From the NCBI RefSeq assembly GCF_014190875.1, contig NZ_JACHVS010000001.1, positions 62,001-126,000 of the forward strand: DNA of 64,000 bases, in the 5' to 3' direction. This document shows, in pieces, positions 1-64,000 of the stretch (position 1 is the stretch's first letter; each line of letters begins with the position of its first letter). Position numbers and translations under genes: made by a program. This stretch comes from Paeniglutamicibacter cryotolerans. GTDB lineage: Bacteria > Actinomycetota > Actinomycetes > Actinomycetales > Micrococcaceae. The notes under the pieces are model-generated. The model was given only the letters and a program-made list of their open reading frames with translations. It did not search any database and was not told the DNA's origin.

Positions 1-222
1 GCGGCTCCAGAGCCCGGCGTCGTACTGGCGGACGTTTTCCGGGGCCGGGTATTCGGGGAGCTCGGCTTCCTGCGCAGCGGCTGCCGCCTCAGCGGCCTCG
101 AGCGACGTGGTCGGTCGTTCGGGCTTGGCAGCCAGGATGTGCTTGCGGGCCGTCGTGTAGCTTTCGCCGGTACGTTCCATGCGGGCACGGGTCAGCTTCT
201 TCAGGTTCTTCGGCATGGCCAT
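1..222 (-). CDS. Hypothetical protein, N-terminal part only
   Basis: An open frame starts with ATG at 222 after a strong AAGGAGG and runs leftward off the window with no stop, giving 74 visible residues. The N-terminus is basic (MAMPKNLKKLTRARMERTGE) and is followed by a SYTTARKHIL stretch, an Ala/Glu-rich linker and PAPENVRQYDAGLWSR. A second ATG two codons downstream is equally possible as start. I do not recognise a family I can name; the YTTAR pattern at the N-terminus is something I associate with assorted actinobacterial proteins of unrelated function. Function not assigned. Confidence 0.6.
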   Translation of the reverse strand, partial: MAMPKNLKKLTRARMERTGESYTTARKHILAAKPERPTTSLEAAEAAAAAQEAELPEYPAPENVRQYDAGLWSR

Positions 223-294
223 AGTGGTGTTGTCCTCCTTGGGTGCGGCAGCGGGGTCCTCCCGCACGCCAGGGATTGGCGCCACCGGTCGATT

Positions 295-1110
295 CTACCG
301 GCGCCGGGCCACCAACAGCATCGGGGCGAGGGTACCTGCGTCCATGGCGGCCATCACGTTGCCGATCCGGTCCACCGGGTCACTGCCTAGGATGATCGGC
401 ATCCCCAGCGGCATGGGATGCTCGCGCTGGGTCCGGCCCTGCGCCGCCATGGCCGCCAAGGCGGGGGCGCTCATGTCCTGCTCGCGTTCGACCTCGAACC
501 CGGATTCCGCCAGCAGCTTCCGGTACCCGCTGACCGTGTCGACGAACGAACCCGCAGCCTCGTTGGCCCAGGGCTGCGGGTAGTGCAGGTCGTTGGAACC
601 CATCAGGTCGTAGACGCCAAAGACGCCGCCTGGCGCCAATAGCCGGTGTACCTCGGCGAACACCGAGGCCTTGTCCTCCAGATTCATGCCCACGTGCAGC
701 AGCGTCGCCACGTCGAAGCTTCCCGGCTCCAGCCCGGTGTCCTCGCCCGCCGCGCACAGCGAGGTGATCGACTCCCCCAGCCCGCTGGCGTGGTTCAGTT
801 CCCTGGCGAGCTCGACGAACTCCTCCGTCAGGTCGACCGCCGTGACATAGGCGCCGTGGGCGGCAAAGGCCCGAGCAGCTCCGCCGATGCCGGAGCCGAC
901 GTCCAACACCCGGGTTCCGGGGCCGATGCCGGTGGCGCGAATCAGGTCCATCGTGGCCGCGGTTCCCCCGCTGTGGAACTGGTCTGCTTCCTCCAGATCC
1001 CCCGGGGACAACGCGCCTGGATCCCTGCCCTGGGCACGGACCGCGGCAAAGAGCCGCTCGCGCAGCGTCCCGGTGGTGTACCTGTTGATGGCCTGCTCGT
1101 GATCACCCAT
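295..1110 (-). CDS. Class I SAM-dependent methyltransferase
   Basis: A 271-residue cytoplasmic methyltransferase. Start ATG at 1110 follows AGGGGAG at 8 bases; the frame stays open further upstream, but that part crosses the divergent promoter region and looks non-coding. The SAM-binding motif I is VLDVGSGIGGAARAFA at about residues 66-80, followed by VTAVDLTEEFVELAREL (acidic residue for the ribose hydroxyls) and FDVATLLHVGMNLEDK. The arrangement resembles the ubiquinone/sarcosine-type methyltransferases that act on small molecules. The substrate cannot be told from sequence. It is divergently transcribed from the alcohol dehydrogenase at 1297 and shares its upstream region. Confidence 0.85.
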   Translation of the reverse strand: MGDHEQAINRYTTGTLRERLFAAVRAQGRDPGALSPGDLEEADQFHSGGTAATMDLIRATGIGPGTRVLDVGSGIGGAARAFAAHGAYVTAVDLTEEFVELARELNHASGLGESITSLCAAGEDTGLEPGSFDVATLLHVGMNLEDKASVFAEVHRLLAPGGVFGVYDLMGSNDLHYPQPWANEAAGSFVDTVSGYRKLLAESGFEVEREQDMSAPALAAMAAQGRTQREHPMPLGMPIILGSDPVDRIGNVMAAMDAGTLAPMLLVARRR

Positions 1111-1240
1111 GCTCAACACTCCCCTGCGTCCCTGCCCCCGGGCACGCCGGACGGTGCCCGTAGCCCCATGGTAGATCCAATCGCCCGCCATGGCGGCGGG
1201 GAACGACCACCGGGCGGACCCTTGCGGTTCTTCGCGCCAT

Positions 1241-1266
1241 GCCATGGACTGGTGGAGGTCCATGGC
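1241..1266. promoter_or_regulatory. Perfect 9-bp inverted repeat, candidate operator
   Basis: GCCATGGAC, an 8-base spacer, then GTCCATGGC. The palindrome ends 30 bases before the alcohol dehydrogenase start in the divergent intergenic region. Further CCATGG-containing palindromic sequence lies at about 1184-1198 and 1275-1282. Position and symmetry suit a dimeric repressor site. No regulator gene is adjacent, so this is inference. Confidence 0.4.
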
Positions 1267-1296
1267 CGCCCGGTGCCATGGCGAAGAAGGAGAACC

Positions 1297-2397
1297 ATGA
1301 AAACCACTGCCGCCATCGTTCCCACCCAGGGTGCACCCCTGGAACTGCGTGAGCTTCAGCTCGATGATCCCCGTCCCGACGAGGTGCAGGTGCGCATGGT
1401 GGCCTCGGGGGTCTGCCATACCGACGCCATCGTGAGGGACCAGTGGTATCCCACCCCGCTGCCGGCGGTCCTGGGCCATGAGGGTGCCGGCGTGGTGGAA
1501 AGGGTGGGCTCCGGCGTCACCTCGGTGGTCCCCGGGGACCACGTGCTGCTCAGCTTCGCCTCCTGCGGTTCGTGTTCATCGTGCCTGTCGGGCAGCCCCT
1601 CGTACTGCACCGACTTCTATGGGCGGAACTTCAGCGGGGCCCGCACCGACGGCAGCACCGCCTTCACCGATACCGACGGCTCCCCCGTCTCATCGCACTT
1701 CTTCGGCCAGTCCTCCTTCGCCCGGCTGAGCAACGTGAACGAGAGCAGCGTGGTGAAGGTGCCCTCCACCGCCCCCTTGGAACTGCTGGGCCCGTTGGGC
1801 TGCGGCATCATGACCGGGTCCGGGGCCGTGCTGAACGTGCTGGATCCGGAGGCCGGGTCCAGCTTCGTGGTCTTCGGCAGCGGCGCCGTGGGCCTGGCCG
1901 GCCTGCTGGCCGCCGTGGTGGCCAATGCGGCGATCATCATCGCCGTCGACGTGGTGGACAGCCGGCTGGAACTGGCGGCGTCCCTCGGCGCGACCCACAC
2001 CATCAACGGCAGGAACGAGGATGTGGTGGCCGGGATCAAGGAGATCACCGCCGGCGGGGCGAACTACGCGCTGGATACCACCGGCAACCCGGTGGTGTTC
2101 CGGCAGATGGTTGATTCCCTGGGTCTGCGCGGGCACGGGGCCCTGGTCGGTGCCGCGGCTCCCGGCACCGAGGCGGCCATCGACATCGGCTCGATCCTGC
2201 TCACCGGGCTGAAGCTGAGCATGGTCATCGAGGGCGACGCGGTACCCCAGATATTCATCCCGAAGCTGATCGCCCTCTACGAGGCAGGCCGGTTCCCGTT
2301 CGACCGGCTCGTGAAGAAGTACCCGATCTCCGAGATCAACACGGCCTTCGCCGACAGCGAGAGCGGTGCGACCATCAAACCGGTCGTGGTGTTCTAG
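1297..2397 (+). CDS. Zinc-dependent NAD(P) alcohol dehydrogenase
   Basis: A 366-residue medium-chain dehydrogenase. It starts with ATG at 1297 after GAAGGAG. Catalytic zinc ligands are visible as C40, H61-E62 and C169. Structural zinc is bound by C90, C93, C96 and C104 (CGSCSSC...C). The Rossmann motif GSGAVG is at 194-199, with an acidic residue after the second strand (D218) that favours NAD over NADP. The overall pattern is like aryl/benzyl-alcohol dehydrogenases of the XylB type. It oxidises alcohols to aldehydes or the reverse; the physiological substrate is unknown. It stands alone, with a candidate operator just upstream. Confidence 0.9.
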   Translation: MKTTAAIVPTQGAPLELRELQLDDPRPDEVQVRMVASGVCHTDAIVRDQWYPTPLPAVLGHEGAGVVERVGSGVTSVVPGDHVLLSFASCGSCSSCLSGSPSYCTDFYGRNFSGARTDGSTAFTDTDGSPVSSHFFGQSSFARLSNVNESSVVKVPSTAPLELLGPLGCGIMTGSGAVLNVLDPEAGSSFVVFGSGAVGLAGLLAAVVANAAIIIAVDVVDSRLELAASLGATHTINGRNEDVVAGIKEITAGGANYALDTTGNPVVFRQMVDSLGLRGHGALVGAAAPGTEAAIDIGSILLTGLKLSMVIEGDAVPQIFIPKLIALYEAGRFPFDRLVKKYPISEINTAFADSESGATIKPVVVF

Positions 2398-2416
2398 ACC
2401 GCGCAGCGGCCGCCTC

Positions 2417-2575
2417 TCAGGGGCGCTGCAACGTCCCGGGGACCAGGACCAGACCGGTTTCCGGGTCGGCGTCCAGGAAGAGCGCCAGTCCGCCGGAGAT
2501 GAAGAAGATGAAGGAGGCGATGGCGATGGCGCCGAGCACCAGGGCGAAGACGAGGGCTTTTCGTTCGGGGGTCAT
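2417..2575 (-). CDS. Small membrane protein, 52 residues
   Basis: A short frame starting with ATG at 2575 (AGGA seven bases upstream) and ending at TGA 2417. The protein begins MTPERKALVF and has one long hydrophobic stretch (about residues 8-35, LVLGAIAIASFIFFISGG core) and a polar tail DADPETGLVLVPG. It sits between the convergent ends of the alcohol dehydrogenase and the guaB terminator. It looks like a genuine single-pass membrane peptide of the kind common in Micrococcaceae, but no function can be assigned. Confidence 0.55.
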   Translation of the reverse strand: MTPERKALVFALVLGAIAIASFIFFISGGLALFLDADPETGLVLVPGTLQRP

Positions 2576-2674
2576 GCGTCCATCCTAGGCAGCGGTGGCC
2601 CCGGGATACGCATTGCCCGGGCCGTTCGCCCCGAACAGGGGCAATGCCACAGCAAGGCCCCAAGCCCGCAAACG

Positions 2675-2718
2675 GCCACAGGCGCCCCGCTCCCTCCAGG
2701 GAACAGGACGCCTGTGGC
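2675..2718 (-). terminator. Hairpin downstream of guaB
   Basis: A 10-bp stem (GCCACAGGCG with CGCCTGTGGC) lies 17-61 bases beyond the guaB stop. The tail after the stem on the minus strand is GTTTGCG, poor in T, so it is a weak or factor-assisted terminator. Confidence 0.5.
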
Positions 2719-2735
2719 GGTGGAGCGGGCGGGTC

Positions 2736-5998
<3,263 letters not shown>

Positions 5999-6140
5999 GG
6001 CTTCCTCCAGGGCACGGGCCACGGCCCGGGGTGGCCGTCGGCCGTGGCCCCATTCTGAGCCGGAACCGGTGAGAGGCCAAGCACGGGAGAATGACGATTC
6101 GGCACCGTTCGACTCCGGGGTGCGGTCCCCGGCCTCCGGG

Positions 6141-8240
6141 CTACGTCCAGCCGAGTGCGGCGTACAACCGCTGCCCGAAGACCGGGGTGGTGGTCCGCAC
6201 GTACGTGCTGGTGAGGTGCGATTCGTCCATGTAGGCCAGGACGTTGCCGATCACCGGGCGGCAGCTGTCCTGCGGGCAAAGCAGGTCGGTCAGGTCCAGC
6301 GTGGAGAACCGGTGCCCAGGCAGGTTCATTTCCGGCAGCCCGAGAACCGGGCTGGTCTTGGCCATCGCGTAGTCCACCTCCATGGTGCAGGGTTCGCCGT
6401 CTGGACCAAACCTGTCTACGCATTCGGGAATGGAGGCGTCGAACCGGGGCGTATCTCGCATCCCGATTACCTGGATGCCGGCATCGAGGAACGCTTTGAT
6501 CCCGGCCCGGTAACCGGTGGCCAGGCGCTCGCGCTGCCCGGGTGAATTCCCGTCGGCATCCGGACCCTGGGCGGTGCGCGTGGCAAGCGTCAGCAGGGCA
6601 TCGGGCCGGTGTTCAAGTACGTATTTCGCTGCCACTGCGTTGAAGTCCGTGCAGTCCGCGTCGGTGTCTTGGGTCTCGTCGCCATAGCGGCAGCCCGGTC
6701 GGGTGAGCAGCACCCAGTGCAGGTCTTTCTGCTCCGCCAGCTGCGCCACCGCCCCGCTCCAGTGCTGCATGTGGGAGTCGCCCAGCAAGAAGAGCGTCTT
6801 TTCAGCTGCCGGGTTCCCGCCTTCCTGGCAGTACTCCATCAGCGGGTCATCCGATGCGTAGGCACCGGAGCAGTCATCGCCGAAGTTCGACCAGTCGAAG
6901 CTTGCTCTGCTGGTCAGCGGGATCATCAGCGCCCCGGGATCCCCGGAGGCGACATAGCCGGGCTCAAGCACCAGCGCGCCGGGGTTATCGACGGCCGGCT
7001 GCGTGGCGGCCAACTGTTCCTGCGCGGCGACCCGGTGTTCCCAGCCGTTCAACGGCACCATGACCACTGCAAGCATGAGCGCGATGACCACGCCGACGCG
7101 GCGGCGCTTGGCCGAGAGCCACTTCCAGGAACGCATCGGTGATTCCACGATGCGGGTCGTGGCCCAGGCCAGGACCAGCGAGAGCCCCATGATCATCAGC
7201 CCCTGGACCAGGCTCGGCTTCGATTCGCCCGAGCGCACCACGAAGAACACCAGCACCGGCCAGTGCCAGAGGTACAGGGCATAGGCGATGCCGCCGAGCC
7301 AACCAAGCACCGGCAGCGCCAGCAGCCGGTCAACGCCGAAGCGGGACTGCCCGGCGATGATGACACAGGCCGCCGCCAGCGTCGGCCAGAGTGCCAGGTA
7401 GCCGGGGAACTGTTGCTGGACCGGGAGCAGGATCCCGCAGCTGACGATCGCGGCAAGGCCGATCCAGCCCAGCGGCGCGCGCACGGCTCCCGGCAACCGG
7501 CTCATGAAGGGCAGCGCGATGGCCACCATCGAGCCAAGCGCGAACTCCCAGAGCCGAGCCCCGGTGTCGAAGTAGGCCCAGGCCTGATCCGAGGCCGTGA
7601 TCCGGATCGAGTAGGTCAGCGAGGCTGCGAACACCACTGCAAACAGCATTGCCATCACCATCGCATAGCGCAGGCGGGGGAAGCGGCGCACCAGCAAGCG
7701 GTGGACCAGCAGCCCGGCGCCCAGGAGCAGCGGCCACAAGAGGAAGACCTGGCCCTGGATGGACAACGACCAGAAGTGCTGTAGCGGGCTGGTGGTGGCG
7801 CTGTTCGCCGCGTAGTAATCGACCGCGTCCTGGGCCAGTTGCCAGTTTTGCCGGTAGAACAGGCTCGCCCAGGCCTGTTCGAAGATGGAGCTCCAGCGGC
7901 TGGAGGGCAGCAGTGCAGCGGTGGCCACCAGCGAGGCAAGCAGCACCGCCACGGCGGCAGGCAGCAACCGGCGGAAGGTGTTGAGCCAGTATCCGGGAAG
8001 GTCGAAGGAGCGCCCGCTCTCCGCCTTGCGGATGAAGGAACCGGTCAGGAAGAAGGCCGAGAGCATGAGGAACACGTCGACGCCGCCTGAAACCCGGCCC
8101 ATCCACACGTGATAGACCATGACCAAGACGACGGAGAGGGCACGAAGGCCCTGGAGCTCGGGACGGAACGGGGCACGGGAAACAGGGAGCATGTTTCCCG
8201 CCTCCAGTGCCGGGGCCGGCGCAAGGGTGAAACGGGACAT
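6141..8240 (-). CDS. Acyltransferase-3 / SGNH membrane O-acyltransferase
   Basis: About 699 residues. The N-terminal acyltransferase-3 domain begins RPELQGLRALSVVLVMVYHVW, with the catalytic His in YHVW, and has about ten membrane segments to residue 410. The C-terminal extracytoplasmic SGNH hydrolase-like domain shows FLLGDSHMQHWSG (Ser nucleophile) and the DESH (Asp/His) block near residue 675. This OafA/PatB-like two-domain layout O-acetylates wall polymers or surface polysaccharide. The start is uncertain: ATG 8240 has weak GAAAG upstream, while ATG 8192 has GGAGG at 8 bases and would remove 16 residues. Confidence 0.88.
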   Translation of the reverse strand: MSRFTLAPAPALEAGNMLPVSRAPFRPELQGLRALSVVLVMVYHVWMGRVSGGVDVFLMLSAFFLTGSFIRKAESGRSFDLPGYWLNTFRRLLPAAVAVLLASLVATAALLPSSRWSSIFEQAWASLFYRQNWQLAQDAVDYYAANSATTSPLQHFWSLSIQGQVFLLWPLLLGAGLLVHRLLVRRFPRLRYAMVMAMLFAVVFAASLTYSIRITASDQAWAYFDTGARLWEFALGSMVAIALPFMSRLPGAVRAPLGWIGLAAIVSCGILLPVQQQFPGYLALWPTLAAACVIIAGQSRFGVDRLLALPVLGWLGGIAYALYLWHWPVLVFFVVRSGESKPSLVQGLMIMGLSLVLAWATTRIVESPMRSWKWLSAKRRRVGVVIALMLAVVMVPLNGWEHRVAAQEQLAATQPAVDNPGALVLEPGYVASGDPGALMIPLTSRASFDWSNFGDDCSGAYASDDPLMEYCQEGGNPAAEKTLFLLGDSHMQHWSGAVAQLAEQKDLHWVLLTRPGCRYGDETQDTDADCTDFNAVAAKYVLEHRPDALLTLATRTAQGPDADGNSPGQRERLATGYRAGIKAFLDAGIQVIGMRDTPRFDASIPECVDRFGPDGEPCTMEVDYAMAKTSPVLGLPEMNLPGHRFSTLDLTDLLCPQDSCRPVIGNVLAYMDESHLTSTYVRTTTPVFGQRLYAALGWT

Positions 8241-8395
8241 CGATGACTTTCGTTGCTGAAAAGGGCCCAGGGCCGAACGGGACCTTGGTGGCGTCCATCA
8301 TTCTAGCAACACCGTTATTCGTTCGTTACTGACGCTTGGCTTCAATCCCCAACCGGCGGCCCTGCGGGGCACCCCCCTCATGGAGAGGAACATGA

Positions 8396-8883
8396 AACTC
8401 ATCGACACTGAGCAAAACCACTGCGGGACGTGAGGAGCCGGGACGGGAACCAGCTGGGGAGTCGAGAAGTGACACGGCCGGGCGCCGCCGCCCGGGCACC
8501 GCAGGACGCCATGGCGAGGACATCCTCTGCGCACCAACGATCTACGGACTGATCATGGTTTCGGCCCTGATCCTTGTCACCGAGCAGCATGGGATCGCCT
8601 CGGCCGAGGCCTTCGGCACGGCCCTGGGCACCGTCCTGGTGTTCTGGCTGGCGCATCTCTTTGCCGGAACCCTGGCCCGGCTGAGCATTTCAACGGCCGG
8701 CACTCCGGATATCCACGACGCCCTGGCACTTGCGCTGAGGCACTCGATCGGGCTGCTGCTGGGGCTGCTGGGCTACCTCGTCTCGCGCGGATGGACCAGG
8801 ATCCGGGCTACCGGCTCCTGGCCGGTGTCATGACCTCCTCGTTGGGGCTGGTCATCGTGCTGCTCAAGGCGCGCATGCACTAA
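8396..8883 (+). pseudogene. Broken small membrane-protein gene
   Basis: The frame from 8396 has no ATG, GTG or TTG before 8555, yet already encodes protein-like sequence (GEDILCAPTIYGLIMVSALILV). It continues through LVFWLAHLFAGTLARLS and LRHSIGLLLGLLGYLVSRG. Near 8790 the coding signal jumps to another frame, which reads DPGYRLLAGVMTSSLGLVIV and ends in LLKARMH with stop at 8883; the first frame instead runs into a stop at 8831. The family I recall (Micrococcaceae integral membrane proteins with an APTIYGLIMVSAL start and an LLKALVH-like end) has a longer central part, so an internal deletion near 8750 is also likely. Probably not functional. Confidence 0.6.
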
Positions 8884-8916
8884 GGCTCCGCCGCCGGGCA
8901 GGGGGGGTGGAACGAA

Positions 8917-8966
8917 AAGGCCGCCGAGGCGCTCCCCCGGCGAAGGGGATTGCCTAGGCGGCCTTC
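8917..8966 (-). terminator. Terminator of groEL
   Basis: A strong hairpin just beyond the groEL stop: AAGGCCGCC/AGGC pairs with GCCT/GGCGGCCTT, with an inner CCCC-GGGG pairing. On the minus strand the stem is followed by TTTTCGTT. A good intrinsic terminator. Confidence 0.8.
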
Positions 8967-8978
8967 GGCAGCGGTCCG

Positions 8979-10604
<1,626 letters not shown>

Positions 10605-10615
10605 TTAGGCTGCGA

Positions 10616-10643
10616 GAAGCCCCGGCCTGTGGACCGGGGCTTC
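10616..10643 (-). repeat. Intercistronic hairpin between groES and groEL
   Basis: A perfect 10-bp stem (GAAGCCCCGG with CCGGGGCTTC) and 8-base loop in the 62-base gap between groES and groEL. No T-run follows, so it is more likely an RNA-processing or stability element, or a partial attenuator, than a full terminator. Confidence 0.6.
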
Positions 10644-10654
10644 ACACGGGGAAA

Positions 10655-10951
10655 CTACTTGACGACGATGGCCAGCACGTCGCGGGCGGAGAGTACGAGG
10701 TACTCCTCGCCGGCAACCTTGACTTCGGTTCCGCCGTACTTGGAGTAGATCACGACGTCGCCCTCGGCAACGTCGACCGGAACGCGGTTGCCGTTGTCAT
10801 CGACGCGGCCCGGTCCAACAGCCACGACCTTGCCCTCCTGGGGCTTTTCCTTGGCGGAGTCCGGGATAACGAGGCCGGAAGCCGTCGTCAGCTCTGCTTC
10901 GAGCGGCTGGACAACAATACGATCCTCGAGAGGCTTGATGGAGATCGACAC
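10655..10951 (-). CDS. groES: Co-chaperonin GroES
   Basis: A 98-residue 10-kDa chaperonin that caps GroEL. The GTG start at 10951 (AAGGAG six bases upstream) gives [20 protein letters not shown]. The mobile loop is [17 protein letters not shown], followed by [10 protein letters not shown] and [15 protein letters not shown]. Length is normal. First gene of the groES-groEL operon and controlled by HrcA through CIRCE; a vegetative promoter was not pinned down in the 140 bases between CIRCE and the start. Confidence 0.97.
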
Positions 10952-11091
10952 GGATCTCTCCTTTGCATGAGTTACCAATGGTTTACGGGCCGTTGGGGCG
11001 CTACCAACCGTCGTCGCGGTGCCAGCTGGCAAGTACCTCAGGCTTTCGGCTCCCGAACGGGCCGGGTGCCGTAAACGACTCTAGGCAACGG

Positions 11092-11118
11092 CTGGCACTC
11101 GGTCAAGGCGAGTGCCAG
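11092..11118. promoter_or_regulatory. CIRCE operator (HrcA binding site)
   Basis: A perfect inverted repeat CTGGCACTC-N9-GAGTGCCAG, upstream of groES. The consensus is TTAGCACTC-N9-GAGTGCTAA, and the spacing of 9 is exact. It is the binding site of the heat-shock repressor HrcA. Confidence 0.93.
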
Positions 11119-11164
11119 TTTGTGTCAGCTTTACGCCCTCGGCGCAGGGCTTTGGGGCGGGCGC

Positions 11165-11437
11165 TCAGGCGTCGGGTTCGGTGGGGGTGGCTGGTGCGGC
11201 CGGCATTCCACCGGAAAGCAACGAGCTCAGGCGGGACGCCGTGGCCGCATTGTTGGCGGCTGCCGCGGCGCGGTTGACCTCGGCGACGGCTGCGATGACT
11301 TCCTGGCGCTGGATCCGCACGCCCTTGGGCGCGTCGATGCCGATCTTGATCGATTCACCGCGGACATCAAGGACGGTCACCACGATGTCCTCGCCAATCA
11401 GGATCTGTTCTCCGACCTTCCGGGTAAGTACCAGCAC
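11165..11437 (-). CDS. csrA: Carbon storage/translation regulator CsrA with long C-terminal tail
   Basis: A 90-residue RNA-binding protein with a GTG start. The core MLVLTRKVGEQILIGEDIVV...GIDAPKGVRIQRQEV is a standard CsrA fold. RNA-binding residues LTR near the N-terminus and the RxQRQEV region are intact. After residue about 60 there is an extra Ala-rich tail (AAAAANNAATASR...PTEPDA) that typical 61-75-residue CsrA proteins lack. In Gram-positives CsrA represses flagellin translation and is sequestered by FliW. fliW is at the other end of this cluster, and GGA-loop hairpins are present in the fliC and flgB leaders. Last gene of the fliM-to-csrA run. Confidence 0.93.
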   Translation of the reverse strand: MLVLTRKVGEQILIGEDIVVTVLDVRGESIKIGIDAPKGVRIQRQEVIAAVAEVNRAAAAANNAATASRLSSLLSGGMPAAPATPTEPDA

Positions 11438-11444
11438 CGGCTCA

Positions 11445-12503
11445 TCATAGCCCAGTAACGGGCTTCACCTTCGTTCGGGCGCGCCCGAAGGCAGCCACAT
11501 CCAACACCGGAAAGCCCAACTCATCCACTGTTTCCGGGCTCAGCGTCTCGGCCCGGTTCAGTGCCGCAACGGCATCGATCTGATGCACGGCACCCAGCGC
11601 CGCCAGCCATGCCGCACTGTCAACCGGTTTGCGCCCGGCATCGACGGCGGCCCAGAGCTGGTCCGGGGACAGGAGCTCGAGCGGTGCCAGCTGGGCCGCC
11701 ATGTCGGCCACCGGGTCCAGTGCCAGGGCGACGACCAGCGGAACACCGGCGGCCACCGCGCCGGCACGGGCGCCCAGCACGGCACGGCGGTCGGCCAGCG
11801 GCGCCACGGCGGCGGAACCTGCGGCGAACATCGCGGCCAGTTCGCCGACGGCCGCCACGATGGCACCCTCGGGTGCCAGCACGCGCGCGGCACCGTGCGC
11901 GTCGGCCCACAACCCGATCACCAGGACCAGGTCGCCGGGGCCGTGCAGCGGCAGCGGTCCGCGCGGCGCTGCGACATCCTGCGCTGCCAGCCGGGCCGGG
12001 CCCGGGAAAAGCGGAACCCGCACGCCCGGGCCGGTGGGTGTGGCAGCGGAGGCCGGTGCCGGTCCCGGCTCCAGCGCCCGTCGGCGCGGGGACTGCTCGA
12101 AGGCCAACTGGTCCATGACCCGGGCAAAGTCCGGGGTGCCGGTGGCAACCACCGGCTCCTCGCGCCCGTGGATCCTGGCTTCGGCACCCTCGGCCTCGGC
12201 CAGCAACGCGGCGATGCCCACCCGCGAGGCCGGCGCCGTGGCACGCGAGCGCCGACCGCGGGAAGCCGGTGCCGCCGGAACTGCCGGACCGGGAACGGCC
12301 GCGGGAACCGGGGCCGCAGGGCCCGTCCCCTCGTCCGGGATCTCGATGAGCGCCTCATAGTGGGTCCGGCCCAGGAAGCCGCCCACTCCCCCGCGCGTGA
12401 CCTTCTCGGCGGAAATGATCCGGGCTGCCGGTCCGTGCTCGGCCCGGATCCGCCTCGTCAGTTCCGCGGCGCTGGGTGCCTCAAGCCGTAATCTGCTCGG
12501 CAC
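11445..12503 (-). CDS. FlhF-like protein with degenerate GTPase domain
   Basis: 352 residues, GTG start overlapping the flhA stop by 23 bases. The N-terminus (LRLEAPSAAELTRRIRAEHG, then PAARIISAEKVTRGGVGGFLG) matches the FlhF N-terminal domain pattern. A Pro/Ala linker occupies about residues 60-190. The C-terminal part has the order of an SRP-type NG GTPase, but the P-loop position reads VIGLWADAHGAARVL with no GxxGxGKT. The end (LSPDQLWAAVDAGRKPVDSA, VDELGFPVLDV) resembles the tail of that fold. FlhF places flagella and normally needs GTP. This copy probably cannot bind GTP and may act as a scaffold. Position between flhA and csrA supports a flagellar role. Confidence 0.6.
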   Translation of the reverse strand: MPSRLRLEAPSAAELTRRIRAEHGPAARIISAEKVTRGGVGGFLGRTHYEALIEIPDEGTGPAAPVPAAVPGPAVPAAPASRGRRSRATAPASRVGIAALLAEAEGAEARIHGREEPVVATGTPDFARVMDQLAFEQSPRRRALEPGPAPASAATPTGPGVRVPLFPGPARLAAQDVAAPRGPLPLHGPGDLVLVIGLWADAHGAARVLAPEGAIVAAVGELAAMFAAGSAAVAPLADRRAVLGARAGAVAAGVPLVVALALDPVADMAAQLAPLELLSPDQLWAAVDAGRKPVDSAAWLAALGAVHQIDAVAALNRAETLSPETVDELGFPVLDVAAFGRARTKVKPVTGL

Positions 12504-14535
12504 CGCGCACCACCCCCACGGTTTCGATCTCCGTGCCGCCCGCCGTGGCCTCCTGGTAGGAGAGCACCGGCAGGGAAGCGGCGTTACCGGCCAGCAACCT
12601 GCGCACGGCGGGGCGCAGCGCCGGGGCGCAGACCAGCACGGCCGAAAGCCCGCGGGATTCGATCAGCGCGGCGGTATCCTTCACCGATCCGAGCACCGAC
12701 TCAAGCCGGTGGGCATCGAGCATGATCTGGGTTCCGTGTTCGGAGGGGCGCAGGCCCTCGAGCATCGACTGCTCAAGTACCGGGTCGATCATCACCACGC
12801 GCAGCAGATTGCCCTCGAGGTACGGCACTGCCAGCGCCGGACCCAGCGCGGTCCGCGCCGCCTCAATGAGCCCCTCGGGGTCGGTGGAGGCCTTGGCGCG
12901 CAGGCTCAGCGCCTCGTAGATGCGCTGCAGGTCGTTGATGGCCACCCCTTCGACCAGCAGCCCCTGCAGCACGCGCTGGACCTCGGCCAGGGACAGCATC
13001 GCGGGCACCAGCTCGTCGACTGCCGATGGGCTGACCTCGCGCACTCCCTCGGTGAGCACGCGCACATCCTCCCGGGTGAGCAGCCGCGCCGCCTGCGACT
13101 GCACGATCGAGGACAGGTGGGTGACCACCACCGAGACCCGGTCGATGGTGGTGGCACCGGCCATTTCGGCGTTGTGCCGCAGCTCGGCGGGGATCCATTT
13201 ACCGGCCAGTCCGAAGACCGGCTCGTTCACGGCGATACCGGGCAGCGCATCCAGCTGGTCGCCCAGGGCCAGCACCTTGCCGCGCGGGGCCGTCCCGCGG
13301 CCGGCTTCGACCCCGGCGATGCGGATGACGTAGGTGGCCGGCGGCAGGTCCACGGAGTCTCGCGTGCGCACCGGGGGCACCACGATGCCCAGCTCCAGGG
13401 CGATGCGCCTGCGCAGCGCACGCACCCGGGCCAGCAGGTCATCTCCTCCCCCATTGACCACGTCGACCAAATCCGGTGCCAACTGGATTTCCAGCGCATG
13501 CACCCGCATCGCCTCGAGCAGGTCCTCCGTGGTCTCCTTGGGCACCACCGCCGATTCGGCCGCTGCCATTGACTTTTGCGCTGCTTCCTTCGCGGCGGTG
13601 ATCGCCTTGATCCGCTGTGCGGTGAAGATCAGCAGCCCGCCGATCAACACGAACGGGAGCTTGGGCATGCCCGGCACCAGGGCCAGGGCAATTGCCGAGG
13701 AGCCGGCGATCAGCAGCGCCGTGCGCGACTGCGCCAGCTGCGCCGAGGCGGTGGAACCCATGTCGTCCGCTGCATTGGAGCGGGTGACGATCATGCCGGT
13801 GGACACGGCCATGAGCAGCGCCGGGATCTGCGTGGCCAGCCCATCGCCGATGGTCAGCAGCGCATAGGTGTTCAACGCCTCGCCGACCTCCATGCCGCGC
13901 TGGATCATGCCGATGGCGATGCCACCGACGAGGTTGATGATGATGATGATCAGCCCGGCGATGGCATCGCCCTTGACGAACTTCGAAGCACCGTCCATGG
14001 CACCGTAGAAGTCGGCCTCGGCAGCCACCTCGGCCCGGCGCTCGCGCGCCTGCGAGTCGGTGATCAGCCCGGCGTTCAGGTCCGCGTCGATGGCCATCTG
14101 CTTGCCCGGCATCGCATCCAGGGTGAAGCGGGCACCGACCTCGGCGACGCGCTCGGCACCCTTGGTGACCACGACGAACTGGATGACCACCAGGATCAGG
14201 AAGATCACGCAGCCGATGATCAGCGAGCCGCCCACGGCGATATCGCCGAAAGCACCGATGACCTCCCCGGCATAGCCGTTGCCCAGCACCAGCCGGGTGG
14301 AGGCGACGTTCAGGCCCAGGCGCAGCAGCGTTGCCACCAGCAGCAGCGAGGGGAACACGGAGAAGTCCAGCGGCCGCTTGGCGAACATCGTGGTGAGCAG
14401 GATGACCAGCGCCAGCATGATGCTGACGGCTATCAGCACGTCGAGCAGCGCGGCGGGGATCGGTACCACCAGCAGCATGATGATGCCCACCACGCCCAAC
14501 GGGACGGCGATCTTGGACAGGCCGGCTAGTTTCAT
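12481..14535 (-). CDS. flhA: Flagellar export gate protein FlhA
   Basis: 684 residues, the large inner-membrane component of the flagellar type III export gate. Start ATG at 14535 overlaps the flhB stop (ATGA) and gives MKLAGLSKIAVPLGVVGIIML. There are about eight membrane segments in residues 1-310. The conserved FHIPEP-type cytoplasmic loop is represented by KPLDFSVFPSLLLVATLLRLG, GDAIAGLIIIIINLVGG and the RRAEVAAEADFYGAMDGASKF segment. The cytoplasmic domain that docks chaperone-substrate complexes follows. Length is normal. Confidence 0.96.
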   Translation of the reverse strand: MKLAGLSKIAVPLGVVGIIMLLVVPIPAALLDVLIAVSIMLALVILLTTMFAKRPLDFSVFPSLLLVATLLRLGLNVASTRLVLGNGYAGEVIGAFGDIAVGGSLIIGCVIFLILVVIQFVVVTKGAERVAEVGARFTLDAMPGKQMAIDADLNAGLITDSQARERRAEVAAEADFYGAMDGASKFVKGDAIAGLIIIIINLVGGIAIGMIQRGMEVGEALNTYALLTIGDGLATQIPALLMAVSTGMIVTRSNAADDMGSTASAQLAQSRTALLIAGSSAIALALVPGMPKLPFVLIGGLLIFTAQRIKAITAAKEAAQKSMAAAESAVVPKETTEDLLEAMRVHALEIQLAPDLVDVVNGGGDDLLARVRALRRRIALELGIVVPPVRTRDSVDLPPATYVIRIAGVEAGRGTAPRGKVLALGDQLDALPGIAVNEPVFGLAGKWIPAELRHNAEMAGATTIDRVSVVVTHLSSIVQSQAARLLTREDVRVLTEGVREVSPSAVDELVPAMLSLAEVQRVLQGLLVEGVAINDLQRIYEALSLRAKASTDPEGLIEAARTALGPALAVPYLEGNLLRVVMIDPVLEQSMLEGLRPSEHGTQIMLDAHRLESVLGSVKDTAALIESRGLSAVLVCAPALRPAVRRLLAGNAASLPVLSYQEATAGGTEIETVGVVRGAEQITA

Positions 14536-15653
14536 TCGGTGCCTCCGGTGGTGTGGACGGGGTCGGGAACCGGGCTTGCGCCCGGGAGCGTGTGGATGGC
14601 GTCGGCGGCTCCGCGGACCTTCAGCGCCATCACGAAGGCCAGCACCCGGGCGACCTGGTCGTAGGCACCCACCGGGATTTCGGAGCCGATCCCGCAGTCG
14701 GCATGCAGCATCCGGGCCAGGGCAATGTCCTTGACCAGCGGGACCCGGGTGCGCCCGGCTTCCTCGCGGATGCGCCCGGCCACATGCCCGGCGCCCTTGG
14801 CGACAACCCGCGGGGCCGAGACGCCGGGTTCGTATTTCAGTGCCACGGCAAAGTGCACCGGGTTCACGATGACCACGTCGGCATCGGCAATGCCGGCCAT
14901 CATCCGGTTCCGGCTCATGGCCATCTGCCGGGAGCGGCGCTGGGATTTGATCAGCGGGTCGCCGTCGGAGCGCTTGTGCTCGTCGGTGACTTCCTTGCGG
15001 GTCATCCGGGTGTGCTTCCGGTTGCGCCGCATGACCACGAAGACGTCGATGGCGGCCAGCACCATGCCGGCCATCACCGAGGCCCGGATCAGCGATGTCG
15101 CCCCGGCGGAACCCGACGCCAGCAGCGATGACAGCGGCAACGAACCGGACAGCAGCAGCAGCGGCATCAGCGTGGAGATCACGGTCCAGAGCACCAGGGC
15201 GATCACCGTGAGCTTCAGCAGCGCCTTGAGCCCCTGCCACAGGGCCTGCGGCCCGAAGACCCGTTTGGTTCCGGCGATCAGGTCCAGGTTCTTCGGATCG
15301 ATCTTGAACTTCTTGAAGCGGATCCCGCCCTGGGCCGTGGAGACGGCTATCACCGTCACCAACGCCACGATGAGCATCGGCGCCAGGATGCCCGGCATCG
15401 AAGCGAAGCCGGCATCCAGCGCGGCCAGCGCGACGGCCGGCTCCGGGTGGGCGATGACAGCCTCGAACGTCTGCACCTGGACGCGCATCGCCTGCGTGGC
15501 CAGTGAAATCAGCCCCGGAATCATCAGTGCAGCGGCGCCGATGCCCAGCCAGGCGGCGAGGTCCTGCGAGCGGGAGGTCTTGCCCTTGGAACGGACATCC
15601 TTCATCCGCTGGTCGGTGGCTTTTTCGCTGCGTTCGCCCGAATCCTCGCTCAT
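14532..15653 (-). CDS. flhB: Flagellar export switch protein FlhB, NPVH variant
   Basis: 373 residues with four membrane segments and a cytoplasmic domain that switches export from hook to filament substrates. The N-terminus (SEDSGERSEKATDQRMKDVR) is typical. In the family the cytoplasmic domain cleaves itself between N and P of NPTH; here the motif is N264-P265-V266-H267, so Asn, Pro and His are kept and Thr is Val. The sequence HKRSDGDPLIKSQRR before it is standard. It overlaps fliR and flhA by 4 bases on each side. Confidence 0.95.
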   Translation of the reverse strand: MSEDSGERSEKATDQRMKDVRSKGKTSRSQDLAAWLGIGAAALMIPGLISLATQAMRVQVQTFEAVIAHPEPAVALAALDAGFASMPGILAPMLIVALVTVIAVSTAQGGIRFKKFKIDPKNLDLIAGTKRVFGPQALWQGLKALLKLTVIALVLWTVISTLMPLLLLSGSLPLSSLLASGSAGATSLIRASVMAGMVLAAIDVFVVMRRNRKHTRMTRKEVTDEHKRSDGDPLIKSQRRSRQMAMSRNRMMAGIADADVVIVNPVHFAVALKYEPGVSAPRVVAKGAGHVAGRIREEAGRTRVPLVKDIALARMLHADCGIGSEIPVGAYDQVARVLAFVMALKVRGAADAIHTLPGASPVPDPVHTTGGTE

Positions 15654-16414
15654 GGCCCGATCACCGCCCCGATGGCTTCCAGCCCCTGGCGTACCAGCGC
15701 CGAGACGACCGATGGCAGCACCACGAACACCGTGCCGGCCAGGGCCAGGGTCAACATGATCTTCAGCGGGAAGCCCATCGCGAACGCGTTGAGTGCCGGC
15801 GCCGCTCGGGTGAGCAGGCCCAGGCCGATGTCCGCGAGCACCAGCACCACCAGCAGCGGTCCGGCGATCTGCACGGCGGCAATGAACATCTGGCCCACGG
15901 CGGCAACACCCTGGTAGGCGACGGCATCCAGCCCGATGCCGCCGCCCAGCGGTATCACGTCGAAGGAGCGGAACAGCCCGGCGAGCACCAGCTGGTAGCC
16001 GTCGGAGGCGAGCAGCAGCGCCAGCGCGGCAAAGTGGAAGAAGCGGGAGAACTGGGCGCCGTTGACCATCGACTGCGGGTCAAAGCCCTGGGCCATCTGG
16101 AAGCCGCCGAACAGATCGAGCAGCCCGCCGGCCGCCTGGACGGCGGAAAAGACGATCATCACCAGCAGGCCCAGCGCCGCACCGGTGATCAGTTCGAGCA
16201 CCAGCGCGCCCAGGAAGGGTCCGGTTTCCAGCGAGGTGTACCCGGCGCTGGTCCGCGGAACCACGGCAAGCGCCAGGCCCACGCCGATCATCGCCTTGAT
16301 CCGCAGCGGGAACGCATTATGCGAGAACGGGGGCGCCACCACGATGAACGCCGTCACGCGCAGCGAGGCAAGCAGCATGGCCTCGAGCGTGGCGAGCGGC
16401 AGCGAGACCTCCAC
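15650..16414 (-). CDS. fliR: Flagellar export gate protein FliR
   Basis: 254-residue polytopic membrane protein, one copy in the FliPQR export gate. GTG start at 16414, directly after the fliQ stop. It begins MEVSLPLATLEAMLLASLRVTAF and has the family pattern PPFSHNAFPLRIKAMIGVGLALAV plus about six membrane helices. It ends with LEAIGAVIGP. Translationally coupled to fliQ and flhB. Confidence 0.92.
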   Translation of the reverse strand: MEVSLPLATLEAMLLASLRVTAFIVVAPPFSHNAFPLRIKAMIGVGLALAVVPRTSAGYTSLETGPFLGALVLELITGAALGLLVMIVFSAVQAAGGLLDLFGGFQMAQGFDPQSMVNGAQFSRFFHFAALALLLASDGYQLVLAGLFRSFDVIPLGGGIGLDAVAYQGVAAVGQMFIAAVQIAGPLLVVLVLADIGLGLLTRAAPALNAFAMGFPLKIMLTLALAGTVFVVLPSVVSALVRQGLEAIGAVIGP

Positions 16415-16415
16415 C

Positions 16416-16691
16416 TCAGCCGCCCTGCAGCAGCGAGGGCAGCTTATCGAAGAGTTCGTGGGTGAAGAGCATCATCTCGGAGATCATCCAGTGCCCGCAG
16501 ACCAGCAGCGCCATGGCCACGGCGGCCGCCTTGGGCACGAAGGAGAGGGTGACCTCCTGGATCTGGGTCATCGACTGGAACAACGAGATGGAGAAGCCGA
16601 CCACCAGCGAGGTGATCAGCACCGGTGCGGCCAGCTTGGCGGCCACCAGCAGGCCCGCAAGCCCGATGTCCAATACGGCATTGGGATCCAT
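16416..16691 (-). CDS. fliQ: Flagellar export gate protein FliQ
   Basis: About 91 residues (MDPNAVLDIGLAGLLVAAKL...) with two membrane helices, ending FDKLPSLLQGG. FliQ surrounds the FliP-FliR helical gate. The ATG at 16691 gives the usual family length, with GGTGG upstream. A GTG at 16700 that overlaps fliP would add three residues. The central SLFQSMTQIQEVTLSFVPK is the diagnostic FliQ segment. Confidence 0.92.
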   Translation of the reverse strand: MDPNAVLDIGLAGLLVAAKLAAPVLITSLVVGFSISLFQSMTQIQEVTLSFVPKAAAVAMALLVCGHWMISEMMLFTHELFDKLPSLLQGG

Positions 16692-16692
16692 G

Positions 16693-17526
16693 TCAACCAC
16701 CCGTCCTGTAACTGCCGATCAACGCCGTGAGGATCAGGGCCCAGCCGTCCACCAGCACGAAGAGCAGGATCTTGAACGGCAGCGAGATCATCACCGGCGG
16801 GAGCATCATCATGCCCATCGACATCAGCGCCGAGGAGACCACCAGGTCGATGACCAGGAACGGGACGAAGACGACGAAGCCGATGATGAACGCGGCCCGC
16901 AGCTCCGAGAGCATGAAGGCGGGGATCAACGTGGTCAGTTCCACGTCGGCCGGGGTCGCCGGGTTGGGCATTTGCGCGGCCCGGGTCATCAGCGCGATGT
17001 CCGCCTCGCGCGTATGCAGCAGCATGAATTGGCGCAGCGGTTCGACGCCGGCCTCCAGGGCTTGGCCGAAGTCCAACGTGCCATCGAGATAGGGCTGCAC
17101 GCCGAGCTCGTTCATCTGGCTCAGCACCGGGGCCATGATGAACAGCGAAAGGAACAGCGCCAGGCCGGCGAGCACCTGGTTCGGCGGAATGGTCGGCAGC
17201 GCCAGCGCGTTGCGGGTCATCGCCAGCACCACGAAGATCTTGGTGAACGAACTCATCATCAGCAGCAATGCCGGGGCGACCGAGAGCAGGGTGATGGCAA
17301 TCAGCGTGACGATGGCCGAACTGGGGGCGCCGTCGGGCCCGTTGATCTCCACCGAGACCCCGCCATTGCCGGAGCCCGGGGTGCTCCCGGGGTCAAGCGG
17401 GGCTGCGGATGCCGGGGCGGCGCCCGGGATGCCGAGCACCGCCAGGGCCAGGACCAGCAGCGCGATGCACGCGCCAAGGATCAGCAGGCGCACCGGGAGC
17501 CGGTGCGCAATGACGGGTGAACTCAT
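16693..17526 (-). CDS. fliP: Flagellar export gate protein FliP
   Basis: 277 residues, core pore component of the flagellar export gate. An N-terminal signal-like hydrophobic segment (LLILGACIALLVLALAVLG) is followed by the conserved LMMSSFTKIFVVLAMTRNALAL, PPNQVLAGLALFLSLFIMAPV, and the C-terminal signature FMLSELRAAFIIGFVVFVPF followed by LVIDLVVSSALMSMGMMMLPP. ATG at 17526 overlaps the fliO stop by 4 bases. Confidence 0.95.
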   Translation of the reverse strand: MSSPVIAHRLPVRLLILGACIALLVLALAVLGIPGAAPASAAPLDPGSTPGSGNGGVSVEINGPDGAPSSAIVTLIAITLLSVAPALLLMMSSFTKIFVVLAMTRNALALPTIPPNQVLAGLALFLSLFIMAPVLSQMNELGVQPYLDGTLDFGQALEAGVEPLRQFMLLHTREADIALMTRAAQMPNPATPADVELTTLIPAFMLSELRAAFIIGFVVFVPFLVIDLVVSSALMSMGMMMLPPVMISLPFKILLFVLVDGWALILTALIGSYRTGG

Positions 17527-18089
17527 GCGGAGATGCTCCGCTTCAGTGCCTCGGCGGCCTGCTTCCAGGTCGCCGGGGAAAGGATCGAACCGGCAAGCAC
17601 GCCGGTTGCTTGCGGCCGGAGGGGCCCCGGAACGGTACGCCTGGAGCGCCGCGAGGGATCGAGCAGCTCATCGAAGGCGGCAAGGCCGGGTTCCGCGTCC
17701 TGATCGAATCCGGCCCGGGCATGCTTCGGCTCCGGGGCGGCCGGGCCGGAGGCCTTCAGCAGGCTCAATGCGAAGCGCGGGCCGGTGCCGGTGGAAACCG
17801 GGAGTTCCGGCTCCTGGACCTCGGGCGCGTCATAGCTGTCGAGCACGTTGACCGAGGCCTCACCGACGCCCAGCAGGTAGCGCTTGGAACCCGATTCGAG
17901 CAGCACGACGGAGGACTTCGGACCGACACCGTGGCGCTCGATGATCCGCACCTCGCCGGTGGCGGCCGAGGCAAAGCGCGGCAGCAGGCGCTTGCGCAGG
18001 TAGAAGAGCAGGCCAAGCACCGCAGCGAGTGAAACCAGTACCCGCAGCAGGAGGAAAAAAGTGTCCAATCTAGCCCAGGCCCTCGGCAA
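17523..18089 (-). CDS. fliO: Flagellar biosynthesis protein FliO
   Basis: About 180-188 residues. One membrane helix near the N-terminus (FFLLLRVLVSLAAVLGLLFYLRK) precedes a FliO core: VRIIERHGVGPKSSVVLLES, then GSKRYLLGVGEASVNVLDSY. The C-terminal half is long, polar and Pro-rich. FliO helps assemble the FliP ring. All possible starts are TTG: 18089 (overlapping fliN by 20 bases) or 18068, one base after the fliN stop; the latter would begin at LDTFFLLL. Called from motif and position between fliN and fliP. Confidence 0.85.
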   Translation of the reverse strand: MPRAWARLDTFFLLLRVLVSLAAVLGLLFYLRKRLLPRFASAATGEVRIIERHGVGPKSSVVLLESGSKRYLLGVGEASVNVLDSYDAPEVQEPELPVSTGTGPRFALSLLKASGPAAPEPKHARAGFDQDAEPGLAAFDELLDPSRRSRRTVPGPLRPQATGVLAGSILSPATWKQAAEALKRSISA

Positions 18090-18810
18090 CGTCGAGGATC
18101 TTGGTGATGCGGATCCCGTAGTCCTGGTCCATCACGACCACCTCGCCATGGGCGATGAGCCGGCCGTTGAGCAGCACGTCGGCCGGGGCGCCGGCCGAAC
18201 GGTCCAGCTCGACCACGGCACCGGTTTCCAGGTTCAGCACGTCGCGCACCGACATCCGGGTGCGCCCGATTTCCACCGTCAGCGCCATTTCTACGCTGTT
18301 GATCCGGCCCAGGCGGGCGCCGACATCGGCACGCTCGGCATCGGATGTCGCCCGGGCCGCCTCGGGGGCTGCGTTTTCGCGGATGCGCAGGGCGAAGAAG
18401 CCGATCAGTTCACCGGCGCTGGCCAGGTCGAAGCACACGGTTTCGCCATCGCCGAGCAGCGCGTCGTCCTGGATCGCCGGGCCGGCGGAAAGCACGCCGG
18501 TGCCCAGCACGCCGGTGGATGCCTCCAGCGCGGGACGCAGCACGTCGGCCCCGGAAACCAGGGCACTGGTATCGCCGGGGGTTCCGCCGAGCAGTCCGGC
18601 GTTCACCTGGACCAGCACGTCGGCCGAAAGTTCTCCGACGAAGCTGGCACCGGCACCGTGGCCAGCGGAGCTCATGACCGGACGCGGGCCGGAGCACAGC
18701 GTCGCGGTGACCGGGGCCTCGGTGGGCAGCATCGCGGCGAGTGCCTGTGCAGCGGCGGTGTACAGCGCGGTGGAGTGCAGGACCGGGCTGGAGACTGGTG
18801 GGTGGTTCAT
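18070..18810 (-). CDS. fliN: Flagellar motor switch protein FliN (long form)
   Basis: 246 residues. The C-terminal about 80 residues are the surface-presentation-of-antigens domain: VEMALTVEIGRTRMSVRDVL, LETGAVVELDRSAGAPADVL, GEVVVMDQDYGIRITKIL. This forms the bottom of the C-ring with FliM and FliG. The N-terminal about 160 residues are extra compared with enteric FliN (137 residues) and include a segment (GELSADVLVQVNAGLLGGTP...) whose layout recalls CheC-like modules of Bacillus FliY. I cannot confirm that domain by eye. ATG at 18810 overlaps fliM by 4 bases. Confidence 0.9.
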   Translation of the reverse strand: MNHPPVSSPVLHSTALYTAAAQALAAMLPTEAPVTATLCSGPRPVMSSAGHGAGASFVGELSADVLVQVNAGLLGGTPGDTSALVSGADVLRPALEASTGVLGTGVLSAGPAIQDDALLGDGETVCFDLASAGELIGFFALRIRENAAPEAARATSDAERADVGARLGRINSVEMALTVEIGRTRMSVRDVLNLETGAVVELDRSAGAPADVLLNGRLIAHGEVVVMDQDYGIRITKILDVAEGLG

Positions 18811-19745
18811 GCTGGGTTCTCCTCGGTGGATACGACAACTGCGGCAATCCGGCCGCTGCGGGTCCCGGCCGCAGCTGTACCCAGCCGCCGCCCGTCGACT
18901 GACAGTTCAAAGGGGCGGTGCGTGGGGTGCGGCAGTGCCAGGACGTCGCCCACCGCGAGGTTCAAGATGGTGCCGGGGGTGACGGCGGAGGGCGCCAGGC
19001 GCAACGCCAGGTCCACCGGAATGCCGGAGAGGTGCTGGGCGAGCAGCCCGGCGGTATCCCCGTCGGCGGGGCCGGTGTCTGCGTCCCCCAGCTGGGGCAA
19101 CAAGAGTTCGGCGGGAAGCGCGATGCTTGCCACGGTGCTGCGCTCCCCCACGCGGACGCGCAGCGTCGCGGCAATGACGAGCTCGGACTTTGCCGCAGCC
19201 TGCGCGAACTGCGAGTTATGCGTAATCCCGTCCACGCTCAGGGGCCGTTCTAGCAGGGTGCCCAGCGAGTAATGCAGGTCTTCCAAGGCCTCGTTCATCA
19301 GTCCGCGGACCAGCGTCTGCTCGATCCGGGTGAACTTGCGTTCGGCGATGTCACTGGGACCGGGACTGCCGAGCATGTGCGAGATCCAGTTAAGTGCTGC
19401 CGCTGCCGGGAACTGGATGACGGCCTTGGCCTTGGCACCGGAACCGGGTGTTTCGCAGAGCACCATGGTCGTGGTGGCTGGAAGCAGGGACACGTAGTCG
19501 TCATAGGCCTGCATGCAGAGGGAGACCAAGGAGACCTGGGACATGACCCTGACCTTGGCCGTGAGCTGGGTGCCCCACTGCCGGGCGAAGGTCTCAAAGG
19601 CCAGTTCCAGCACGCGGGCGTGCTCGCGGGCCAGTGTGGTGGGCCGACGGAAGTCGTAGGGTACTGCTTCAGCGGCGTTGGGGCGTGTTTGTCTAGGAGT
19701 CCCCTCATCGGGATCCCGCACGGGCAGGGCAGTCACGGTTTCCAC
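18807..19745 (-). CDS. fliM: Flagellar motor switch protein FliM
   Basis: About 309-312 residues. Family landmarks are VPYDFRRPTTLAREHARVLE, RIEQTLVRGLMNEALEDL and, in the C-terminal SPOA domain, IPVDLALRLAPSAVTPGTIL followed by NLAVGDVLALPHPTHRPFEL. The first 28 residues (METVTALPVRDPDEG...) lack the LSQxEIDALL motif that binds phosphorylated CheY in chemotactic bacteria. Start is GTG, at 19745 or at 19736. A sigma-28-like -10 element covers 19745-19752, so the second GTG may be read from a leaderless mRNA. First gene of the fliM-to-csrA run. Confidence 0.92.
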   Translation of the reverse strand: METVTALPVRDPDEGTPRQTRPNAAEAVPYDFRRPTTLAREHARVLELAFETFARQWGTQLTAKVRVMSQVSLVSLCMQAYDDYVSLLPATTTMVLCETPGSGAKAKAVIQFPAAAALNWISHMLGSPGPSDIAERKFTRIEQTLVRGLMNEALEDLHYSLGTLLERPLSVDGITHNSQFAQAAAKSELVIAATLRVRVGERSTVASIALPAELLLPQLGDADTGPADGDTAGLLAQHLSGIPVDLALRLAPSAVTPGTILNLAVGDVLALPHPTHRPFELSVDGRRLGTAAAGTRSGRIAAVVVSTEENPA

Positions 19746-19771
19746 TATCGGACGGCTCGGTGCAAGCGTTA
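19745..19771 (-). promoter_or_regulatory. Sigma-28-like promoter of fliM
   Basis: On the minus strand GCTAAC (its TAAC at 19771-19768), exactly 15 bases, then TCCGATAG at 19752-19745. Only one base of the -10 differs from the fliC copy. The predicted transcript start is near 19738, next to the GTG at 19736, which implies little or no leader. Confidence 0.65.
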
Positions 19772-19835
19772 GCAGTTCTCCAGATTCGCCACCCGCGCCC
19801 CGGGCAGGGGGGCGTGCGGAAGGTCCAAGGCTGAA

Positions 19836-20663
19836 TCAGCCGGAGTATCCGGGCAGCAGGTTGCGCACGCTTTCCGGCTGGTTGGACAGCACCACGACGT
19901 CCACGCGCCGGTTCAGCGAGAGGTTCTTGCGGCCGGCGATCGGCCGTGCATCGCCATAGCCGACGGAGGAGATCCGCGGAGCCTTGACCCCGCCGTCCTC
20001 GACCAGGTTACGCAGCACCCGGGTGGCCCGGCTGGCAGAGAGTTCCCAGTTGGTAGGGTACGGGGCCGCGGGGGTCAGCACGTCGGCGAACCCCTCGATC
20101 TCGAAGTGCCGGTCCGTCGGGGCCAGCACCGGGGCGATGGCGCCCAGGATCTGCTTCGCATTGGCCGTCATCGTCGCGCTGTTGGGTTCGAAAAAGGTCT
20201 CGGCACTGACCAGCCTGATGGTCAGCCCGCGCTGGTTGATCGAGAAGGCTGCTGCGCCCTTGTGGCCGGATTCCTCGAGCCGTCCCTCGATGCGCTCCTT
20301 GAGCTCCAGCAGATCGTCCTGCTCGGACTTGGCCAGCGCCGTCAGCGTTTCCCTGGTCTTGTCATCGAGCTCGGCGCTGGCCAGCAGCCCCTCGGAACCG
20401 ATGAGTTCCGGGGGCACCACGATTCCCTCCGCCGTATCCGCATTCTGTGAGGCCACGCTGCCGAACCCCGTGGCCAGCGAGTTCTTCAACGCCGCGAACT
20501 TGTCCTGATCCACCGTGGACATCGCGTAGAGCACGATGAACAAGCACATCAGCACGGTGACCATGTCCATGTAGGAGGCCATCCAACGCTCATCGGGGCC
20601 ATCGTGGCCGCCGGCGGCGCCACCGCCGCGGCCGCGCCGGGAACTTCGGCTGCGGGAACTCAT
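19836..20663 (-). CDS. motB: Flagellar stator protein MotB
   Basis: 275 residues. A single membrane helix WMASYMDMVTVLMCLFIVLYA carries the proton-binding Asp D33. A plug/linker follows, then an OmpA-like peptidoglycan-binding domain with FEIEGFADVL, NWELSASRATRVLRNLVEDG and ISSVGYGDARPIAGRKNLSL followed by NRRVDVVVL. It anchors the stator to the wall and couples ion flow to rotation. The basic Gly/Arg-rich N-terminus precedes the helix. ATG at 20663 overlaps the motA stop. Confidence 0.95.
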   Translation of the reverse strand: MSSRSRSSRRGRGGGAAGGHDGPDERWMASYMDMVTVLMCLFIVLYAMSTVDQDKFAALKNSLATGFGSVASQNADTAEGIVVPPELIGSEGLLASAELDDKTRETLTALAKSEQDDLLELKERIEGRLEESGHKGAAAFSINQRGLTIRLVSAETFFEPNSATMTANAKQILGAIAPVLAPTDRHFEIEGFADVLTPAAPYPTNWELSASRATRVLRNLVEDGGVKAPRISSVGYGDARPIAGRKNLSLNRRVDVVVLSNQPESVRNLLPGYSG

Positions 20664-21478
20664 GCCGCCTCCTCGAATTCGCGCAGCGGTGATTCAGCGG
20701 TGGCTTCCTTCTTCGACTTGCTGCCACGCAGTTCATGGGCCGGGACCATGGAACGCAGACGCTCCTCAAGCAGGATCGGCTGGGTGCCGGCCTGGATGGC
20801 GAGGATGCCCTCCATTGCCAGCACCATGCGGTCCGCCTCGATCTCCGCAAGCCGGCGCAGCCTGGTACCGATGGGCAGCCAGATGAAGTTGGCAGAGACC
20901 AGGCCCCACAGTGTGGCCACGAAGGCCGCCGCGATCATGTGCCCGAGCTCGTCGGGCTTGGAAAGGTTTTCCAGCACGTGCGTCAGGGAGATCACCGTGC
21001 CGATGATGCCCACTGTCGGTGCGAAGCCGCCGAGCGTGGCGAACCACTTGTAGGCGACGGCATCGACGCGTTCACGGGTGGCTATCTCGTCCTCAAGCGC
21101 GTCGCGCAGGTCATCGCCGTCGACCCCGTCGGCCAGCGACTGCAGTGCGCGGGCCAGGAACGGGTCTTTGGTGACGTGGGCCTCGGCTTCGAGCGCCAGC
21201 AGCCCGTTGCCGCGGGCGATTCCAGCCAGTTCCACCAGCCGTTCGATGAGTACCGATGCTGAGCTGATCTTTCCCTTGAAGGCCGAGGGCAGTGCCTTCA
21301 CGGCGAGCAAGGCGTCGGCCAGGGTACCGCTGGCCAGGCCGACGGCGATGGTTCCGAAAAACACGATGATCATCGGGGCGGGAAGCAGGATGGAGGAGAC
21401 GTTGGCGCCCTCCATCTGCAGCATGGTGAACATGGCACCGAAGGCCAGCAGCAGGCCTATGAGGGTTGCGGGATCCAC
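20660..21478 (-). CDS. motA: Flagellar stator protein MotA
   Basis: 272 residues with four membrane helices. It starts with GTG at 21478, inside the flbD stop (TAGTG). Conserved features are MDPATLIGLLLAFG, the cytoplasmic loop with charged residues (FLARALQSLADGVDG...ATRERVDAVAYKW), and FATLGGFAPTVGIIGTVISL, whose Pro and Thr line the ion channel. Forms the MotA5-MotB2 stator. Co-transcribed with flbD and motB. Confidence 0.95.
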   Translation of the reverse strand: MDPATLIGLLLAFGAMFTMLQMEGANVSSILLPAPMIIVFFGTIAVGLASGTLADALLAVKALPSAFKGKISSASVLIERLVELAGIARGNGLLALEAEAHVTKDPFLARALQSLADGVDGDDLRDALEDEIATRERVDAVAYKWFATLGGFAPTVGIIGTVISLTHVLENLSKPDELGHMIAAAFVATLWGLVSANFIWLPIGTRLRRLAEIEADRMVLAMEGILAIQAGTQPILLEERLRSMVPAHELRGSKSKKEATAESPLREFEEAA

Positions 21479-21726
21479 TATGGCCTCCGGGGTAAGGGCT
21501 GGGGTGTTGAGGGGATCCGGTCTTCGGGGCCACCAAGGTGGGCCAGGGACACCACGCGCGCGCGCTGGGCAGCGATCAGCCCGATGAGCTCTTCCATGGA
21601 TTCGGTGACCACGTATTTGGCCCCGTTCACCAACACCACCACGGTGTCGGGGTTCTCCTGGATCCGTTCGATCAGATCGGGATTGATCGCGAAACGGGTG
21701 GCGTTAAGCCTTGTCACAACGATCAT
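21478..21726 (-). CDS. flbD: FlbD/SwrD family flagellar protein
   Basis: 82 residues starting with ATG at 21726 (AAAGGACC upstream). The protein begins MIVVTRLNATRFAINPDLIE and continues RIQENPDTVVVLVNGAKYVV, the signature of the small FlbD family found next to motA in Gram-positives (SwrD in Bacillus subtilis, needed for full motor torque). It is a different family from the Caulobacter transcription factor FlbD. The C-terminus is Pro-rich. First gene of flbD-motA-motB, with a sigma-28-like promoter 27-53 bases upstream. Confidence 0.9.
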   Translation of the reverse strand: MIVVTRLNATRFAINPDLIERIQENPDTVVVLVNGAKYVVTESMEELIGLIAAQRARVVSLAHLGGPEDRIPSTPQPLPRRP

Positions 21727-21752
21727 GTTTACACCGGTCCTTTCAGCCCACA

Positions 21753-21779
21753 CTCTCGGCAGCCGGGCCGTTCCCGTTA
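21753..21779 (-). promoter_or_regulatory. Sigma-28-like promoter of flbD-motA-motB
   Basis: Minus strand: GCTAACGG with TAAC at 21779-21776, 15-base spacer, GCCGAGAG at 21760-21753. One mismatch to the GCCGATAG seen at fliC. It lies between the flgE terminator and the flbD start, where a promoter is needed. Confidence 0.7.
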
Positions 21780-21924
21780 GCTGGGTGGAAGCGCCAGGAC
21801 CCCGCATGACGCAGCTCCCACCACCCCGGCCCGGGAGCGTACCAGGCAGGTCAAGCACCGGCCCGGGACCAGCCCGCCCCGCGCCCCGGACGGTGGCGAT
21901 GCGGCAGCAGCTGCCAGTCCTGCC

Positions 21925-21974
21925 CACGTAAAAACCCCGTTGCGCAAGTCTTTGTGCAGCGGGGTTTTTACGTG
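21925..21974. terminator. Strong hairpin terminator after flgE
   Basis: CACGTAAAAACCCCG pairs with CGGGGTTTTTACGTG, interrupted by one mismatch and extended by TGC/GCA. The symmetric A5/T5 stem ends make it usable in both directions. It separates the flgB-to-flgE operon from the flbD promoter. Confidence 0.9.
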
Positions 21975-21990
21975 GTGGTCACAGGCGGTT

Positions 21991-23166
21991 TTAGCGCTTG
22001 AGGTTGGCCAGTTCCTGCAGGATCTCGTCGCTGGTGGTGATGATGCGTGCGTTGGCCTGGAAGCCGCGCTGGGCCACGATCAGGTTGGTGAATTCCTGGG
22101 AAAGGTCGACGTTGGACATCTCCAGCATGCCGCCGGCGATGGCGCCCATGGCACCGGCGCCCGGTGTGCCGAATTCCACTTCACCGGAGTTGGCAGTGAC
22201 GGCGTAGCCCGAGCCACCGGTCTTCTGCAGGCCGGCCGGGTTTGACACGGAGCCGAGCACGATCTGGGCAATGGCCTGCTGGGTTCCATTGCTGAAGGTA
22301 CCGGTCAGGGTACCGTCCGAGCCCAACGTGTAGGACTCCAAGGATCCGGCCGAGCGGCCGTTCTGCTCGGAGATGGACACGGTCTTCAGTCCGGCGTAGC
22401 CGGTGACCTTGGTCAGGTCCACGGTGATGCCGCCGACGGCCATGCTGGTGCCGTTCAGCTTGCCCTGGCCGTCCAGCATCAACGACTGGTTCACGACGGG
22501 GCCGATGCCGTCGTTGGCCGCAATGTCCCATCCGGCCGCGGTGCGGGTGAAGGTCATATTCATGGTGCGGCTGGATCCGTCGGCAGCGAAGACCTCCTTG
22601 TCCTGCGTGATGGTGTCGCCTACCGCGGTTTCCTTGGGCAGGTTGCCAGCCAGCTTTGCCGTGGTGGTTGCGGCTCCGGGGGCGATGAGGCCACTGGGCA
22701 AGATGATGTCCTGGACGGAGCCGCCGTTGGGCAGCACGCCGTTGTTGTCGGCCATCCAGCCCTGCACGATGCCGCCGTCGGGGCTGGTCAGGCGCCCGCG
22801 GGGATCGAAGTCGAAGGCACCGGCACGGGTCAGCGTGGTAGTAGTCCCCGAACGGGTCAGGAAGAAGCCGTCGCCGGCGATCATCATGTCGGTAGCGCGG
22901 CCGGTGTTCTGCGCCGAACCCTGGGTGAAGTTCATGGCAATGCCGGCGACCTGCACGCCGAGGCCGACCTGGGCCGGGTTGCGGCCACCGGTGTTGGCCT
23001 GGGGCGTGGTGGCACCCTGGGTCATCTGCGAGAGCGTGTCCTGGAACTGGACCGAGGAGGACTTGAAGCCCGCTGTGTTCACGTTGGCGATGTTGTTGCC
23101 AGTGGTGTCGAGCATGGTCTGGTGGGCGCGGAGGCCGGAGATTCCGGAGTACAGCGAGCGGAGCAT
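21991..23166 (-). CDS. flgE: Flagellar hook protein FlgE
   Basis: 391 residues. The N-terminal rod/hook signature is MLRSLYSGISGLRAHQTMLD, then TTGNNIANVNTAGFK; the C-terminal one is NVDLSQEFTNLIVAQRGFQA followed by NARIITTSDEILQELANLKR, giving the coiled D0 domain at both ends. The central region is the variable hook D1/D2 part. It is the only FlgE/F/G-family gene in the window, so it may be the only rod-distal protein, or flgG may lie elsewhere. Last gene of the flgB operon. Confidence 0.95.
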   Translation of the reverse strand: MLRSLYSGISGLRAHQTMLDTTGNNIANVNTAGFKSSSVQFQDTLSQMTQGATTPQANTGGRNPAQVGLGVQVAGIAMNFTQGSAQNTGRATDMMIAGDGFFLTRSGTTTTLTRAGAFDFDPRGRLTSPDGGIVQGWMADNNGVLPNGGSVQDIILPSGLIAPGAATTTAKLAGNLPKETAVGDTITQDKEVFAADGSSRTMNMTFTRTAAGWDIAANDGIGPVVNQSLMLDGQGKLNGTSMAVGGITVDLTKVTGYAGLKTVSISEQNGRSAGSLESYTLGSDGTLTGTFSNGTQQAIAQIVLGSVSNPAGLQKTGGSGYAVTANSGEVEFGTPGAGAMGAIAGGMLEMSNVDLSQEFTNLIVAQRGFQANARIITTSDEILQELANLKR

Positions 23167-23214
23167 GATGTGCCTTTCAGCGAGCGGTATGGGGAAAAAA
23201 GATGATGGAGGGCG

Positions 23215-23712
23215 TTACGCCGCGGTGCCGATTTCCGGGACTTCGGGGGGTTCGGGAGACTCTGGGGCATCAGGGGTTTCCGGGAGATCGGGTATTCCCG
23301 GGCTGCCAGAGACCTGGCGGATGCTCAGGACGTTGCCGTAGGACACCTGTTGATCCCCGATAGTCAGTTGCGGCTCGTTCCCGGCGAAGGAGACGCCCGT
23401 GACTATCCCGGTGATCGGGCTGTCACCACCGGTGGTGACCTCCGTGCCGATCAACGATGCGACAGCGGTGCGCTGCTGGAAGCCCAACGCGACGTCCTGC
23501 GTGGCGCTGAGCATGTTCAGCTTCTCCATGGAGGCCAGCTGAGTGGTCTGGGCAATCATCTCGTTGGTATCCATGGGCGAGCTCGGATCCTGGTTGGCCA
23601 GCTGGGTCACCAGCAGGTGCAGGAACACTTCGCCGTCCAAGGTCTTTTTGGGGACTCGAGGTGGCTGGGCGGCAGCTCCCGCGGTGGCCACACCGATAGG
23701 TGGAATAGGCAT
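23215..23712 (-). CDS. flgD: Flagellar hook-capping scaffold FlgD
   Basis: 165 residues. The diagnostic N-terminal block is EVFLHLLVTQLANQDPSSPM, then DTNEMIAQTTQLASMEKL, and a small Ig-like remnant follows (VTTGGDSPITGIVTGVSFAG). The C-terminal about 25 residues are an acidic Pro-Glu tail (PGIPDLPETPDAPESPEPPE). FlgD caps the growing hook and is lost from the finished flagellum. Located between fliK and flgE as in other Gram-positive clusters. Confidence 0.92.
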   Translation of the reverse strand: MPIPPIGVATAGAAAQPPRVPKKTLDGEVFLHLLVTQLANQDPSSPMDTNEMIAQTTQLASMEKLNMLSATQDVALGFQQRTAVASLIGTEVTTGGDSPITGIVTGVSFAGNEPQLTIGDQQVSYGNVLSIRQVSGSPGIPDLPETPDAPESPEPPEVPEIGTAA

Positions 23713-23722
23713 GTCTTCCTTC

Positions 23723-25213
23723 CTAGGCCAGTATGTCGAGGCCGGATGAACGGGTGGTGGATGTTACCGGTGCAGCGGGTTCCGGCAGCTGCGCAGGGCT
23801 CCCCGGCTGGGGACCCGCTGCCGATCCGGGGCATTGGCGGCCCGGGGCAAAGTGCCCCGCTCCCCCGGAGGCCGGACCGTTGCCTGTGCCACCCTGCTCC
23901 GGTCCGGTGCCGATGTGCACCGTTCCGGCGCCCGTGGAAGCAAGTTCGCGGCGCAGCTCAGGAAGCATGTTCCGTAGTGCCTCACGGCCGGCTTCACCGG
24001 GTGCCGTGAGTTCAACACGCAACCCCTCGACTCCGATCACCGCTTTGACGGTGATCGGCCCCAGGGCTTCCGGGGCTACCTGGATGCTGAGCGTGCGTTC
24101 GCCGTGCGGGCCGGTGGCTAGCATCAGCAACGGACCGGCCAACTGGCGGTGCAGGGGTTCGGCCTGTGGCGCCCGAACCGGGGCGGAGGCAAGAGCGGGT
24201 GCCAGAGCAGTGGCGGGTTCCAGCTGTACCGAAGCATTGGCCATTCCATGCGGGGCGGCGCCTGCCGGTGTCTCCTCAACGGGGACGAGCAGCGGGATCG
24301 GAAGGGCAACTACTGGTTGCCCCGCCGTTGCGGCAAGCGGCGGAACCGGGTGGGAGGACGTCGTTAGCGCGGCGCCTTGGACCTGCTCCGCGCCCGGCCC
24401 TGCCGTAAGTACCGCGGCGGCCGTGAGCGGCCGTACCGGGGATTCGGCGTGAACCGCCATGGCCGCTCGAGCTGGTGCCGTCGCGGTGAACCCGGCCGGG
24501 ACATGCCCTGGATTGACGGTGGTCGCTGCTGTCCCAATAGCGTCCTCGGTCGGCTCCTGCACTGCGGATTCCTCCGGCTGCGATGCGACGGCTGGCAACG
24601 GTGAAGCAGCATCAAGCTCTGGTCCGGTCAGCTGCTGCGTGGTTGCTGGTAAGGCTGTTCCGGCATCCGGGGTTCCTGCCCCCACCATGTCCACTACAGC
24701 GGGTGTAGCGGGTGTAGCGATACCTTCGACAGCCGGAGCAGCCGGAGCAGCGACAGCGAGAGCAGCAGGCGCACCGGGCGCGGCGACAGCCAGCGCACCG
24801 GGCGCGGCGGGTGCACCGGGCGCGGCGACAGCCAGAGCAGCAGGCGCACCGGGCGCAACGGGCGCACCGGGCGCAACGACAGCCAGAGCAGCAGGCGCAC
24901 CGGGCGCAACGGGCGCACCGGGCGCAACGACAGCCAGAGCAGCAGGCGCACCGGCAGCCGGTTCACCGGAAACGGTGGGGGCCATCGGACGATAGTCATC
25001 GGGCAGCACAAAGCCAGGGACGGTTAGCTGGGTACCGGCCCCCTGCTCACCGGCTGAATCTTCTACGGGCGCCGGTGTTCCGGCTTCGAGGGTGTTTTCC
25101 CCGGCACCGAGCAAGGAGGAGAGCACGTCTTCGAACTGGCCGGGAGCCGAGACGGGGGCAGTTGAGGATCGTTGGGCACCGGGTGCCGGCGTCAGGAAGC
25201 TGACCGGGTTCAT
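23723..25213 (-). CDS. fliK: Flagellar hook-length control protein FliK
   Basis: 496 residues. A long Ala/Pro/Gly-rich N-terminal region with tandem 17-residue repeats (about residues 88-163) precedes a C-terminal FliK domain: LSIQVAPEALGPITVKAVIG, then VEGLRVELTAPGEAGREALR and NMLPELRRELASTGAGTVHI. The last is the export-switch domain that contacts FlhB. FliK acts as a molecular ruler, so the repeat number may influence hook length. It overlaps the upstream NlpC/P60 gene by 4 bases. Low-complexity sequence beyond the repeats is normal for FliK. Confidence 0.92.
   Translation of the reverse strand: MNPVSFLTPAPGAQRSSTAPVSAPGQFEDVLSSLLGAGENTLEAGTPAPVEDSAGEQGAGTQLTVPGFVLPDDYRPMAPTVSGEPAAGAPAALAVVAPGAPVAPGAPAALAVVAPGAPVAPGAPAALAVAAPGAPAAPGALAVAAPGAPAALAVAAPAAPAVEGIATPATPAVVDMVGAGTPDAGTALPATTQQLTGPELDAASPLPAVASQPEESAVQEPTEDAIGTAATTVNPGHVPAGFTATAPARAAMAVHAESPVRPLTAAAVLTAGPGAEQVQGAALTTSSHPVPPLAATAGQPVVALPIPLLVPVEETPAGAAPHGMANASVQLEPATALAPALASAPVRAPQAEPLHRQLAGPLLMLATGPHGERTLSIQVAPEALGPITVKAVIGVEGLRVELTAPGEAGREALRNMLPELRRELASTGAGTVHIGTGPEQGGTGNGPASGGAGHFAPGRQCPGSAAGPQPGSPAQLPEPAAPVTSTTRSSGLDILA
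24725..24952. repeat. 51-bp tandem repeats inside fliK
   Basis: Two near-identical 51-base units, a third slightly diverged one and partial copies, encoding GAPAALAVVAPGAPVAP and variants. The unit length is a multiple of three, so gain or loss of copies keeps the frame. Confidence 0.9.
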
Positions 25214-26052
25214 GTCTTAGCCCCCTCAAACGCGGCGCGCTGCGCGGCAAGCCCGCGATCGGCACCGGTCGGATGCCCGGTCGGCACGGATGCCGCCTGC
25301 GCGGCATTTGCCGGGACAATGCGTCTGATGGTCATGATGTCGGCGTCCGTTTCAAAGAGTTCCCTGATGCTCACGTTTTCCCCTGGCCGGGGAGCATGGA
25401 GCATCCTGTTATCGCCCAGGTAGATGCCGATGTGGCCGCCACCGCGGGTCACTATCAAATCCCCCGGCTTGGCCTGTTTCAGCGAGGGAACCTCTGTGCC
25501 CTGTTTTGCCTGGTCCCGGGCGACCCGGGGCAGGCTCACGCCCAGGTCCTTGAAGGCATGCTGGACCAGTGAGGAGCAGTCCAACCCGATCTTGGGGTTG
25601 TTTCCGCCCCATATATAGGGAACGCCGAGGTATTTGCGGGCCGCGGCGACCACGTCGTCACCGGTGGTGCCGCTGCCCGATGTCACCGGCCCGGCAACCG
25701 CCTGAACCGGTGCGGCGCCAGGTACCAGCGCCGTGGACTGCACGCCGGCCTGCCCGGTAGCCTGCACCGTGGCCGATACCGGTACCGGGTTCAGCGCGGC
25801 AGAGAGCTGCGACACGGCGTCCCCGTTGCCCAGCGCCGCACCGAGTGCCTGGGTGAAGGCCTCCGGATCGATACCCGACGGGGCCACGGGGGTTCCGCCC
25901 GCCACCGTCGAGTTCTGGATCCGGTCCTGCAGGGTCACCGGCCGTGCCTCGGAACCTGCGGTTCCGGCGGATGCTCCATCGCGGTAGCCGGTCAGGCTGG
26001 CCATCGTTTCGCGAATCTCGCCGATGCGGCCCATCACCTCATTCAAACTCAC
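25210..26052 (-). CDS. NlpC/P60 (C40) peptidoglycan hydrolase in flagellar operon
   Basis: 280 residues, GTG start overlapping the fliJ stop (GTGA). A non-catalytic N-terminal part (MSLNEVMGRIGEIRETMASL, then a Pro/Ala linker to about residue 125) has no classical signal peptide. The C-terminal NlpC/P60 domain has the catalytic C159 in IGLDCSSLVQHAF, H207 in GGGHIGIYLG and H219 in MLHAPR. In this position it probably replaces FlgJ or a lytic transglycosylase to cut a passage in the wall for the rod, and may be exported through the flagellar apparatus itself. The enzymatic class is clear; the flagellar role is inferred from the operon. Confidence 0.88.
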   Translation of the reverse strand: MSLNEVMGRIGEIRETMASLTGYRDGASAGTAGSEARPVTLQDRIQNSTVAGGTPVAPSGIDPEAFTQALGAALGNGDAVSQLSAALNPVPVSATVQATGQAGVQSTALVPGAAPVQAVAGPVTSGSGTTGDDVVAAARKYLGVPYIWGGNNPKIGLDCSSLVQHAFKDLGVSLPRVARDQAKQGTEVPSLKQAKPGDLIVTRGGGHIGIYLGDNRMLHAPRPGENVSIRELFETDADIMTIRRIVPANAAQAASVPTGHPTGADRGLAAQRAAFEGAKT

Positions 26053-26474
26053 GATGCAGCCCTTCCGGCACCCTGGCGGGTTCCCAAATCATCAAGTAGC
26101 AGCTGTTCGCGGGCGAGGTCCTCGGTCCGGACCATCACTTCGTGCTTCTCGGCAAGTTTTTGCAGCATCGCCGCCGAGCCGCGGGCCTGCAGGTAGTCGG
26201 TTTCCGCGTTGAGTACGTGGGTAGCCTGTGACTCCACCAGCGCGTTGAGTTCAAGCAACATGCTGCGGCTCGAGGCCCGGGCAGCAGCGATGGCCAACAG
26301 TGCATCAGCATCCACCGGCTCGGCCGTGGACGCTGCCACGGTGTCGCGGACCCGCAGGACCCGCTCCTGTCCACCATGCAGCGCCGAGTTCGCCGAAGCG
26401 AGTTTGCCGGCAGCCCGCTTTTCCTGAAGTTCACGTAGCCGCAGCAGGCCGGCCAGTGGGAAAACGCGTCCCAT
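26049..26474 (-). CDS. fliJ: Flagellar export protein FliJ
   Basis: 141 residues, mostly predicted coiled coil. The ATG at 26474 overlaps the last base of the fliI stop and gives MGRVFPLAGLLRLRELQEKR, the FliJ N-terminal pattern. FliJ is the stalk of the FliI ATPase ring and escorts chaperones. Sequence is poorly conserved in the family, so the call rests on length, coiled-coil character and position after fliI. Confidence 0.85.
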   Translation of the reverse strand: MGRVFPLAGLLRLRELQEKRAAGKLASANSALHGGQERVLRVRDTVAASTAEPVDADALLAIAAARASSRSMLLELNALVESQATHVLNAETDYLQARGSAAMLQKLAEKHEVMVRTEDLAREQLLLDDLGTRQGAGRAAS

Positions 26475-27802
26475 CAGCACACCCCCAGTCCATGCAGCAA
26501 CGCATCCAGATGCGCCCAGGATCCGGAGGCTGGCATCGGCTCATCCAGGCGCTGGCAGAGGAACGCGGAAATGGCGTCCTGGTTATCTACCGCAGCGTCA
26601 ACCAGCGGGTTAACCCCGCGCTGATAGGCACCGACATCGAGCAGGTCCTGGGCCGAGGCCCGGGCTGCCATGACCCGGCGAAGCGTCGAGGCAGCGGCAC
26701 GCTGGGGCCCGGTGGTGACCTTCGATGCGACACGGGAGACCGAGGCCAGGGCGTCGATGGAGGGGAAGTGCCCGGCCACGGCCAGCTTCCTATCCAGCAC
26801 GATGTGTCCGTCCAGCAGCGAGCGGGCCGAGTCGGCGATCGGCTCATTGTGGTCATCGCCGTCCACCAGCACCGTATAGATGCCGGTGATGGATCCCTCG
26901 GCCGATGTGCCGGCACGCTCGAGCAGCCGCGCCAGCAGCGAAAAGGTGGAGGGTGGGTAGCCGCGGGTTGCCGGCGGCTCGCCGGCGGAGAGCCCGATTT
27001 CGCGCTGCGCCATGGCAACACGGGTGAGCGAATCCATCATCAGCAGCGCCTCGGCGCCGCCGGCGCGGAACTCCTCGGCGATGCGGGTCGCCACGAAGGC
27101 GGCACGCAGGCGCATCCGTGCCGGTTCATCCGAGGTGGAGACCACCACGATGGAACGGGCCAGGCCCTCGGGGCCCAAATCCTCCTCGAGGAACTCACGC
27201 ACCTCGCGGCCGCGCTCGCCCACCAGGGCAATCACGTTCACCTGGGCATCGGTGCCCCGGGCGATCATCGAGAGCAGCGAGGACTTGCCGACGCCGGAAC
27301 CGGCGAACAGCCCGATGCGCTGCCCGGAGCCCACGGCGGTCAGCGTGTCCATGACCCGCACGCCGAGTTGCAGCGGGGTGGTGATCCGGCGGCGTTCAAG
27401 CGGCGAGGGCGGGTCCCGGTCCAACTGCACCAGGGCATGCGGGCCCAGCGGACCCTTGCCGTCAAGGGGCCGGCCGAGTCCGTCAATGACCCGGCCAAGC
27501 AGGCCGCTGCCCACCGGGACCAGGGCGGGGCCCGATCCGGCATGGGCCTCGTCCCCGACAGTGATGCCGTCCAGGGAGCCCAGCGGCATGCAATGCAGTC
27601 CGCTGGACCGGGCTGCGACGACCTCTGCCGGGACCCGGTCCGGGCCAATGCCCACGACAGTGCCCAGCGGGCAGGAAAGCCCGGCGATATCCAGGCCCAG
27701 GCCGAGCACCGAGGTGACGATGCCGACCCGCGTGGGTGCGGCTGCACCCACTGCCGACTGTAAAGCGGTCCAAGACCCGGCAGTCAGGGTCCCGACGCTC
27801 AT
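26474..27802 (-). CDS. fliI: Flagellum-specific ATPase FliI
   Basis: 442 residues. Walker A is FAGSGVGKSSLLSMIARG (about 166-183). VIALVGERGREVREFLEEDL, LLMMDSLTRVAMAQREIGLS and AGEPPATRGYPPSTFSLLAR identify the F1-ATPase beta-like export ATPase. It forms a hexamer with FliH and FliJ at the export gate. Length is normal. It overlaps fliH by 4 bases. Confidence 0.97.
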   Translation of the reverse strand: MSVGTLTAGSWTALQSAVGAAAPTRVGIVTSVLGLGLDIAGLSCPLGTVVGIGPDRVPAEVVAARSSGLHCMPLGSLDGITVGDEAHAGSGPALVPVGSGLLGRVIDGLGRPLDGKGPLGPHALVQLDRDPPSPLERRRITTPLQLGVRVMDTLTAVGSGQRIGLFAGSGVGKSSLLSMIARGTDAQVNVIALVGERGREVREFLEEDLGPEGLARSIVVVSTSDEPARMRLRAAFVATRIAEEFRAGGAEALLMMDSLTRVAMAQREIGLSAGEPPATRGYPPSTFSLLARLLERAGTSAEGSITGIYTVLVDGDDHNEPIADSARSLLDGHIVLDRKLAVAGHFPSIDALASVSRVASKVTTGPQRAAASTLRRVMAARASAQDLLDVGAYQRGVNPLVDAAVDNQDAISAFLCQRLDEPMPASGSWAHLDALLHGLGVC

Positions 27803-28413
27803 GTGGCCCCGCCCAACAGGGCGGTTCGAGCGCGGTCCAGTGCCGTGGAGATGCGTGAATCGAGGAAACCGTCGGCAAATTCGCTGATGGCATCCCCGGG
27901 AAGCAGGCCGGCATCAGCCACCAGCTTCACGCCGGCCGCCGGGCCGACGGCCGGGTCCAGCAGTCCCAGATCGGCGGGGTTCATCCGGATCGAGTGGATC
28001 TCGGCATCGCGTCCTGCCGACAGGGCCCGATCAAGGGCAGCCCGGGCTCCGGAGGGGGCATTTGAGAGTTCAACGCCGAGGATTGCCTCGGCCAGCAGCA
28101 GGGCCGATTCAGCCAGCACCGCGGAGGCATGATCGAGTGCCGGAACGGTGCGCCGTTCCAGCGCCTCGCTCGCCGTGCGCAGCACGGCGATGGCCCGGGC
28201 GTGGTCGCGAGTCCGGGCCCGTTCGGCCTCGATGGTCCGCGCCTCCAACTCCCGGCGCTGGTTCCGGGCTGCCGACTCGGCAGCCCGGATGCCATGCGCG
28301 TACCCCTCGGCATAGCCGCGGGTGCGGGCCGACACTGTCGCATCTTCGCCGGGTCCAAGCCCAGCCAACGCAGTGTATGCGGCCGGTTCGAAGACCAGCG
28401 GTTCACAGGACAT
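27799..28413 (-). CDS. fliH: FliI-regulating protein FliH
   Basis: 204 residues. A glycine/alanine-spaced N-terminal region (RGYAEGYAHGIRAAESAARN) matches the GxxxG-type repeat area of FliH. A long helical middle and a V-ATPase subunit-E-like C-terminus (IRMNPADLGLL, VKLVADAGLLPGDAISEFAD followed by GFLDSRISTALDRAR) follow. It holds FliI inactive and docks it at FlhA/FliN. Overlaps fliG by 11 bases and fliI by 4. Confidence 0.88.
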   Translation of the reverse strand: MSCEPLVFEPAAYTALAGLGPGEDATVSARTRGYAEGYAHGIRAAESAARNQRRELEARTIEAERARTRDHARAIAVLRTASEALERRTVPALDHASAVLAESALLLAEAILGVELSNAPSGARAALDRALSAGRDAEIHSIRMNPADLGLLDPAVGPAAGVKLVADAGLLPGDAISEFADGFLDSRISTALDRARTALLGGAT

Positions 28414-29422
28414 AGTCTTCCTCCCCGCGCGTCATGGTGATCTCGCCCTGGTTTTCCAGTTGGCGGATCATCCGTACCACCTCGGCGCGCGCCTCCTCGA
28501 CTGCGCTGAGCCTGACCCTGCCCATGGTGGAGGATTCGGCCTCGAGCAGTTCGCGGGTGCGCTCGGAGACGTTGGCGCGGATGGAATCGGCCACCGATTC
28601 GGCGGCGCCACGCAGCGCAAAGGCCAAGGTCTTGGGATCGAGGCCACGCAGGATGCGCTGCACGTCGCGGGGCTCGAACTTCACCAGATCGGCGAAGGTG
28701 AGCATGCGCGAGCGGACCTCTTCGGCCAGCTTCGGGTCGCGGGCATCCAGCCCGGCCAGCAGCTCCTTTTCCACGGCCACGTCCGAGCGGTTCAGGATCT
28801 CCACCAGCGGCGCAATGCCTCCGACTGCCTCGACCGGCTCACGCGGGGTCACCACGGCGATGGCGCGTAGCTTCAGCGCCTCGGCCACCACCCGGACGGC
28901 CTCCGGGGAGGCCGGGCCCATGGTGGCCAGCGCACGGGCGATCTCGGTACGCATGAGCGGGTCGAACCCGGACAGCACGGCGGAGCCTACCTCCGGGCGC
29001 AGGTGCCCAATGACCAGGGCGATGGTCTGCGGCAGTTCCCCGTCCAGCAGGGCAATCAGCTGCGGGGCCTCGGCACTGTCCAGGAAGTCGAAGCTCATCC
29101 CGGCAAGCGAGGAGGAGAGCCGGTCCATGACGGCACCGGCGCGCTCGACGCCAAACGATGCTTCCAGCAGTCCGGCTGCAACATCCCGGCCGCCACGCTG
29201 GTTGCGGCGTCCCGAGGTGGTCAGCTCGTGCACCTCATCGATGGCACTGGCCGCGAGGTCCGGGTCAACCCGGCGCAGGCGCACCAGCTCGGCTGCAATC
29301 TCGTCTGCCTCGAACTCGGTGAACTGGCGCATCACCTCGGCGGCGTGTTCGCGCTCCATCTGCATGAGCACCACGGCGACCTTCTGGGTTCCGGTCAGTT
29401 GGATCTGGCTCTGGTTCCTCAT
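28403..29422 (-). CDS. fliG: Flagellar motor switch protein FliG
   Basis: 339 residues. The N-terminal domain binds FliF (LTGTQKVAVVLMQMEREHAA). The middle domain carries the FliM-binding loop, usually EHPQTIAL, here ELPQTIALVIGHLRPE, with His changed to Leu. The C-terminal torque domain has the armadillo fold with charged residues (FADLVKFEPRDVQRILRGLD, LRGAAESVADSIRANVSERT). Length and domain order are normal. ATG overlaps the fliF stop. Confidence 0.95.
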   Translation of the reverse strand: MRNQSQIQLTGTQKVAVVLMQMEREHAAEVMRQFTEFEADEIAAELVRLRRVDPDLAASAIDEVHELTTSGRRNQRGGRDVAAGLLEASFGVERAGAVMDRLSSSLAGMSFDFLDSAEAPQLIALLDGELPQTIALVIGHLRPEVGSAVLSGFDPLMRTEIARALATMGPASPEAVRVVAEALKLRAIAVVTPREPVEAVGGIAPLVEILNRSDVAVEKELLAGLDARDPKLAEEVRSRMLTFADLVKFEPRDVQRILRGLDPKTLAFALRGAAESVADSIRANVSERTRELLEAESSTMGRVRLSAVEEARAEVVRMIRQLENQGEITMTRGEEDYVL

Positions 29423-31020
29423 TCGTTCCTCCCATCGTCCATGACGCTGCGCAGGTAGTCGGCCATCTGCCTGGGATCGTTTGCCGCTATCATCGACAGC
29501 TCGCGACGCTTTTCATTTGCGTCGGAGGCGAAGGCCGGCACCAGTTCGGGTGCCGGGATCACTGCCATGGTCGTGGTTGCCGGGCCGGGGATCTCGCCCA
29601 GGGACTCGATGACCGACGGGTACTCGCGGAATTCACCCAGGTCGATGGCCTCGCGGCTCTGCTTGTTCCGTCGGGCGTACAGGGCGTAGGCGGCGGCGAG
29701 CACCAGTGCGAGGGCGACGACCCCGGCGATGATCAATTGGTGTTGCAGCTGGGCCGTGCGTGCTGCCGCCTCATCGGCGGCAGCAGCTGCAAGCGCGTCC
29801 TTGGCGGCTGTCGCGGCTGCCATGTTGAAGGGCACGACAGAGACGTTCAGCGCATCGCCGCGGGCCGTATCGATGCCGGCGGCACCGGAGACCAGCTGGG
29901 TCACGTCGGCCATGTTCAAGCCCTGGGCCGTTGGCGCATCGATGGCCACGGAGACCGTTTGGCGGCGCAGCGAACCGGCGGGGATCACCCGGTTCTCCGT
30001 GACTTTGTCGATCGCGTTGTTGCGTTGGGAGTCCTTGGAATTGAAATTGCTGTCCTTGGTGGCTCCGTTGGGCACGGCGATGTTATCCGGACCCAGGACA
30101 CCGGTGGCACCGGCACCGTTTGCGCCGGCACCGGTGAGCTTCTCGGTCTTCAGGCTTTCACTTAGTGCCGGTTTGCCCTTGGGATTCTTGAACTTCTCCG
30201 AGGTGCGTTCGGCCGATTCCATGCTCATGTCGGCGGCGACGGCGACGGTGGCATTGCCCTGGCCCACGATCCGGTCGAGCATCGCCTGGACCGAGGTGCC
30301 CACGCGAGCCTCGTAGTCCAGTGCCTGCGTGTCAGCTCCCCCGGTGGCTCCGACACCGACGGCGGAGAGCAGCCTGCCGGAGGCATCGACCACGGCGACA
30401 TCCTCGGGCTTGAGCCCATCCACCGCGGCGGAGGTCAGGTGCACCAGCGCCTGGACCTGGTCGCGGCTCAAGGACGCCCCGGGCTTCGTTTCGATGAAGA
30501 TCGAGGCCGTGGGGTTGGTCTTGGAATCGACGAAGACACTCTGTTCGGGGATCGCCAGCTTCACCGAGGCGGCTCGCACACCGTCCATGGCCTGGATGGT
30601 GGAGGCCAGTTCGCCCTCCAGGGCGCGCTTGTAGGTGATGCCCTGCTGGAATTCGCTGGAGGTCACACCCATGTTGTCCAGCAGCGAGTAGCCGGCGTTG
30701 GAGGAACTGGGCAACCCCGCGGCCGCGGCCTTGAGCCGTGCGTCGTAGACGTTCTGCTCGGGGACCATGATGGTTCCGCCGCCGCCGGTGAGTTCGTAGG
30801 GAATGGAATCGGCCTTGAGCTGCTCCACGATGGTGGAGGCGTCGGCCGGGGCCAGCCCGGAGTACAGCGGGGAGAGGTTCGGTTTGTTCAGATAGGTGGC
30901 CAGGGCGATTCCGCCCAGCACGAGCACGGCGACACCAATGATGGCGATGGTGCGCTGGGCCAGGGTGAATCCCTTGACCGAGTCCCCCAGTTTGGCCAGG
31001 GGCGCAGGCATGCCCGCCAT
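29419..31020 (-). CDS. fliF: Flagellar MS-ring protein FliF
   Basis: 533 residues. An N-terminal membrane helix (TIAIIGVAVLVLGGIALATYL) is followed by ring-building motifs (PLYSGLAPADASTIVEQLKA, TYKRALEGELASTIQAMDGV). The long middle region is Ala/Gly-rich. A second helix (LIIAGVVALALVLAAAYALY) is followed by the FliG-binding tail ending MADYLRSVMDDGRNE. It forms the base onto which C-ring and rod are built. The start abuts fliE. Confidence 0.95.
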   Translation of the reverse strand: MAGMPAPLAKLGDSVKGFTLAQRTIAIIGVAVLVLGGIALATYLNKPNLSPLYSGLAPADASTIVEQLKADSIPYELTGGGGTIMVPEQNVYDARLKAAAAGLPSSSNAGYSLLDNMGVTSSEFQQGITYKRALEGELASTIQAMDGVRAASVKLAIPEQSVFVDSKTNPTASIFIETKPGASLSRDQVQALVHLTSAAVDGLKPEDVAVVDASGRLLSAVGVGATGGADTQALDYEARVGTSVQAMLDRIVGQGNATVAVAADMSMESAERTSEKFKNPKGKPALSESLKTEKLTGAGANGAGATGVLGPDNIAVPNGATKDSNFNSKDSQRNNAIDKVTENRVIPAGSLRRQTVSVAIDAPTAQGLNMADVTQLVSGAAGIDTARGDALNVSVVPFNMAAATAAKDALAAAAADEAAARTAQLQHQLIIAGVVALALVLAAAYALYARRNKQSREAIDLGEFREYPSVIESLGEIPGPATTTMAVIPAPELVPAFASDANEKRRELSMIAANDPRQMADYLRSVMDDGRNE

Positions 31021-31328
31021 CAGCCCTGCATCCTCATGATCTCGTTAAACGCCTCGACGCCGCGGTTACGGACGGTGGAGATGAGCTCCATGGCAACCGC
31101 GGCGCGGGTGGAAGCCAAGGTCGCCGCGTGGATGTCCGTCAGATCCCCGGTGACGGCCTTCAGTGCCAGGTCATTCGAGGTTCCCTGCAGCGACTGGACA
31201 TTATCGACGGCACCGCTCAGTGCCGTGGCGAAGGCCGAGCCGTCGGTGAGTGCCGCGCCGGCAGGTTCCACATAGCCGGTGCCCAGGGTGGGCGCCACTG
31301 CGGTAACGGGGGCGATGCTCATGGGCAT
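31020..31328 (-). CDS. fliE: Flagellar hook-basal body protein FliE
   Basis: 102 residues. The C-terminal helix is diagnostic: ASTRAAVAMELISTVRNRGV followed by EAFNEIMRMQG. ATG at 31328 overlaps the flgC stop (TAATG). It joins the MS ring to the proximal rod and is one of the first exported proteins. A second ATG two codons in is an alternative start. Confidence 0.93.
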   Translation of the reverse strand: MPMSIAPVTAVAPTLGTGYVEPAGAALTDGSAFATALSGAVDNVQSLQGTSNDLALKAVTGDLTDIHAATLASTRAAVAMELISTVRNRGVEAFNEIMRMQG

Positions 31329-31717
31329 TAGTTGCGTCCGATCTGAAGTGCTGCCTGGTAGGTTTCCTTGGCTCGGTCGACCACTGCCGCATTGGCCTGG
31401 TAGCCGCGCTGGGCCATGATGAGCGCACCCATCTGTTCGGACATGTCGATGTCCGGGTAGCGGACGTTGCCGTCCGCGTCGGCTAACGGGTGGTTTGGTT
31501 CGTGCACGATGCGCCCCTGCGCGTCGCCGAACTCGACGCCATCCACGTGCACGCCCTGCCCCGAGGCATCGGCGCGGGCGACGATGTAGCGGGCACGGAA
31601 GGCATCGCCGGAGGTGGCGGTGGCCGTGTTGACGTTGGCCAGGTTGTCCGCAACGGCATCGAGCCATTTGCGGTGCACCGTCAGGGCGGTTCCGGCAATG
31701 CCGATGGCGTCGGGCAT
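31328..31717 (-). CDS. flgC: Flagellar proximal rod protein FlgC
   Basis: 129 residues. Rod signatures at both ends: IAGTALTVHRKWLDAVADNL then ANVNTA near the N-terminus, and DMSEQMGALIMAQRGYQANA followed by AVVDRAKETYQAALQIGRN at the C-terminus. ATG at 31717 overlaps the flgB stop (TAATG). Confidence 0.95.
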   Translation of the reverse strand: MPDAIGIAGTALTVHRKWLDAVADNLANVNTATATSGDAFRARYIVARADASGQGVHVDGVEFGDAQGRIVHEPNHPLADADGNVRYPDIDMSEQMGALIMAQRGYQANAAVVDRAKETYQAALQIGRN

Positions 31718-32058
31718 TAGTTGCTCCTCAGCGCGGTGCGGATAGCGTTGAGCGGGCCTGAGGCAGCCTGGGCGGCGAACTGGAAGCGCAGCACCGTATC
31801 GATGTTCGACAGCGTCTCGGTATCCAGGTTCACGTTTGAGCCGTCCAACCGGGTCGGCTCGAGTGAGGTCGAGGTGGTGGCGCTGTTGCGGCCGTTGCCA
31901 TTGGCAATGGACCGGGACAGGGAGTCCTCGAAATCGACGCGACGGGCGTGGAAACCGGGGGTGTTGACGTTGGCAACGTTGTTGGCGATGGCACGTTGGC
32001 GCATCGCCAAACCGTCGAGGGCGCTTTCCAGGGCCAACGACGTGACGGATTCGAACAC
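31717..32058 (-). CDS. flgB: Flagellar proximal rod protein FlgB
   Basis: 113 residues. GTG start at 32058 (GGAG ten bases upstream). It begins MFESVTSLALESALDGLAMR and carries QRAIANNVANVNTPGFHARR, the rod-protein N-terminal motif. It is the first gene of the flgB-to-flgE basal-body/hook operon of 14 genes. The leader contains a sigma-28-like promoter and a hairpin with GGA in its loop; the GGAG of the ribosome binding site offers a second GGA for CsrA. Confidence 0.92.
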   Translation of the reverse strand: MFESVTSLALESALDGLAMRQRAIANNVANVNTPGFHARRVDFEDSLSRSIANGNGRNSATTSTSLEPTRLDGSNVNLDTETLSNIDTVLRFQFAAQAASGPLNAIRTALRSN

Positions 32059-32108
32059 GACGGGGTTGCTCCAGGGTCGTTCTGCAGCCCATCCGTGGGC
32101 ATGAAGGG

Positions 32109-32129
32109 GTAGAGCGATCCATGCTCTAC
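32109..32129 (-). promoter_or_regulatory. Leader hairpin of flgB with AUGGAU loop (candidate CsrA site)
   Basis: On the minus strand GTAGAGC-ATGGATC-GCTCTAC: a perfect 7-bp stem with a 7-base loop holding ANGGAN. It begins 7 bases after the -10 element, so it should be at the very 5' end of the mRNA. The same loop sequence occurs in the fliC leader. CsrA binds GGA in hairpin loops. Confidence 0.6.
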
Positions 32130-32135
32130 TGCACA

Positions 32136-32162
32136 CCATCGGCAGGCGCTGACCTGCCGTTA
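32136..32162 (-). promoter_or_regulatory. Sigma-28-like promoter of the flgB operon
   Basis: Minus strand: GCTAACGG with TAAC at 32162-32159, 15-base spacer, GCCGATGG at 32143-32136. The predicted transcript start is near 32129. It begins 12 bases downstream of the end of the fliT-like gene. Confidence 0.7.
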
Positions 32163-32173
32163 GCTGTTTCTGT

Positions 32174-32497
32174 CTAACCGGTCACATCAAGGTAGACCGA
32201 GTTGCCGGGCGCTGGCCGCGGGACAATTGCCACGGCGCGTAACTGCCTCGACGCCTCATCGCGCTTCCCGGCGACAGTCAACTTGGCATCATCCATCTCG
32301 GCGAGCAAGGCAGACACGCGCGGCTCCAGCGAGACGGGCAGCGGCCCCAGGCCGGCAGGGGGTGTCCAAGGGGCCGGGTCCGGCTCCGGGTCCCCGCCCC
32401 GGGCGAGCGTGCCGCGCAGCGCCGAAAGCTCCGACTCCATGACAGCTATCAGCTCAAGCCACCCGGCTTCCTCGGCCGCCGGGGCCGATTCAGCCAA
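32174..32497 (-). CDS. Hypothetical protein after fliS, FliT-like by position
   Basis: About 107 residues, TTG start at 32497 overlapping the fliS stop by 8 bases (MAESAPAAEEAGWLELIAVM, then ESELSALRGTL). Two helical stretches flank a Pro/Asp-rich linker; the second (SALLAEMDDAKLTVAGKRDE) looks coiled. It ends RPAPGNSVYLDVTG. In Bacillus and many others a small helical chaperone, FliT, follows fliS and serves FliD. The position and size fit, but sequence similarity cannot be shown by eye. The frame remains open upstream through fliS, so the exact start is uncertain. Confidence 0.6.
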   Translation of the reverse strand: MAESAPAAEEAGWLELIAVMESELSALRGTLARGGDPEPDPAPWTPPAGLGPLPVSLEPRVSALLAEMDDAKLTVAGKRDEASRQLRAVAIVPRPAPGNSVYLDVTG

Positions 32498-32900
32498 TGC
32501 CCAGTCCCCCGGCGGTCCCGATGGGGTTTGCAACAGCCGCCTCGTGCCAGGCAACGCGCAGCGGCTCGAGCAGACCGATGGCCTCCCGGATGCGCGCCGG
32601 ATCACGGTTGATGTTGGCCCCAACCAGGGCGGTGCCCAGGTAAGCGTATAGACCGGCCAGACCCTCCGCCCCGTCCCAAGCCCCTGTATCCAGCGACGAG
32701 GAAAGTTCGGCAATGATCTCTTGCGCGTGGATCAGGTTCTCGGAGGCCACCGACCACTGCTCGGCCAGCTGAGCAGCCTCGGCACGGCCCAGATCCAGCA
32801 GCAGCCGGTCATACAGCATGGTCAGCAGGCGGGCGGGACTGGCCGAAAGGATGGCCTCACGGTTCAATTGTGCGCGTTTGGCGGCAGCGTTCATCATCAT
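32490..32900 (-). CDS. fliS: Flagellin chaperone FliS
   Basis: 136 residues. FliS pattern: ILSASPARLLTMLYDRLLLD, then LGRAEAA, LIHAQEIIAELSSSLDTGAW and LAGLYAYLGTALVGANINRD followed by PARIREAIGLLEPLRVAWHE. It binds the C-terminus of flagellin and prevents premature assembly; in Bacillus it also works with FliW and CsrA in flagellin control. Three consecutive ATG codons form the start, the first overlapping the fliD stop. Confidence 0.95.
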   Translation of the reverse strand: MMMNAAAKRAQLNREAILSASPARLLTMLYDRLLLDLGRAEAAQLAEQWSVASENLIHAQEIIAELSSSLDTGAWDGAEGLAGLYAYLGTALVGANINRDPARIREAIGLLEPLRVAWHEAAVANPIGTAGGLGIG

Positions 32901-34210
32901 TAGTTGTTCTGCGAGTTGTTCGGCAACGAACCCAGCTGCGAGATCAAATAGCCGGACTGCGCATTCAGCTTGCTCAGCTGGACCTCCAGTGCCGCATAGG
33001 TGCGCTTGAGGGTCGCCTCACGGGTGGCCAGACGTCGATCCCAGTCCATGATCTGCCCATCAAGGCGCTTGGCCATCGATTCCTGGCCAGTGATCCTGGT
33101 AGTGATCTGCCCGTCATACTTATCGGATAGTGTCTCCGCAACCCCGGTCACACGGCTGGAAATAGCCTGCAGCACCTTTTCGACGCGTGCCGGGTCATCG
33201 TTCAGCGCTTTAGCGAACTTCTCGGCATCGAAGTCGATCGACCCGTTGCGGTTGACCGAAATGCCGATCTCCGAGGGGGAACGTCCATCAACCGGGCCGA
33301 TGGCAGCATCCATGATCCTGCGGTTGACATCGCGAACGGTGCCGTCTCCAGTGAAGATCATCCCGGAGGTCGCCCCTTCGGAGCCTGCAGTGACTGCCGA
33401 GTTCGTGGCAATGAATTTAAACAGCCCATTGAGTGACTCCACCAAGCCGGCGGCTACCTTCGAGGAAGCTTCGGTATCCCGACCGATGGTGAGCGTAACT
33501 GGTTCGGTGGAGGCCTTGGAGACGCTCACGTCGACCCCGTGCATCAGGGCTGTGAAGGTATTCGTGGCCGAGGAGATCGTTTGCTCGGCGTCGGTTCCTG
33601 TCCACAGGGTGACTTGTGCGTCCTGGGCGACGCGAATCTCAGTCAGCGGCACTGTGCTGCCGCTGATGGAGAAGGAGTTCTTCTCGCCGGAATCGGCTGA
33701 GGTGAACTGCACGCGGAATTCACCGTTACCGGCAGCCACCTTGACCGCCTTGACCCCGGATGCGGAGGCGTTGACGGCCTTGATCACGTCGTCCAGCGAG
33801 TTCGACGCGGCGCTGATCGTGGTTTCACTGCCGTCGTTGGCGGTGATGGTGAAGGAGTCCGAATCCCATTCGGCGATCGGTCCGGAGACGATGAGCTGGC
33901 TTTGTGCCGTTTGCTTAACAGTCAGTTCCAACGATCCGGGCGCGGCCCCAGCACCGGCGGTGACCTTAATGGCATCAGAGCTCGTAGATGTACTGAACAA
34001 CTGCAGCGAATCGGGCTTGGCCGACTTGGCGGCAAGCTTGGCAAGGTCGGCGACCTTGGTATTCAGTGCCTGAAGCGCAGTAACCATCGTCTGGGTCGAC
34101 TTGGACTTGTTCTTCAGAATGTTCTGCGGGATCGCCTCGACCTGCATCAGTGACTTGATCAATGCCGCGGTGTCCAAGCCACTGGCGAGTCCGTCAAGTG
34201 CCAGGCCCAT
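32900..34210 (-). CDS. fliD: Flagellar filament cap protein FliD
   Basis: 436 residues. ATG at 34210 is chosen because GGAGG lies 4 bases upstream and the N-terminus MGLALDGLASGLDTAALIKS, then LMQVEAIP, matches the family; a GTG at 34243 is less likely. The C-terminal helix region (YDGQITTRITGQESMAKRLD then GQIMDWDRRLATREATLKRT) contacts filament subunits and is followed by QSGYLISQLGSLPNNSQNN. Caps the filament and folds incoming flagellin. Follows fliC; the leader contains no sigma-28-like site that I can see. Confidence 0.94.
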   Translation of the reverse strand: MGLALDGLASGLDTAALIKSLMQVEAIPQNILKNKSKSTQTMVTALQALNTKVADLAKLAAKSAKPDSLQLFSTSTSSDAIKVTAGAGAAPGSLELTVKQTAQSQLIVSGPIAEWDSDSFTITANDGSETTISAASNSLDDVIKAVNASASGVKAVKVAAGNGEFRVQFTSADSGEKNSFSISGSTVPLTEIRVAQDAQVTLWTGTDAEQTISSATNTFTALMHGVDVSVSKASTEPVTLTIGRDTEASSKVAAGLVESLNGLFKFIATNSAVTAGSEGATSGMIFTGDGTVRDVNRRIMDAAIGPVDGRSPSEIGISVNRNGSIDFDAEKFAKALNDDPARVEKVLQAISSRVTGVAETLSDKYDGQITTRITGQESMAKRLDGQIMDWDRRLATREATLKRTYAALEVQLSKLNAQSGYLISQLGSLPNNSQNN

Positions 34211-34245
34211 GCTGCCTCCGTTTTCGTGTGCTGGTGGTGCCACAA

Positions 34246-34298
34246 ACCTCCCGCAGGATCTCCGGTCACTTAGGAGATATCCGGATTCTGCGGGAGGT
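34246..34298 (-). terminator. Long hairpin between fliC and fliD
   Basis: ACCTCCCGCAG...ATC.CCGG pairs with CCGGAT.CTGCGGGAGGT around an inner region of about 15 bases. It lies 106 bases beyond the fliC stop. On the minus strand it is followed by TTGTGG rather than a T-run, so partial termination or stabilisation of fliC mRNA is likely, giving more flagellin than cap protein. Confidence 0.65.
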
Positions 34299-34403
34299 CG
34301 TGGGTTTACTGCTGATGCTGCCGTTGCTCACCCCGGTCTTGCCACGCCCTCGGTGCTTGGAGCGCCGTCGGTGTGGCCGGATTCGGGAGCTTTAGACCGA
34401 GGC

Positions 34404-35234
34404 CTAGCGCAGGAGCGAAAGGACACCCTGGTTGGACTGGTTGGCCTGCGCGAGCATGGCGGTACCTGCCTGGGACAGGATGTTCTTGGCAGTGAACTTA
34501 ACCATTTCGCCGGCCATGTCAACATCGCGGATGCGGGATTCGGCAGCCGCGAGGTTTTCGCGCGAGACGTTCAGCGAGTTGATCGCCGACTCGAAGCGGT
34601 TCTGCACTGCGCCGATCTCGGAGCGCTGTGTGGAGATGGCCGTGATCTCGGTGTCGACCGATGCGATGCTTGTCAGCGCGACGGCGGAATCGACGTAGGT
34701 CAGGGCCTTGACGGTGGCACCGAGTGTTGCCAAGTTGGTCCCGGTGAGGTCAACGCCGATCTGGTCATTGGCGGCGGTCGAGCCCGCGCCGACCTGGAAG
34801 GTCAGGTCTGCGCTGCCGTCAAGCAGCGCGATGCCGTTGAAGTTCGTGGCACCGCCGATGCGGATCAGCTCGTCGCCCAGCGCATCGGATTCGGCCTTGA
34901 TGGCCTCACGCGATTCAGTATTATTCGAGTCGTTGCCGGACTGCACGGCCAGGTCTCGGACTCGCTGCAGGATGGAGTGGACCTCGGTCAGGGCGCCTTC
35001 AGCGGTCTGGATGACCGAGATGCCGTCCTGGGCGTTGCGGGCTGCAACAGCCAGGCCGTTGACCTGTGAGCGCAGGCCCTCAGAGATGGACAGGCCTGCC
35101 GCGTCATCTGCTGCGCGGTTGATGCGCAGGCCGGAGGATAGCTTCTCCAGCGACTTCGACAGGTCGTTCTGCGTGTTGGACAGGTTCCGGTGAGCGTTCA
35201 TCGCCGAAATGTTCGTGTTGATCTGCATACCCAT
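34404..35234 (-). CDS. fliC: Flagellin
   Basis: 276 residues. ATG at 35234 lies 8 bases after GGAGG. The D0/D1 signatures are intact at both ends: MQINTNISAMNAHRNLSNTQ, LSSGLRINRAADDAAGLSIS and, C-terminally, AESRIRDVDMAGEMVKFTAK then NILSQAGTAMLAQANQSNQG followed by VLSLLR. The variable outer domain is very small, so this is a minimal flagellin like Bacillus Hag. The leader shows a sigma-28-like promoter and a hairpin exposing AUGGAU, plus GGA in the ribosome binding site, which suggests CsrA repression relieved by FliW. Confidence 0.97.
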   Translation of the reverse strand: MGMQINTNISAMNAHRNLSNTQNDLSKSLEKLSSGLRINRAADDAAGLSISEGLRSQVNGLAVAARNAQDGISVIQTAEGALTEVHSILQRVRDLAVQSGNDSNNTESREAIKAESDALGDELIRIGGATNFNGIALLDGSADLTFQVGAGSTAANDQIGVDLTGTNLATLGATVKALTYVDSAVALTSIASVDTEITAISTQRSEIGAVQNRFESAINSLNVSRENLAAAESRIRDVDMAGEMVKFTAKNILSQAGTAMLAQANQSNQGVLSLLR

Positions 35235-35266
35235 GGTGAATTCCTCCGTGAGACGGGTGTTTGTCA

Positions 35267-35286
35267 GGGGCCCATCCATGGGCCCC
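35267..35286 (-). promoter_or_regulatory. Leader hairpin of fliC with AUGGAU loop (candidate CsrA site)
   Basis: On the minus strand GGGGCCC-ATGGAT-GGGCCCC: a perfect 7-bp GC stem with a six-base loop of the form ANGGAN, the preferred CsrA target. It starts 9 bases after the -10 element, at the expected 5' end of the mRNA. A second GGA lies in the ribosome binding site (CACGGAGGAATTC) about 20 bases further on. Bacillus hag mRNA has the same two-site design. Confidence 0.72.
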
Positions 35287-35294
35287 ACACCCTC

Positions 35295-35321
35295 CTATCG
35301 GCCGGCCTTCGAAATCCGTTA
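35295..35321 (-). promoter_or_regulatory. Sigma-28-like promoter of fliC
   Basis: Minus strand: GCTAACGG with TAAC at 35321-35318, 15-base spacer, GCCGATAG at 35302-35295. The sigma-28 consensus is TAAA-N15-GCCGATAA. The -35 element contains the TAA stop codon of fliA (35321-35319). Confidence 0.8.
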
Positions 35322-36176
35322 GCCGACTGGGAGTTTCTTTTCATGATTAACAGGGAAACCCGACGAGGCCGATGAATTACGCGTCAAACCCCCGGCCGTC
35401 CGCTGGCCGAATTCGGCCAGGTATTCTTCGCGGCGGCGTTCGGCCGAGCGGGTCAGTACTATCGGAACCGCCGGCTTTTCCTCGGACAGGTATCCGGACT
35501 GCAGGCCCTCTTGGATGAGCTTGATGGCAGCTGTCCGTCGTTGCGATACGGCCGAGTGGGTCACACCGAGCTCTGCGGCGAGCTCCTTGACGGTACTCCC
35601 CCTGAAGTAGACACTCTCGATGACCAGACGGAGGTTTTCCGGCAGCGCATCGACCGCAGAGCGGACCGTCTGGGTTCGTTCAGCATCAAGCGCTTGCTCC
35701 TCGGGGCTTTGGGTATCAGAGCTCAGGTAGTCGGCCATGGCATCATCTATCCCCACCACCGTGCGTTCGGCATTGCCGAGTACCGCAAGAACTTCGCCTT
35801 GGCTGATACCCATGGTTTCGGCGAGTTCCGCGACGGTGGGCTGGCGTCCCAGCGCACCGCTCAGGGCCTCTTGGGCCGAACGGGTCTCGGTCATCCGCCG
35901 GCGGGCACCGCGGGTCGCCCAGTCGTTCGAGCGCATGTCGTCGGCAAAGGCGCCGACGATTCGGCGTCTGGCATAGGCTCCGAAAGGTACCCCCAGCGCG
36001 GAATTGTACGAGCCTGCTGCAGTCATCAGGGCAATGGCTCCGACAGAGACCAGGTCTTCACGGGAGAGATGGGTGGCCTTGGCACACAACTCCGATGCGA
36101 GATACCCCACCAGCGGAAGATTTTCTACCACCAGACGGTTGCGCGCGTCTTGATCCAATTTGGGAATCCTCAGCAT
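35319..36176 (-). CDS. fliA: Flagellar sigma factor FliA/WhiG family (sigma-28)
   Basis: 285 residues. Region 2 is ARNRLVVENLPLVGYLASEL, LSREDLVSVGAIALMTAAGS and FGAYARRRIVGAFADDMRSN followed by DWATRGARRR. Region 3 includes TVAELAETMGISQGEVLAVL. Region 4 is LPENLRLVIESVYFRGSTVK followed by ELAAELGVTHSAVSQRRTAA. An extra 40-residue Ser/Arg-rich C-terminal tail follows. No flgM anti-sigma gene is seen in the window. It very likely reads the five GCCGATAG-type promoters listed here. No clear ribosome binding site precedes the ATG at 36176. Confidence 0.92.
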   Translation of the reverse strand: MLRIPKLDQDARNRLVVENLPLVGYLASELCAKATHLSREDLVSVGAIALMTAAGSYNSALGVPFGAYARRRIVGAFADDMRSNDWATRGARRRMTETRSAQEALSGALGRQPTVAELAETMGISQGEVLAVLGNAERTVVGIDDAMADYLSSDTQSPEEQALDAERTQTVRSAVDALPENLRLVIESVYFRGSTVKELAAELGVTHSAVSQRRTAAIKLIQEGLQSGYLSEEKPAVPIVLTRSAERRREEYLAEFGQRTAGGLTRNSSASSGFPVNHEKKLPVG

Positions 36177-36294
36177 TAATAATTCATCGACACCGACAAG
36201 TTAAACATCGGTCCCCACCACCCCAAATATGGCTTATGTGACCTTCCCCCTAGAGATAGTAGCGGCAAACCGGGCTCTCATGTGCGATTACTCC

Positions 36295-36321
36295 TTACAT
36301 TCGCATTGGAACGGCCGATAG
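36295..36321 (+). promoter_or_regulatory. Sigma-28-like promoter of flgN-flgK-flgL-fliW
   Basis: Plus strand: TTAC at 36295-36298, 15-base spacer, GCCGATAG at 36314-36321. The -10 is identical to that of fliC; the -35 has one mismatch to TAAC. The leader before flgN also contains an AAATT-GGGG-AATTT hairpin (about 36342-36356). Confidence 0.65.
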
Positions 36322-36377
36322 GGTTCGAATAAGGCAGGGGAAAATTGGGGAATTTCGATTCTTGGGAGGTGTCGTAC

Positions 36378-36863
36378 ATGGGAGCCAATCAGCTTTCGGT
36401 GCTTTTGTGGGAGGAACGCGAACTGCTGGAACTTCTCCAATTTAAATTGGAAGAAGAACAGCTTCTGCTTGTTTCAGGAAAGTCCCGCTGGATTTCGCTA
36501 GCCACCCGTGAAGTGGAAAAGGTCTTGGAGAAGGTCCATGCGGCGGGCTTGGCCCGGTCGATCGAGGCATCGAACGTCGCTACGGCATGGGGCTGCCCCG
36601 AGGACGCACCGCTGTCGCAGATCATCGAGTCTGCTCCGGAGGGACCCTGGCGCGAAATCCTCACGGCGCACCTGACCGCACTGCGCACCATCACGGGTGA
36701 TATTTCGCAACTGCGTGAAGCCAACGACCAGTACCTTCGCGCTGCCTACCGCTCCAGCCAGGAAACCCTGGCCACGCTGGGCAACGACACCTCACTGTAC
36801 GGGCCCTCCGGCGCCTCGGCCGCACACAGCACCAGCGCATACATCATCGACACGAAGCTCTAG
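36378..36863 (+). CDS. flgN: FlgK/FlgL chaperone FlgN
   Basis: 161 residues, mostly helical. ATG at 36378 follows GGGAGGTG at 6 bases; an in-frame TTG at 36345 is less likely. The N-terminal half (LSVLLWEERELLELLQFKLE, then EEQLLLVSG) and the region around LREANDQYLRAAYRSSQETL match the FlgN layout. It delivers the hook-filament junction proteins to the export gate. First gene of flgN-flgK-flgL-fliW, opposite to fliA. Confidence 0.9.
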   Translation: MGANQLSVLLWEERELLELLQFKLEEEQLLLVSGKSRWISLATREVEKVLEKVHAAGLARSIEASNVATAWGCPEDAPLSQIIESAPEGPWREILTAHLTALRTITGDISQLREANDQYLRAAYRSSQETLATLGNDTSLYGPSGASAAHSTSAYIIDTKL

Positions 36864-36872
36864 GGAGACCAT

Positions 36873-38288
36873 GTGAGTACGTTCAGCGGCCTGAACACGG
36901 CCATGACCGGATTGGCCGCGGCCCGCATGGCCATGGAGACGGCTGGCAACAACATGACCAACGTCAAGACCGCCGGCTACACCAGGCAACGAGCCGAGTT
37001 CGACTCGATCGGCTCCGTCGCCACGATCGGGCGCCTGGCCGGCCGCTCCGGGCCGGGCCAGGGAGTTGCCTTCGGTGGCATCGCCCGGCTGGCCGATGCC
37101 CACCTTGACGCCCGCGTTCGTGGCACCCTGGCCATTGCCTCCTACTCGGACACCAAGGCAGAGGGCCTGAGCAACCTCGAAGGCGTGCTGCGCGAACCCG
37201 GCGAAAACGGACTCTCGGCGCTCCTGAACGACTTCTGGGCCGGGTGGCAGGATGTCGCGAACCAACCCGGTGAAAGCTCACCGGCCGCTGTGCTGCTGGA
37301 ACGTGCGAAGTCCATCGCCGACCGTTTCGCCCTCACCCACAGCGAGGTCTCCGGGCAATGGTCGTCCCAGCGTGCCACCCTCGATACCATGGCATCCGAG
37401 TTGAACTCGGCGGCCGCTGCCGTTGCCGAGCTGAACGGACAGATCCGTTCAGCCACGGCCACCGGAGGCAGCCCCAACGCCCTGCTTGACCAGCGCTCCC
37501 AGCTGACGGAGCGCATGGCCGAAATCTCCGGGGCAACCGTCCGCGATAACGCCGATGGCTCGGTAGACGTGTTGCTGGACGGAAATGCACTGGTTTCGGG
37601 GACTACTATCCGACCCGTTCAGGTCAGTGGGTCCGCGACGATCGATGGAACCGTCGCACCGTCCCTGCAATGGGCGCACCGCATCGGCGAGCCCATCGCC
37701 CTGGAATCCGGCCGCATGGCAGCCGCCCTCTCCCTGTTGGCACCGGCCACCGCGCAGGGCACAGGGGGCAAGCTGGCCGAGATGGTGAAGTCGTTGGACT
37801 CCATCGCACGTGAGCTGGCCACCCGCGTCAATCTGGTGCAGTCGGAGGGCCGGACGGTGTCAGGCACAGTCGGCCCCCCGTTCTTCGCCTTCGACCTTGA
37901 TAATCCGGCCACCAGCCTGAGAGTCGTGGCCACAGGCGCATCAGACCTTGCCACGGGAACCCCGGGCGGAGGTGCACTGGATGGCTCGAACGCGCTGCGC
38001 ATGTCCGGCTTGGGAAGCGCCAAGGACGGACCCGACGCCCTGTGGAACGCCACCGTGATCACCGTCGGTGTCGCTTCTAAGTCCGCCGCACAGCAGGCAC
38101 TTGCCTCGGCAGTGGCGGCATCCACCGCCGCCGGAGCCCAGATGTCCCTGTCTGCGGTGTCGCTCGACGAGGAAAACGTCTCCTTGTTGGCTTCCCAGCA
38201 CGCCTTCCAGGGCGCCGCCCGGGTCATGACGGCAGTGGATGAAATGCTTGACACACTGATTAACCGCACCGGCATTGTCGGACGATAG
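36873..38288 (+). CDS. flgK: Hook-filament junction protein FlgK (HAP1)
   Basis: 471 residues, GTG start at 36873, nine bases after the flgN stop. N-terminal STFSGLNTAMTGLAAARMAM, then ETAGNNMTNVKTAGYTRQRA, and C-terminal VSLDEENVSLLASQHAFQGA followed by ARVMTAVDEMLDTLINRTGI VGR are the two halves of the D0/D1 bundle. The YTRQ motif typical of FlgK is present. Forms the first junction layer between hook and filament. Confidence 0.95.
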   Translation: MSTFSGLNTAMTGLAAARMAMETAGNNMTNVKTAGYTRQRAEFDSIGSVATIGRLAGRSGPGQGVAFGGIARLADAHLDARVRGTLAIASYSDTKAEGLSNLEGVLREPGENGLSALLNDFWAGWQDVANQPGESSPAAVLLERAKSIADRFALTHSEVSGQWSSQRATLDTMASELNSAAAAVAELNGQIRSATATGGSPNALLDQRSQLTERMAEISGATVRDNADGSVDVLLDGNALVSGTTIRPVQVSGSATIDGTVAPSLQWAHRIGEPIALESGRMAAALSLLAPATAQGTGGKLAEMVKSLDSIARELATRVNLVQSEGRTVSGTVGPPFFAFDLDNPATSLRVVATGASDLATGTPGGGALDGSNALRMSGLGSAKDGPDALWNATVITVGVASKSAAQQALASAVAASTAAGAQMSLSAVSLDEENVSLLASQHAFQGAARVMTAVDEMLDTLINRTGIVGR

Positions 38289-38300
38289 GCACTGAACACC

Positions 38301-39179
38301 ATGAGCAGAATCACCAACATTGCGATGAGCACATCCGCCGACCGCAACCTCCAGGCCGCCATGGGCCGGCTGGCCGCGATCCAGGAAAAAGCCTCCTCGC
38401 AGCGGGAGATCACGCGTCCCAGCGACGACCCGTCCGGCACCTCCAACGCCATGTTGGTGCGTGCCGAACAACGGGCCAACCAGCAGTTCGCACGTAACGT
38501 CCAAGACGCCCAGGGCTGGTTGAGTACTGTGGACAGCTCGCTCGGCGCCACCACTGAACTGCTCCAACGCATGCGCGACCTGACGCTGTTGGGTGCCAAC
38601 GACGGCGCCATGGGTCCCGACGCCAAGGAAGCAATCGCCCTGGAATTGGATCAGATCCACGACGCACTGCTCACTCAGGCCAACACCAAGTTCATGGGCC
38701 GTAGTGTCTTTGCCGGAACATCCGATGCGGCCGCAGCCGTGGATGATGACTACAATTTCTCTGCTACCGGTTCGGTTGATCGACGCATCGGCCCCAACTC
38801 CACCGTCCGGGTCGATGCCGACGGAGCGAAGGCCTTTGGCCAGGGCCAGTCCGAAAGCATTTTTGCACTGGTCAAGACCATCGCAGCCGAACTTCGCGAC
38901 GGGACGAACGTCGGGTTCCGCGTGGGCGACATCGATGAACGCCTGAAGGCCGTCAACGGCGTCCGGGCAACAAACGGTGCCAGTCATGCGGCTGCGTTGA
39001 CGGCCGAGTGGGCATTGCTCACCGACTCCGTGGAACTTGAAGGAAGGCGAAGCAAAATCGAGGATATCGATCTGGGCCTTGTCGCCCTGGAACTCAAGAG
39101 CCAGGAACTGGGTTACCAGGCTGCACTGTCGGCGGCCGCCCGCACCCTGCAGCCCTCACTGATGGATTTCCTGCGATGA
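38301..39179 (+). CDS. flgL: Hook-filament junction protein FlgL (HAP3)
   Basis: 292 residues. MSRITNIAMSTSADRNLQAA and the block REITRPSDDPSGTSNAMLVR match flagellin-like FlgL N-termini. The C-terminal helix is IEDIDLGLVALELKSQELGY followed by QAALSAAARTLQPSLMDFLR. Forms the second junction layer. Its stop overlaps the fliW start (ATGA). Confidence 0.95.
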   Translation: MSRITNIAMSTSADRNLQAAMGRLAAIQEKASSQREITRPSDDPSGTSNAMLVRAEQRANQQFARNVQDAQGWLSTVDSSLGATTELLQRMRDLTLLGANDGAMGPDAKEAIALELDQIHDALLTQANTKFMGRSVFAGTSDAAAAVDDDYNFSATGSVDRRIGPNSTVRVDADGAKAFGQGQSESIFALVKTIAAELRDGTNVGFRVGDIDERLKAVNGVRATNGASHAAALTAEWALLTDSVELEGRRSKIEDIDLGLVALELKSQELGYQAALSAAARTLQPSLMDFLR

Positions 39180-39550
39180 GCCTGCTGCTGGTTCCTGCCA
39201 TTCCGTTCCCCGGTTTCGAGTCGAGCGCCGGGTTTAGGCTTGAAGATGTTGAAGGCACCATGGGGCTCCACTCGCTGGAATCCGTGCAGGATCCGGCCTT
39301 GCGCCTCTTCGTCCTGGATGCAGCGCTGCACCTGCCCCACTACACCCCGGTGTTCACCGACGGCCAGCGCGACCTGGCTGGCATCACTGAACCGGATCAG
39401 CAGCGTGTGCTGGTAGTGGTCAATACCTCAGATTCCAATCCCACCGTCAATCTGCTCGCACCGATCCTGGTCAATGCCAGCACGTTGGCCTGCGCCCAGG
39501 TGATCCTCGAGGGCCAGAGCTGGGACCTGCGTACACCGCTGCCCGCATAG
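39176..39550 (+). CDS. fliW: Flagellar assembly factor FliW (CsrA antagonist)
   Basis: 124 residues. It starts MSLLLVPAIPFPGFESSAGF and contains LHSLESVQDPALRLFVLDAA, then LVVVNTSDSNPTVNLLAPIL followed by VNASTLACAQVIL, the conserved FliW fold. In Bacillus free flagellin releases FliW from CsrA-binding duty: FliW binds either flagellin or CsrA. csrA lies at the opposite end of this cluster and the fliC leader holds fitting CsrA sites. Overlaps flgL by 4 bases. Confidence 0.94.
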   Translation: MSLLLVPAIPFPGFESSAGFRLEDVEGTMGLHSLESVQDPALRLFVLDAALHLPHYTPVFTDGQRDLAGITEPDQQRVLVVVNTSDSNPTVNLLAPILVNASTLACAQVILEGQSWDLRTPLPA

Positions 39551-39567
39551 CAATAGTCGCCAACAAA

Positions 39568-39601
39568 AAACGGCATGGGGTGGAGGGCTCCCGTGCCGTT
39601 T
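39568..39601 (+). terminator. Terminator after fliW
   Basis: AAACGGCATGGG pairs with CCCGTGCCGTTT (one mismatch), followed by GCGTTTGC. It lies 17 bases past the fliW stop. The A-rich left flank could also serve the convergent gene at 39615. Confidence 0.75.
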
Positions 39602-39614
39602 GCGTTTGCTACAG

Positions 39615-40076
39615 TTAGCGGCGTCCGCGCAGCACGCCGATGGCCCCGACGCTCAGTGCGGCAAAGCCGGCCAACAGCGCCACCACGAAGCCGCCCAGCG
39701 GGATGCCCAACACGTCGCGTGCCGCCTGCGCCTCCGGTCCGGAACCCAGGTAGTCCCCTCCGGCCTGGATGAAGTTTGTTGCCACCCAGCCCTGGAAGAA
39801 CACGGAAGCCAGCAGTGCCAGCGAGGCGATGACTCCCACTCCCATGCCGAGGTAGAACAGCAACCGGTAGGCCAGCGCGGAGGTCCGCATCGGCGCGGCG
39901 GGCCCCGGATCGGCATCGAGCGCCTCGGGGAAACGGTCCAGCCACCGCCCGCTGGAACCATCGCTGGGCTCGAGGTCGTCGGTGCCATCGGTCTCTTCGA
40001 TGAGCTCGTCGTCTTGCTGCAGCTCTTCGGCGGGCACCTCGGCGCGGGCCTCGCGGGTGCTTCCGGCCTGATTCAT
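39615..40076 (-). CDS. Conserved hypothetical membrane protein
   Basis: 153 residues. ATG at 40076 (GGGGAG five bases upstream) is preferred over GTG 40082. An acidic soluble N-terminus (EVPAEELQQDDELIEETDGT) is followed by two membrane helices (LLFYLGMGVGVIASLALLAS and GGFVVALLAGFAALSVGAIG) with a short outside loop. It ends LRGRR. No recognised domain. It is convergent with fliW and divergent from the methyltransferase at 40149. Not obviously flagellar. Confidence 0.75.
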   Translation of the reverse strand: MNQAGSTREARAEVPAEELQQDDELIEETDGTDDLEPSDGSSGRWLDRFPEALDADPGPAAPMRTSALAYRLLFYLGMGVGVIASLALLASVFFQGWVATNFIQAGGDYLGSGPEAQAARDVLGIPLGGFVVALLAGFAALSVGAIGVLRGRR

Positions 40077-40148
40077 ATCCACTCCCCCACCGTACCGCGA
40101 ACCCGTGGCGGATCACCGGCCCCACCGCGGCCAGCTAGGCTTAAGCAC

Positions 40149-41414
40149 ATGGCTTCCTCCCCCACAGCACCGGGTTCATCCCCGGGCGCCGAACCGCTTG
40201 CCCTTCTGCTCAGCAGCACCGGTTGGGCACTGCTGAACTCGATCGACCCCTCTGAGGCCGGAAACGACTCCGCGGCACTGGCGCTGAACCTGCGCCTGCG
40301 CAAGGAGGGCCACCCCGTCGAGCTGGTGACGGCCGTGGTGCAGCAGACCCGGCTGCGGGCCCGCGCCCGGGCCAAATTCGGTCCCTTTGCCGATTCCATG
40401 GTGTTCACCCCCGCCGGGCTCGAACAGGCCACCCGGTTGAACCTCGCGGCCCTGCACGCGCAGCGGTTCACCCGCGCCGGAGTCAAAAAGGTCGCCGACC
40501 TGGGCTGTGGCATCGGCGCCGATTCGCTCGCCCTGGCCAGCGCCGAGCTGGATGTCACCGCCGTGGAAATGGATGAGACAACCGCGGCAGCGGCAACGCT
40601 GAACCTGATGCCCTGGCCCAATGCCCGCGTGGTGAACGCCGATGCCACGGCATTCGATCTCACCGGGTTCGACGGGGTCTGGCTGGATCCGGCCCGGCGC
40701 ACCACCAGCACCTCCGGCACGTCCCGGCTCTTCGACCCCGAGGCGTTCAGCCCGCCGCTGTCCTTCGTCGAGGCCCTGGCCGACCGCGGCCTGGCGGTCG
40801 GGGTCAAGATGGGCCCCGGCATCCCGCATGAAGCCGTCCCCGCCCAGTGCGAGGCCCAATGGGTATCGGTCAACGGGGACGTGACCGAAGCGGCCTTCTG
40901 GTTCGGTCCGCTGGCCCGGCCCGGCGTACGCCGCGCGGCACTGGTCATCGGCCCGGACGGCGCTACCGAGCTGACCAGCGCGGTGGACCACGATCCGGAT
41001 GCAGCACTGCGCGGCGAGGTGCCGGTGGGACCGGCCGAGGGCTACCTCTATGAGCCGGACGGAGCGGTGATCCGGGCCGGGCTCGTCGCGGACCTGCTGG
41101 CCACCGTGGACGGGCACCTGCTTGACCCGCACATCGCCTACTTCTGCGCCGCCGTGCACACGCCCACGCCGCTGGCCCGCGCCTACCGGGTTCTTCAAGT
41201 GCGTCCCTACAACGTGAAGTCGCTCCGTGCGTGGGTGAAAACGGAGAAGATCGGGGTGCTGGACATCAAGAAGCGGGGGCTCGATGTCACCCCCGAGGAA
41301 CTGCGCAAGATCCTGCTCGCGGGAACGGGCAAGTCCTCCAAGAAGAAGGCGACGCTGGTACTCACGCGCATCGGCGAGCAACGCTTTGCCATCGAGGTCG
41401 AGCCGGTCGACTGA
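40149..41414 (+). CDS. SAM methyltransferase with THUMP-like C-terminal domain
   Basis: 421 residues. The SAM-binding core is KKVADLGCGIGADSLALASA followed by ELDVTAVEMDETTAAAATLN, then DGVWLDPARRTT, a DPAR variant of motif IV. The C-terminal part (LQVRPYNVKSLRAWVKTEKI, then GVLDIKKRGLDVTPEELRK) is the THUMP-like module seen in actinobacterial proteins of this type. Likely an RNA methyltransferase; the target is unknown. The ATG at 40149 has only weak upstream GC-poor context and no clear ribosome binding site (CTTAAGCAC). Confidence 0.85.
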   Translation: MASSPTAPGSSPGAEPLALLLSSTGWALLNSIDPSEAGNDSAALALNLRLRKEGHPVELVTAVVQQTRLRARARAKFGPFADSMVFTPAGLEQATRLNLAALHAQRFTRAGVKKVADLGCGIGADSLALASAELDVTAVEMDETTAAAATLNLMPWPNARVVNADATAFDLTGFDGVWLDPARRTTSTSGTSRLFDPEAFSPPLSFVEALADRGLAVGVKMGPGIPHEAVPAQCEAQWVSVNGDVTEAAFWFGPLARPGVRRAALVIGPDGATELTSAVDHDPDAALRGEVPVGPAEGYLYEPDGAVIRAGLVADLLATVDGHLLDPHIAYFCAAVHTPTPLARAYRVLQVRPYNVKSLRAWVKTEKIGVLDIKKRGLDVTPEELRKILLAGTGKSSKKKATLVLTRIGEQRFAIEVEPVD

Positions 41415-41548
41415 GACGGGTGTCCGGGCTGGATCCCTGCCCTGTGCGGGCCCACACCAATCCGCGGATCTCCGGTGCGCACGCATAGAATGGTACTGAA
41501 GGCCAAACCATTGGGGTTGCTGGTTGCTTTGATAGGTCAGGAGACCCG

Positions 41549-42691
41549 ATGAAGATTGATTTCGCCAAGTCCAGGCAGTCCACCCTCGGTGTCGAATGGG
41601 AGATCGCCCTGGTCGACCGCGAAACCGGTGACCTGCGCTCCGTAGCCGAGGAAGTCCTCGGCCAGCTGCATGCCCAGCACGGCGGTCTGGGCCCCGATGA
41701 GGAACACCCCTTCGTCAAGCAGGAACTGCTGCTGAACACCGTGGAAATAGTGACCGGCATCTGCGAAAACGTCGCCCAGGCCAAGGCCGAACTGAGCGAG
41801 AACCTCGCCGCCATCCGTGCCCTGACCGACCCCATGGGCATCGACCTGTACTGCGCCGGTTCCCACCCCTTCGCTCCGCCCAAGGAACAGCCGGTGACCG
41901 ACAAGGAACGTTACTCCCGGCTGATCGACCGTACCCAATGGTGGGGCCAGCAGATGGTCATCTACGGGGTTCACGTGCATGTGGGCCTGGACAGCCGCGA
42001 AAAGGCCCTGCCGATCACCGACGGACTGGTGAACTACCAGCCGCATTTCCAGGCGCTGTCCGCCTCCAGCCCCTTCTGGGGCGGCGAGGACACGGGCTAC
42101 GCCTCGCACCGCGCGCTGATGTTCCAGCAGCTGCCCACCGCAGGGGTTCCTTACCACTTCGAGGACTGGGCCGGGTATGAGGCCTATGTCGCCGACATGA
42201 AGCACACCGGGGTCATCGACGACGTCTCCGAGATCCGCTGGGATGTGCGCCCGGTCCCACGCCTGGGCACGGTGGAAATGCGCATCAGCGACGGGCTGTC
42301 CTCGCTGCAGGACATTGGCGCCATCGCCGCGCTGACCCAGTGCCTGGTCGATGACATGTCCACCCGGATCGATAACGGCGAGTCCATCCCGGTCATGCCG
42401 CCGTGGTACCGGATGGAAAACAAGTGGCGTGCCGCCCGCTATGGGATGGAAGCGATCATCATCCTCAATGCGGCAGGCGACGAAATGCTCGTCACCGACC
42501 ACCTGCTCCAGGAGGTCGAACGGCTGGCCCCGGTGGCCGAGAAGCTCGACTGCGTCGAGGAACTGGCAGCCGTCAAGCGGATCATCAACGGCGGTGCCGG
42601 CTACCAGTGGCAGCACAAGGTGGCGGCGGCCCACGGCGGGGACCTGCGCGCCGTGGTGCGCGATAACGTGGCGCGGATGAAGCAGGCCTGA
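41549..42691 (+). CDS. Carboxylate-amine ligase, glutamate-cysteine ligase family 2 (YbdK type)
   Basis: 380 residues, ATG after AGGAGACC. Signature segments are LGVEWEIALVDRETGDL, KQELLLNTVEIVTGICENVA, IYGVHVHVGL and VPRLGTVEMRISDG, which hold the Mg-ATP and glutamate site of the GCS2 family. Actinobacteria of this group make mycothiol rather than glutathione, so the product is not certain to be gamma-glutamylcysteine; YbdK in E. coli has weak ligase activity only. Monocistronic. Confidence 0.9.
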   Translation: MKIDFAKSRQSTLGVEWEIALVDRETGDLRSVAEEVLGQLHAQHGGLGPDEEHPFVKQELLLNTVEIVTGICENVAQAKAELSENLAAIRALTDPMGIDLYCAGSHPFAPPKEQPVTDKERYSRLIDRTQWWGQQMVIYGVHVHVGLDSREKALPITDGLVNYQPHFQALSASSPFWGGEDTGYASHRALMFQQLPTAGVPYHFEDWAGYEAYVADMKHTGVIDDVSEIRWDVRPVPRLGTVEMRISDGLSSLQDIGAIAALTQCLVDDMSTRIDNGESIPVMPPWYRMENKWRAARYGMEAIIILNAAGDEMLVTDHLLQEVERLAPVAEKLDCVEELAAVKRIINGGAGYQWQHKVAAAHGGDLRAVVRDNVARMKQA

Positions 42692-42777
42692 GCGCTGACA
42701 GGCCCGCTTTTCCTGGTGTAGAATCGCGGAACGGTGACCGGGCAGGCAGCGCGGCTCCGGATCCGGAAGGATACACC

Positions 42778-43971
42778 ATGAGACGACCACTGGCTGCGAT
42801 TCTTGTGGCATCGCTGCTTGCCTTTCTGGGGCCGGCCCCCGTTCAAGCGGCGCCCGCTGCGTTGTCGGTGACCGCACCGGTGGCGAGCACAGCGACGATC
42901 GCGGCCAGACCGCCGGTCCTCTACCAATCAACAAAGATCCAGCCCCTCCATGCCTCGGCATCCACCAAATCCACGCGCCTCACCACGGTGAAGAAGGCCA
43001 GCTATGTTGCCCTGAAAGAGCTCAAGGGAAGCTGGGTGCGTGTGACGTACAAGGGACGGGCTGGTTGGCTGCCGCTCTCATCTGCCAAGAAGCTGGCGCA
43101 GACACGCTACGAGGCAAAGGCAAAGTTAACCCTGCGGGCCACCCCGGGCAGAGGCAAGACCATCACCGTCTTGGCCAAGGGCAGCACCGGCTATGCCACG
43201 GGCAGGAAATCCGGACGCTATATCCAGCTCTACCGCACCGGCAAGACGGGCTGGACTGCAGCATCCCTGGTCCAACGACCGGTGACGGCCAAGTACCAGA
43301 CCAACCGTCCGACACCGTTTTACGCCTCGGCATCGGCCACGGTAAAAAGTGCGGCCATCCCCGCGGACTACACCCTGGCTACCCGCACCAACGCCAAGTC
43401 CTCCGGCCGGATCCAGCTTGAATACAAGGGCAAGACCGGGTGGGTCGCCGCCAAAGGCCTCTCGGCCGTCGCCTTGTCCGTTAAGGTCGGCAAACTCTCC
43501 TTCGCGAAGTCAGCAGCCAAGAACATCAGGAAGTGGTGCAAGGGTGTTCCCATCAGCGCCGGGCCGAACAACGGGAACTATGCCACGGCCAGTGGCTACA
43601 CGGGGAAGATGAAGGAATCGATCACCCTTGGTACTGCGGGGCTTTTTAGTAAAAAGCTTGACCCCAACCATCCGATGGCCATTGCCGTTCAATATCACGA
43701 ATGTGCTCACATCCTGCAGTTCCGTGCCTACAAGTACGACTTCACCAAGCTGGATCAGCGAATGAACGTGGTTTACGGAAAACCCCGGAAAGCCGCGGGG
43801 ATCGAGCACATGGCCGATTGCATGGCCGATGTCATGGGTGCCAAACGTACCGGCACGGATTATGATCCCAAAACCGGGTACACCAACTCATGGACGGCCG
43901 GATATGGCGGCAAATGCACCGCCACGCATCTGAAGAAGGCCAAACAGATCATTGCCGGCAAAATGGTCTGA
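42778..43971 (+). CDS. Secreted SH3-repeat protein with HExxH motif
   Basis: 397 residues. A Sec signal (RRPLAAILVASLLAFLGPAP then VQA) precedes three bacterial SH3-like repeats: residues about 46-105 (WVRVTYKGRAGWLPLSS), 112-168 (YIQLYRTGKTGWTAAS) and 173-230 (RIQLEYKGKTGWVAAK). The C-terminal about 165 residues contain YHECAHILQF (HECAH, 307-311) and GIEHMADCMAD (343-), a plausible zinc-metallopeptidase core, plus four Cys (254, 309, 348, 380). Likely a wall-bound protease or binding protein. The ATG at 42778 follows GGAAGG. Confidence 0.85.
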   Translation: MRRPLAAILVASLLAFLGPAPVQAAPAALSVTAPVASTATIAARPPVLYQSTKIQPLHASASTKSTRLTTVKKASYVALKELKGSWVRVTYKGRAGWLPLSSAKKLAQTRYEAKAKLTLRATPGRGKTITVLAKGSTGYATGRKSGRYIQLYRTGKTGWTAASLVQRPVTAKYQTNRPTPFYASASATVKSAAIPADYTLATRTNAKSSGRIQLEYKGKTGWVAAKGLSAVALSVKVGKLSFAKSAAKNIRKWCKGVPISAGPNNGNYATASGYTGKMKESITLGTAGLFSKKLDPNHPMAIAVQYHECAHILQFRAYKYDFTKLDQRMNVVYGKPRKAAGIEHMADCMADVMGAKRTGTDYDPKTGYTNSWTAGYGGKCTATHLKKAKQIIAGKMV

Positions 43972-44002
43972 GCCAGTTGGCCGCCCCTGGACCGGCAGGC
44001 GG

Positions 44003-45070
44003 CTACAAACAGATCAGGCTGACCGGCTGGCCCGAATCGGTGGCGAAGGACAGGCCCGAGGGACTGCCGCCGGCCATCACGATCTGCGCGCCCAAGGCAG
44101 CGACCATGGCCCCGTTGTCGGTGCACAGGCTCACCGTGGGCACGCGCAGCGAGATCCCTGCCGAAGTGCAGCGCGCGGCGAGCAGTTCGCGCAACCGCGA
44201 GTTGGCTGCCACGCCGCCACCGAGCATCAGGTTGGTGATGCCGTTCTCTTTGCAGGCGCGCACCGCCTTGGAGGTAATCACATCGACCACCGCCTCCTGG
44301 AAGCTGGCGGCGATATCGGCCACCGGCACCTCCTCGCCACGGGCTTCGTACTGCTCCACGCAGCGGGCCACTGCGGTCTTCAGCCCGGAGAAGGAGAAAT
44401 CGTTCCGGTGCTTGCCCGGTTCCTCCGCCGTACCCACGAATTTGGGCAGCGACAGCCCGCGCGGGAACCTGATCGCCTTCGCGTCCCCGGTCTTGGCCAT
44501 CGCGTCGATGGCCGGACCGCCCGGGTAGCCCAGGCCGAGCAGCCGGGCGACCTTGTCGTAGGCCTCGCCGGCGGCATCGTCGATGGTGGATCCCAGCAGC
44601 GTCACGCTGTCGGTGAGCGAATCGACCTTCAGGATCTCGGTGTGCCCGCCGGAGACCAGCAGCGCGCCGAGGTTTTCCGGCAGCTTGCCTCCGTCAAGGA
44701 CTCCGACGCCCACATGGGCGACCAGGTGGTTAATGGCGTAGAGCGGTTTGCCGGTCGCCAGCGCCAGCGCCTTTGCAGCCGAGACACCGACCATCAGCGC
44801 ACCGGAGAGACCCGGTCCGCTGGTCACGGCGATGGCATCGATCTCCGCCAAGGTGACGCCGGCCGTTTCCAGCGCCTGTTCCAGCGTCGGGATGAAGGCC
44901 TCGAGGTGCGCCCGGGAGGCGATCTCGGGGATCACTCCGCCGAAGCGTACGTGCTCGTCCATCGAGGAGGACACGGCGTTGGCCAGCAATTCGTCCCCCC
45001 GCACGATGCCGATCCCGGTTTCGTCGCAGGAGGATTCGATGCCGAGGATCAACGGTGTGGAGGAGGTCAT
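44003..45070 (-). CDS. tsaD: tRNA t6A synthesis protein TsaD
   Basis: 355 residues, ATG at 45070. ASKHA-fold ATPase that transfers the threonylcarbamoyl group to A37 of ANN-decoding tRNAs. Landmarks: [28 protein letters not shown] (metal-binding His with NHLVAHV), [28 protein letters not shown] and [14 protein letters not shown]. tsaE, tsaB and rimI are at 48.8-50.5 kb, separated from tsaD by the desaturase block and the PucR-type regulator. Confidence 0.97.
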
Positions 45071-45110
45071 GGGATCCAGCTTAATTGCTTGGTCCCGGAA
45101 CCAACGAAAC

Positions 45111-45143
45111 GGGGACCGTTCCAGCGGTGCTGGAACGGTCCCC
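45111..45143 (-). terminator. Hairpin downstream of the desaturase
   Basis: A perfect 15-bp stem (GGGGACCGTTCCAGC with GCTGGAACGGTCCCC) and 3-base loop between the desaturase stop and tsaD. The flank on the minus strand is GTTTCGTTGG. Good terminator. Confidence 0.85.
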
Positions 45144-45162
45144 GAACCAACTGGCACAGGGG

Positions 45163-46344
45163 CTACGGCAGTGCCAGACGGAAGACCTTGGCCCAGGCCG
45201 AGCCGACCTGCTTGAGCAGCGGACCGGCGTTGTAGGGCAGTCCGTAGCGCTCACAAATTTCCTTCACCTTCGGTGCCACCTGGTGGTAGCGGTTCGAGGG
45301 AAGGTCCGGGAAGAGGTGGTGCTCGACCTGGTGCGAGAGGTTGCCCGTCATCAGGTGCATGAGCTTCGAACCGGTGATGTTTGCCGAACCGACCATCTGG
45401 CGCACGTACCAGTCGCCGCGGGTCTCCCCCTCCACCATTTCCTCGGTGAAGGTCTCGGCCCCGTCGGGGAAATGCCCGCAGAAAATCACGGCGTGCGCCC
45501 AGACGTTGCGGATGGCGTTGGCGGTCAGCGTGCCGATCAGCGCCTGCTTTCCCGACCCGGTCAGCATGGCCACGGCGGGGGTGGCGGCGTAGTCCTTGGC
45601 GAATTGCTTCGCTGCCTTCTTACCCAGTGCCTTGAGCCCGGCAACGAATTCGGCCTTGGGCTTGTTGCCCGCCTTGTACTCGTCGATCTCCAGGTCGTAG
45701 ATCGCGATGCCCCATTCGAAGACGGGGGCCAGCAGGGCGTTGTAGAGCGGATTGCCGAGGTTTGCCGGGTGCCAGGGCTGGTCCTCGTCCATGCGCAGGA
45801 TGGTGTATCCGACGTCGCGGTCCTTGCCCACGACGTTGGTCCAGCGGTGGTGCAGGTCGTTGTGGGTGTGCTGCCAGGCCCGTGCCGGGGTGACGAAGTC
45901 CCATTCCCAGGTGGTGGAGTGGATGTCCGGATCGCGCATCCAGTCCCACTGGCCATGCAGCACGTTGTGCCCGATCTCCATGTTTTCCAGGATCTTGGCC
46001 GTGGCAAGCATGCCGGTTCCGGCGACCCAAGCCACCTTGTTGCGCGATCCGACGAGGGCTGCCCGGCCGGCGAATTCCAGGGTGCGCTGGATCTTGATCA
46101 CCCGGCGGATATAGGCGGCGTCGGACGCGCCGCGTACGGCCAGGACCTCGTCGCGAATCGCGTCCAGTTCACGGCCGAGCTCGGCGATCTGTTCGTTGCT
46201 CAGGTGTGCCGCGGCCGGCGGGCGGACGCTCGGCTCACCTGATTCGGCCAGCGCGCCGGGGCGCGGAGCCCTCGGCTTGGCCGAGTCCCTCGGCTGGTGT
46301 TGGGCGGATGCGCCGTGGGTGGGACGTGCTGAGGTGGCTGTCAT
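45163..46344 (-). CDS. Membrane fatty acid desaturase (acyl-CoA desaturase)
   Basis: 393 residues. Three His boxes hold the di-iron centre: HNVLH (126-130), HNDLHH (161-166) and [10 protein letters not shown] near residue 340. It introduces a double bond in acyl chains of membrane lipids. ATG at 46344 is 16 bases after the stop of the ferredoxin reductase gene, so the two form one operon (compare DesA3-Rv3230c of M. tuberculosis). The polar 45-residue N-terminal extension ([18 protein letters not shown]...) is unusual but common in this genus. Confidence 0.92.
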
Positions 46345-46360
46345 GTCGGGTGGAGCTCCC

Positions 46361-47458
46361 CTAGAGTTCGAGGTTGACGGGTCCGGCTGCTGCCGAAACA
46401 CAGGTCTGGATAAGTTGTCCGGGTTCCCCGAAGACTTCTCCGGTGCGCAGATCGCGGACCTGGCCGGAGCGCAGCGGAGTCAAGCAGGAATGGCAGATGC
46501 CCATGCGGCAGCCGCTGGGCATGATCAACCCGGCATCTTCACCGGCGTCGAGCAGCGTCTGGTCACCCGGGGCGTCGATTTCCCTATCGGAAACCTCGAA
46601 GGTGACCCTGCCGCCTTCGCCTTCGGCCCCTGCGGCAAGCGTGGTGCCGAAGCGTTCGATCATCAGCCCGTTCCCGGCGACTGCCGTGTTGCTTCCGTCC
46701 CCGGCATTGGTCACGCCGCGGCCCTCGGCCAGCCAGAGCGCCTCGGCCGAGTCGAGGAACGCCTCGGGCCCGCAGGCGTAGGCGGCGCGTTCTTGCCAAT
46801 CGGCGCAGTAGCCCGCCATTTGTTCGGTATCGGATAAGTCGATCCGGCCGTCGGCATCGGTGTGGTGGTGGTGGACCTTGAACCCGGGGAACTGGTCGGC
46901 GAGTTCCGCCAATTCCTCGTGGAAGATGGCATCGGCGCGCTCGCTCGAAGAATGGATCAACACCACGTCGGCGTCGGGACGGTTCGGAACCAGCGTGCGG
47001 ATCATCGACATGACCGGCGTGATGCCGCTGCCCGCGGTGAGCATCAGCAGGGGACGCGGGTGCTCCGGAAGCACGAAGTCCCCTTGCGGCGGGGCCAGGA
47101 AGAGCACGTCGCCCACCGCCGTTTCCCGGACCAGGGCGCCGGAGACGGCGCCGACATCGGTGACGGTGATGGAGGGTTCCCCTCCGGCCGCGGCGCTGAG
47201 CGAATACGAGCGCCAGTGGCGGACACCGTTGAGCTCGACGCCGATGCGGGCCCATTGGCCGGCCACGTGCCGTCGCCAGCCGCGTCCGGGGCGGAAGTAG
47301 ATGGTGGCGGAATTCGCCGTTTCCGAGACCACCCGGGTGACTATGCCGCGCAATTGGCGGGCGGAGAACGCCGGGCTGAAGAGCGCCAGGAAATCCTCGG
47401 GAGCGAGCGGGGTGATTAACATCGATGCGGCATGTGCCAGCGGACGGAGCCGAACCAT
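46361..47458 (-). CDS. Flavin/2Fe-2S oxidoreductase, electron donor of desaturase
   Basis: 365 residues. FAD domain: HWRSYSLSAAA. NAD domain: LLMLTAGSGITPVMSMIRTL and YACGPEAFLD. C-terminal plant-type ferredoxin: C317, C322, C325 and C353 in CRMGICHSC...QTC. A three-domain reductase that passes electrons from NAD(P)H to the desaturase encoded next in the operon. The insert GRGVTNAGDGSNTAVAGNG joins the NAD domain to the ferredoxin. ATG at 47458. Confidence 0.92.
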   Translation of the reverse strand: MVRLRPLAHAASMLITPLAPEDFLALFSPAFSARQLRGIVTRVVSETANSATIYFRPGRGWRRHVAGQWARIGVELNGVRHWRSYSLSAAAGGEPSITVTDVGAVSGALVRETAVGDVLFLAPPQGDFVLPEHPRPLLMLTAGSGITPVMSMIRTLVPNRPDADVVLIHSSSERADAIFHEELAELADQFPGFKVHHHHTDADGRIDLSDTEQMAGYCADWQERAAYACGPEAFLDSAEALWLAEGRGVTNAGDGSNTAVAGNGLMIERFGTTLAAGAEGEGGRVTFEVSDREIDAPGDQTLLDAGEDAGLIMPSGCRMGICHSCLTPLRSGQVRDLRTGEVFGEPGQLIQTCVSAAAGPVNLEL

Positions 47459-47571
47459 GTCACAAGCCTATAGTGCCACGCATCATTTTTCTCTGCCTTG
47501 GGCATACGATATTTATCTTAAAACTAGCGTGCCAGGATAATATTTAGGAAACTCCGGAGGTCAAAGCCAAA

Positions 47572-48765
47572 ATGTCGCCCCGAAATGCTTCCAACCAACG
47601 TATCGACCCCCCTTGGCTCTCCCTGCCGAAGGAGGTATCCGAGATGATCCGTCCCCTGCTGCCCGGTGTGGTCGAGTCCATCATCGAGGCGGTCCCGCTG
47701 CAGGTACCCGCCTACGCCCGGCCCATCGAGGGCCGTTTCGGCCGCGGCCTGCGCAGCGGTGTTGCCACGGCATTGGAACGGTTCCTCGAATTGCCCGGCA
47801 CCCGCAAGGCCGCCCTCTCGCCCGAAAGCCGCAAGCTGGTCGAGGGACTCGGAATCGGCGAATGCCGCCAAGGCCGAAGCATGGATGCGCTGCTCGGCGC
47901 CTACCGCACCGGGGCCAGGGTCACGTTCCGTGAAATGTCGAAGGTCGCCACCGAACACCACCTCGGCATGGAGGCGGTGGTCACCCTCGGCGAGTGCATC
48001 CTCGCCTACATCGACGAGCTCTCCGCCGTGAGCGCGGAGGCCTATGCCTTCGAGCAGTCGCTGCACGCCGGCCAGCAGGGCCGGCGCCGCACCGAGCTTC
48101 TGGAGCTGCTGCTCCACGGCCGGGCGGATGAGGTTTCGGCGTTCCGCGCGGCTGCCGTTGCGGACTGGCAGCTGCCGACCACGCTTCGGGCCGTTTTCCT
48201 TCCCCTGGCTCGCGCCTCTGGCGTGGGCCACCGGCTGGGTCCCGGGGCGCTGCTGGTGGAGCGGGATTCGGATGCGGTGGCACTAGTCCCGGCCAGGGGC
48301 TCGGCACGGGCCCACGCCGAACTGTCCAAGGCCCTGCGTGGACGCGGCGCATGCATCGGCACGGCCGTCCCCTGGCAGCAGGCAGCCGACTCGCTGCGCC
48401 TGGCCATGTTGGCCGCCACGGCGATCAAGCCCGCCGAGGGAACGGACGGTCCCCCGATCTGGGCCGAAGAGCACCTGACGGACCTGCTTCTTGCCAGCGA
48501 GCCGACGGTCGTTTCGGCGTTGGCCACCCAGTCGATTCGAGAGCTCGAGGATCTACGCCCGGGGCAGCGCAAGCGACTGACGCTGACCCTCGCCTCCTGG
48601 CTTCGACATTGGGGCCAGCGCGCGCCCATGGCCCAGGAGCTCGGCGTCCATGTCCAGACGGTGGGCTACAGAATCGCCCAGCTACGTGAGGTTTTCGGGG
48701 AGGCCCTGGATGATCCGCAGCGCCGCCTCGACATGCAGCTGGCGCTGCGGGCACCGGCCCGGTAG
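47572..48765 (+). CDS. PucR-type helix-turn-helix transcriptional regulator
   Basis: 397 residues, ATG at 47572, with GGAGG 11 bases upstream. The C-terminal HTH (LTLASWLRHWGQRAPMAQEL then GVHVQTVGYRIAQLREVFGE) is of the PucR/CdaR class, preceded by a GGDEF-like/regulatory region. The N-terminal half (PYARPIEGRFGRGLRSGVAT-like helices, CRQGRSMDALLGAYRTGARV) is the RsbT-type ligand domain of these proteins. Divergent from the desaturase operon, 113 bases apart; control of that operon is the simplest idea. Confidence 0.85.
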   Translation: MSPRNASNQRIDPPWLSLPKEVSEMIRPLLPGVVESIIEAVPLQVPAYARPIEGRFGRGLRSGVATALERFLELPGTRKAALSPESRKLVEGLGIGECRQGRSMDALLGAYRTGARVTFREMSKVATEHHLGMEAVVTLGECILAYIDELSAVSAEAYAFEQSLHAGQQGRRRTELLELLLHGRADEVSAFRAAAVADWQLPTTLRAVFLPLARASGVGHRLGPGALLVERDSDAVALVPARGSARAHAELSKALRGRGACIGTAVPWQQAADSLRLAMLAATAIKPAEGTDGPPIWAEEHLTDLLLASEPTVVSALATQSIRELEDLRPGQRKRLTLTLASWLRHWGQRAPMAQELGVHVQTVGYRIAQLREVFGEALDDPQRRLDMQLALRAPAR

Positions 48766-48778
48766 GCCGGCGAGGGGA

Positions 48779-49246
48779 TCAGTCAGCGTTCTCCAGCTGC
48801 TTGCGCATGATCAGCGCGTCGATCCCGCCCTTGTAGTAGCGCGGGCGGACATGGATCTGTTCGAACCCGAAACGCAGGTAGAGCTGCCGGGCACGGGGGT
48901 TATCGGCCCGCACCTCCAGCAGCACGTCGTTCGCACCGCGGTCCCGGGCCTCGGCTATCAACGTCTCCAACAGCCGGGAACCAAGGCCCCTGCCTTCGAA
49001 GGCGCTTGCCACGCCAATGGTCTGCACGTCGGCCAACGGCAGCACGCACATCATCCCGCAGTAGGCGATGATGGCGCCACCCTCCTCGGCCACCCAGAAC
49101 CGCCGGGTCTGGCTGTGGGCCAGCTCCTCTTGAAACATCCTCCGCGGCCAGGCATCCTCCGGAAAGAGCTCCTGTTCAAGCGCCCAGACGGCGTCGATGT
49201 CGGCTTCCGTCATCACCCGCAGCGTGTACCCGTCAGCGGCGCTCAT
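48779..49246 (-). CDS. rimI: Ribosomal protein S18-alanine N-acetyltransferase RimI
   Basis: 155-residue GNAT acetyltransferase. The acetyl-CoA loop is VQTIGVASAFEGRGLGSRLL. Other landmarks are AEARDRGANDVLLEVRADNP, then RARQLYLRFGFEQIHVRPRY, and the ending DALIMRKQLE. It overlaps tsaB by 4 bases. Conserved linkage with tsaB and tsaE supports the rimI assignment. Confidence 0.93.
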   Translation of the reverse strand: MSAADGYTLRVMTEADIDAVWALEQELFPEDAWPRRMFQEELAHSQTRRFWVAEEGGAIIAYCGMMCVLPLADVQTIGVASAFEGRGLGSRLLETLIAEARDRGANDVLLEVRADNPRARQLYLRFGFEQIHVRPRYYKGGIDALIMRKQLENAD

Positions 49247-49926
49247 GCGTTGCGGCCCTTGAGCATCGCGGCAGGGACCTTGGCGTCGGATTCGCGCAGG
49301 TAGAGCGGTGTGGTGGGCAGCAGAGCCCCGCCGGCGGCCAGCACCTGGACGGCGCGGCGGCCCAAGGCATCGGCCGTGGGGTGGTGTGCCAGGAACTGCG
49401 GGTCTGCCACGGCGCCGGCGGCAGCCAGACGCTGGGCGTAGATGCCGGCCCCTGCGCCGAAGACCTCTCCGGACGGGACCTGCTCGGCCGTGGTTACCTC
49501 CGGGCCGCTGAGCAGGTTTCCGGCTCCGTCGTAGGCGGCCCAGTAGACCTCCTTGCGCCTCGCGTCGATCGCCACTGTGAAGGGGGTTTCGCGACCCGAT
49601 TCCAGGACCTGGCCGGCAATGGCGTCCAGGCTCATCATGCCCTGGACCGGCACGCCCCAGGCGAAGCCGAGCGTCCGGGCAGTGACCAGGCCGACGCGCA
49701 AGCCGGTGAAGGGCCCCGGTCCCACGCCGACGATGATCCGGTCCAGTTGTCCGCCGGTGAGCCCGGCCTCCTCGAGGAGGCCGGCAACCGCCGGGGCCAG
49801 GACCTCGGAGTGGTTATTCGTCTCCTCGGAGGCGAAGGCCGCCAAGGTCGTGGTTGTTCCGTCCGCCCCGGCGCGAAGGATGGCCGCGGAGGCGATTGCT
49901 GAGGTGTCGATAGCCAAGATAAGCAC
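49243..49926 (-). CDS. tsaB: tRNA t6A synthesis protein TsaB
   Basis: 227 residues, GTG start at 49926. ASKHA-type scaffold that pairs with TsaD: LILAIDTSAIASAAIL, HSEVLAPAVAGLLEEAG, IIVGVGPGPFTGLRVGLVTA followed by RTLGFAWGVPVQGMMSLDAI. Length and motif order are normal. Lies between tsaE and rimI. Confidence 0.95.
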   Translation of the reverse strand: MLILAIDTSAIASAAILRAGADGTTTTLAAFASEETNNHSEVLAPAVAGLLEEAGLTGGQLDRIIVGVGPGPFTGLRVGLVTARTLGFAWGVPVQGMMSLDAIAGQVLESGRETPFTVAIDARRKEVYWAAYDGAGNLLSGPEVTTAEQVPSGEVFGAGAGIYAQRLAAAGAVADPQFLAHHPTADALGRRAVQVLAAGGALLPTTPLYLRESDAKVPAAMLKGRNA

Positions 49927-49957
49927 GCGTCCATCTTATGCGCCCGCGGCCGCCACC

Positions 49958-50488
49958 CTATCCGGGCTGGATGCCGTCCCAGCGCGGGCCATAGCCAGCC
50001 ACATGGACGGTGCGGGGTTCCTCGGCGTCCAGTTCCTCGAAGTCGAAGATCAGCTCGCTGCCGATCCCTTGGCCGGCGGCGCGCGAGAGCGTGATCTCCA
50101 ACCGCGAATCACTGAGCTGCTCGACCTTGCCCGCACCCCATTCGACCACCGTCACCGACCGGGCCAGCGTGGATTCCAGGTCCAAGTCATCGAGTTCCCC
50201 GGCGGAGGACAGCCGGTAGGCGTCAACGTGGACCAGGTCAGGGCCGCCGCGCAGCGACGGGTGGATGCGCATCAGCACGAAGGTCGGTGAGATGATTCCC
50301 TCACGTACGCCCAGGCTCTCGCCCAACCCCTGGGTAAAGGTGGTCTTGCCCGCGCCCAGCCCCCCGGTGAGCACCAACAGGTCACCGGCGCGCAGGTCCG
50401 CCCCGATGCTCCGGGCCAGCTCCTGGGTTTCTGCGACGTCGGCCACCGTCAGCGTTTTTTCCCAGCATGGTTCCCTGGGCTCAGTCAC
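49958..50488 (-). CDS. tsaE: tRNA t6A synthesis ATPase TsaE
   Basis: 176 residues, GTG start at 50488 overlapping the alr stop by 8 bases. P-loop GGLGAGKTT at residues 42-50; SPTFVLMRIHPSL and VHVDAYRLSSAGELDDLDLE are the family blocks, then VTVVEWGAGKVEQL. Drives turnover of the TsaB-TsaD complex. Together with tsaB and rimI in one operon headed by alr. Confidence 0.95.
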   Translation of the reverse strand: MTEPREPCWEKTLTVADVAETQELARSIGADLRAGDLLVLTGGLGAGKTTFTQGLGESLGVREGIISPTFVLMRIHPSLRGGPDLVHVDAYRLSSAGELDDLDLESTLARSVTVVEWGAGKVEQLSDSRLEITLSRAAGQGIGSELIFDFEELDAEEPRTVHVAGYGPRWDGIQPG

Positions 50489-51677
50489 CGGATTCGCCCC
50501 AGGTGCCCTCGACGTAGGTGCGTGGGACGCGCGGCGAAATCCGGGTGACCACCTCGTAGTTGATGGTTCCGGACGCGTCGGCCCATTCCTCGACGTTCGG
50601 TCCGCCCTCGCCGAAGAGCACGGCAGTGGCCCCCATGTACTGCCCCGGATCAATGTCCGGGCCCAAGTCCACGACGAACTGGTCCATGGCCACCCGGCCG
50701 ACGCTGCGGTAGGTGATGCCGTTGATCAGCACCGGGCCGCCCTCGGCAACGCGCGGGATCCCGTCGGCGTAGCCCAGCGGCACCAGGCCCAAGTAGGTGG
50801 GGGCGTTGGTGCGGTAGTTCATTCCATAGGAAACACCGTGGGCGGCGGGGACCTTCTTGACGTTGGCGACCTTGGCTTCCAGGCGCATCGCGGGGCGCAG
50901 GCCCAAGGAGTCGTGCGCCTCGTCGGCGAAGGGACTCAGGCCGTAGAGGCCAAGGCCCAGCCGGACCATGTCGAAGTGTGTATCCGGACGAGAAAGGATT
51001 GCCGGCGTGTTGGCCAGGTGGCGTACCTGCAGGTCAAATCCGGCGTCCTCGGCGAGCGCAACCGCCTGGCGGAACGCGCCGAGCTGCTCGTCGGTTTCGG
51101 GCCGTTGCGGCTCGTCGGCGACGGCAAGGTGGGAGAACACCCCCACCACGCGCAGCAAGCCCTCTTCCTGGTAGGCGGCGGCTTGGCCTAGCAATGCGGC
51201 CCAGTCCTCCGGCGTGCATCCGTTGCGGCCCAGACCGGTGTCGATCTTCAGGTGGACCCGGGCCGGTTGCGCGGCACTGCGGGCGGCTTCGGCGACCACC
51301 GCCAGCTCCCATCCGGAAACGGCGATGTCGATGTTCTCGGCGATGGCCAGTCCGAAGGGCGTGTCGGCCGTATGCAGCCAAGCCAGTGCCGGTGACGTGA
51401 TGCCAGCGGTTCGGAGGGCTAGGACCTCGGTGACATGGGCCGCGCCGATCCAGGATGCCCCGGCGTGGATGGCGGCCCGGGCCACGGGAATGGCGCCATG
51501 TCCGTAGGCGTCGGCCTTGACGACGGCCATCAGTTTGGCCGGAGCCACCAGGGCACTGATCCGTTTGACGTTTTCCCGGATGGCCGAGAGATCGATTAGC
51601 GCACGCCGTTCCCAGGTGTTTTCCCTGGTGGGGTCGTTGGCTGCAAGGGAGGATTCGGGGTGGGTTTGAGCAGTCAC
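50481..51677 (-). CDS. alr: Alanine racemase
   Basis: 398 residues. GTG at 51677 lies 8 bases after GGGAGA; the longer upstream frame reads through low-complexity repeats and is rejected. PLP lysine K54 in MAVVKADAYGHG. HLKIDTGLGRNGCTPEDW, HLANTPAILSR and VSYGMNYRTNAPTYLGLVPL (catalytic Tyr region) plus GRVAMDQFVVDL are canonical. Makes D-alanine for peptidoglycan. First gene of alr-tsaE-tsaB-rimI. Confidence 0.96.
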   Translation of the reverse strand: MTAQTHPESSLAANDPTRENTWERRALIDLSAIRENVKRISALVAPAKLMAVVKADAYGHGAIPVARAAIHAGASWIGAAHVTEVLALRTAGITSPALAWLHTADTPFGLAIAENIDIAVSGWELAVVAEAARSAAQPARVHLKIDTGLGRNGCTPEDWAALLGQAAAYQEEGLLRVVGVFSHLAVADEPQRPETDEQLGAFRQAVALAEDAGFDLQVRHLANTPAILSRPDTHFDMVRLGLGLYGLSPFADEAHDSLGLRPAMRLEAKVANVKKVPAAHGVSYGMNYRTNAPTYLGLVPLGYADGIPRVAEGGPVLINGITYRSVGRVAMDQFVVDLGPDIDPGQYMGATAVLFGEGGPNVEEWADASGTINYEVVTRISPRVPRTYVEGTWGESGD

Positions 51678-51766
51678 CGTTTCATTCTCCCACTGTGTGA
51701 CACAGCACCGTGGCCGCCACACCGAATTCGATGGGCGGCCACTGGGTGGTTTTGCCGCTTCTGCGC

Positions 51767-51886
51767 TTAGTGGGGCCATTCGCCGACACGGTGCGGCCAT
51801 TCGCCCACGATGTGCGGCCATTCGCCAACGGTTGCTGCTGCGGACATGCCCCGGACCGGGTGGATGGTGGTGATTCGCTTGTTCAT
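51767..51886 (-). CDS. Possible 39-residue peptide made of GEWPH repeats
   Basis: ATG at 51886 follows GAGAGG at 7 bases; stop TAA at 51767. The peptide begins MNKRITTIHPVRGMSAAA and ends in three copies of a 7-residue unit (VGEWPHI, VGEWPHR, VGEWPH). No signal or membrane segment. It could be a real micropeptide, or chance reading of a repeat that is a leftover of a mobile element end. It lies upstream of alr in the same direction. Confidence 0.3.
   Translation of the reverse strand: MNKRITTIHPVRGMSAAATVGEWPHIVGEWPHRVGEWPH
51774..51836. repeat. 21-bp direct repeat, three copies
   Basis: GGCCATTCGCC is repeated at 51774, 51795 and 51816 with exactly 21-base spacing, each followed by a variable 10-base part ending GTGC or near it. 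Short repeated arrays of this type occur at the ends of some IS families (for example IS21), but no transposase or target duplication is visible. Confidence 0.75.
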
Positions 51887-52122
51887 GGCGCGTCCTCTCC
51901 AGAAAGTTGTTGGTCAAGATTCAAAAAATTCATTGGGCACCAGTGGTGGAGATTGTTATCCGATGCTGGCGGCTTGCCCGATGTAATTAGTATCTAACCG
52001 ATCTTTGCTTAATGTCCAGCGATTTATTGAAATGATCCAAATCTTTTTATTTACAGGATATTTACATTATAAATTGTCACATTCATTGGTTATCCCAACC
52101 GCAGACCGCAGCGTCAAACAGG
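51887..52122. other. AT-rich intergenic region
   Basis: Between the micropeptide start and the mscL terminator, the sequence is far richer in A/T than the rest of the window (for example AATCTTTTTATTTACAGG near 52050). No open frame with a ribosome binding site and no tRNA is seen. It may hold the promoters of the leftward alr operon or be the scar of a past insertion. Confidence 0.5.
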
Positions 52123-52156
52123 AAAGCCCTCCCCCACCGAAGTGGGGAAGGGCTTG
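52123..52156 (-). terminator. Terminator of mscL
   Basis: AAGCCCT.CCCCAC-CGAA-GTGGGG.AGGGCTT with one internal mismatch; on the minus strand the stem is followed by TCCTGTTTGACG. Lies 40-74 bases past the mscL stop. Confidence 0.8.
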
Positions 52157-52196
52157 ACGGTGCCCCGCGGATGCGGGCTGGTCTAGGGCGAGTGGA

Positions 52197-52589
52197 TCAG
52201 CCGCGGCGCTTGAGTTCGTCGCGAATTTCGGCCAGCAGTTCCACTTGCGGATCCATCGGTAATTCTTCTTCGACGATGCCCCTGCGGGCCTCCGCCCGAG
52301 CGGTGATCTTGTTCATCGGCAGCACGACGATGAAGTAGATGGCCGCCGCAATGAGCAGGAAATTGACCAGCACCGTCAGGAATGCGCCGAACAAGATCTT
52401 GTTCCCATTGATGTCCAGCACCAGGAAGGCGTCGAAGTTCGGCGACCCGACAAGCGCTGAAATCAACGGCATGATGATGTTGCCAACCAGCGCCGTGATG
52501 ACGGCTCCGAAGGCTGCGCCGATGACGACTGCAACGGCAAGGTCTACGACGTTGCCCTTCATGATGAAATCTCTGAATCCCTTGAGCAT
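52197..52589 (-). CDS. mscL: Large-conductance mechanosensitive channel MscL
   Basis: 130 residues. ATG at 52589 gives MLKGFRDFIMKGNVVDLAVA followed by VVIGAAFGAVITALVGNIIM, the pore helix TM1 with the Gly/Ala gate. TM2 is FLTVLVNFLLIAAAIYFIVV. The C-terminal helix ends LLAEIRDELKRRG. Opens on membrane tension to release solutes on osmotic downshift. Monocistronic. Confidence 0.96.
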   Translation of the reverse strand: MLKGFRDFIMKGNVVDLAVAVVIGAAFGAVITALVGNIIMPLISALVGSPNFDAFLVLDINGNKILFGAFLTVLVNFLLIAAAIYFIVVLPMNKITARAEARRGIVEEELPMDPQVELLAEIRDELKRRG

Positions 52590-52700
52590 GAGGCTCACAC
52601 TACAACGCATTAGCCCGCTCGTCACTGCATGACTAGTGGAAACCTGATCCGTTACCCAAACTCCACCTGCCCGCCAAGCAGCAGCCCCGTCGGGTCGCGC

Positions 52701-53660
52701 TTAGATCTTGCGCAGCAGCATCCGCCGGATGGAGTGGTCCGAATCCTTACTCAGCACCAGCTGCGCCCGGCCCCGGGTCGGCAGCACGTTTTCCCTCAGG
52801 TTCGGCTCGTTGATCCGTTTCCAGATCCCGTGGGCGGTTTCCCTCGCCTCATCGTCGCTGAGCACTGCGTAGCGGTGGAAGTAGGATGCCGGATCGGCAA
52901 AGGCCCCGTCGCGCAGGCGCATGAAACGGCTGATGTACCACTCCTCGATATCCGAGGTGCGGGCATCGACATAGACGGAGAAGTCGAAGAAGTCACTCAG
53001 GGCCAGCCCTGCCGTTCCATCCTGCCGGGCCCGGGCCGGTGCCAGCACGTTCAGTCCCTCGACGATAAGCACCTGGGGACTGCGCACCACGATTTCGCGC
53101 CCTGGGACGATGTCGTAGGTCAAATGCGAGTACCAGGGCGCCCGGACCTCGGGGGCGCCGGACTTCACCTCGGAGACGAAACGAAGTAGCCGTCGCCGGT
53201 CATAGGACTCGGGGAAGCCCTTGCGATGCATCATCCCGCGCTTTTCCAGCTCCGCGTTCGGGTAGAGGAAACCGTCGGTCGTGATCAGCTGGACGTCGGG
53301 AGTATCGGGCCACCGTCGCAGCATCTCCTGCAGTACGCGGGCCGTCGTCGATTTTCCCACCGCCACGGATCCCGCCACGCCAATGACGAACGGGGTCCGC
53401 CGCGTCGATTCACCCAGGAACGTATTGGTTGCCCGGTGCAGCGCCCCGGAACCCTGGACATACAGGTTCAGCAGGCGCGACAGCGGCAGGTAGACCTCGC
53501 TGATCTCGTTGAGATTCAGCTGCTCGCCCAGGCCACTGAGGCGTTCGAGGTCCGCCTCGTTGAGGGGTTGCTCGATTTCATTGGACAGCCGGGCCCACGT
53601 CTGTCGGTCTAGTTCAACGAAGGGGGTTGCCCCGGCTTCGGCTCCACGCTGTCCGTTCAC
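52701..53660 (-). CDS. coaA: Pantothenate kinase, type I
   Basis: 319 residues, GTG start at 53660. Phosphorylates pantothenate in the first step of coenzyme A synthesis. P-loop [11 protein letters not shown] at 94-104; [45 protein letters not shown] and LIVEGLNVL are standard. Divergent from glmS with 145 bases between. Confidence 0.96.
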
Positions 53661-53805
53661 CGTTGCATTCTGTCAAGGTCGGGGGCCTATTCCCAAACGC
53701 GGCGACGGGCAAACGGCTTGACGTGGCCGGAAATATCGCGCCCACAGGCACGACATGCGTCACGTTTATGCAAATGCGGCATTCAGCGGCATGTACGCTT
53801 TTTCC

Positions 53806-55680
53806 ATGTGTGGAATCGTTGGCTATGTAGGCTCACCCCAGAAAACCTCAGGAACCCACGGCGCCCAAGACGTCGTCCTTGAAGGTCTCCGTCGTCTTGA
53901 ATACCGTGGTTACGACTCGGCCGGCATCGCGCTGGTCGCTCAGGACGCGGTGCATATGCGCAAGAAGTCCGGCAAGCTCTCGAACCTGATCGCCGAAATC
54001 GAGGACGCCCCGCTTCCGGCGTCACTGACCGGCATCGGCCATACCCGCTGGGCAACCCACGGTGGACCGACCGATGTGAATGCCCACCCGCATCTGGCCG
54101 ACAACGGCCACCTGGCCCTGATCCACAACGGCATCATCGAGAACTTCTCCGAGCTCAAGGCCGCCCTGGTCAAAGAGGGAGTGCACTTCACCTCGCAGAC
54201 AGATACCGAGGTCGCCGCAGCCCTGCTCGGAAGCATCTACCGCGGCGCCGGCGCCGGGGACCTGACCCGATCGATGCAGCTCACCGCCCAGCGCCTCGAA
54301 GGCGCTTTCACGCTGCTCGCCGTCCACCGGGACCACCCCGGTGTCGTCGTGGCCGCCCGCCGCAACTCCCCGCTGGTCCTGGGCCTGGGCGACGGTGAGA
54401 ACTTCCTGGGTTCGGATGTTTCCGGCTTCATCGATTTCACCCGTCGTGCCGTCGAGCTGGGCCAGGACCAGATCGTGACCATCACCCCGGAGGCCCATTC
54501 CATCACCGACTTCAACGGAAACCCTGCCGAGGGCAAGGAATTCCACGTCGACTGGGATGCGGCCTCCGCAGAAAAGGGCGGTTACCCCTCCTTCATGGAA
54601 AAGGAAATCAACGACCAGCCGGCCGCCGTCGCCGACACCCTGCTGGGCCGCGTCGACGCCTTCAGCCGGCTGACGCTGGACGAGATGCGCATCGACCCGG
54701 AGGCCCTGAAGAAGGTCACCAAGATCGTCGTGCTGGCCTGCGGCACCTCGGCATATGCCGGATCCGTGGCCAAGTATGCGATCGAGAACTGGTGCCGGAT
54801 CCCCGTCGAGGTCGAGCTGAGCCACGAATTCCGCTACCGCGATCCGATCGTCGATGCCAACACCCTGGTCGTGTCGATCTCGCAGTCCGGCGAAACCATG
54901 GACACGCTGATGGCCGTCCGCTATGCCAAGGAGCAGGGCGCCCTCACCCTGTCCATCTGCAACACCAATGGGTCGACCATCCCGCGCGAATCCGATGCGG
55001 TGCTCTATACGCACGCCGGCCCGGAGATCGCCGTCGCGTCCACCAAGGCGTTCCTGGCACAGATCACCGCCACCTACCTGTTGGGGCTGTACCTGGGCCA
55101 GCTGCGTGGAAACCTGTTCACCGGACAGATCAAGGACATCCTGGCCGACCTGGGCAAGATCCCGTCCAAGATCCAGTCGATCCTGGATCGCGCCGAGGAG
55201 ATCAAGGAACTGGCACGCTCCATGTCCGATGCCAGTTCGGTGCTCTTCCTGGGCCGCCATGTGGGCTACCCGGTAGCCATGGAAGGCGCGCTGAAGCTCA
55301 AGGAGATCGCCTACATCCACGCAGAGGGCTTTGCCGCCGGCGAACTGAAGCACGGCCCGATCGCGCTGATCGACGAGGGCCAGCCGGTCTTCGTCGTGGT
55401 GCCCTCACCGCGCGGCCGCGATTCACTGCACTCCAAGGTCGTCTCGAACATCCAGGAGGTCCGCGCCCGCGGCGCCAAGACCCTGGTCATCGCAGAGGCT
55501 GGCGACCAGGCAGTGGCCGAGTTCGCCGAGTTCGTGTTCTACGTCCCGGAGACGCCGACGCTGTTGATGCCGCTCCTGTCCACCGTGCCGCTGCAGCTCT
55601 TCGCCTGCGAACTGGCGACGGTCAAGGGCCTGGATGTCGACCAGCCGCGTAACCTGGCCAAGTCCGTCACCGTCGAGTAA
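53806..55680 (+). CDS. glmS: Glucosamine-6-phosphate synthase (glutamine-hydrolysing)
   Basis: 624 residues. ATG at 53806 makes Cys the first residue of the mature enzyme (MCGIVGYVG), as the glutaminase mechanism requires; an upstream in-frame ATG at 53755 cannot be the true start. Glutaminase block GHTRWATHGGPTDVNAHPH, two SIS domains with CGTSAYAGSVAKYAIE, SISQSGETMDTLMAVRYAKE and FLGRHVGYPVAMEGALKLKE, and the C-terminal DQPRNLAKSVTVE. First step towards UDP-GlcNAc; glmM is at 59.8 kb. No glmS ribozyme is seen upstream. Confidence 0.97.
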   Translation: MCGIVGYVGSPQKTSGTHGAQDVVLEGLRRLEYRGYDSAGIALVAQDAVHMRKKSGKLSNLIAEIEDAPLPASLTGIGHTRWATHGGPTDVNAHPHLADNGHLALIHNGIIENFSELKAALVKEGVHFTSQTDTEVAAALLGSIYRGAGAGDLTRSMQLTAQRLEGAFTLLAVHRDHPGVVVAARRNSPLVLGLGDGENFLGSDVSGFIDFTRRAVELGQDQIVTITPEAHSITDFNGNPAEGKEFHVDWDAASAEKGGYPSFMEKEINDQPAAVADTLLGRVDAFSRLTLDEMRIDPEALKKVTKIVVLACGTSAYAGSVAKYAIENWCRIPVEVELSHEFRYRDPIVDANTLVVSISQSGETMDTLMAVRYAKEQGALTLSICNTNGSTIPRESDAVLYTHAGPEIAVASTKAFLAQITATYLLGLYLGQLRGNLFTGQIKDILADLGKIPSKIQSILDRAEEIKELARSMSDASSVLFLGRHVGYPVAMEGALKLKEIAYIHAEGFAAGELKHGPIALIDEGQPVFVVVPSPRGRDSLHSKVVSNIQEVRARGAKTLVIAEAGDQAVAEFAEFVFYVPETPTLLMPLLSTVPLQLFACELATVKGLDVDQPRNLAKSVTVE

Positions 55681-55696
55681 GCCAGAACGGATTCCT

Positions 55697-55743
55697 GCAC
55701 GGCAGGCCCCGTCGTTCAACCTGAACGGCGGGGCCTGCCGTGC
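55697..55743 (+). terminator. Hairpin downstream of glmS
   Basis: GCACGGCAGGCCCCG and GTTC on the left pair with GAAC and CGGGGCCTGCCGTGC, about 20 pairs with one mismatch. It lies 17-63 bases after the glmS stop. The tail is TCCGGG, without T-run, yet the stem is very stable. Confidence 0.8.
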
Positions 55744-55815
55744 TCCGGGCTCGCACCACCCGGCACAAAACAAGGAGACATATCCCCCGGTTGCTTTATC
55801 TACTAATAATTGATC

Positions 55816-56367
55816 TCATTCGCTGCCAGAACCTCCACGGGCCAGGTAGATCCCCTTGGCATAGGCGGCCTGACCGATGTGCTGGCCCGTCTCATTGAGC
55901 ACGGAGATCAGCCGCACGCCGGCGCTGACCTGTGGAGTGAAACGGGCGTCGACGATTTTCACATAGTCCTCCGCGGTCAGTTGGCGAACGATGCCCGTCG
56001 TCACTTCCTGCACCCGCTCGTGGTAGCCGGCAAGCAACCCGGGATCGCCCACACAGAATCCCGCCACCTCCTCCTCGCTGTGGCCATAGCCGGTATCCCA
56101 CCGACCATACGGCAGCGCAAAACGCTCGTCCCAACCCCCTTCGCCCCAGCATTGGCCCGACACCGCGTCAAAGCCCAGGGCCCGGGCCAGGCCCGCCATA
56201 TGGTCGTCCTGGACACGGGTCAGGTGCCACAGCAGCCAGCCCACGGAATTCGCCCGGGGTCCGGGCCGGTGCAGCAGCAACTGCCCGTCCGCGCCCTCGA
56301 GCACCTCGTTGACAGACTCCCGGATCCTGCCGAAACCGTCCAACAGCAATTCAGTGGCAATCCACAT
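55816..56367 (-). CDS. DinB-like / DUF664 four-helix protein
   Basis: 183 residues, ATG at 56367 after GAAGGAG. Four-helix DinB fold: ELLLDGFGRIRESVNEVLEG, SVGWLLWHLTRVQDDHMAGL (His48), VTTGIVRQLTAEDYVKIVDA and SVLNETGQHIGQAAYAKGIY (His163). The spaced histidines are the usual divalent-metal ligands. Members in actinobacteria include mycothiol-dependent S-transferases (MST family); activity here is not proven. Stands alone between glmS and acpS. Confidence 0.8.
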   Translation of the reverse strand: MWIATELLLDGFGRIRESVNEVLEGADGQLLLHRPGPRANSVGWLLWHLTRVQDDHMAGLARALGFDAVSGQCWGEGGWDERFALPYGRWDTGYGHSEEEVAGFCVGDPGLLAGYHERVQEVTTGIVRQLTAEDYVKIVDARFTPQVSAGVRLISVLNETGQHIGQAAYAKGIYLARGGSGSE

Positions 56368-56461
56368 GGGCAGGCTCCTTCGGTACTGGTTTCCCTTCGC
56401 CCGAGCCTAGACCGGACGAGGCCCGAAGTCACCGCCCCGCGTTCACCGATAGAATCGGGGC

Positions 56462-56812
56462 ATGATCGTGGGTATTGGTGTCGATGTCGTTCAGGTTTCC
56501 CGTTTCAAGGCACAGCTGGAAAGGACTCCGGCCCTGCTCGAACGCCTCTTCGTCCCAGCCGAACGCGGCCTGCATGTGCGCTCGCTGGCGGCCCGCTTCG
56601 CGGCGAAGGAGGCCATCGCCAAGGCGCTGGGTGCTCCAGCGGGCATGAACTGGCAGCACTGCCAGATCATCAAGGACGCCTCGGGCGACCCACAGGTGCA
56701 TGTAGACGGGTCGGTGGCGGAGGCAGCAGCAGCCAAAGGCGTCGTGCATTGGCACCTGTCCATGAGCCACGACGGTGACCTCGCCACCGCCATGGTCGTG
56801 GCCGAGCGCTGA
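56462..56812 (+). CDS. acpS: Holo-[acyl-carrier-protein] synthase AcpS
   Basis: 116 residues. Transfers phosphopantetheine from CoA to acyl carrier protein. [20 protein letters not shown] (Mg-binding Asp), then [18 protein letters not shown] (FAAKEA motif) and [20 protein letters not shown] (SxSH). ATG at 56462, 54 bases upstream of nnrD stretch end; standard actinobacterial pairing with nnrD. Confidence 0.95.
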
Positions 56813-56866
56813 GGTCCGGCCGGGGCATTGCAAGCAACCGGCCTCGGATCTCGATACTCTGTACAC

Positions 56867-58375
56867 ATGATTCCTGCCTACACCGGGGCGCAGATTCGCC
56901 GCGCCGAACGTCCACTGCTCGAAGCCGGACAGGGGCCTGCCCTGATGCAGTCAGCTGCCCACGCCCTGGCCAACCAGGCGGTCCTCGAACTGCGGGACCT
57001 CTACGGCCGGGTATACGGTTCCCATGTCCTCGGACTCATCGGTCCCGGAAACAACGGCGGCGACACGTTGTACGCGCTGGCGGCATTGGCCCCTCGCGGG
57101 GTGCGGATCAGCGTCGTGCTTACAGGTTCCACCGCCCACCCCGAGGCCCTCGCAGCCTTTGTCCGGGCAGGCGGCCGCACGGCGGAGGCCTCGGAGCTGG
57201 ACGACCTGCTGGAGAGGGTCGACCTGCTGCTGGACGGGGTCCTTGGACTCGGGGCAACCCGCCCGGTTCAATTGCCGCGGATTCCTTCCGACCTGCGCGT
57301 GCTGGCCTGTGATCTGCCCAGCGGTATCGATGCCGACACCGGCGCCGCCCTGGGCGCTGTTCCCGGAGCCCACGCCACCGTCACTTTCGGGGCGTTGAAG
57401 ACCGGGCTGGTGGTCGGCGACGGCCATCTGGCTGCTGGAAGGATCAGGGTCGCCGATATCGGACTGGGGCGCCACCTGCCCGAACCCGAAGCCTGGGTGC
57501 TCGAAGACCACGACGTGTCCAAGATCCTGCACAGCTCAGATCCCGGCTGGCGCGCAGGCTCGGTGCACAAGTACCGCCGCGGGGTGCTGGGCCTGATTGC
57601 CGGATCAGAAGCCTACCCCGGTGCAGCCCTGCTCAGCGCGGGCGCCGCCGTCGCCGCCGGCCTGGGCATGCTGCGCACCCATGTCCCGCCCGCTATTGGA
57701 GCCGCACTGCTCGCAGCCGCCCCGGAGGCCGTGCCGTTGAGCGCTACGGAGCTGAAGCAGCTGGGCGTACGTAGCAGGCGCAACGACAAGTCGACCACTG
57801 GCCGCATCGGCGCATGGGCCCTGGGCCCCGGGCTCGATGCGACGGACGGCAACGGAGCTCTGGCCCATGCGCTGGCCTCGGAGCTGCCGGCGGTCATCGA
57901 CGCCGGGGCCCTGTCCGCGGTGACTCCCGGCGCCGGCGAGGCCCGATGGATCCTGACCCCGCATGCCGGCGAGCTGTCGGCGTTGCTGGCCCGGACCGGA
58001 CTGCATATCGGCGCCGCAGAGATTGCCGCAGACCCCCTGCGCTGGGCCCGTTGGACCGCAGTGTCCTACGACGCCGTGGTTCTGCTCAAGGGCCCGGCCA
58101 CCGTGTGCGCAGGACCCGACGGGTACACGGTGGTCTCGCGGTCCGGCGGGGCCGAGCTGGCCACGGCGGGCAGCGGGGACGTACTCACCGGCCTGCTCGG
58201 TTCGCTGCTGGCGGCCGCCGGGCCGCACCCGGATGCCCGCACGCTGGTGCGCCTTGCGGCTGCTGCCGCATACATCCATGGCCGGGCCGGCGTCCTTGCC
58301 GCTGCTGGGGGGCCCTTTGGTGCGGCCACCCTGTTGCAGACACTGCCGGTAGCGCTGCGCGACCTCGGAGTCTGA
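56867..58375 (+). CDS. nnrD: Bifunctional NAD(P)H-hydrate epimerase/dehydratase
   Basis: 502 residues, ATG at 56867. Repairs hydrated NAD(P)H. The N-terminal epimerase-like domain has ALMQSAAHALANQAVL and LIGPGNNGGDTLYALAALAP, then LACDLPSGIDADTG. The C-terminal ADP/ATP-dependent dehydratase (YjeF-C) domain has HKYRRGVLGLIAGSEAYPGA, ILTPHAGELSALL, VVLLKGPATVCAGPDG and TAGSGDVLTGLLGSLLAAAG. Both domains look intact. Follows acpS by 54 bases. Confidence 0.92.
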   Translation: MIPAYTGAQIRRAERPLLEAGQGPALMQSAAHALANQAVLELRDLYGRVYGSHVLGLIGPGNNGGDTLYALAALAPRGVRISVVLTGSTAHPEALAAFVRAGGRTAEASELDDLLERVDLLLDGVLGLGATRPVQLPRIPSDLRVLACDLPSGIDADTGAALGAVPGAHATVTFGALKTGLVVGDGHLAAGRIRVADIGLGRHLPEPEAWVLEDHDVSKILHSSDPGWRAGSVHKYRRGVLGLIAGSEAYPGAALLSAGAAVAAGLGMLRTHVPPAIGAALLAAAPEAVPLSATELKQLGVRSRRNDKSTTGRIGAWALGPGLDATDGNGALAHALASELPAVIDAGALSAVTPGAGEARWILTPHAGELSALLARTGLHIGAAEIAADPLRWARWTAVSYDAVVLLKGPATVCAGPDGYTVVSRSGGAELATAGSGDVLTGLLGSLLAAAGPHPDARTLVRLAAAAAYIHGRAGVLAAAGGPFGAATLLQTLPVALRDLGV

Positions 58376-58438
58376 GCGGCGGCCCGAGGGCCATGAGCCC
58401 CCAGTGGCGCTCAGGCGATCTCTACGGGCCCTGGGCGC

Positions 58439-59770
58439 CTACGGGTTGGGGTAGCGGCGCCCCATGGCCGCCACGGACCATCCTGAGGCTTCCCAGCCTG
58501 CGTGGTCGAGCACGTTGCGTCCGTCGATGATCCGCTTCTTCCGCACCAACGGTTCCAGGTCGCCGGGCTGAAGCGCCTTGAACTCTTCCCACTCGGTCAG
58601 CAGCAGCACCAGCGAGGCGCCATCCACCGCTTCGTAGAGCGAATCGCAATAGTCCAGGCGGGGGAAGCGCCGGGCGGCGTTCGCATTGCCCTTCGGATCG
58701 TAGACGGCCACCTCGGCGCCGGCGTTGAAGAGCCGGGTCGCGACGTCCAGCGCCGGAGAGTCCCGCACATCATCGCTATCCGGCTTGAAGCTCACACCCA
58801 GCACGGCGATTTTGGCCCCCGCCAGCTCGTCTGCGAGCATGGCCTCGGCCAGGTGCACCACCCGGTCGCGGCGGCGCAGGTTGATCTCGTCGACCTCGGC
58901 CAGGAAGCCCATGGTGTGGCTCAGGCCCAGTTCGCTGACCCGCGACTGCAGGGCCCTGATGTCCTTGGGCAGGCAGCCGCCGCCGAAGCCGACACCGGCA
59001 TTCAGGAAACGGCGCCCGATGCGCGCATCGTAGCCCAGCGCATCGGCCAGCGTGCCGATATCCCCGCCGACGGTCTCGGTGACCTCGGCGAAGGCGTTGA
59101 TGAAGGAGATCTTCGTGGCCAGGAACGCGTTGGCCGCCACCTTGACCAGTTCGGACGTCTCGAAGTCTGTCACCACGACGGGGGTCCCGGCCTCCAGTGC
59201 CGTTGCGTAGACCTCGCGCAGCATGGCCTCGCTGTCTATCGTGCCGATGCCGAAGACCAGCCGGTCCGGGGTCATTGTGTCGCGCACGGCGAAGCCCTCG
59301 CGCAGGAACTCGGGGTTCCACGCCAGCGACAGCTCCACTCCCGGACGCGCGTGTTCGGCCAGCAGCGCCTCGAGTCGACGGGCCGTGCCGACCGGGACGG
59401 TCGATTTGCCCACAATCAGCGCATCACGGGTGATATGCCGCGCCAGCGAGGTGGCGGCGGCATCGACGTATGACATGTCTGCCCCCTGGCCGTCGGTACG
59501 TTGTGGCGTACCGACGCCGATGAAGTGCACATCGGCCCATTCCCCGACCTCAGCGTAGGAGGTCGTGAAGCGCAGCCGTCCGGAAGCCACGTGCTTGCGC
59601 AGCAGCTCGGGTAACTCGGGCTCGTGGAAGGGCAGCAGGCCCTCAGCTAGGCGCTCGATCTTGGCCTGGTCGATGTCCAGCCCGATGACCTCGAAGCCCA
59701 GTTCCGCCATGCAAGCGGCATGCGTCGCACCGAGGTAACCGGTGCCGATCACCGATACCTTCAGTGACAT
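58439..59770 (-). CDS. UDP-glucose 6-dehydrogenase
   Basis: 443 residues. Oxidises UDP-glucose (or a related UDP-sugar) to the uronic acid, for polysaccharide or envelope glycan synthesis. N-terminal NAD motif VIGTGYLGATHAACMAELGF; GKSTVPVGTARR; WNPEFLREGFAV; VKVAANAFLATKISFINAFA; catalytic Cys in GVGFGGGCLPKDIRAL; C-terminal SFKPDSDDVRDSPALDV and the ending GRRYPNP. Commonly named ugd or tuaD; the exact substrate is inferred. Adjacent to glmM in the same direction, 9 bases apart, so probably co-transcribed after it. Confidence 0.93.
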   Translation of the reverse strand: MSLKVSVIGTGYLGATHAACMAELGFEVIGLDIDQAKIERLAEGLLPFHEPELPELLRKHVASGRLRFTTSYAEVGEWADVHFIGVGTPQRTDGQGADMSYVDAAATSLARHITRDALIVGKSTVPVGTARRLEALLAEHARPGVELSLAWNPEFLREGFAVRDTMTPDRLVFGIGTIDSEAMLREVYATALEAGTPVVVTDFETSELVKVAANAFLATKISFINAFAEVTETVGGDIGTLADALGYDARIGRRFLNAGVGFGGGCLPKDIRALQSRVSELGLSHTMGFLAEVDEINLRRRDRVVHLAEAMLADELAGAKIAVLGVSFKPDSDDVRDSPALDVATRLFNAGAEVAVYDPKGNANAARRFPRLDYCDSLYEAVDGASLVLLLTEWEEFKALQPGDLEPLVRKKRIIDGRNVLDHAGWEASGWSVAAMGRRYPNP

Positions 59771-59779
59771 GCCGGCCCC

Positions 59780-61126
59780 CTAGAGTGCCAGCTCGCGGCT
59801 GACCACGTCGGCCAGCGCACGGGCATGGGCCTCGGCGGTGGCTTGGTCACGCGCCTCGACCATGACCCGGACCACCGGTTCGGTGCCGGAGGGGCGCAGC
59901 AGCACGCGGCCGCCGTGACCCAGCTCGGCCTCGACCGCTGCCACGGCGGCGCTCAGGGCCTCATTGCTGTCGGCAGCCGCCTTGTCGACGCCCTTGACGT
60001 TGATCAATACCTGCGGAAGCACCGTCATCACGGAGGCGAGCTCCTTCAGCGTCTTGCCGGTGGCCTTCATCCGGGCAGCGATCTGCAGGCCGGTGAGCAC
60101 ACCGTCACCCGTGGTGGCGTGGTCGGCGAAAATGACGTGGCCGGACTGCTCGCCACCGAGGTTGTATCCGTTGGCGCGCATGCCCTCAAGCACGTAGCGG
60201 TCCCCGACACCGGTTTCCAGGATGTTGATCCCGGCTTCCTGCATCGCGATCTTCAGGCCGAGATTGCTCATGACCGTAGCGACGAGGGTATTGTCCTTCA
60301 GTTTGCCGGCGTCCTTGAGTGCGCTGGCCATGACTGCCATGATCTGGTCGCCGTCGACGACAGTGCCTTCGTGGTCAACTGCCAGGCAGCGGTCGGCATC
60401 ACCGTCGTGGGCGATGCCCAGGTCCGCACCGTGTTCAAGCACGGCGGCCTGCAGCTTTTCCAGGTGGGTGGAGCCGTAGCCCTCGTTGATGTTGATGCCG
60501 TCCGGTTCGGCGCCGATCACGAAGAGCTCGGCCCCGGCGGCCTTGAAAACCTCGGGCGAACAGCCGCTGGCGGCGCCGTGGGCACAGTCGAGCACGACTT
60601 TCAGGCCATCGAGCCGGTTCGGCAGTGTCTGCAGCAGGTGCAGTATGTAGCGGTCCTCGGCGTCGGCAAAGCGCTGGACCCTGCCCACGTCGCCGGCTAC
60701 GGGACGCCGTGGTTCAAGCTCCAGGTGCGCCTCGATGGCGTCTTCGAGCGCGTCGTCGAGCTTCTGGCCGCCACGGGCCAGGAACTTGATTCCATTGTCA
60801 GGCGCCGGGTTGTGCGAGGCCGAGATCATCACGCCGAAGTCGGCGTTCAGGTCGGCGACCAGATAGGCGGCCGCGGGGGTGGGCAGGGTGCCGGCATCGA
60901 AGACATCCACGCCAGATGCGGCGAGCCCAGCCTCGATGGCAGCGGAAATGAAGTCACCGCTGATTCGGGGGTCCTTGGCGACCACCGCGACCGGCCTGCG
61001 GCCGTCGGTGATCTTGTCGAACCCCAAAACGACGGAGGCGGCCTGCGCCAGCCTCATCGTCAGCTCCGGGGTCAGGAGTTCATTTGCTTTTCCGCGCACA
61101 CCATCGGTGCCAAATAACCTTGCCAT
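59780..61126 (-). CDS. glmM: Phosphoglucosamine mutase
   Basis: 448 residues. Converts glucosamine-6-phosphate to glucosamine-1-phosphate. [20 protein letters not shown]; the phosphoserine loop [16 protein letters not shown]; the metal loop [12 protein letters not shown]; sugar loop GEQSGHVIF; phosphate loop [16 protein letters not shown]. Length normal. Lies downstream of rplM-rpsI, separated from them by a terminator, so it probably has its own promoter. Confidence 0.97.
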
Positions 61127-61247
61127 TGTTCTCCATCATAGGGCTCCGGAGGCCGTCACAGGCCAGGGGCACGGGCTGGCCAGTGCAAATTGAATTGATT
61201 TCACACCGAGCCGGCATCCACGCACGGGCCTGTGTGTGCTTAAACGA

Positions 61248-61290
61248 CTCGGGGACCCGAGCGGAAACATGTTCCGTTCGGGTCCCCGAG
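61248..61290 (-). terminator. Terminator of rplM-rpsI
   Basis: CTCGGGGACCCGA and CGGAAC pair with GTTCCG and TCGGGTCCCCGAG around a short loop; one mismatch. On the minus strand it is followed by TCGTTTAAGC. Lies 31 bases past the rpsI stop. Confidence 0.85.
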
Positions 61291-61320
61291 GGTTCCGGCC
61301 CGGGGGCCGAGGCAAGCGGT

Positions 61321-61821
61321 TTAGCGCTTGGAGAACTGCGAAGCCTTACGGGCCTTCTTGAGGCCAGCCTTCTTGCGCTCGATGACACGTGCGTCACGAG
61401 TCAAGTAGCCGGCCTTCTTCAGGGCCGCACGGTTGTTGTCGCGGTCGATTTCGTTCAGCGAACGGGCGATGCCCAGACGCAGAGCACCGGCCTGGCCCGA
61501 GGGGCCACCGCCGTGGATGCGTGCAATGACGTCGTACGCGCCGTCGAGCTCGAGGAGCTTGAACGGTTCGTTGACATCCTGCTGGTGCAGCTTGTTCGGG
61601 AAGTAGTTGTCCAGCTGGCGGCCATTGATGGTCCACTTGCCGGAGCCCGGGACGACGCGAACGCGGGCAATTGCCTGCTTGCGACGGCCAACGGCTGCGC
61701 CGGCAACGGTCAGTGCCGGGCGCTCCTTGACTGCGGTTTCTTCAACGGTCACGGATTCCGAGGTGTACGAAGCCGGAGCTTCACCCTCGAATTCGTTCTG
61801 CTCTTCAGTGTTCTGAGCCAC
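61321..61821 (-). CDS. rpsI: 30S ribosomal protein S9
   Basis: 166 residues, GTG start at 61821. The S9 core is [20 protein letters not shown] through [30 protein letters not shown] and the conserved end [20 protein letters not shown] followed by ASQFSKR. A 40-residue acidic N-terminal extension ([20 protein letters not shown]) is typical for actinobacteria. Follows rplM by 37 bases. Confidence 0.97.
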
Positions 61822-61858
61822 GATAATCTCCTAAAGTCTTTTTACTCGGGGCCCAGCG

Positions 61859-62302
61859 CTACTGCGCGACCTGGGTGATTTCGAAGGCCTTCGGCTGCTG
61901 GGCAGCGTGCGGGTGCTCGGCACCGCGGTAGACCTTGAGCTTGGACAGCTGCTGGGCAGCCAGGGAGTTCTTCGGAAGCATGCCCTTGATGGCCTTCTCT
62001 ACGGCGAGCACCGGGTTCTTCTCGAGAAGTTCGGTGTAGCTCACCGACTTCAGGCCACCCGGGAAACCGGAGTGGCGGTAGGCGCGCTTCTGCTCGAGCT
62101 TGGCGCCGGTGAGGGCAACCTTCTCGGCATTGATGATGATGACATGGTCGCCCATGTCCATGTGAGCGGCATAGGTTGCCTTGTGCTTGCCGCGCAGCAG
62201 GGTTGCGGCCTGGACGGCAAGACGGCCGAGAACTACGTCGGTGGCGTCAATGATCAGCCATGAGCGTTCCTGGTCGGCCGGCTTTGGAGTGTACGTACGC
62301 AC
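61859..62302 (-). CDS. rplM: 50S ribosomal protein L13
   Basis: 147 residues, GTG start at 62302. [20 protein letters not shown] then [40 protein letters not shown], and [20 protein letters not shown] followed by GAEHPH are the L13 blocks. First gene of the rplM-rpsI operon. The 240 bases upstream hold its promoter; a TTGACT at 62432-62427 (minus) is a possible -35. Confidence 0.97.
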
Positions 62303-62540
62303 TGTGATTGCCTTCGTTTCCTTAGTTACTGGTCAAGCGCCCGCCCTGACTAAGGCTGTGAGATCCTTCGTCGGTTGGTGCGCTGTGTTATCCATGCGCT
62401 GTACCAGTTTTTCAGGTGAGGACTGAAGTCAACCGGCTGTCCTCGTAATGTTCGCATTCTCCGCAGACCAGTGGCCCTGCAACCGGGCCGTCACGCGAAG
62501 AAAGTTGTGTCGAACAAAGGACACGCACAACAGCATTAAA
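62303..62540. other. Upstream region of rplM, no gene seen
   Basis: No open frame here looks like protein. It should contain the rplM promoter and leader on the minus strand. The part around 62500-62580 is richer in A/T than the rest. Confidence 0.5.
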
Positions 62541-62542
62541 TA

Positions 62543-63410
62543 CTACCGGATTAAGCCTAGCCGTACAAAAGCCGGATTTTCCGGATACCCATCTCCCACT
62601 TGCCGGCGACCCCCGTCGCTACCACGTCCAATAGGCGGAGGCAGTGCGCAGGGGACCCATCGGGCATCCCGCGGAGTTCCCGCGACGGACATCCGGCTTG
62701 CGGCCACAGGCAGGACTGGTCCAGCCAGCGGGGTCCGGAGACGCTCAGCCACGGTGCCGGGCTTCATTCTTGCGCTCCGCAGGGCACGACGCAGCGCAGC
62801 GGTGATCCGATGTACCTCTTGTCCGGCGGAGGCACCGGCACTCCCGGGGAAAACGGTCCTCCAGTACGCAACACCGCATCCCGTGGCACCAGCGCGGCAA
62901 AAGCTACCTCGGCAAGGATCCAGGCTCCAGGCTCCGCACAGACTACCCAGCGCTGCCGCGTCACCCGGCACGTCCAGAGCCACGGAAAACGTCAGCTGGA
63001 GCTGGCTGAATTGACCAAAGAGCACCAACCCGCAAGCCTGGCTCGCCCTTGCCCCGGACAAAACGCCGGTCTGATCCACGAGGCGCTCGATGGCACTGAC
63101 GCAGTTCGCTGCCGGTGGACCAATCCGTCATGGCGCAAGGCAAGCTCAGCGCGGCCGGAGTGGTCTAGCTTGCTGGACGACGCGAACCACCGTCGAATCG
63201 TTGCTCAACTCGAGGGTCCATGACACGGCGATGGATTTCCCGGACCCTACCGGTCCATGAAGCACGTTCCGCCGCCAGCGTCCGGGAGGCTTCCGCTCCG
63301 GGCCCCGCCATCGCTTAGTTCCTTGACCCTGCGCTTCGTGCTTCCGATGGCCCGACTCAGGCACCAAAAATGACCCGATGCCAACATCTAATGGGGCACC
63401 AACCCACAAC
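62543..63410 (-). pseudogene. Decayed P-loop gene, probable EccC/FtsK-type remnant
   Basis: About 0.9 kb between rplM and truA with stops in every frame, yet with protein-like pieces on the minus strand in shifting frames. The piece ending at 63146 reads LWVGAPLDVGIGSFLVPESG, then after 27 residues NVLHGPVGSGKSIAVSWTLE, a perfect Walker A. A second frame (63079-62543) reads FGQFSQLQLTFSVALDVPGD and later GQEVHRITAALRRALRSARM. The order (PLxVGI..PE..., GNVLxxGxxGSGKS, then LDxPGD and PG.....EVxxI) is that of the last ATPase domain of type VII secretion EccC. Mycobacteria keep the ESX-4 eccC gene between rplM and truA. Gene decay is clear; the EccC identity is inference. Confidence 0.45.
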
Positions 63411-63508
63411 GCGACTTTGTGCTTCTCCTCACCCTAGAAGCAACTTAGTATCCAGCCCCGCCTCCCAGAAAAACGAGCATGACCTGGATTGATGAATGAA
63501 ATAGCACG

Positions 63509-64000
63509 TCATAGCCCAACTGGAGCATCCACGCGTGGGGGCAGATGAGTGGTGTCGGAACCCGGCAACCGCCGGGCACGAGTGAGTTCGGCTCGTTCAC
63601 CCATCAAGGTGTCGGACGGGTACGCAACCTCCTCGAGCACCAGGGCATGGGGCACAGCGAGCTTGCTGAGCGAATCGCGCACCCGCTCCCCCAAGCGGTG
63701 CGCCATCCAGCCAGGCTCCTTCCGACCGTCGCCGACCATGAGCGCCGCCCCGATGAGCGAGCGGACCATGTTGTGGCAGAAGGCGTCCGCCTTCACATGG
63801 GCCACCAGGAGGCCCTCCGCATCGCGGGCGAAATGGAACTCGGTCAGCGTGCGGATGGTCGTTGCCATCGGCTTGGGCTTGCAGAATGTCAGGAAGTCGT
63901 GGCGGCCGAGCAGCGACTCCGCCTCGTCATTCATGAGCCCCTCGTCCAATGCCTCACCATGCCACATGGTCACGTGGCGGCGCAGCGGGTCCCATTTGTC
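63509..64000 (-). CDS. truA: tRNA pseudouridine synthase TruA, C-terminal part
   Basis: The visible 163 residues begin (beyond the window edge) with DKWDPLRRHVTMWHGEALDE and include HDFLTFCKPKPMATTIRTLT, the RTL..F block, and ADAFCHNMVRSLIGAALMVG followed by DGRKEPGW, the RNA-contacting C-terminal domain of TruA. The catalytic Asp lies further right, outside the window. Modifies U38-40 of tRNA anticodon stems. The stop is at 63509. The tail RARRLPGSDTTHLPPRVDAP extends beyond the usual fold. Confidence 0.93.
   Translation of the reverse strand, partial: DKWDPLRRHVTMWHGEALDEGLMNDEAESLLGRHDFLTFCKPKPMATTIRTLTEFHFARDAEGLLVAHVKADAFCHNMVRSLIGAALMVGDGRKEPGWMAHRLGERVRDSLSKLAVPHALVLEEVAYPSDTLMGERAELTRARRLPGSDTTHLPPRVDAPVGL

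Follow-up and report, generated by a model that had tools for sequence, protein, structure and literature searches.

A hairpin predicted to stand at the 5' end of the flagellin (fliC) mRNA of Paeniglutamicibacter cryotolerans, and presenting an ANGGAN loop, is very probably a high-affinity CsrA site within a CsrA-FliW circuit acting on fliC, with CsrA very probably acting also on the leader of flgB. This assessment is based on the sequence, the predicted structure of the leader, covariation of the fliC stem, conservation among relatives and the joint loss of the loop with csrA and fliW. The broader reading, of a circuit common to the order Actinomycetales in which CsrA recognises the flagellin hairpin and Shine-Dalgarno (SD) sequence as well as a tandem pair of hairpins before flgB, appears moderately probable on the same comparisons. 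The window referred to throughout is the whole 64,000-nucleotide stretch analysed, and the features under discussion are collected in Table 1.

Table 1. Features of the flagellar region, in window coordinates
Feature	Positions	Strand	Basis
csrA, 90 aa, GTG start	11165..11437	-	PF02599, 75.7 bits
flgB, rod protein, first gene of rod/export run	31717..32058	-	Flg_bb_rod; GTG start set by comparison
flgB leader hairpin 2, GCCC-ACGGAU-GGGC, predicted CsrA site	32087..32100	-	hairpin model, 20.5 bits
flgB leader hairpin 1, GUAGAGC-AUGGAUC-GCUCUAC, predicted CsrA site	32109..32129	-	in minimum free energy structure
GCCGATG, -10-like box before flgB; CTAA at 32160-32163, 16 nt between	32137..32143	-	by reading
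fliC, flagellin, 276 aa	34404..35234	-	Flagellin_N and Flagellin_C
CACGGAGGA, second ANGGA, over flagellin ribosome binding site, predicted CsrA site 2	35242..35250	-	sequence
fliC leader hairpin, predicted CsrA site 1	35267..35286	-	sequence, folding, CANGGANG comparison with covarying stem
GCCGATA, -10-like box of sigma-28-like fliC promoter	35296..35302	-	sequence
CTAA, -35-like; TAA is the fliA stop codon	35319..35322	-	sequence
fliA-like sigma factor	35319..36176	-	Sigma70 r2, r3, r4
fliW, 124 aa	39176..39550	+	PF02623, 75.1 bits; PDB match 5dmb_A

The fliC leader hairpin and its genetic context

Read letter by letter, the minus strand from 35286 to 35267 is GGGGCCC-AUGGAU-GGGCCCC, with the loop GGA at 35277-35275. 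The first-pass annotation had described a perfect stem with an ANGGAN hexaloop at this location; the sequence is exact and folds as stated, RNAfold additionally pairing the A and U of the loop to give 8 bp and a UGGA tetraloop. The isolated 20-mer has a folding energy of -16.5 kcal/mol (z -2.14; equalled by 3 of 200 shuffles), and the hairpin is retained in the minimum free energy (MFE) structures of both the 65- and the 81-nt fliC leaders, the energies of these whole leaders being ordinary (z -0.63 and -0.75, respectively). When up to three mismatches are permitted, the 20-mer matches its own site alone in the window, once per strand, with 0.03 matches expected by chance. The observation of the hairpin is confirmed, then, and is far from chance. 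No Rfam family scored at or above its gathering score in the window, and the three weak matches near the fliC site (E 0.8 to 6.5) were all to unrelated families.

A second GGA, described in the same annotation as lying in the ribosome binding site, was likewise located, as part of CACGGAGGA, where it is positioned 30 nt downstream of the loop GGA and shortly before the flagellin ATG at 35234. A stem is also possible across the fliC SD, between ACCC and GGGU at the start codon. The SD of fliD (approximately 34195-34215, minus strand) is also an ANGGA, AACGGAGGC, and is a possible weak CsrA site.

Upstream of fliC, the CTAA and GCCGATA elements are separated by 16 nt and fit a putative sigma-28-like promoter. 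On this basis the hairpin is predicted to start about two bases 3' of the fliC transcript start.

The genetic context is as had been proposed, in that csrA and fliW flank the flagellar genes that were tested. Pfam searches support the assignment of fliC, fliA, fliD, fliS, flgN, flgK, flhA and fliW in the window, and the frame at 38301-39179 matches Flagellin_N and is assigned as flgL by position. In the run from flgB to csrA, the flagellar genes tested by Pfam are on the minus strand and match FliF, FliG, a FliI-like ATPase, FlgD, FlgE, MotA, a FliMN_C protein, FliR and FlhA. Between flhA and csrA is a 352-aa frame (11445-12503, minus strand) with no Pfam match, the stop codon of which is 7 nt before the csrA GTG. 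The nearest solved relative of the predicted CsrA is 5dmb_D, i.e. CsrA complexed with FliW, aligned over residues 2-72 of 90; the alignment extends past the RNA-binding core, and the protein accordingly has the C-terminal extension.

Conservation of the loop and of the SD site in fliC leaders

Flagellin was found in 11/15 genomes of the same genus, in 126/395 genomes of the family and in 76/258 genomes of the order, 68 of the latter being outside the family. The leaders examined comprise 127 from 124 genomes of the family and 82 from 64 genomes of the order, or 209 from 188. Six genomes do not enter the counts: G340 and G359 of the family, in which flagellin is cut; G454 and G532 of the order, in which it is cut or partial; and G439 and G519 of the order, which were overlooked. 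The motif CANGGANG is present 36-62 nt before the start codon in 206/209 leaders (125/127 in the family and 81/82 in other families of the order); since it was used as the anchor of the 206 blocks, its invariance within those is by construction, and the free count is 206/209. The persistence of a GGA loop in close relatives that keep fliC, on which the original proposal was to stand or fall, is evident from these figures. The sole order leader without CANGGANG (L180) has a 7-pair stem and an ACGGAA loop, the closing pair being U-G in place of C-G. When judged against the CsrA/RsmE consensus for an apical-loop GGA site, as worded in excerpts of PMC4894983, the window and 206/209 leaders have the GGA, an A two bases before it and a loop closed by C-G; the base preceding the loop GGA is a pyrimidine in 202/206 leaders.

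In contrast to the loop, the arms vary, with 46 different 5+5 arms among the leaders (GAGGUCC, GGCCC, CCGGUCC, GGGAGCC, ACCC etc.), and the stem has at least four contiguous pairs in 187/206. A scan of the last 200 nt of the family leaders revealed GGA hexaloops with at least five pairs in 110/127, versus no more than 9 for any other triplet; in four of these 110 (L048, L050, L113 and L114) the best loop is other than the conserved one. The position of the hairpin is also constrained. The presumed -10 box, a [CTG]CGA word, occurs 24-26 nt before the hairpin GGA in 179/206 leaders, and this near-fixed distance links the hairpin to the probable start of transcription.

The last 25 nt before the start codon hold an ANGGA in 202/206 leaders, placing a second candidate site at the flagellin SD, most often in the form CACGGAGGA (145 leaders), followed by CAAGGAGGA (16), CATGGAGGA (15) and others that are fewer. 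The distance between the two GGAs is 23-40 nt in 201/202 leaders, most commonly 29-30. For comparison, CAC precedes GGAGG in 2/91 SD-like sites, the window included, in a crude set drawn from 16 own-genome stretches plus the window and containing false frames. The SD site bears on whether the leader might serve mainly as an mRNA sponge that titrates CsrA, as opposed to a site at which flagellin is repressed. Long stems could feasibly give the high affinity appropriate to a sponge, and in the sections of PMC4894983 relied on here the Campylobacter flaA leader is described as both titrating CsrA and being repressed by it; yet a pure sponge would not need an SD site, and a predominantly titrating role seems unlikely.

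Covariation of the fliC stem

Covariation of the stem around a fixed GGA loop had been suggested as a check on the proposal, and the arms do indeed change by compensatory pairs. In a gap-free alignment of 66 leaders (the window and no more than two leaders from each genus), the score for covariation is 0.461 versus 0.146 for shuffled alignments, a value as high being reached in 0/500 shuffles, and sliding the arms by one column reduces it to 0.158 or less. Similarly, 82.4% of cells are paired versus 62.8% when shuffled (0/500 as high), and 103 cells are changed on both sides versus 40.3 (0/500 as high). Two-sided change affects 7 of the 8 pairs; the shuffled value is 5.6 with 7/500 as high, so this measure is less telling. 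When each of 43 genera is represented by a single leader, pairs 3-7 are standard in 81%, whereas they are standard in 52% when the 3' arms are re-dealt (highest of 200, 58.6%) and in no more than 48.5% when slid.

An inverted repeat acting as DNA, bound by a transcription factor just 3' of the promoter, would also explain a near-palindrome whose distance from the -10 box is constant. G-U pairs are clearly in excess of A-C mismatches at pair 4 alone (8 versus 1) and nearly equal to them at pairs 5-7, with which a DNA site is compatible, and the mismatch test therefore fails to separate RNA from DNA. A DNA operator, however, keeps its arms, whereas in the fliC leaders the arms vary and the loop is fixed; moreover, the flgB leader has two copies of the same loop, on different stems. 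A DNA site is thus highly improbable, and recognition of the loop in RNA by CsrA is the preferred reading.

Loss of the loop together with csrA and fliW

Both csrA and fliW were matched in 125/395 family genomes. One of the csrA matches is a gene with a stop (G002, which has no flagellin), and one of the fliW matches is in G048, an incomplete genome with no flagellin match. The remnant in G002, which belongs to the same genus as P. cryotolerans, is located at C2:46405-46554 with one stop codon and without flagellin or fliW matches in the genome, perhaps reflecting a decaying motility cluster. Among the 126 flagellin-bearing family genomes, csrA is missing only in G118 and G147, which are of one genus and are both also without fliW, and it is these genomes that supply the two family leaders lacking CANGGANG (L108 and L113). 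Both leaders keep an 8-pair stem, CGGGUCCG with a GGGUCCG-type partner, and ANGGA is gone from their loops, which are CAGGAA in L113 and GGGCAA in L108 (the latter read by eye); the L113 loop retains GGA, only the A of ANGGA being missing. Both genomes retain fliC, fliA, fliD, fliS, flgN, flgK, flgL and flhA within 40 kb, and tblastn searches of this 40-kb flagellar region matched neither CsrA nor FliW. A 437-aa frame on the minus strand comes after flgL in G118. In the flagellin tree, the flagellins of G118 and G147 sit inside the clade of the order, on a long branch beside family f13 (94/92), and loss is therefore more likely than original absence.

Loss of the site with csrA and fliW was hence seen in two genomes of one genus, amounting to one event, in which one leader keeps its GGA. 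This co-loss of the ANGGA loop with both genes fits, and lends support to, the predicted role of CsrA. The hairpin is present with no csrA match in 3/68 order genomes (G424, G514 and G546), the assemblies of which are in 1060, 580 and 570 contigs, respectively, one being 88% complete.

Since the stem survives without csrA in L108 and L113, it may serve something besides CsrA, or else be a relic. A general 5' stem-loop that shields an abundant fliC mRNA from nucleases, with CsrA not needed, would account for retention of the stem in these two genomes, and also for the predicted 5' location, the nearly fixed distance from the -10 box and the four or more contiguous pairs found in most leaders. 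Such a structure needs no fixed loop, though, and CANGGANG is carried by 206/209 leaders on many different arms, GGA outnumbers every other hexaloop triplet in the family leaders, and it is the loop, not the stem, that disappears along with csrA and fliW. Protection of this kind is consequently regarded as improbable, and a CsrA site is preferred.

Tandem hairpins in the flgB leader

With a covariance model built on the fliC hairpin, the fliC site came first in the window (30.4 bits) and 32108-32077, before flgB, second (20.5 bits). In a search of the whole genome, which gave 22 matches up to E 10, all those after fliC are weak, at 22.0 bits or less, and the flgB site is fifth, with an E value of 0.36 that is not significant by itself; it was taken up because of its position, as the score would not single it out. 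Nine of the other model matches were inspected, each of which overlaps a stop-to-stop open frame of at least 173 aa on one strand, some also being without the loop GGA. The third match in the window, at 56231-56276 on the plus strand (19.2 bits), has a large loop. The window contains 16 ANGGA hairpins with loops of 6 or 7, and those situated before a flagellar gene, by position, are the single fliC hairpin and the flgB pair, the latter being a candidate target that the first-pass annotation had missed.

In total, 80 genomes were searched for flgB and 51 leaders were read, comprising the window plus 30 and 20 loci. Two hairpins are present in 40/51 leaders, one in 8 and none in 3 (L476, L477 and L478); for named genome records the figures are two hairpins in 20/21 and one in 1. 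The csrA-less loci L401 and L403 have no ANGGA hairpin in the flgB leader. No leader (0/51) has two hairpins with any other loop triplet, and two ANGGA hairpins occur in 0.025% of 20,000 random own-genome stretches. The consensus is GAGC-ACGGAUC-GCUC followed by GGCC-ACGGAUC-GGCC, with the GGAs 20-28 nt apart (mode 23).

Covariation was analysed in the 40 two-hairpin leaders, in which the inner four pairs are paired by selection. For hairpin 1 it is modest, with a score of 0.198 versus 0.117 (0/500 as high) and 79.9% versus 74.8% of cells paired. For hairpin 2, pairing over pairs 1-7 is no better than with shuffled arms (0.660 versus 0.644); its third pair is G-C in 29/40 leaders and C-G in 10/40. 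Hairpin 2 is outside the MFE structure of the window leader and forms in those of L442 and L451, the energies of the three leaders being ordinary (z -1.12, 0.68 and 0.63 for the window, L442 and L451, respectively). The flgB SD in the window is not an ANGGA; the SDs of other flgB genes were read by eye.

In 57/67 genomes with both genes on one contig, csrA follows flgB on the same strand, at a median of 21.4 kb; of the 80 genomes, 13 have the genes on different contigs, and the ten exceptions are six f15 genomes, three f17 genomes and G577. Because of this arrangement, CsrA may act on its own operon, the genes from flgB to csrA presumably being borne on a single transcript. CsrA could repress flgB through the closeness of the hairpins to the start codon, could protect the 5' end as it does for E. 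coli flhDC, or could itself be titrated by the leader, with repression slightly ahead.

Distribution beyond the order

A pattern derived from the fliC leaders (CCACGGAYGG-N10-40-TCACGGAGGA) was run, with no gene named, on 84,980 species and identified at least 119 stretches. Among the matches listed, flagellin is the next frame in 63/80 loci, and there is no flagellin downstream in 17/80. Two of these 63 flagellin loci are L322, labelled as an Acidobacteria MAG, and L292 (Armatimonadetes), both with an actinobacterial-type fliC hairpin and SD site; L322 has a one-hairpin flgB leader as well, which suggests either transfer or a MAG with the wrong label.

Outside the order, 26 flagellin loci were obtained from 44 flagellin genomes, of which 24 were readable. 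A CANGGANG loop with at least four pairs, 25-100 nt before the start codon, is present in 7/24 (L259, L262, L265, L266, L269, L272 and L273), although csrA is present in 26/26, and this patchiness indicates that the fliC hairpin is not general in the phylum. In L262 and L269 (family f41) the flagellin leader has UGGC-AAGGAA-GCCA approximately 22 nt before the SD, UCAAGGAGGA, which is itself within a possible hairpin, a layout that is related to, but different from, the fliC hairpin of the order.

Proposed mechanism and relation to known systems

The CsrA reading of the fliC leader, as put forward in the first-pass annotation, is strongly supported by comparison, namely by the 206/209 loops, the covariation and the co-loss described above, from which we infer CsrA binding, repression and relief by FliW. 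According to this scheme, one pocket of the CsrA dimer would be anchored on the ANGGAN loop at the 5' end of the fliC mRNA while the other would reach the weaker ACGGAGGA at the ribosome binding site some 30 nt away, blocking initiation by the ribosome and keeping flagellin low. Upon export of flagellin, free FliW would remove CsrA and translation would start. CsrA would also bind both of the hairpins with which the flgB operon mRNA is predicted to begin, and the operon, which runs towards csrA in most of these bacteria, would probably be under feedback from its own product.

CsrA regulation has been worked out in Gammaproteobacteria, Bacillus, Clostridioides, Campylobacter and Geobacter, as far as the portions of the literature drawn on here extend. 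A close parallel is Bacillus hag, where, according to the relevant section of PMC7652899, CsrA represses at two sites, one of them over the SD, and FliW relieves repression. The fliC leader resembles that of Bacillus subtilis hag in having two sites, here predicted, in a flagellin leader with one over the SD, and in the presence of FliW. It differs from hag in belonging to another phylum, in that its upstream site takes the form of a stable hairpin, situated at the predicted 5' end and found order-wide, and in the two further hairpins on flgB. The same part of PMC7652899 describes Escherichia coli CsrA SELEX ligands as having mostly four or fewer contiguous pairs; the fliC stem is longer and stronger than most of these, which counts against the CsrA reading.

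In Campylobacter jejuni, as set out in the passages of PMC4894983 cited here, the flaA leader has two GGA hexaloops 21 nt apart, near the 18-nt optimum for the dimer, and FliW is the antagonist. The hexaloops are of the CANGGANG type, as here, and their spacing resembles that of the flgB pair (20-28 nt); however, both C. jejuni hairpins are on the flagellin leader, whereas here it is flgB that bears the pair, flagellin having a single hairpin and the SD site. The same passages report that the C. jejuni flgB 5'UTR is hardly enriched with CsrA (1.6x and 0.7x). A leader of an early flagellar operon is nonetheless a CsrA target in E. coli, where, according to the account given in part of PMC2587704, CsrA acts on flhDC by stabilising the mRNA. 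The flgB leader is similar in having candidate CsrA sites on a flagellar operon leader; most flgB leaders have two such sites near the predicted 5' end, the window SD is not an ANGGA, and the layout may be of the flhDC type, although flhDC is a different gene and the effect demonstrated there is activation.

CsrA control of an actinobacterial flagellin is already in print, having been proposed in 2008 for Kineococcus radiotolerans (PMC2587704), in which, from the section in question, csrA is in a motility island and the flagellin SD matches the hag BS2 site at 9/12 bases. P. cryotolerans has in common with Kineococcus an actinobacterial csrA found with flagellar genes and a CsrA-type flagellin SD. 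The Kineococcus account, in the section concerned, includes no upstream hairpin, FliW, flgB leader or further genomes compared for the site, and what is new here is the tandem flgB leader. In the text available from a survey of actinobacterial flagella (PMC10746217), CsrA and FliW each appear once, as BLAST queries, and among the titles and abstract openings of the open-access literature no paper describing the hairpin or the flgB pair in actinobacteria was found.

The element described is a compact leader feature, readable by eye, that predicts CsrA targets across an actinobacterial order, and the predicted targets include the rod/export gene run, which is not marked as a target in Campylobacter. 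The one genus that has kept the stem, but in which the loop has degenerated along with csrA and fliW, provides a natural control. If the proposed circuit is correct, CsrA would set the expression of the basal body genes, of itself and of flagellin, and FliW would couple both to export of the filament.
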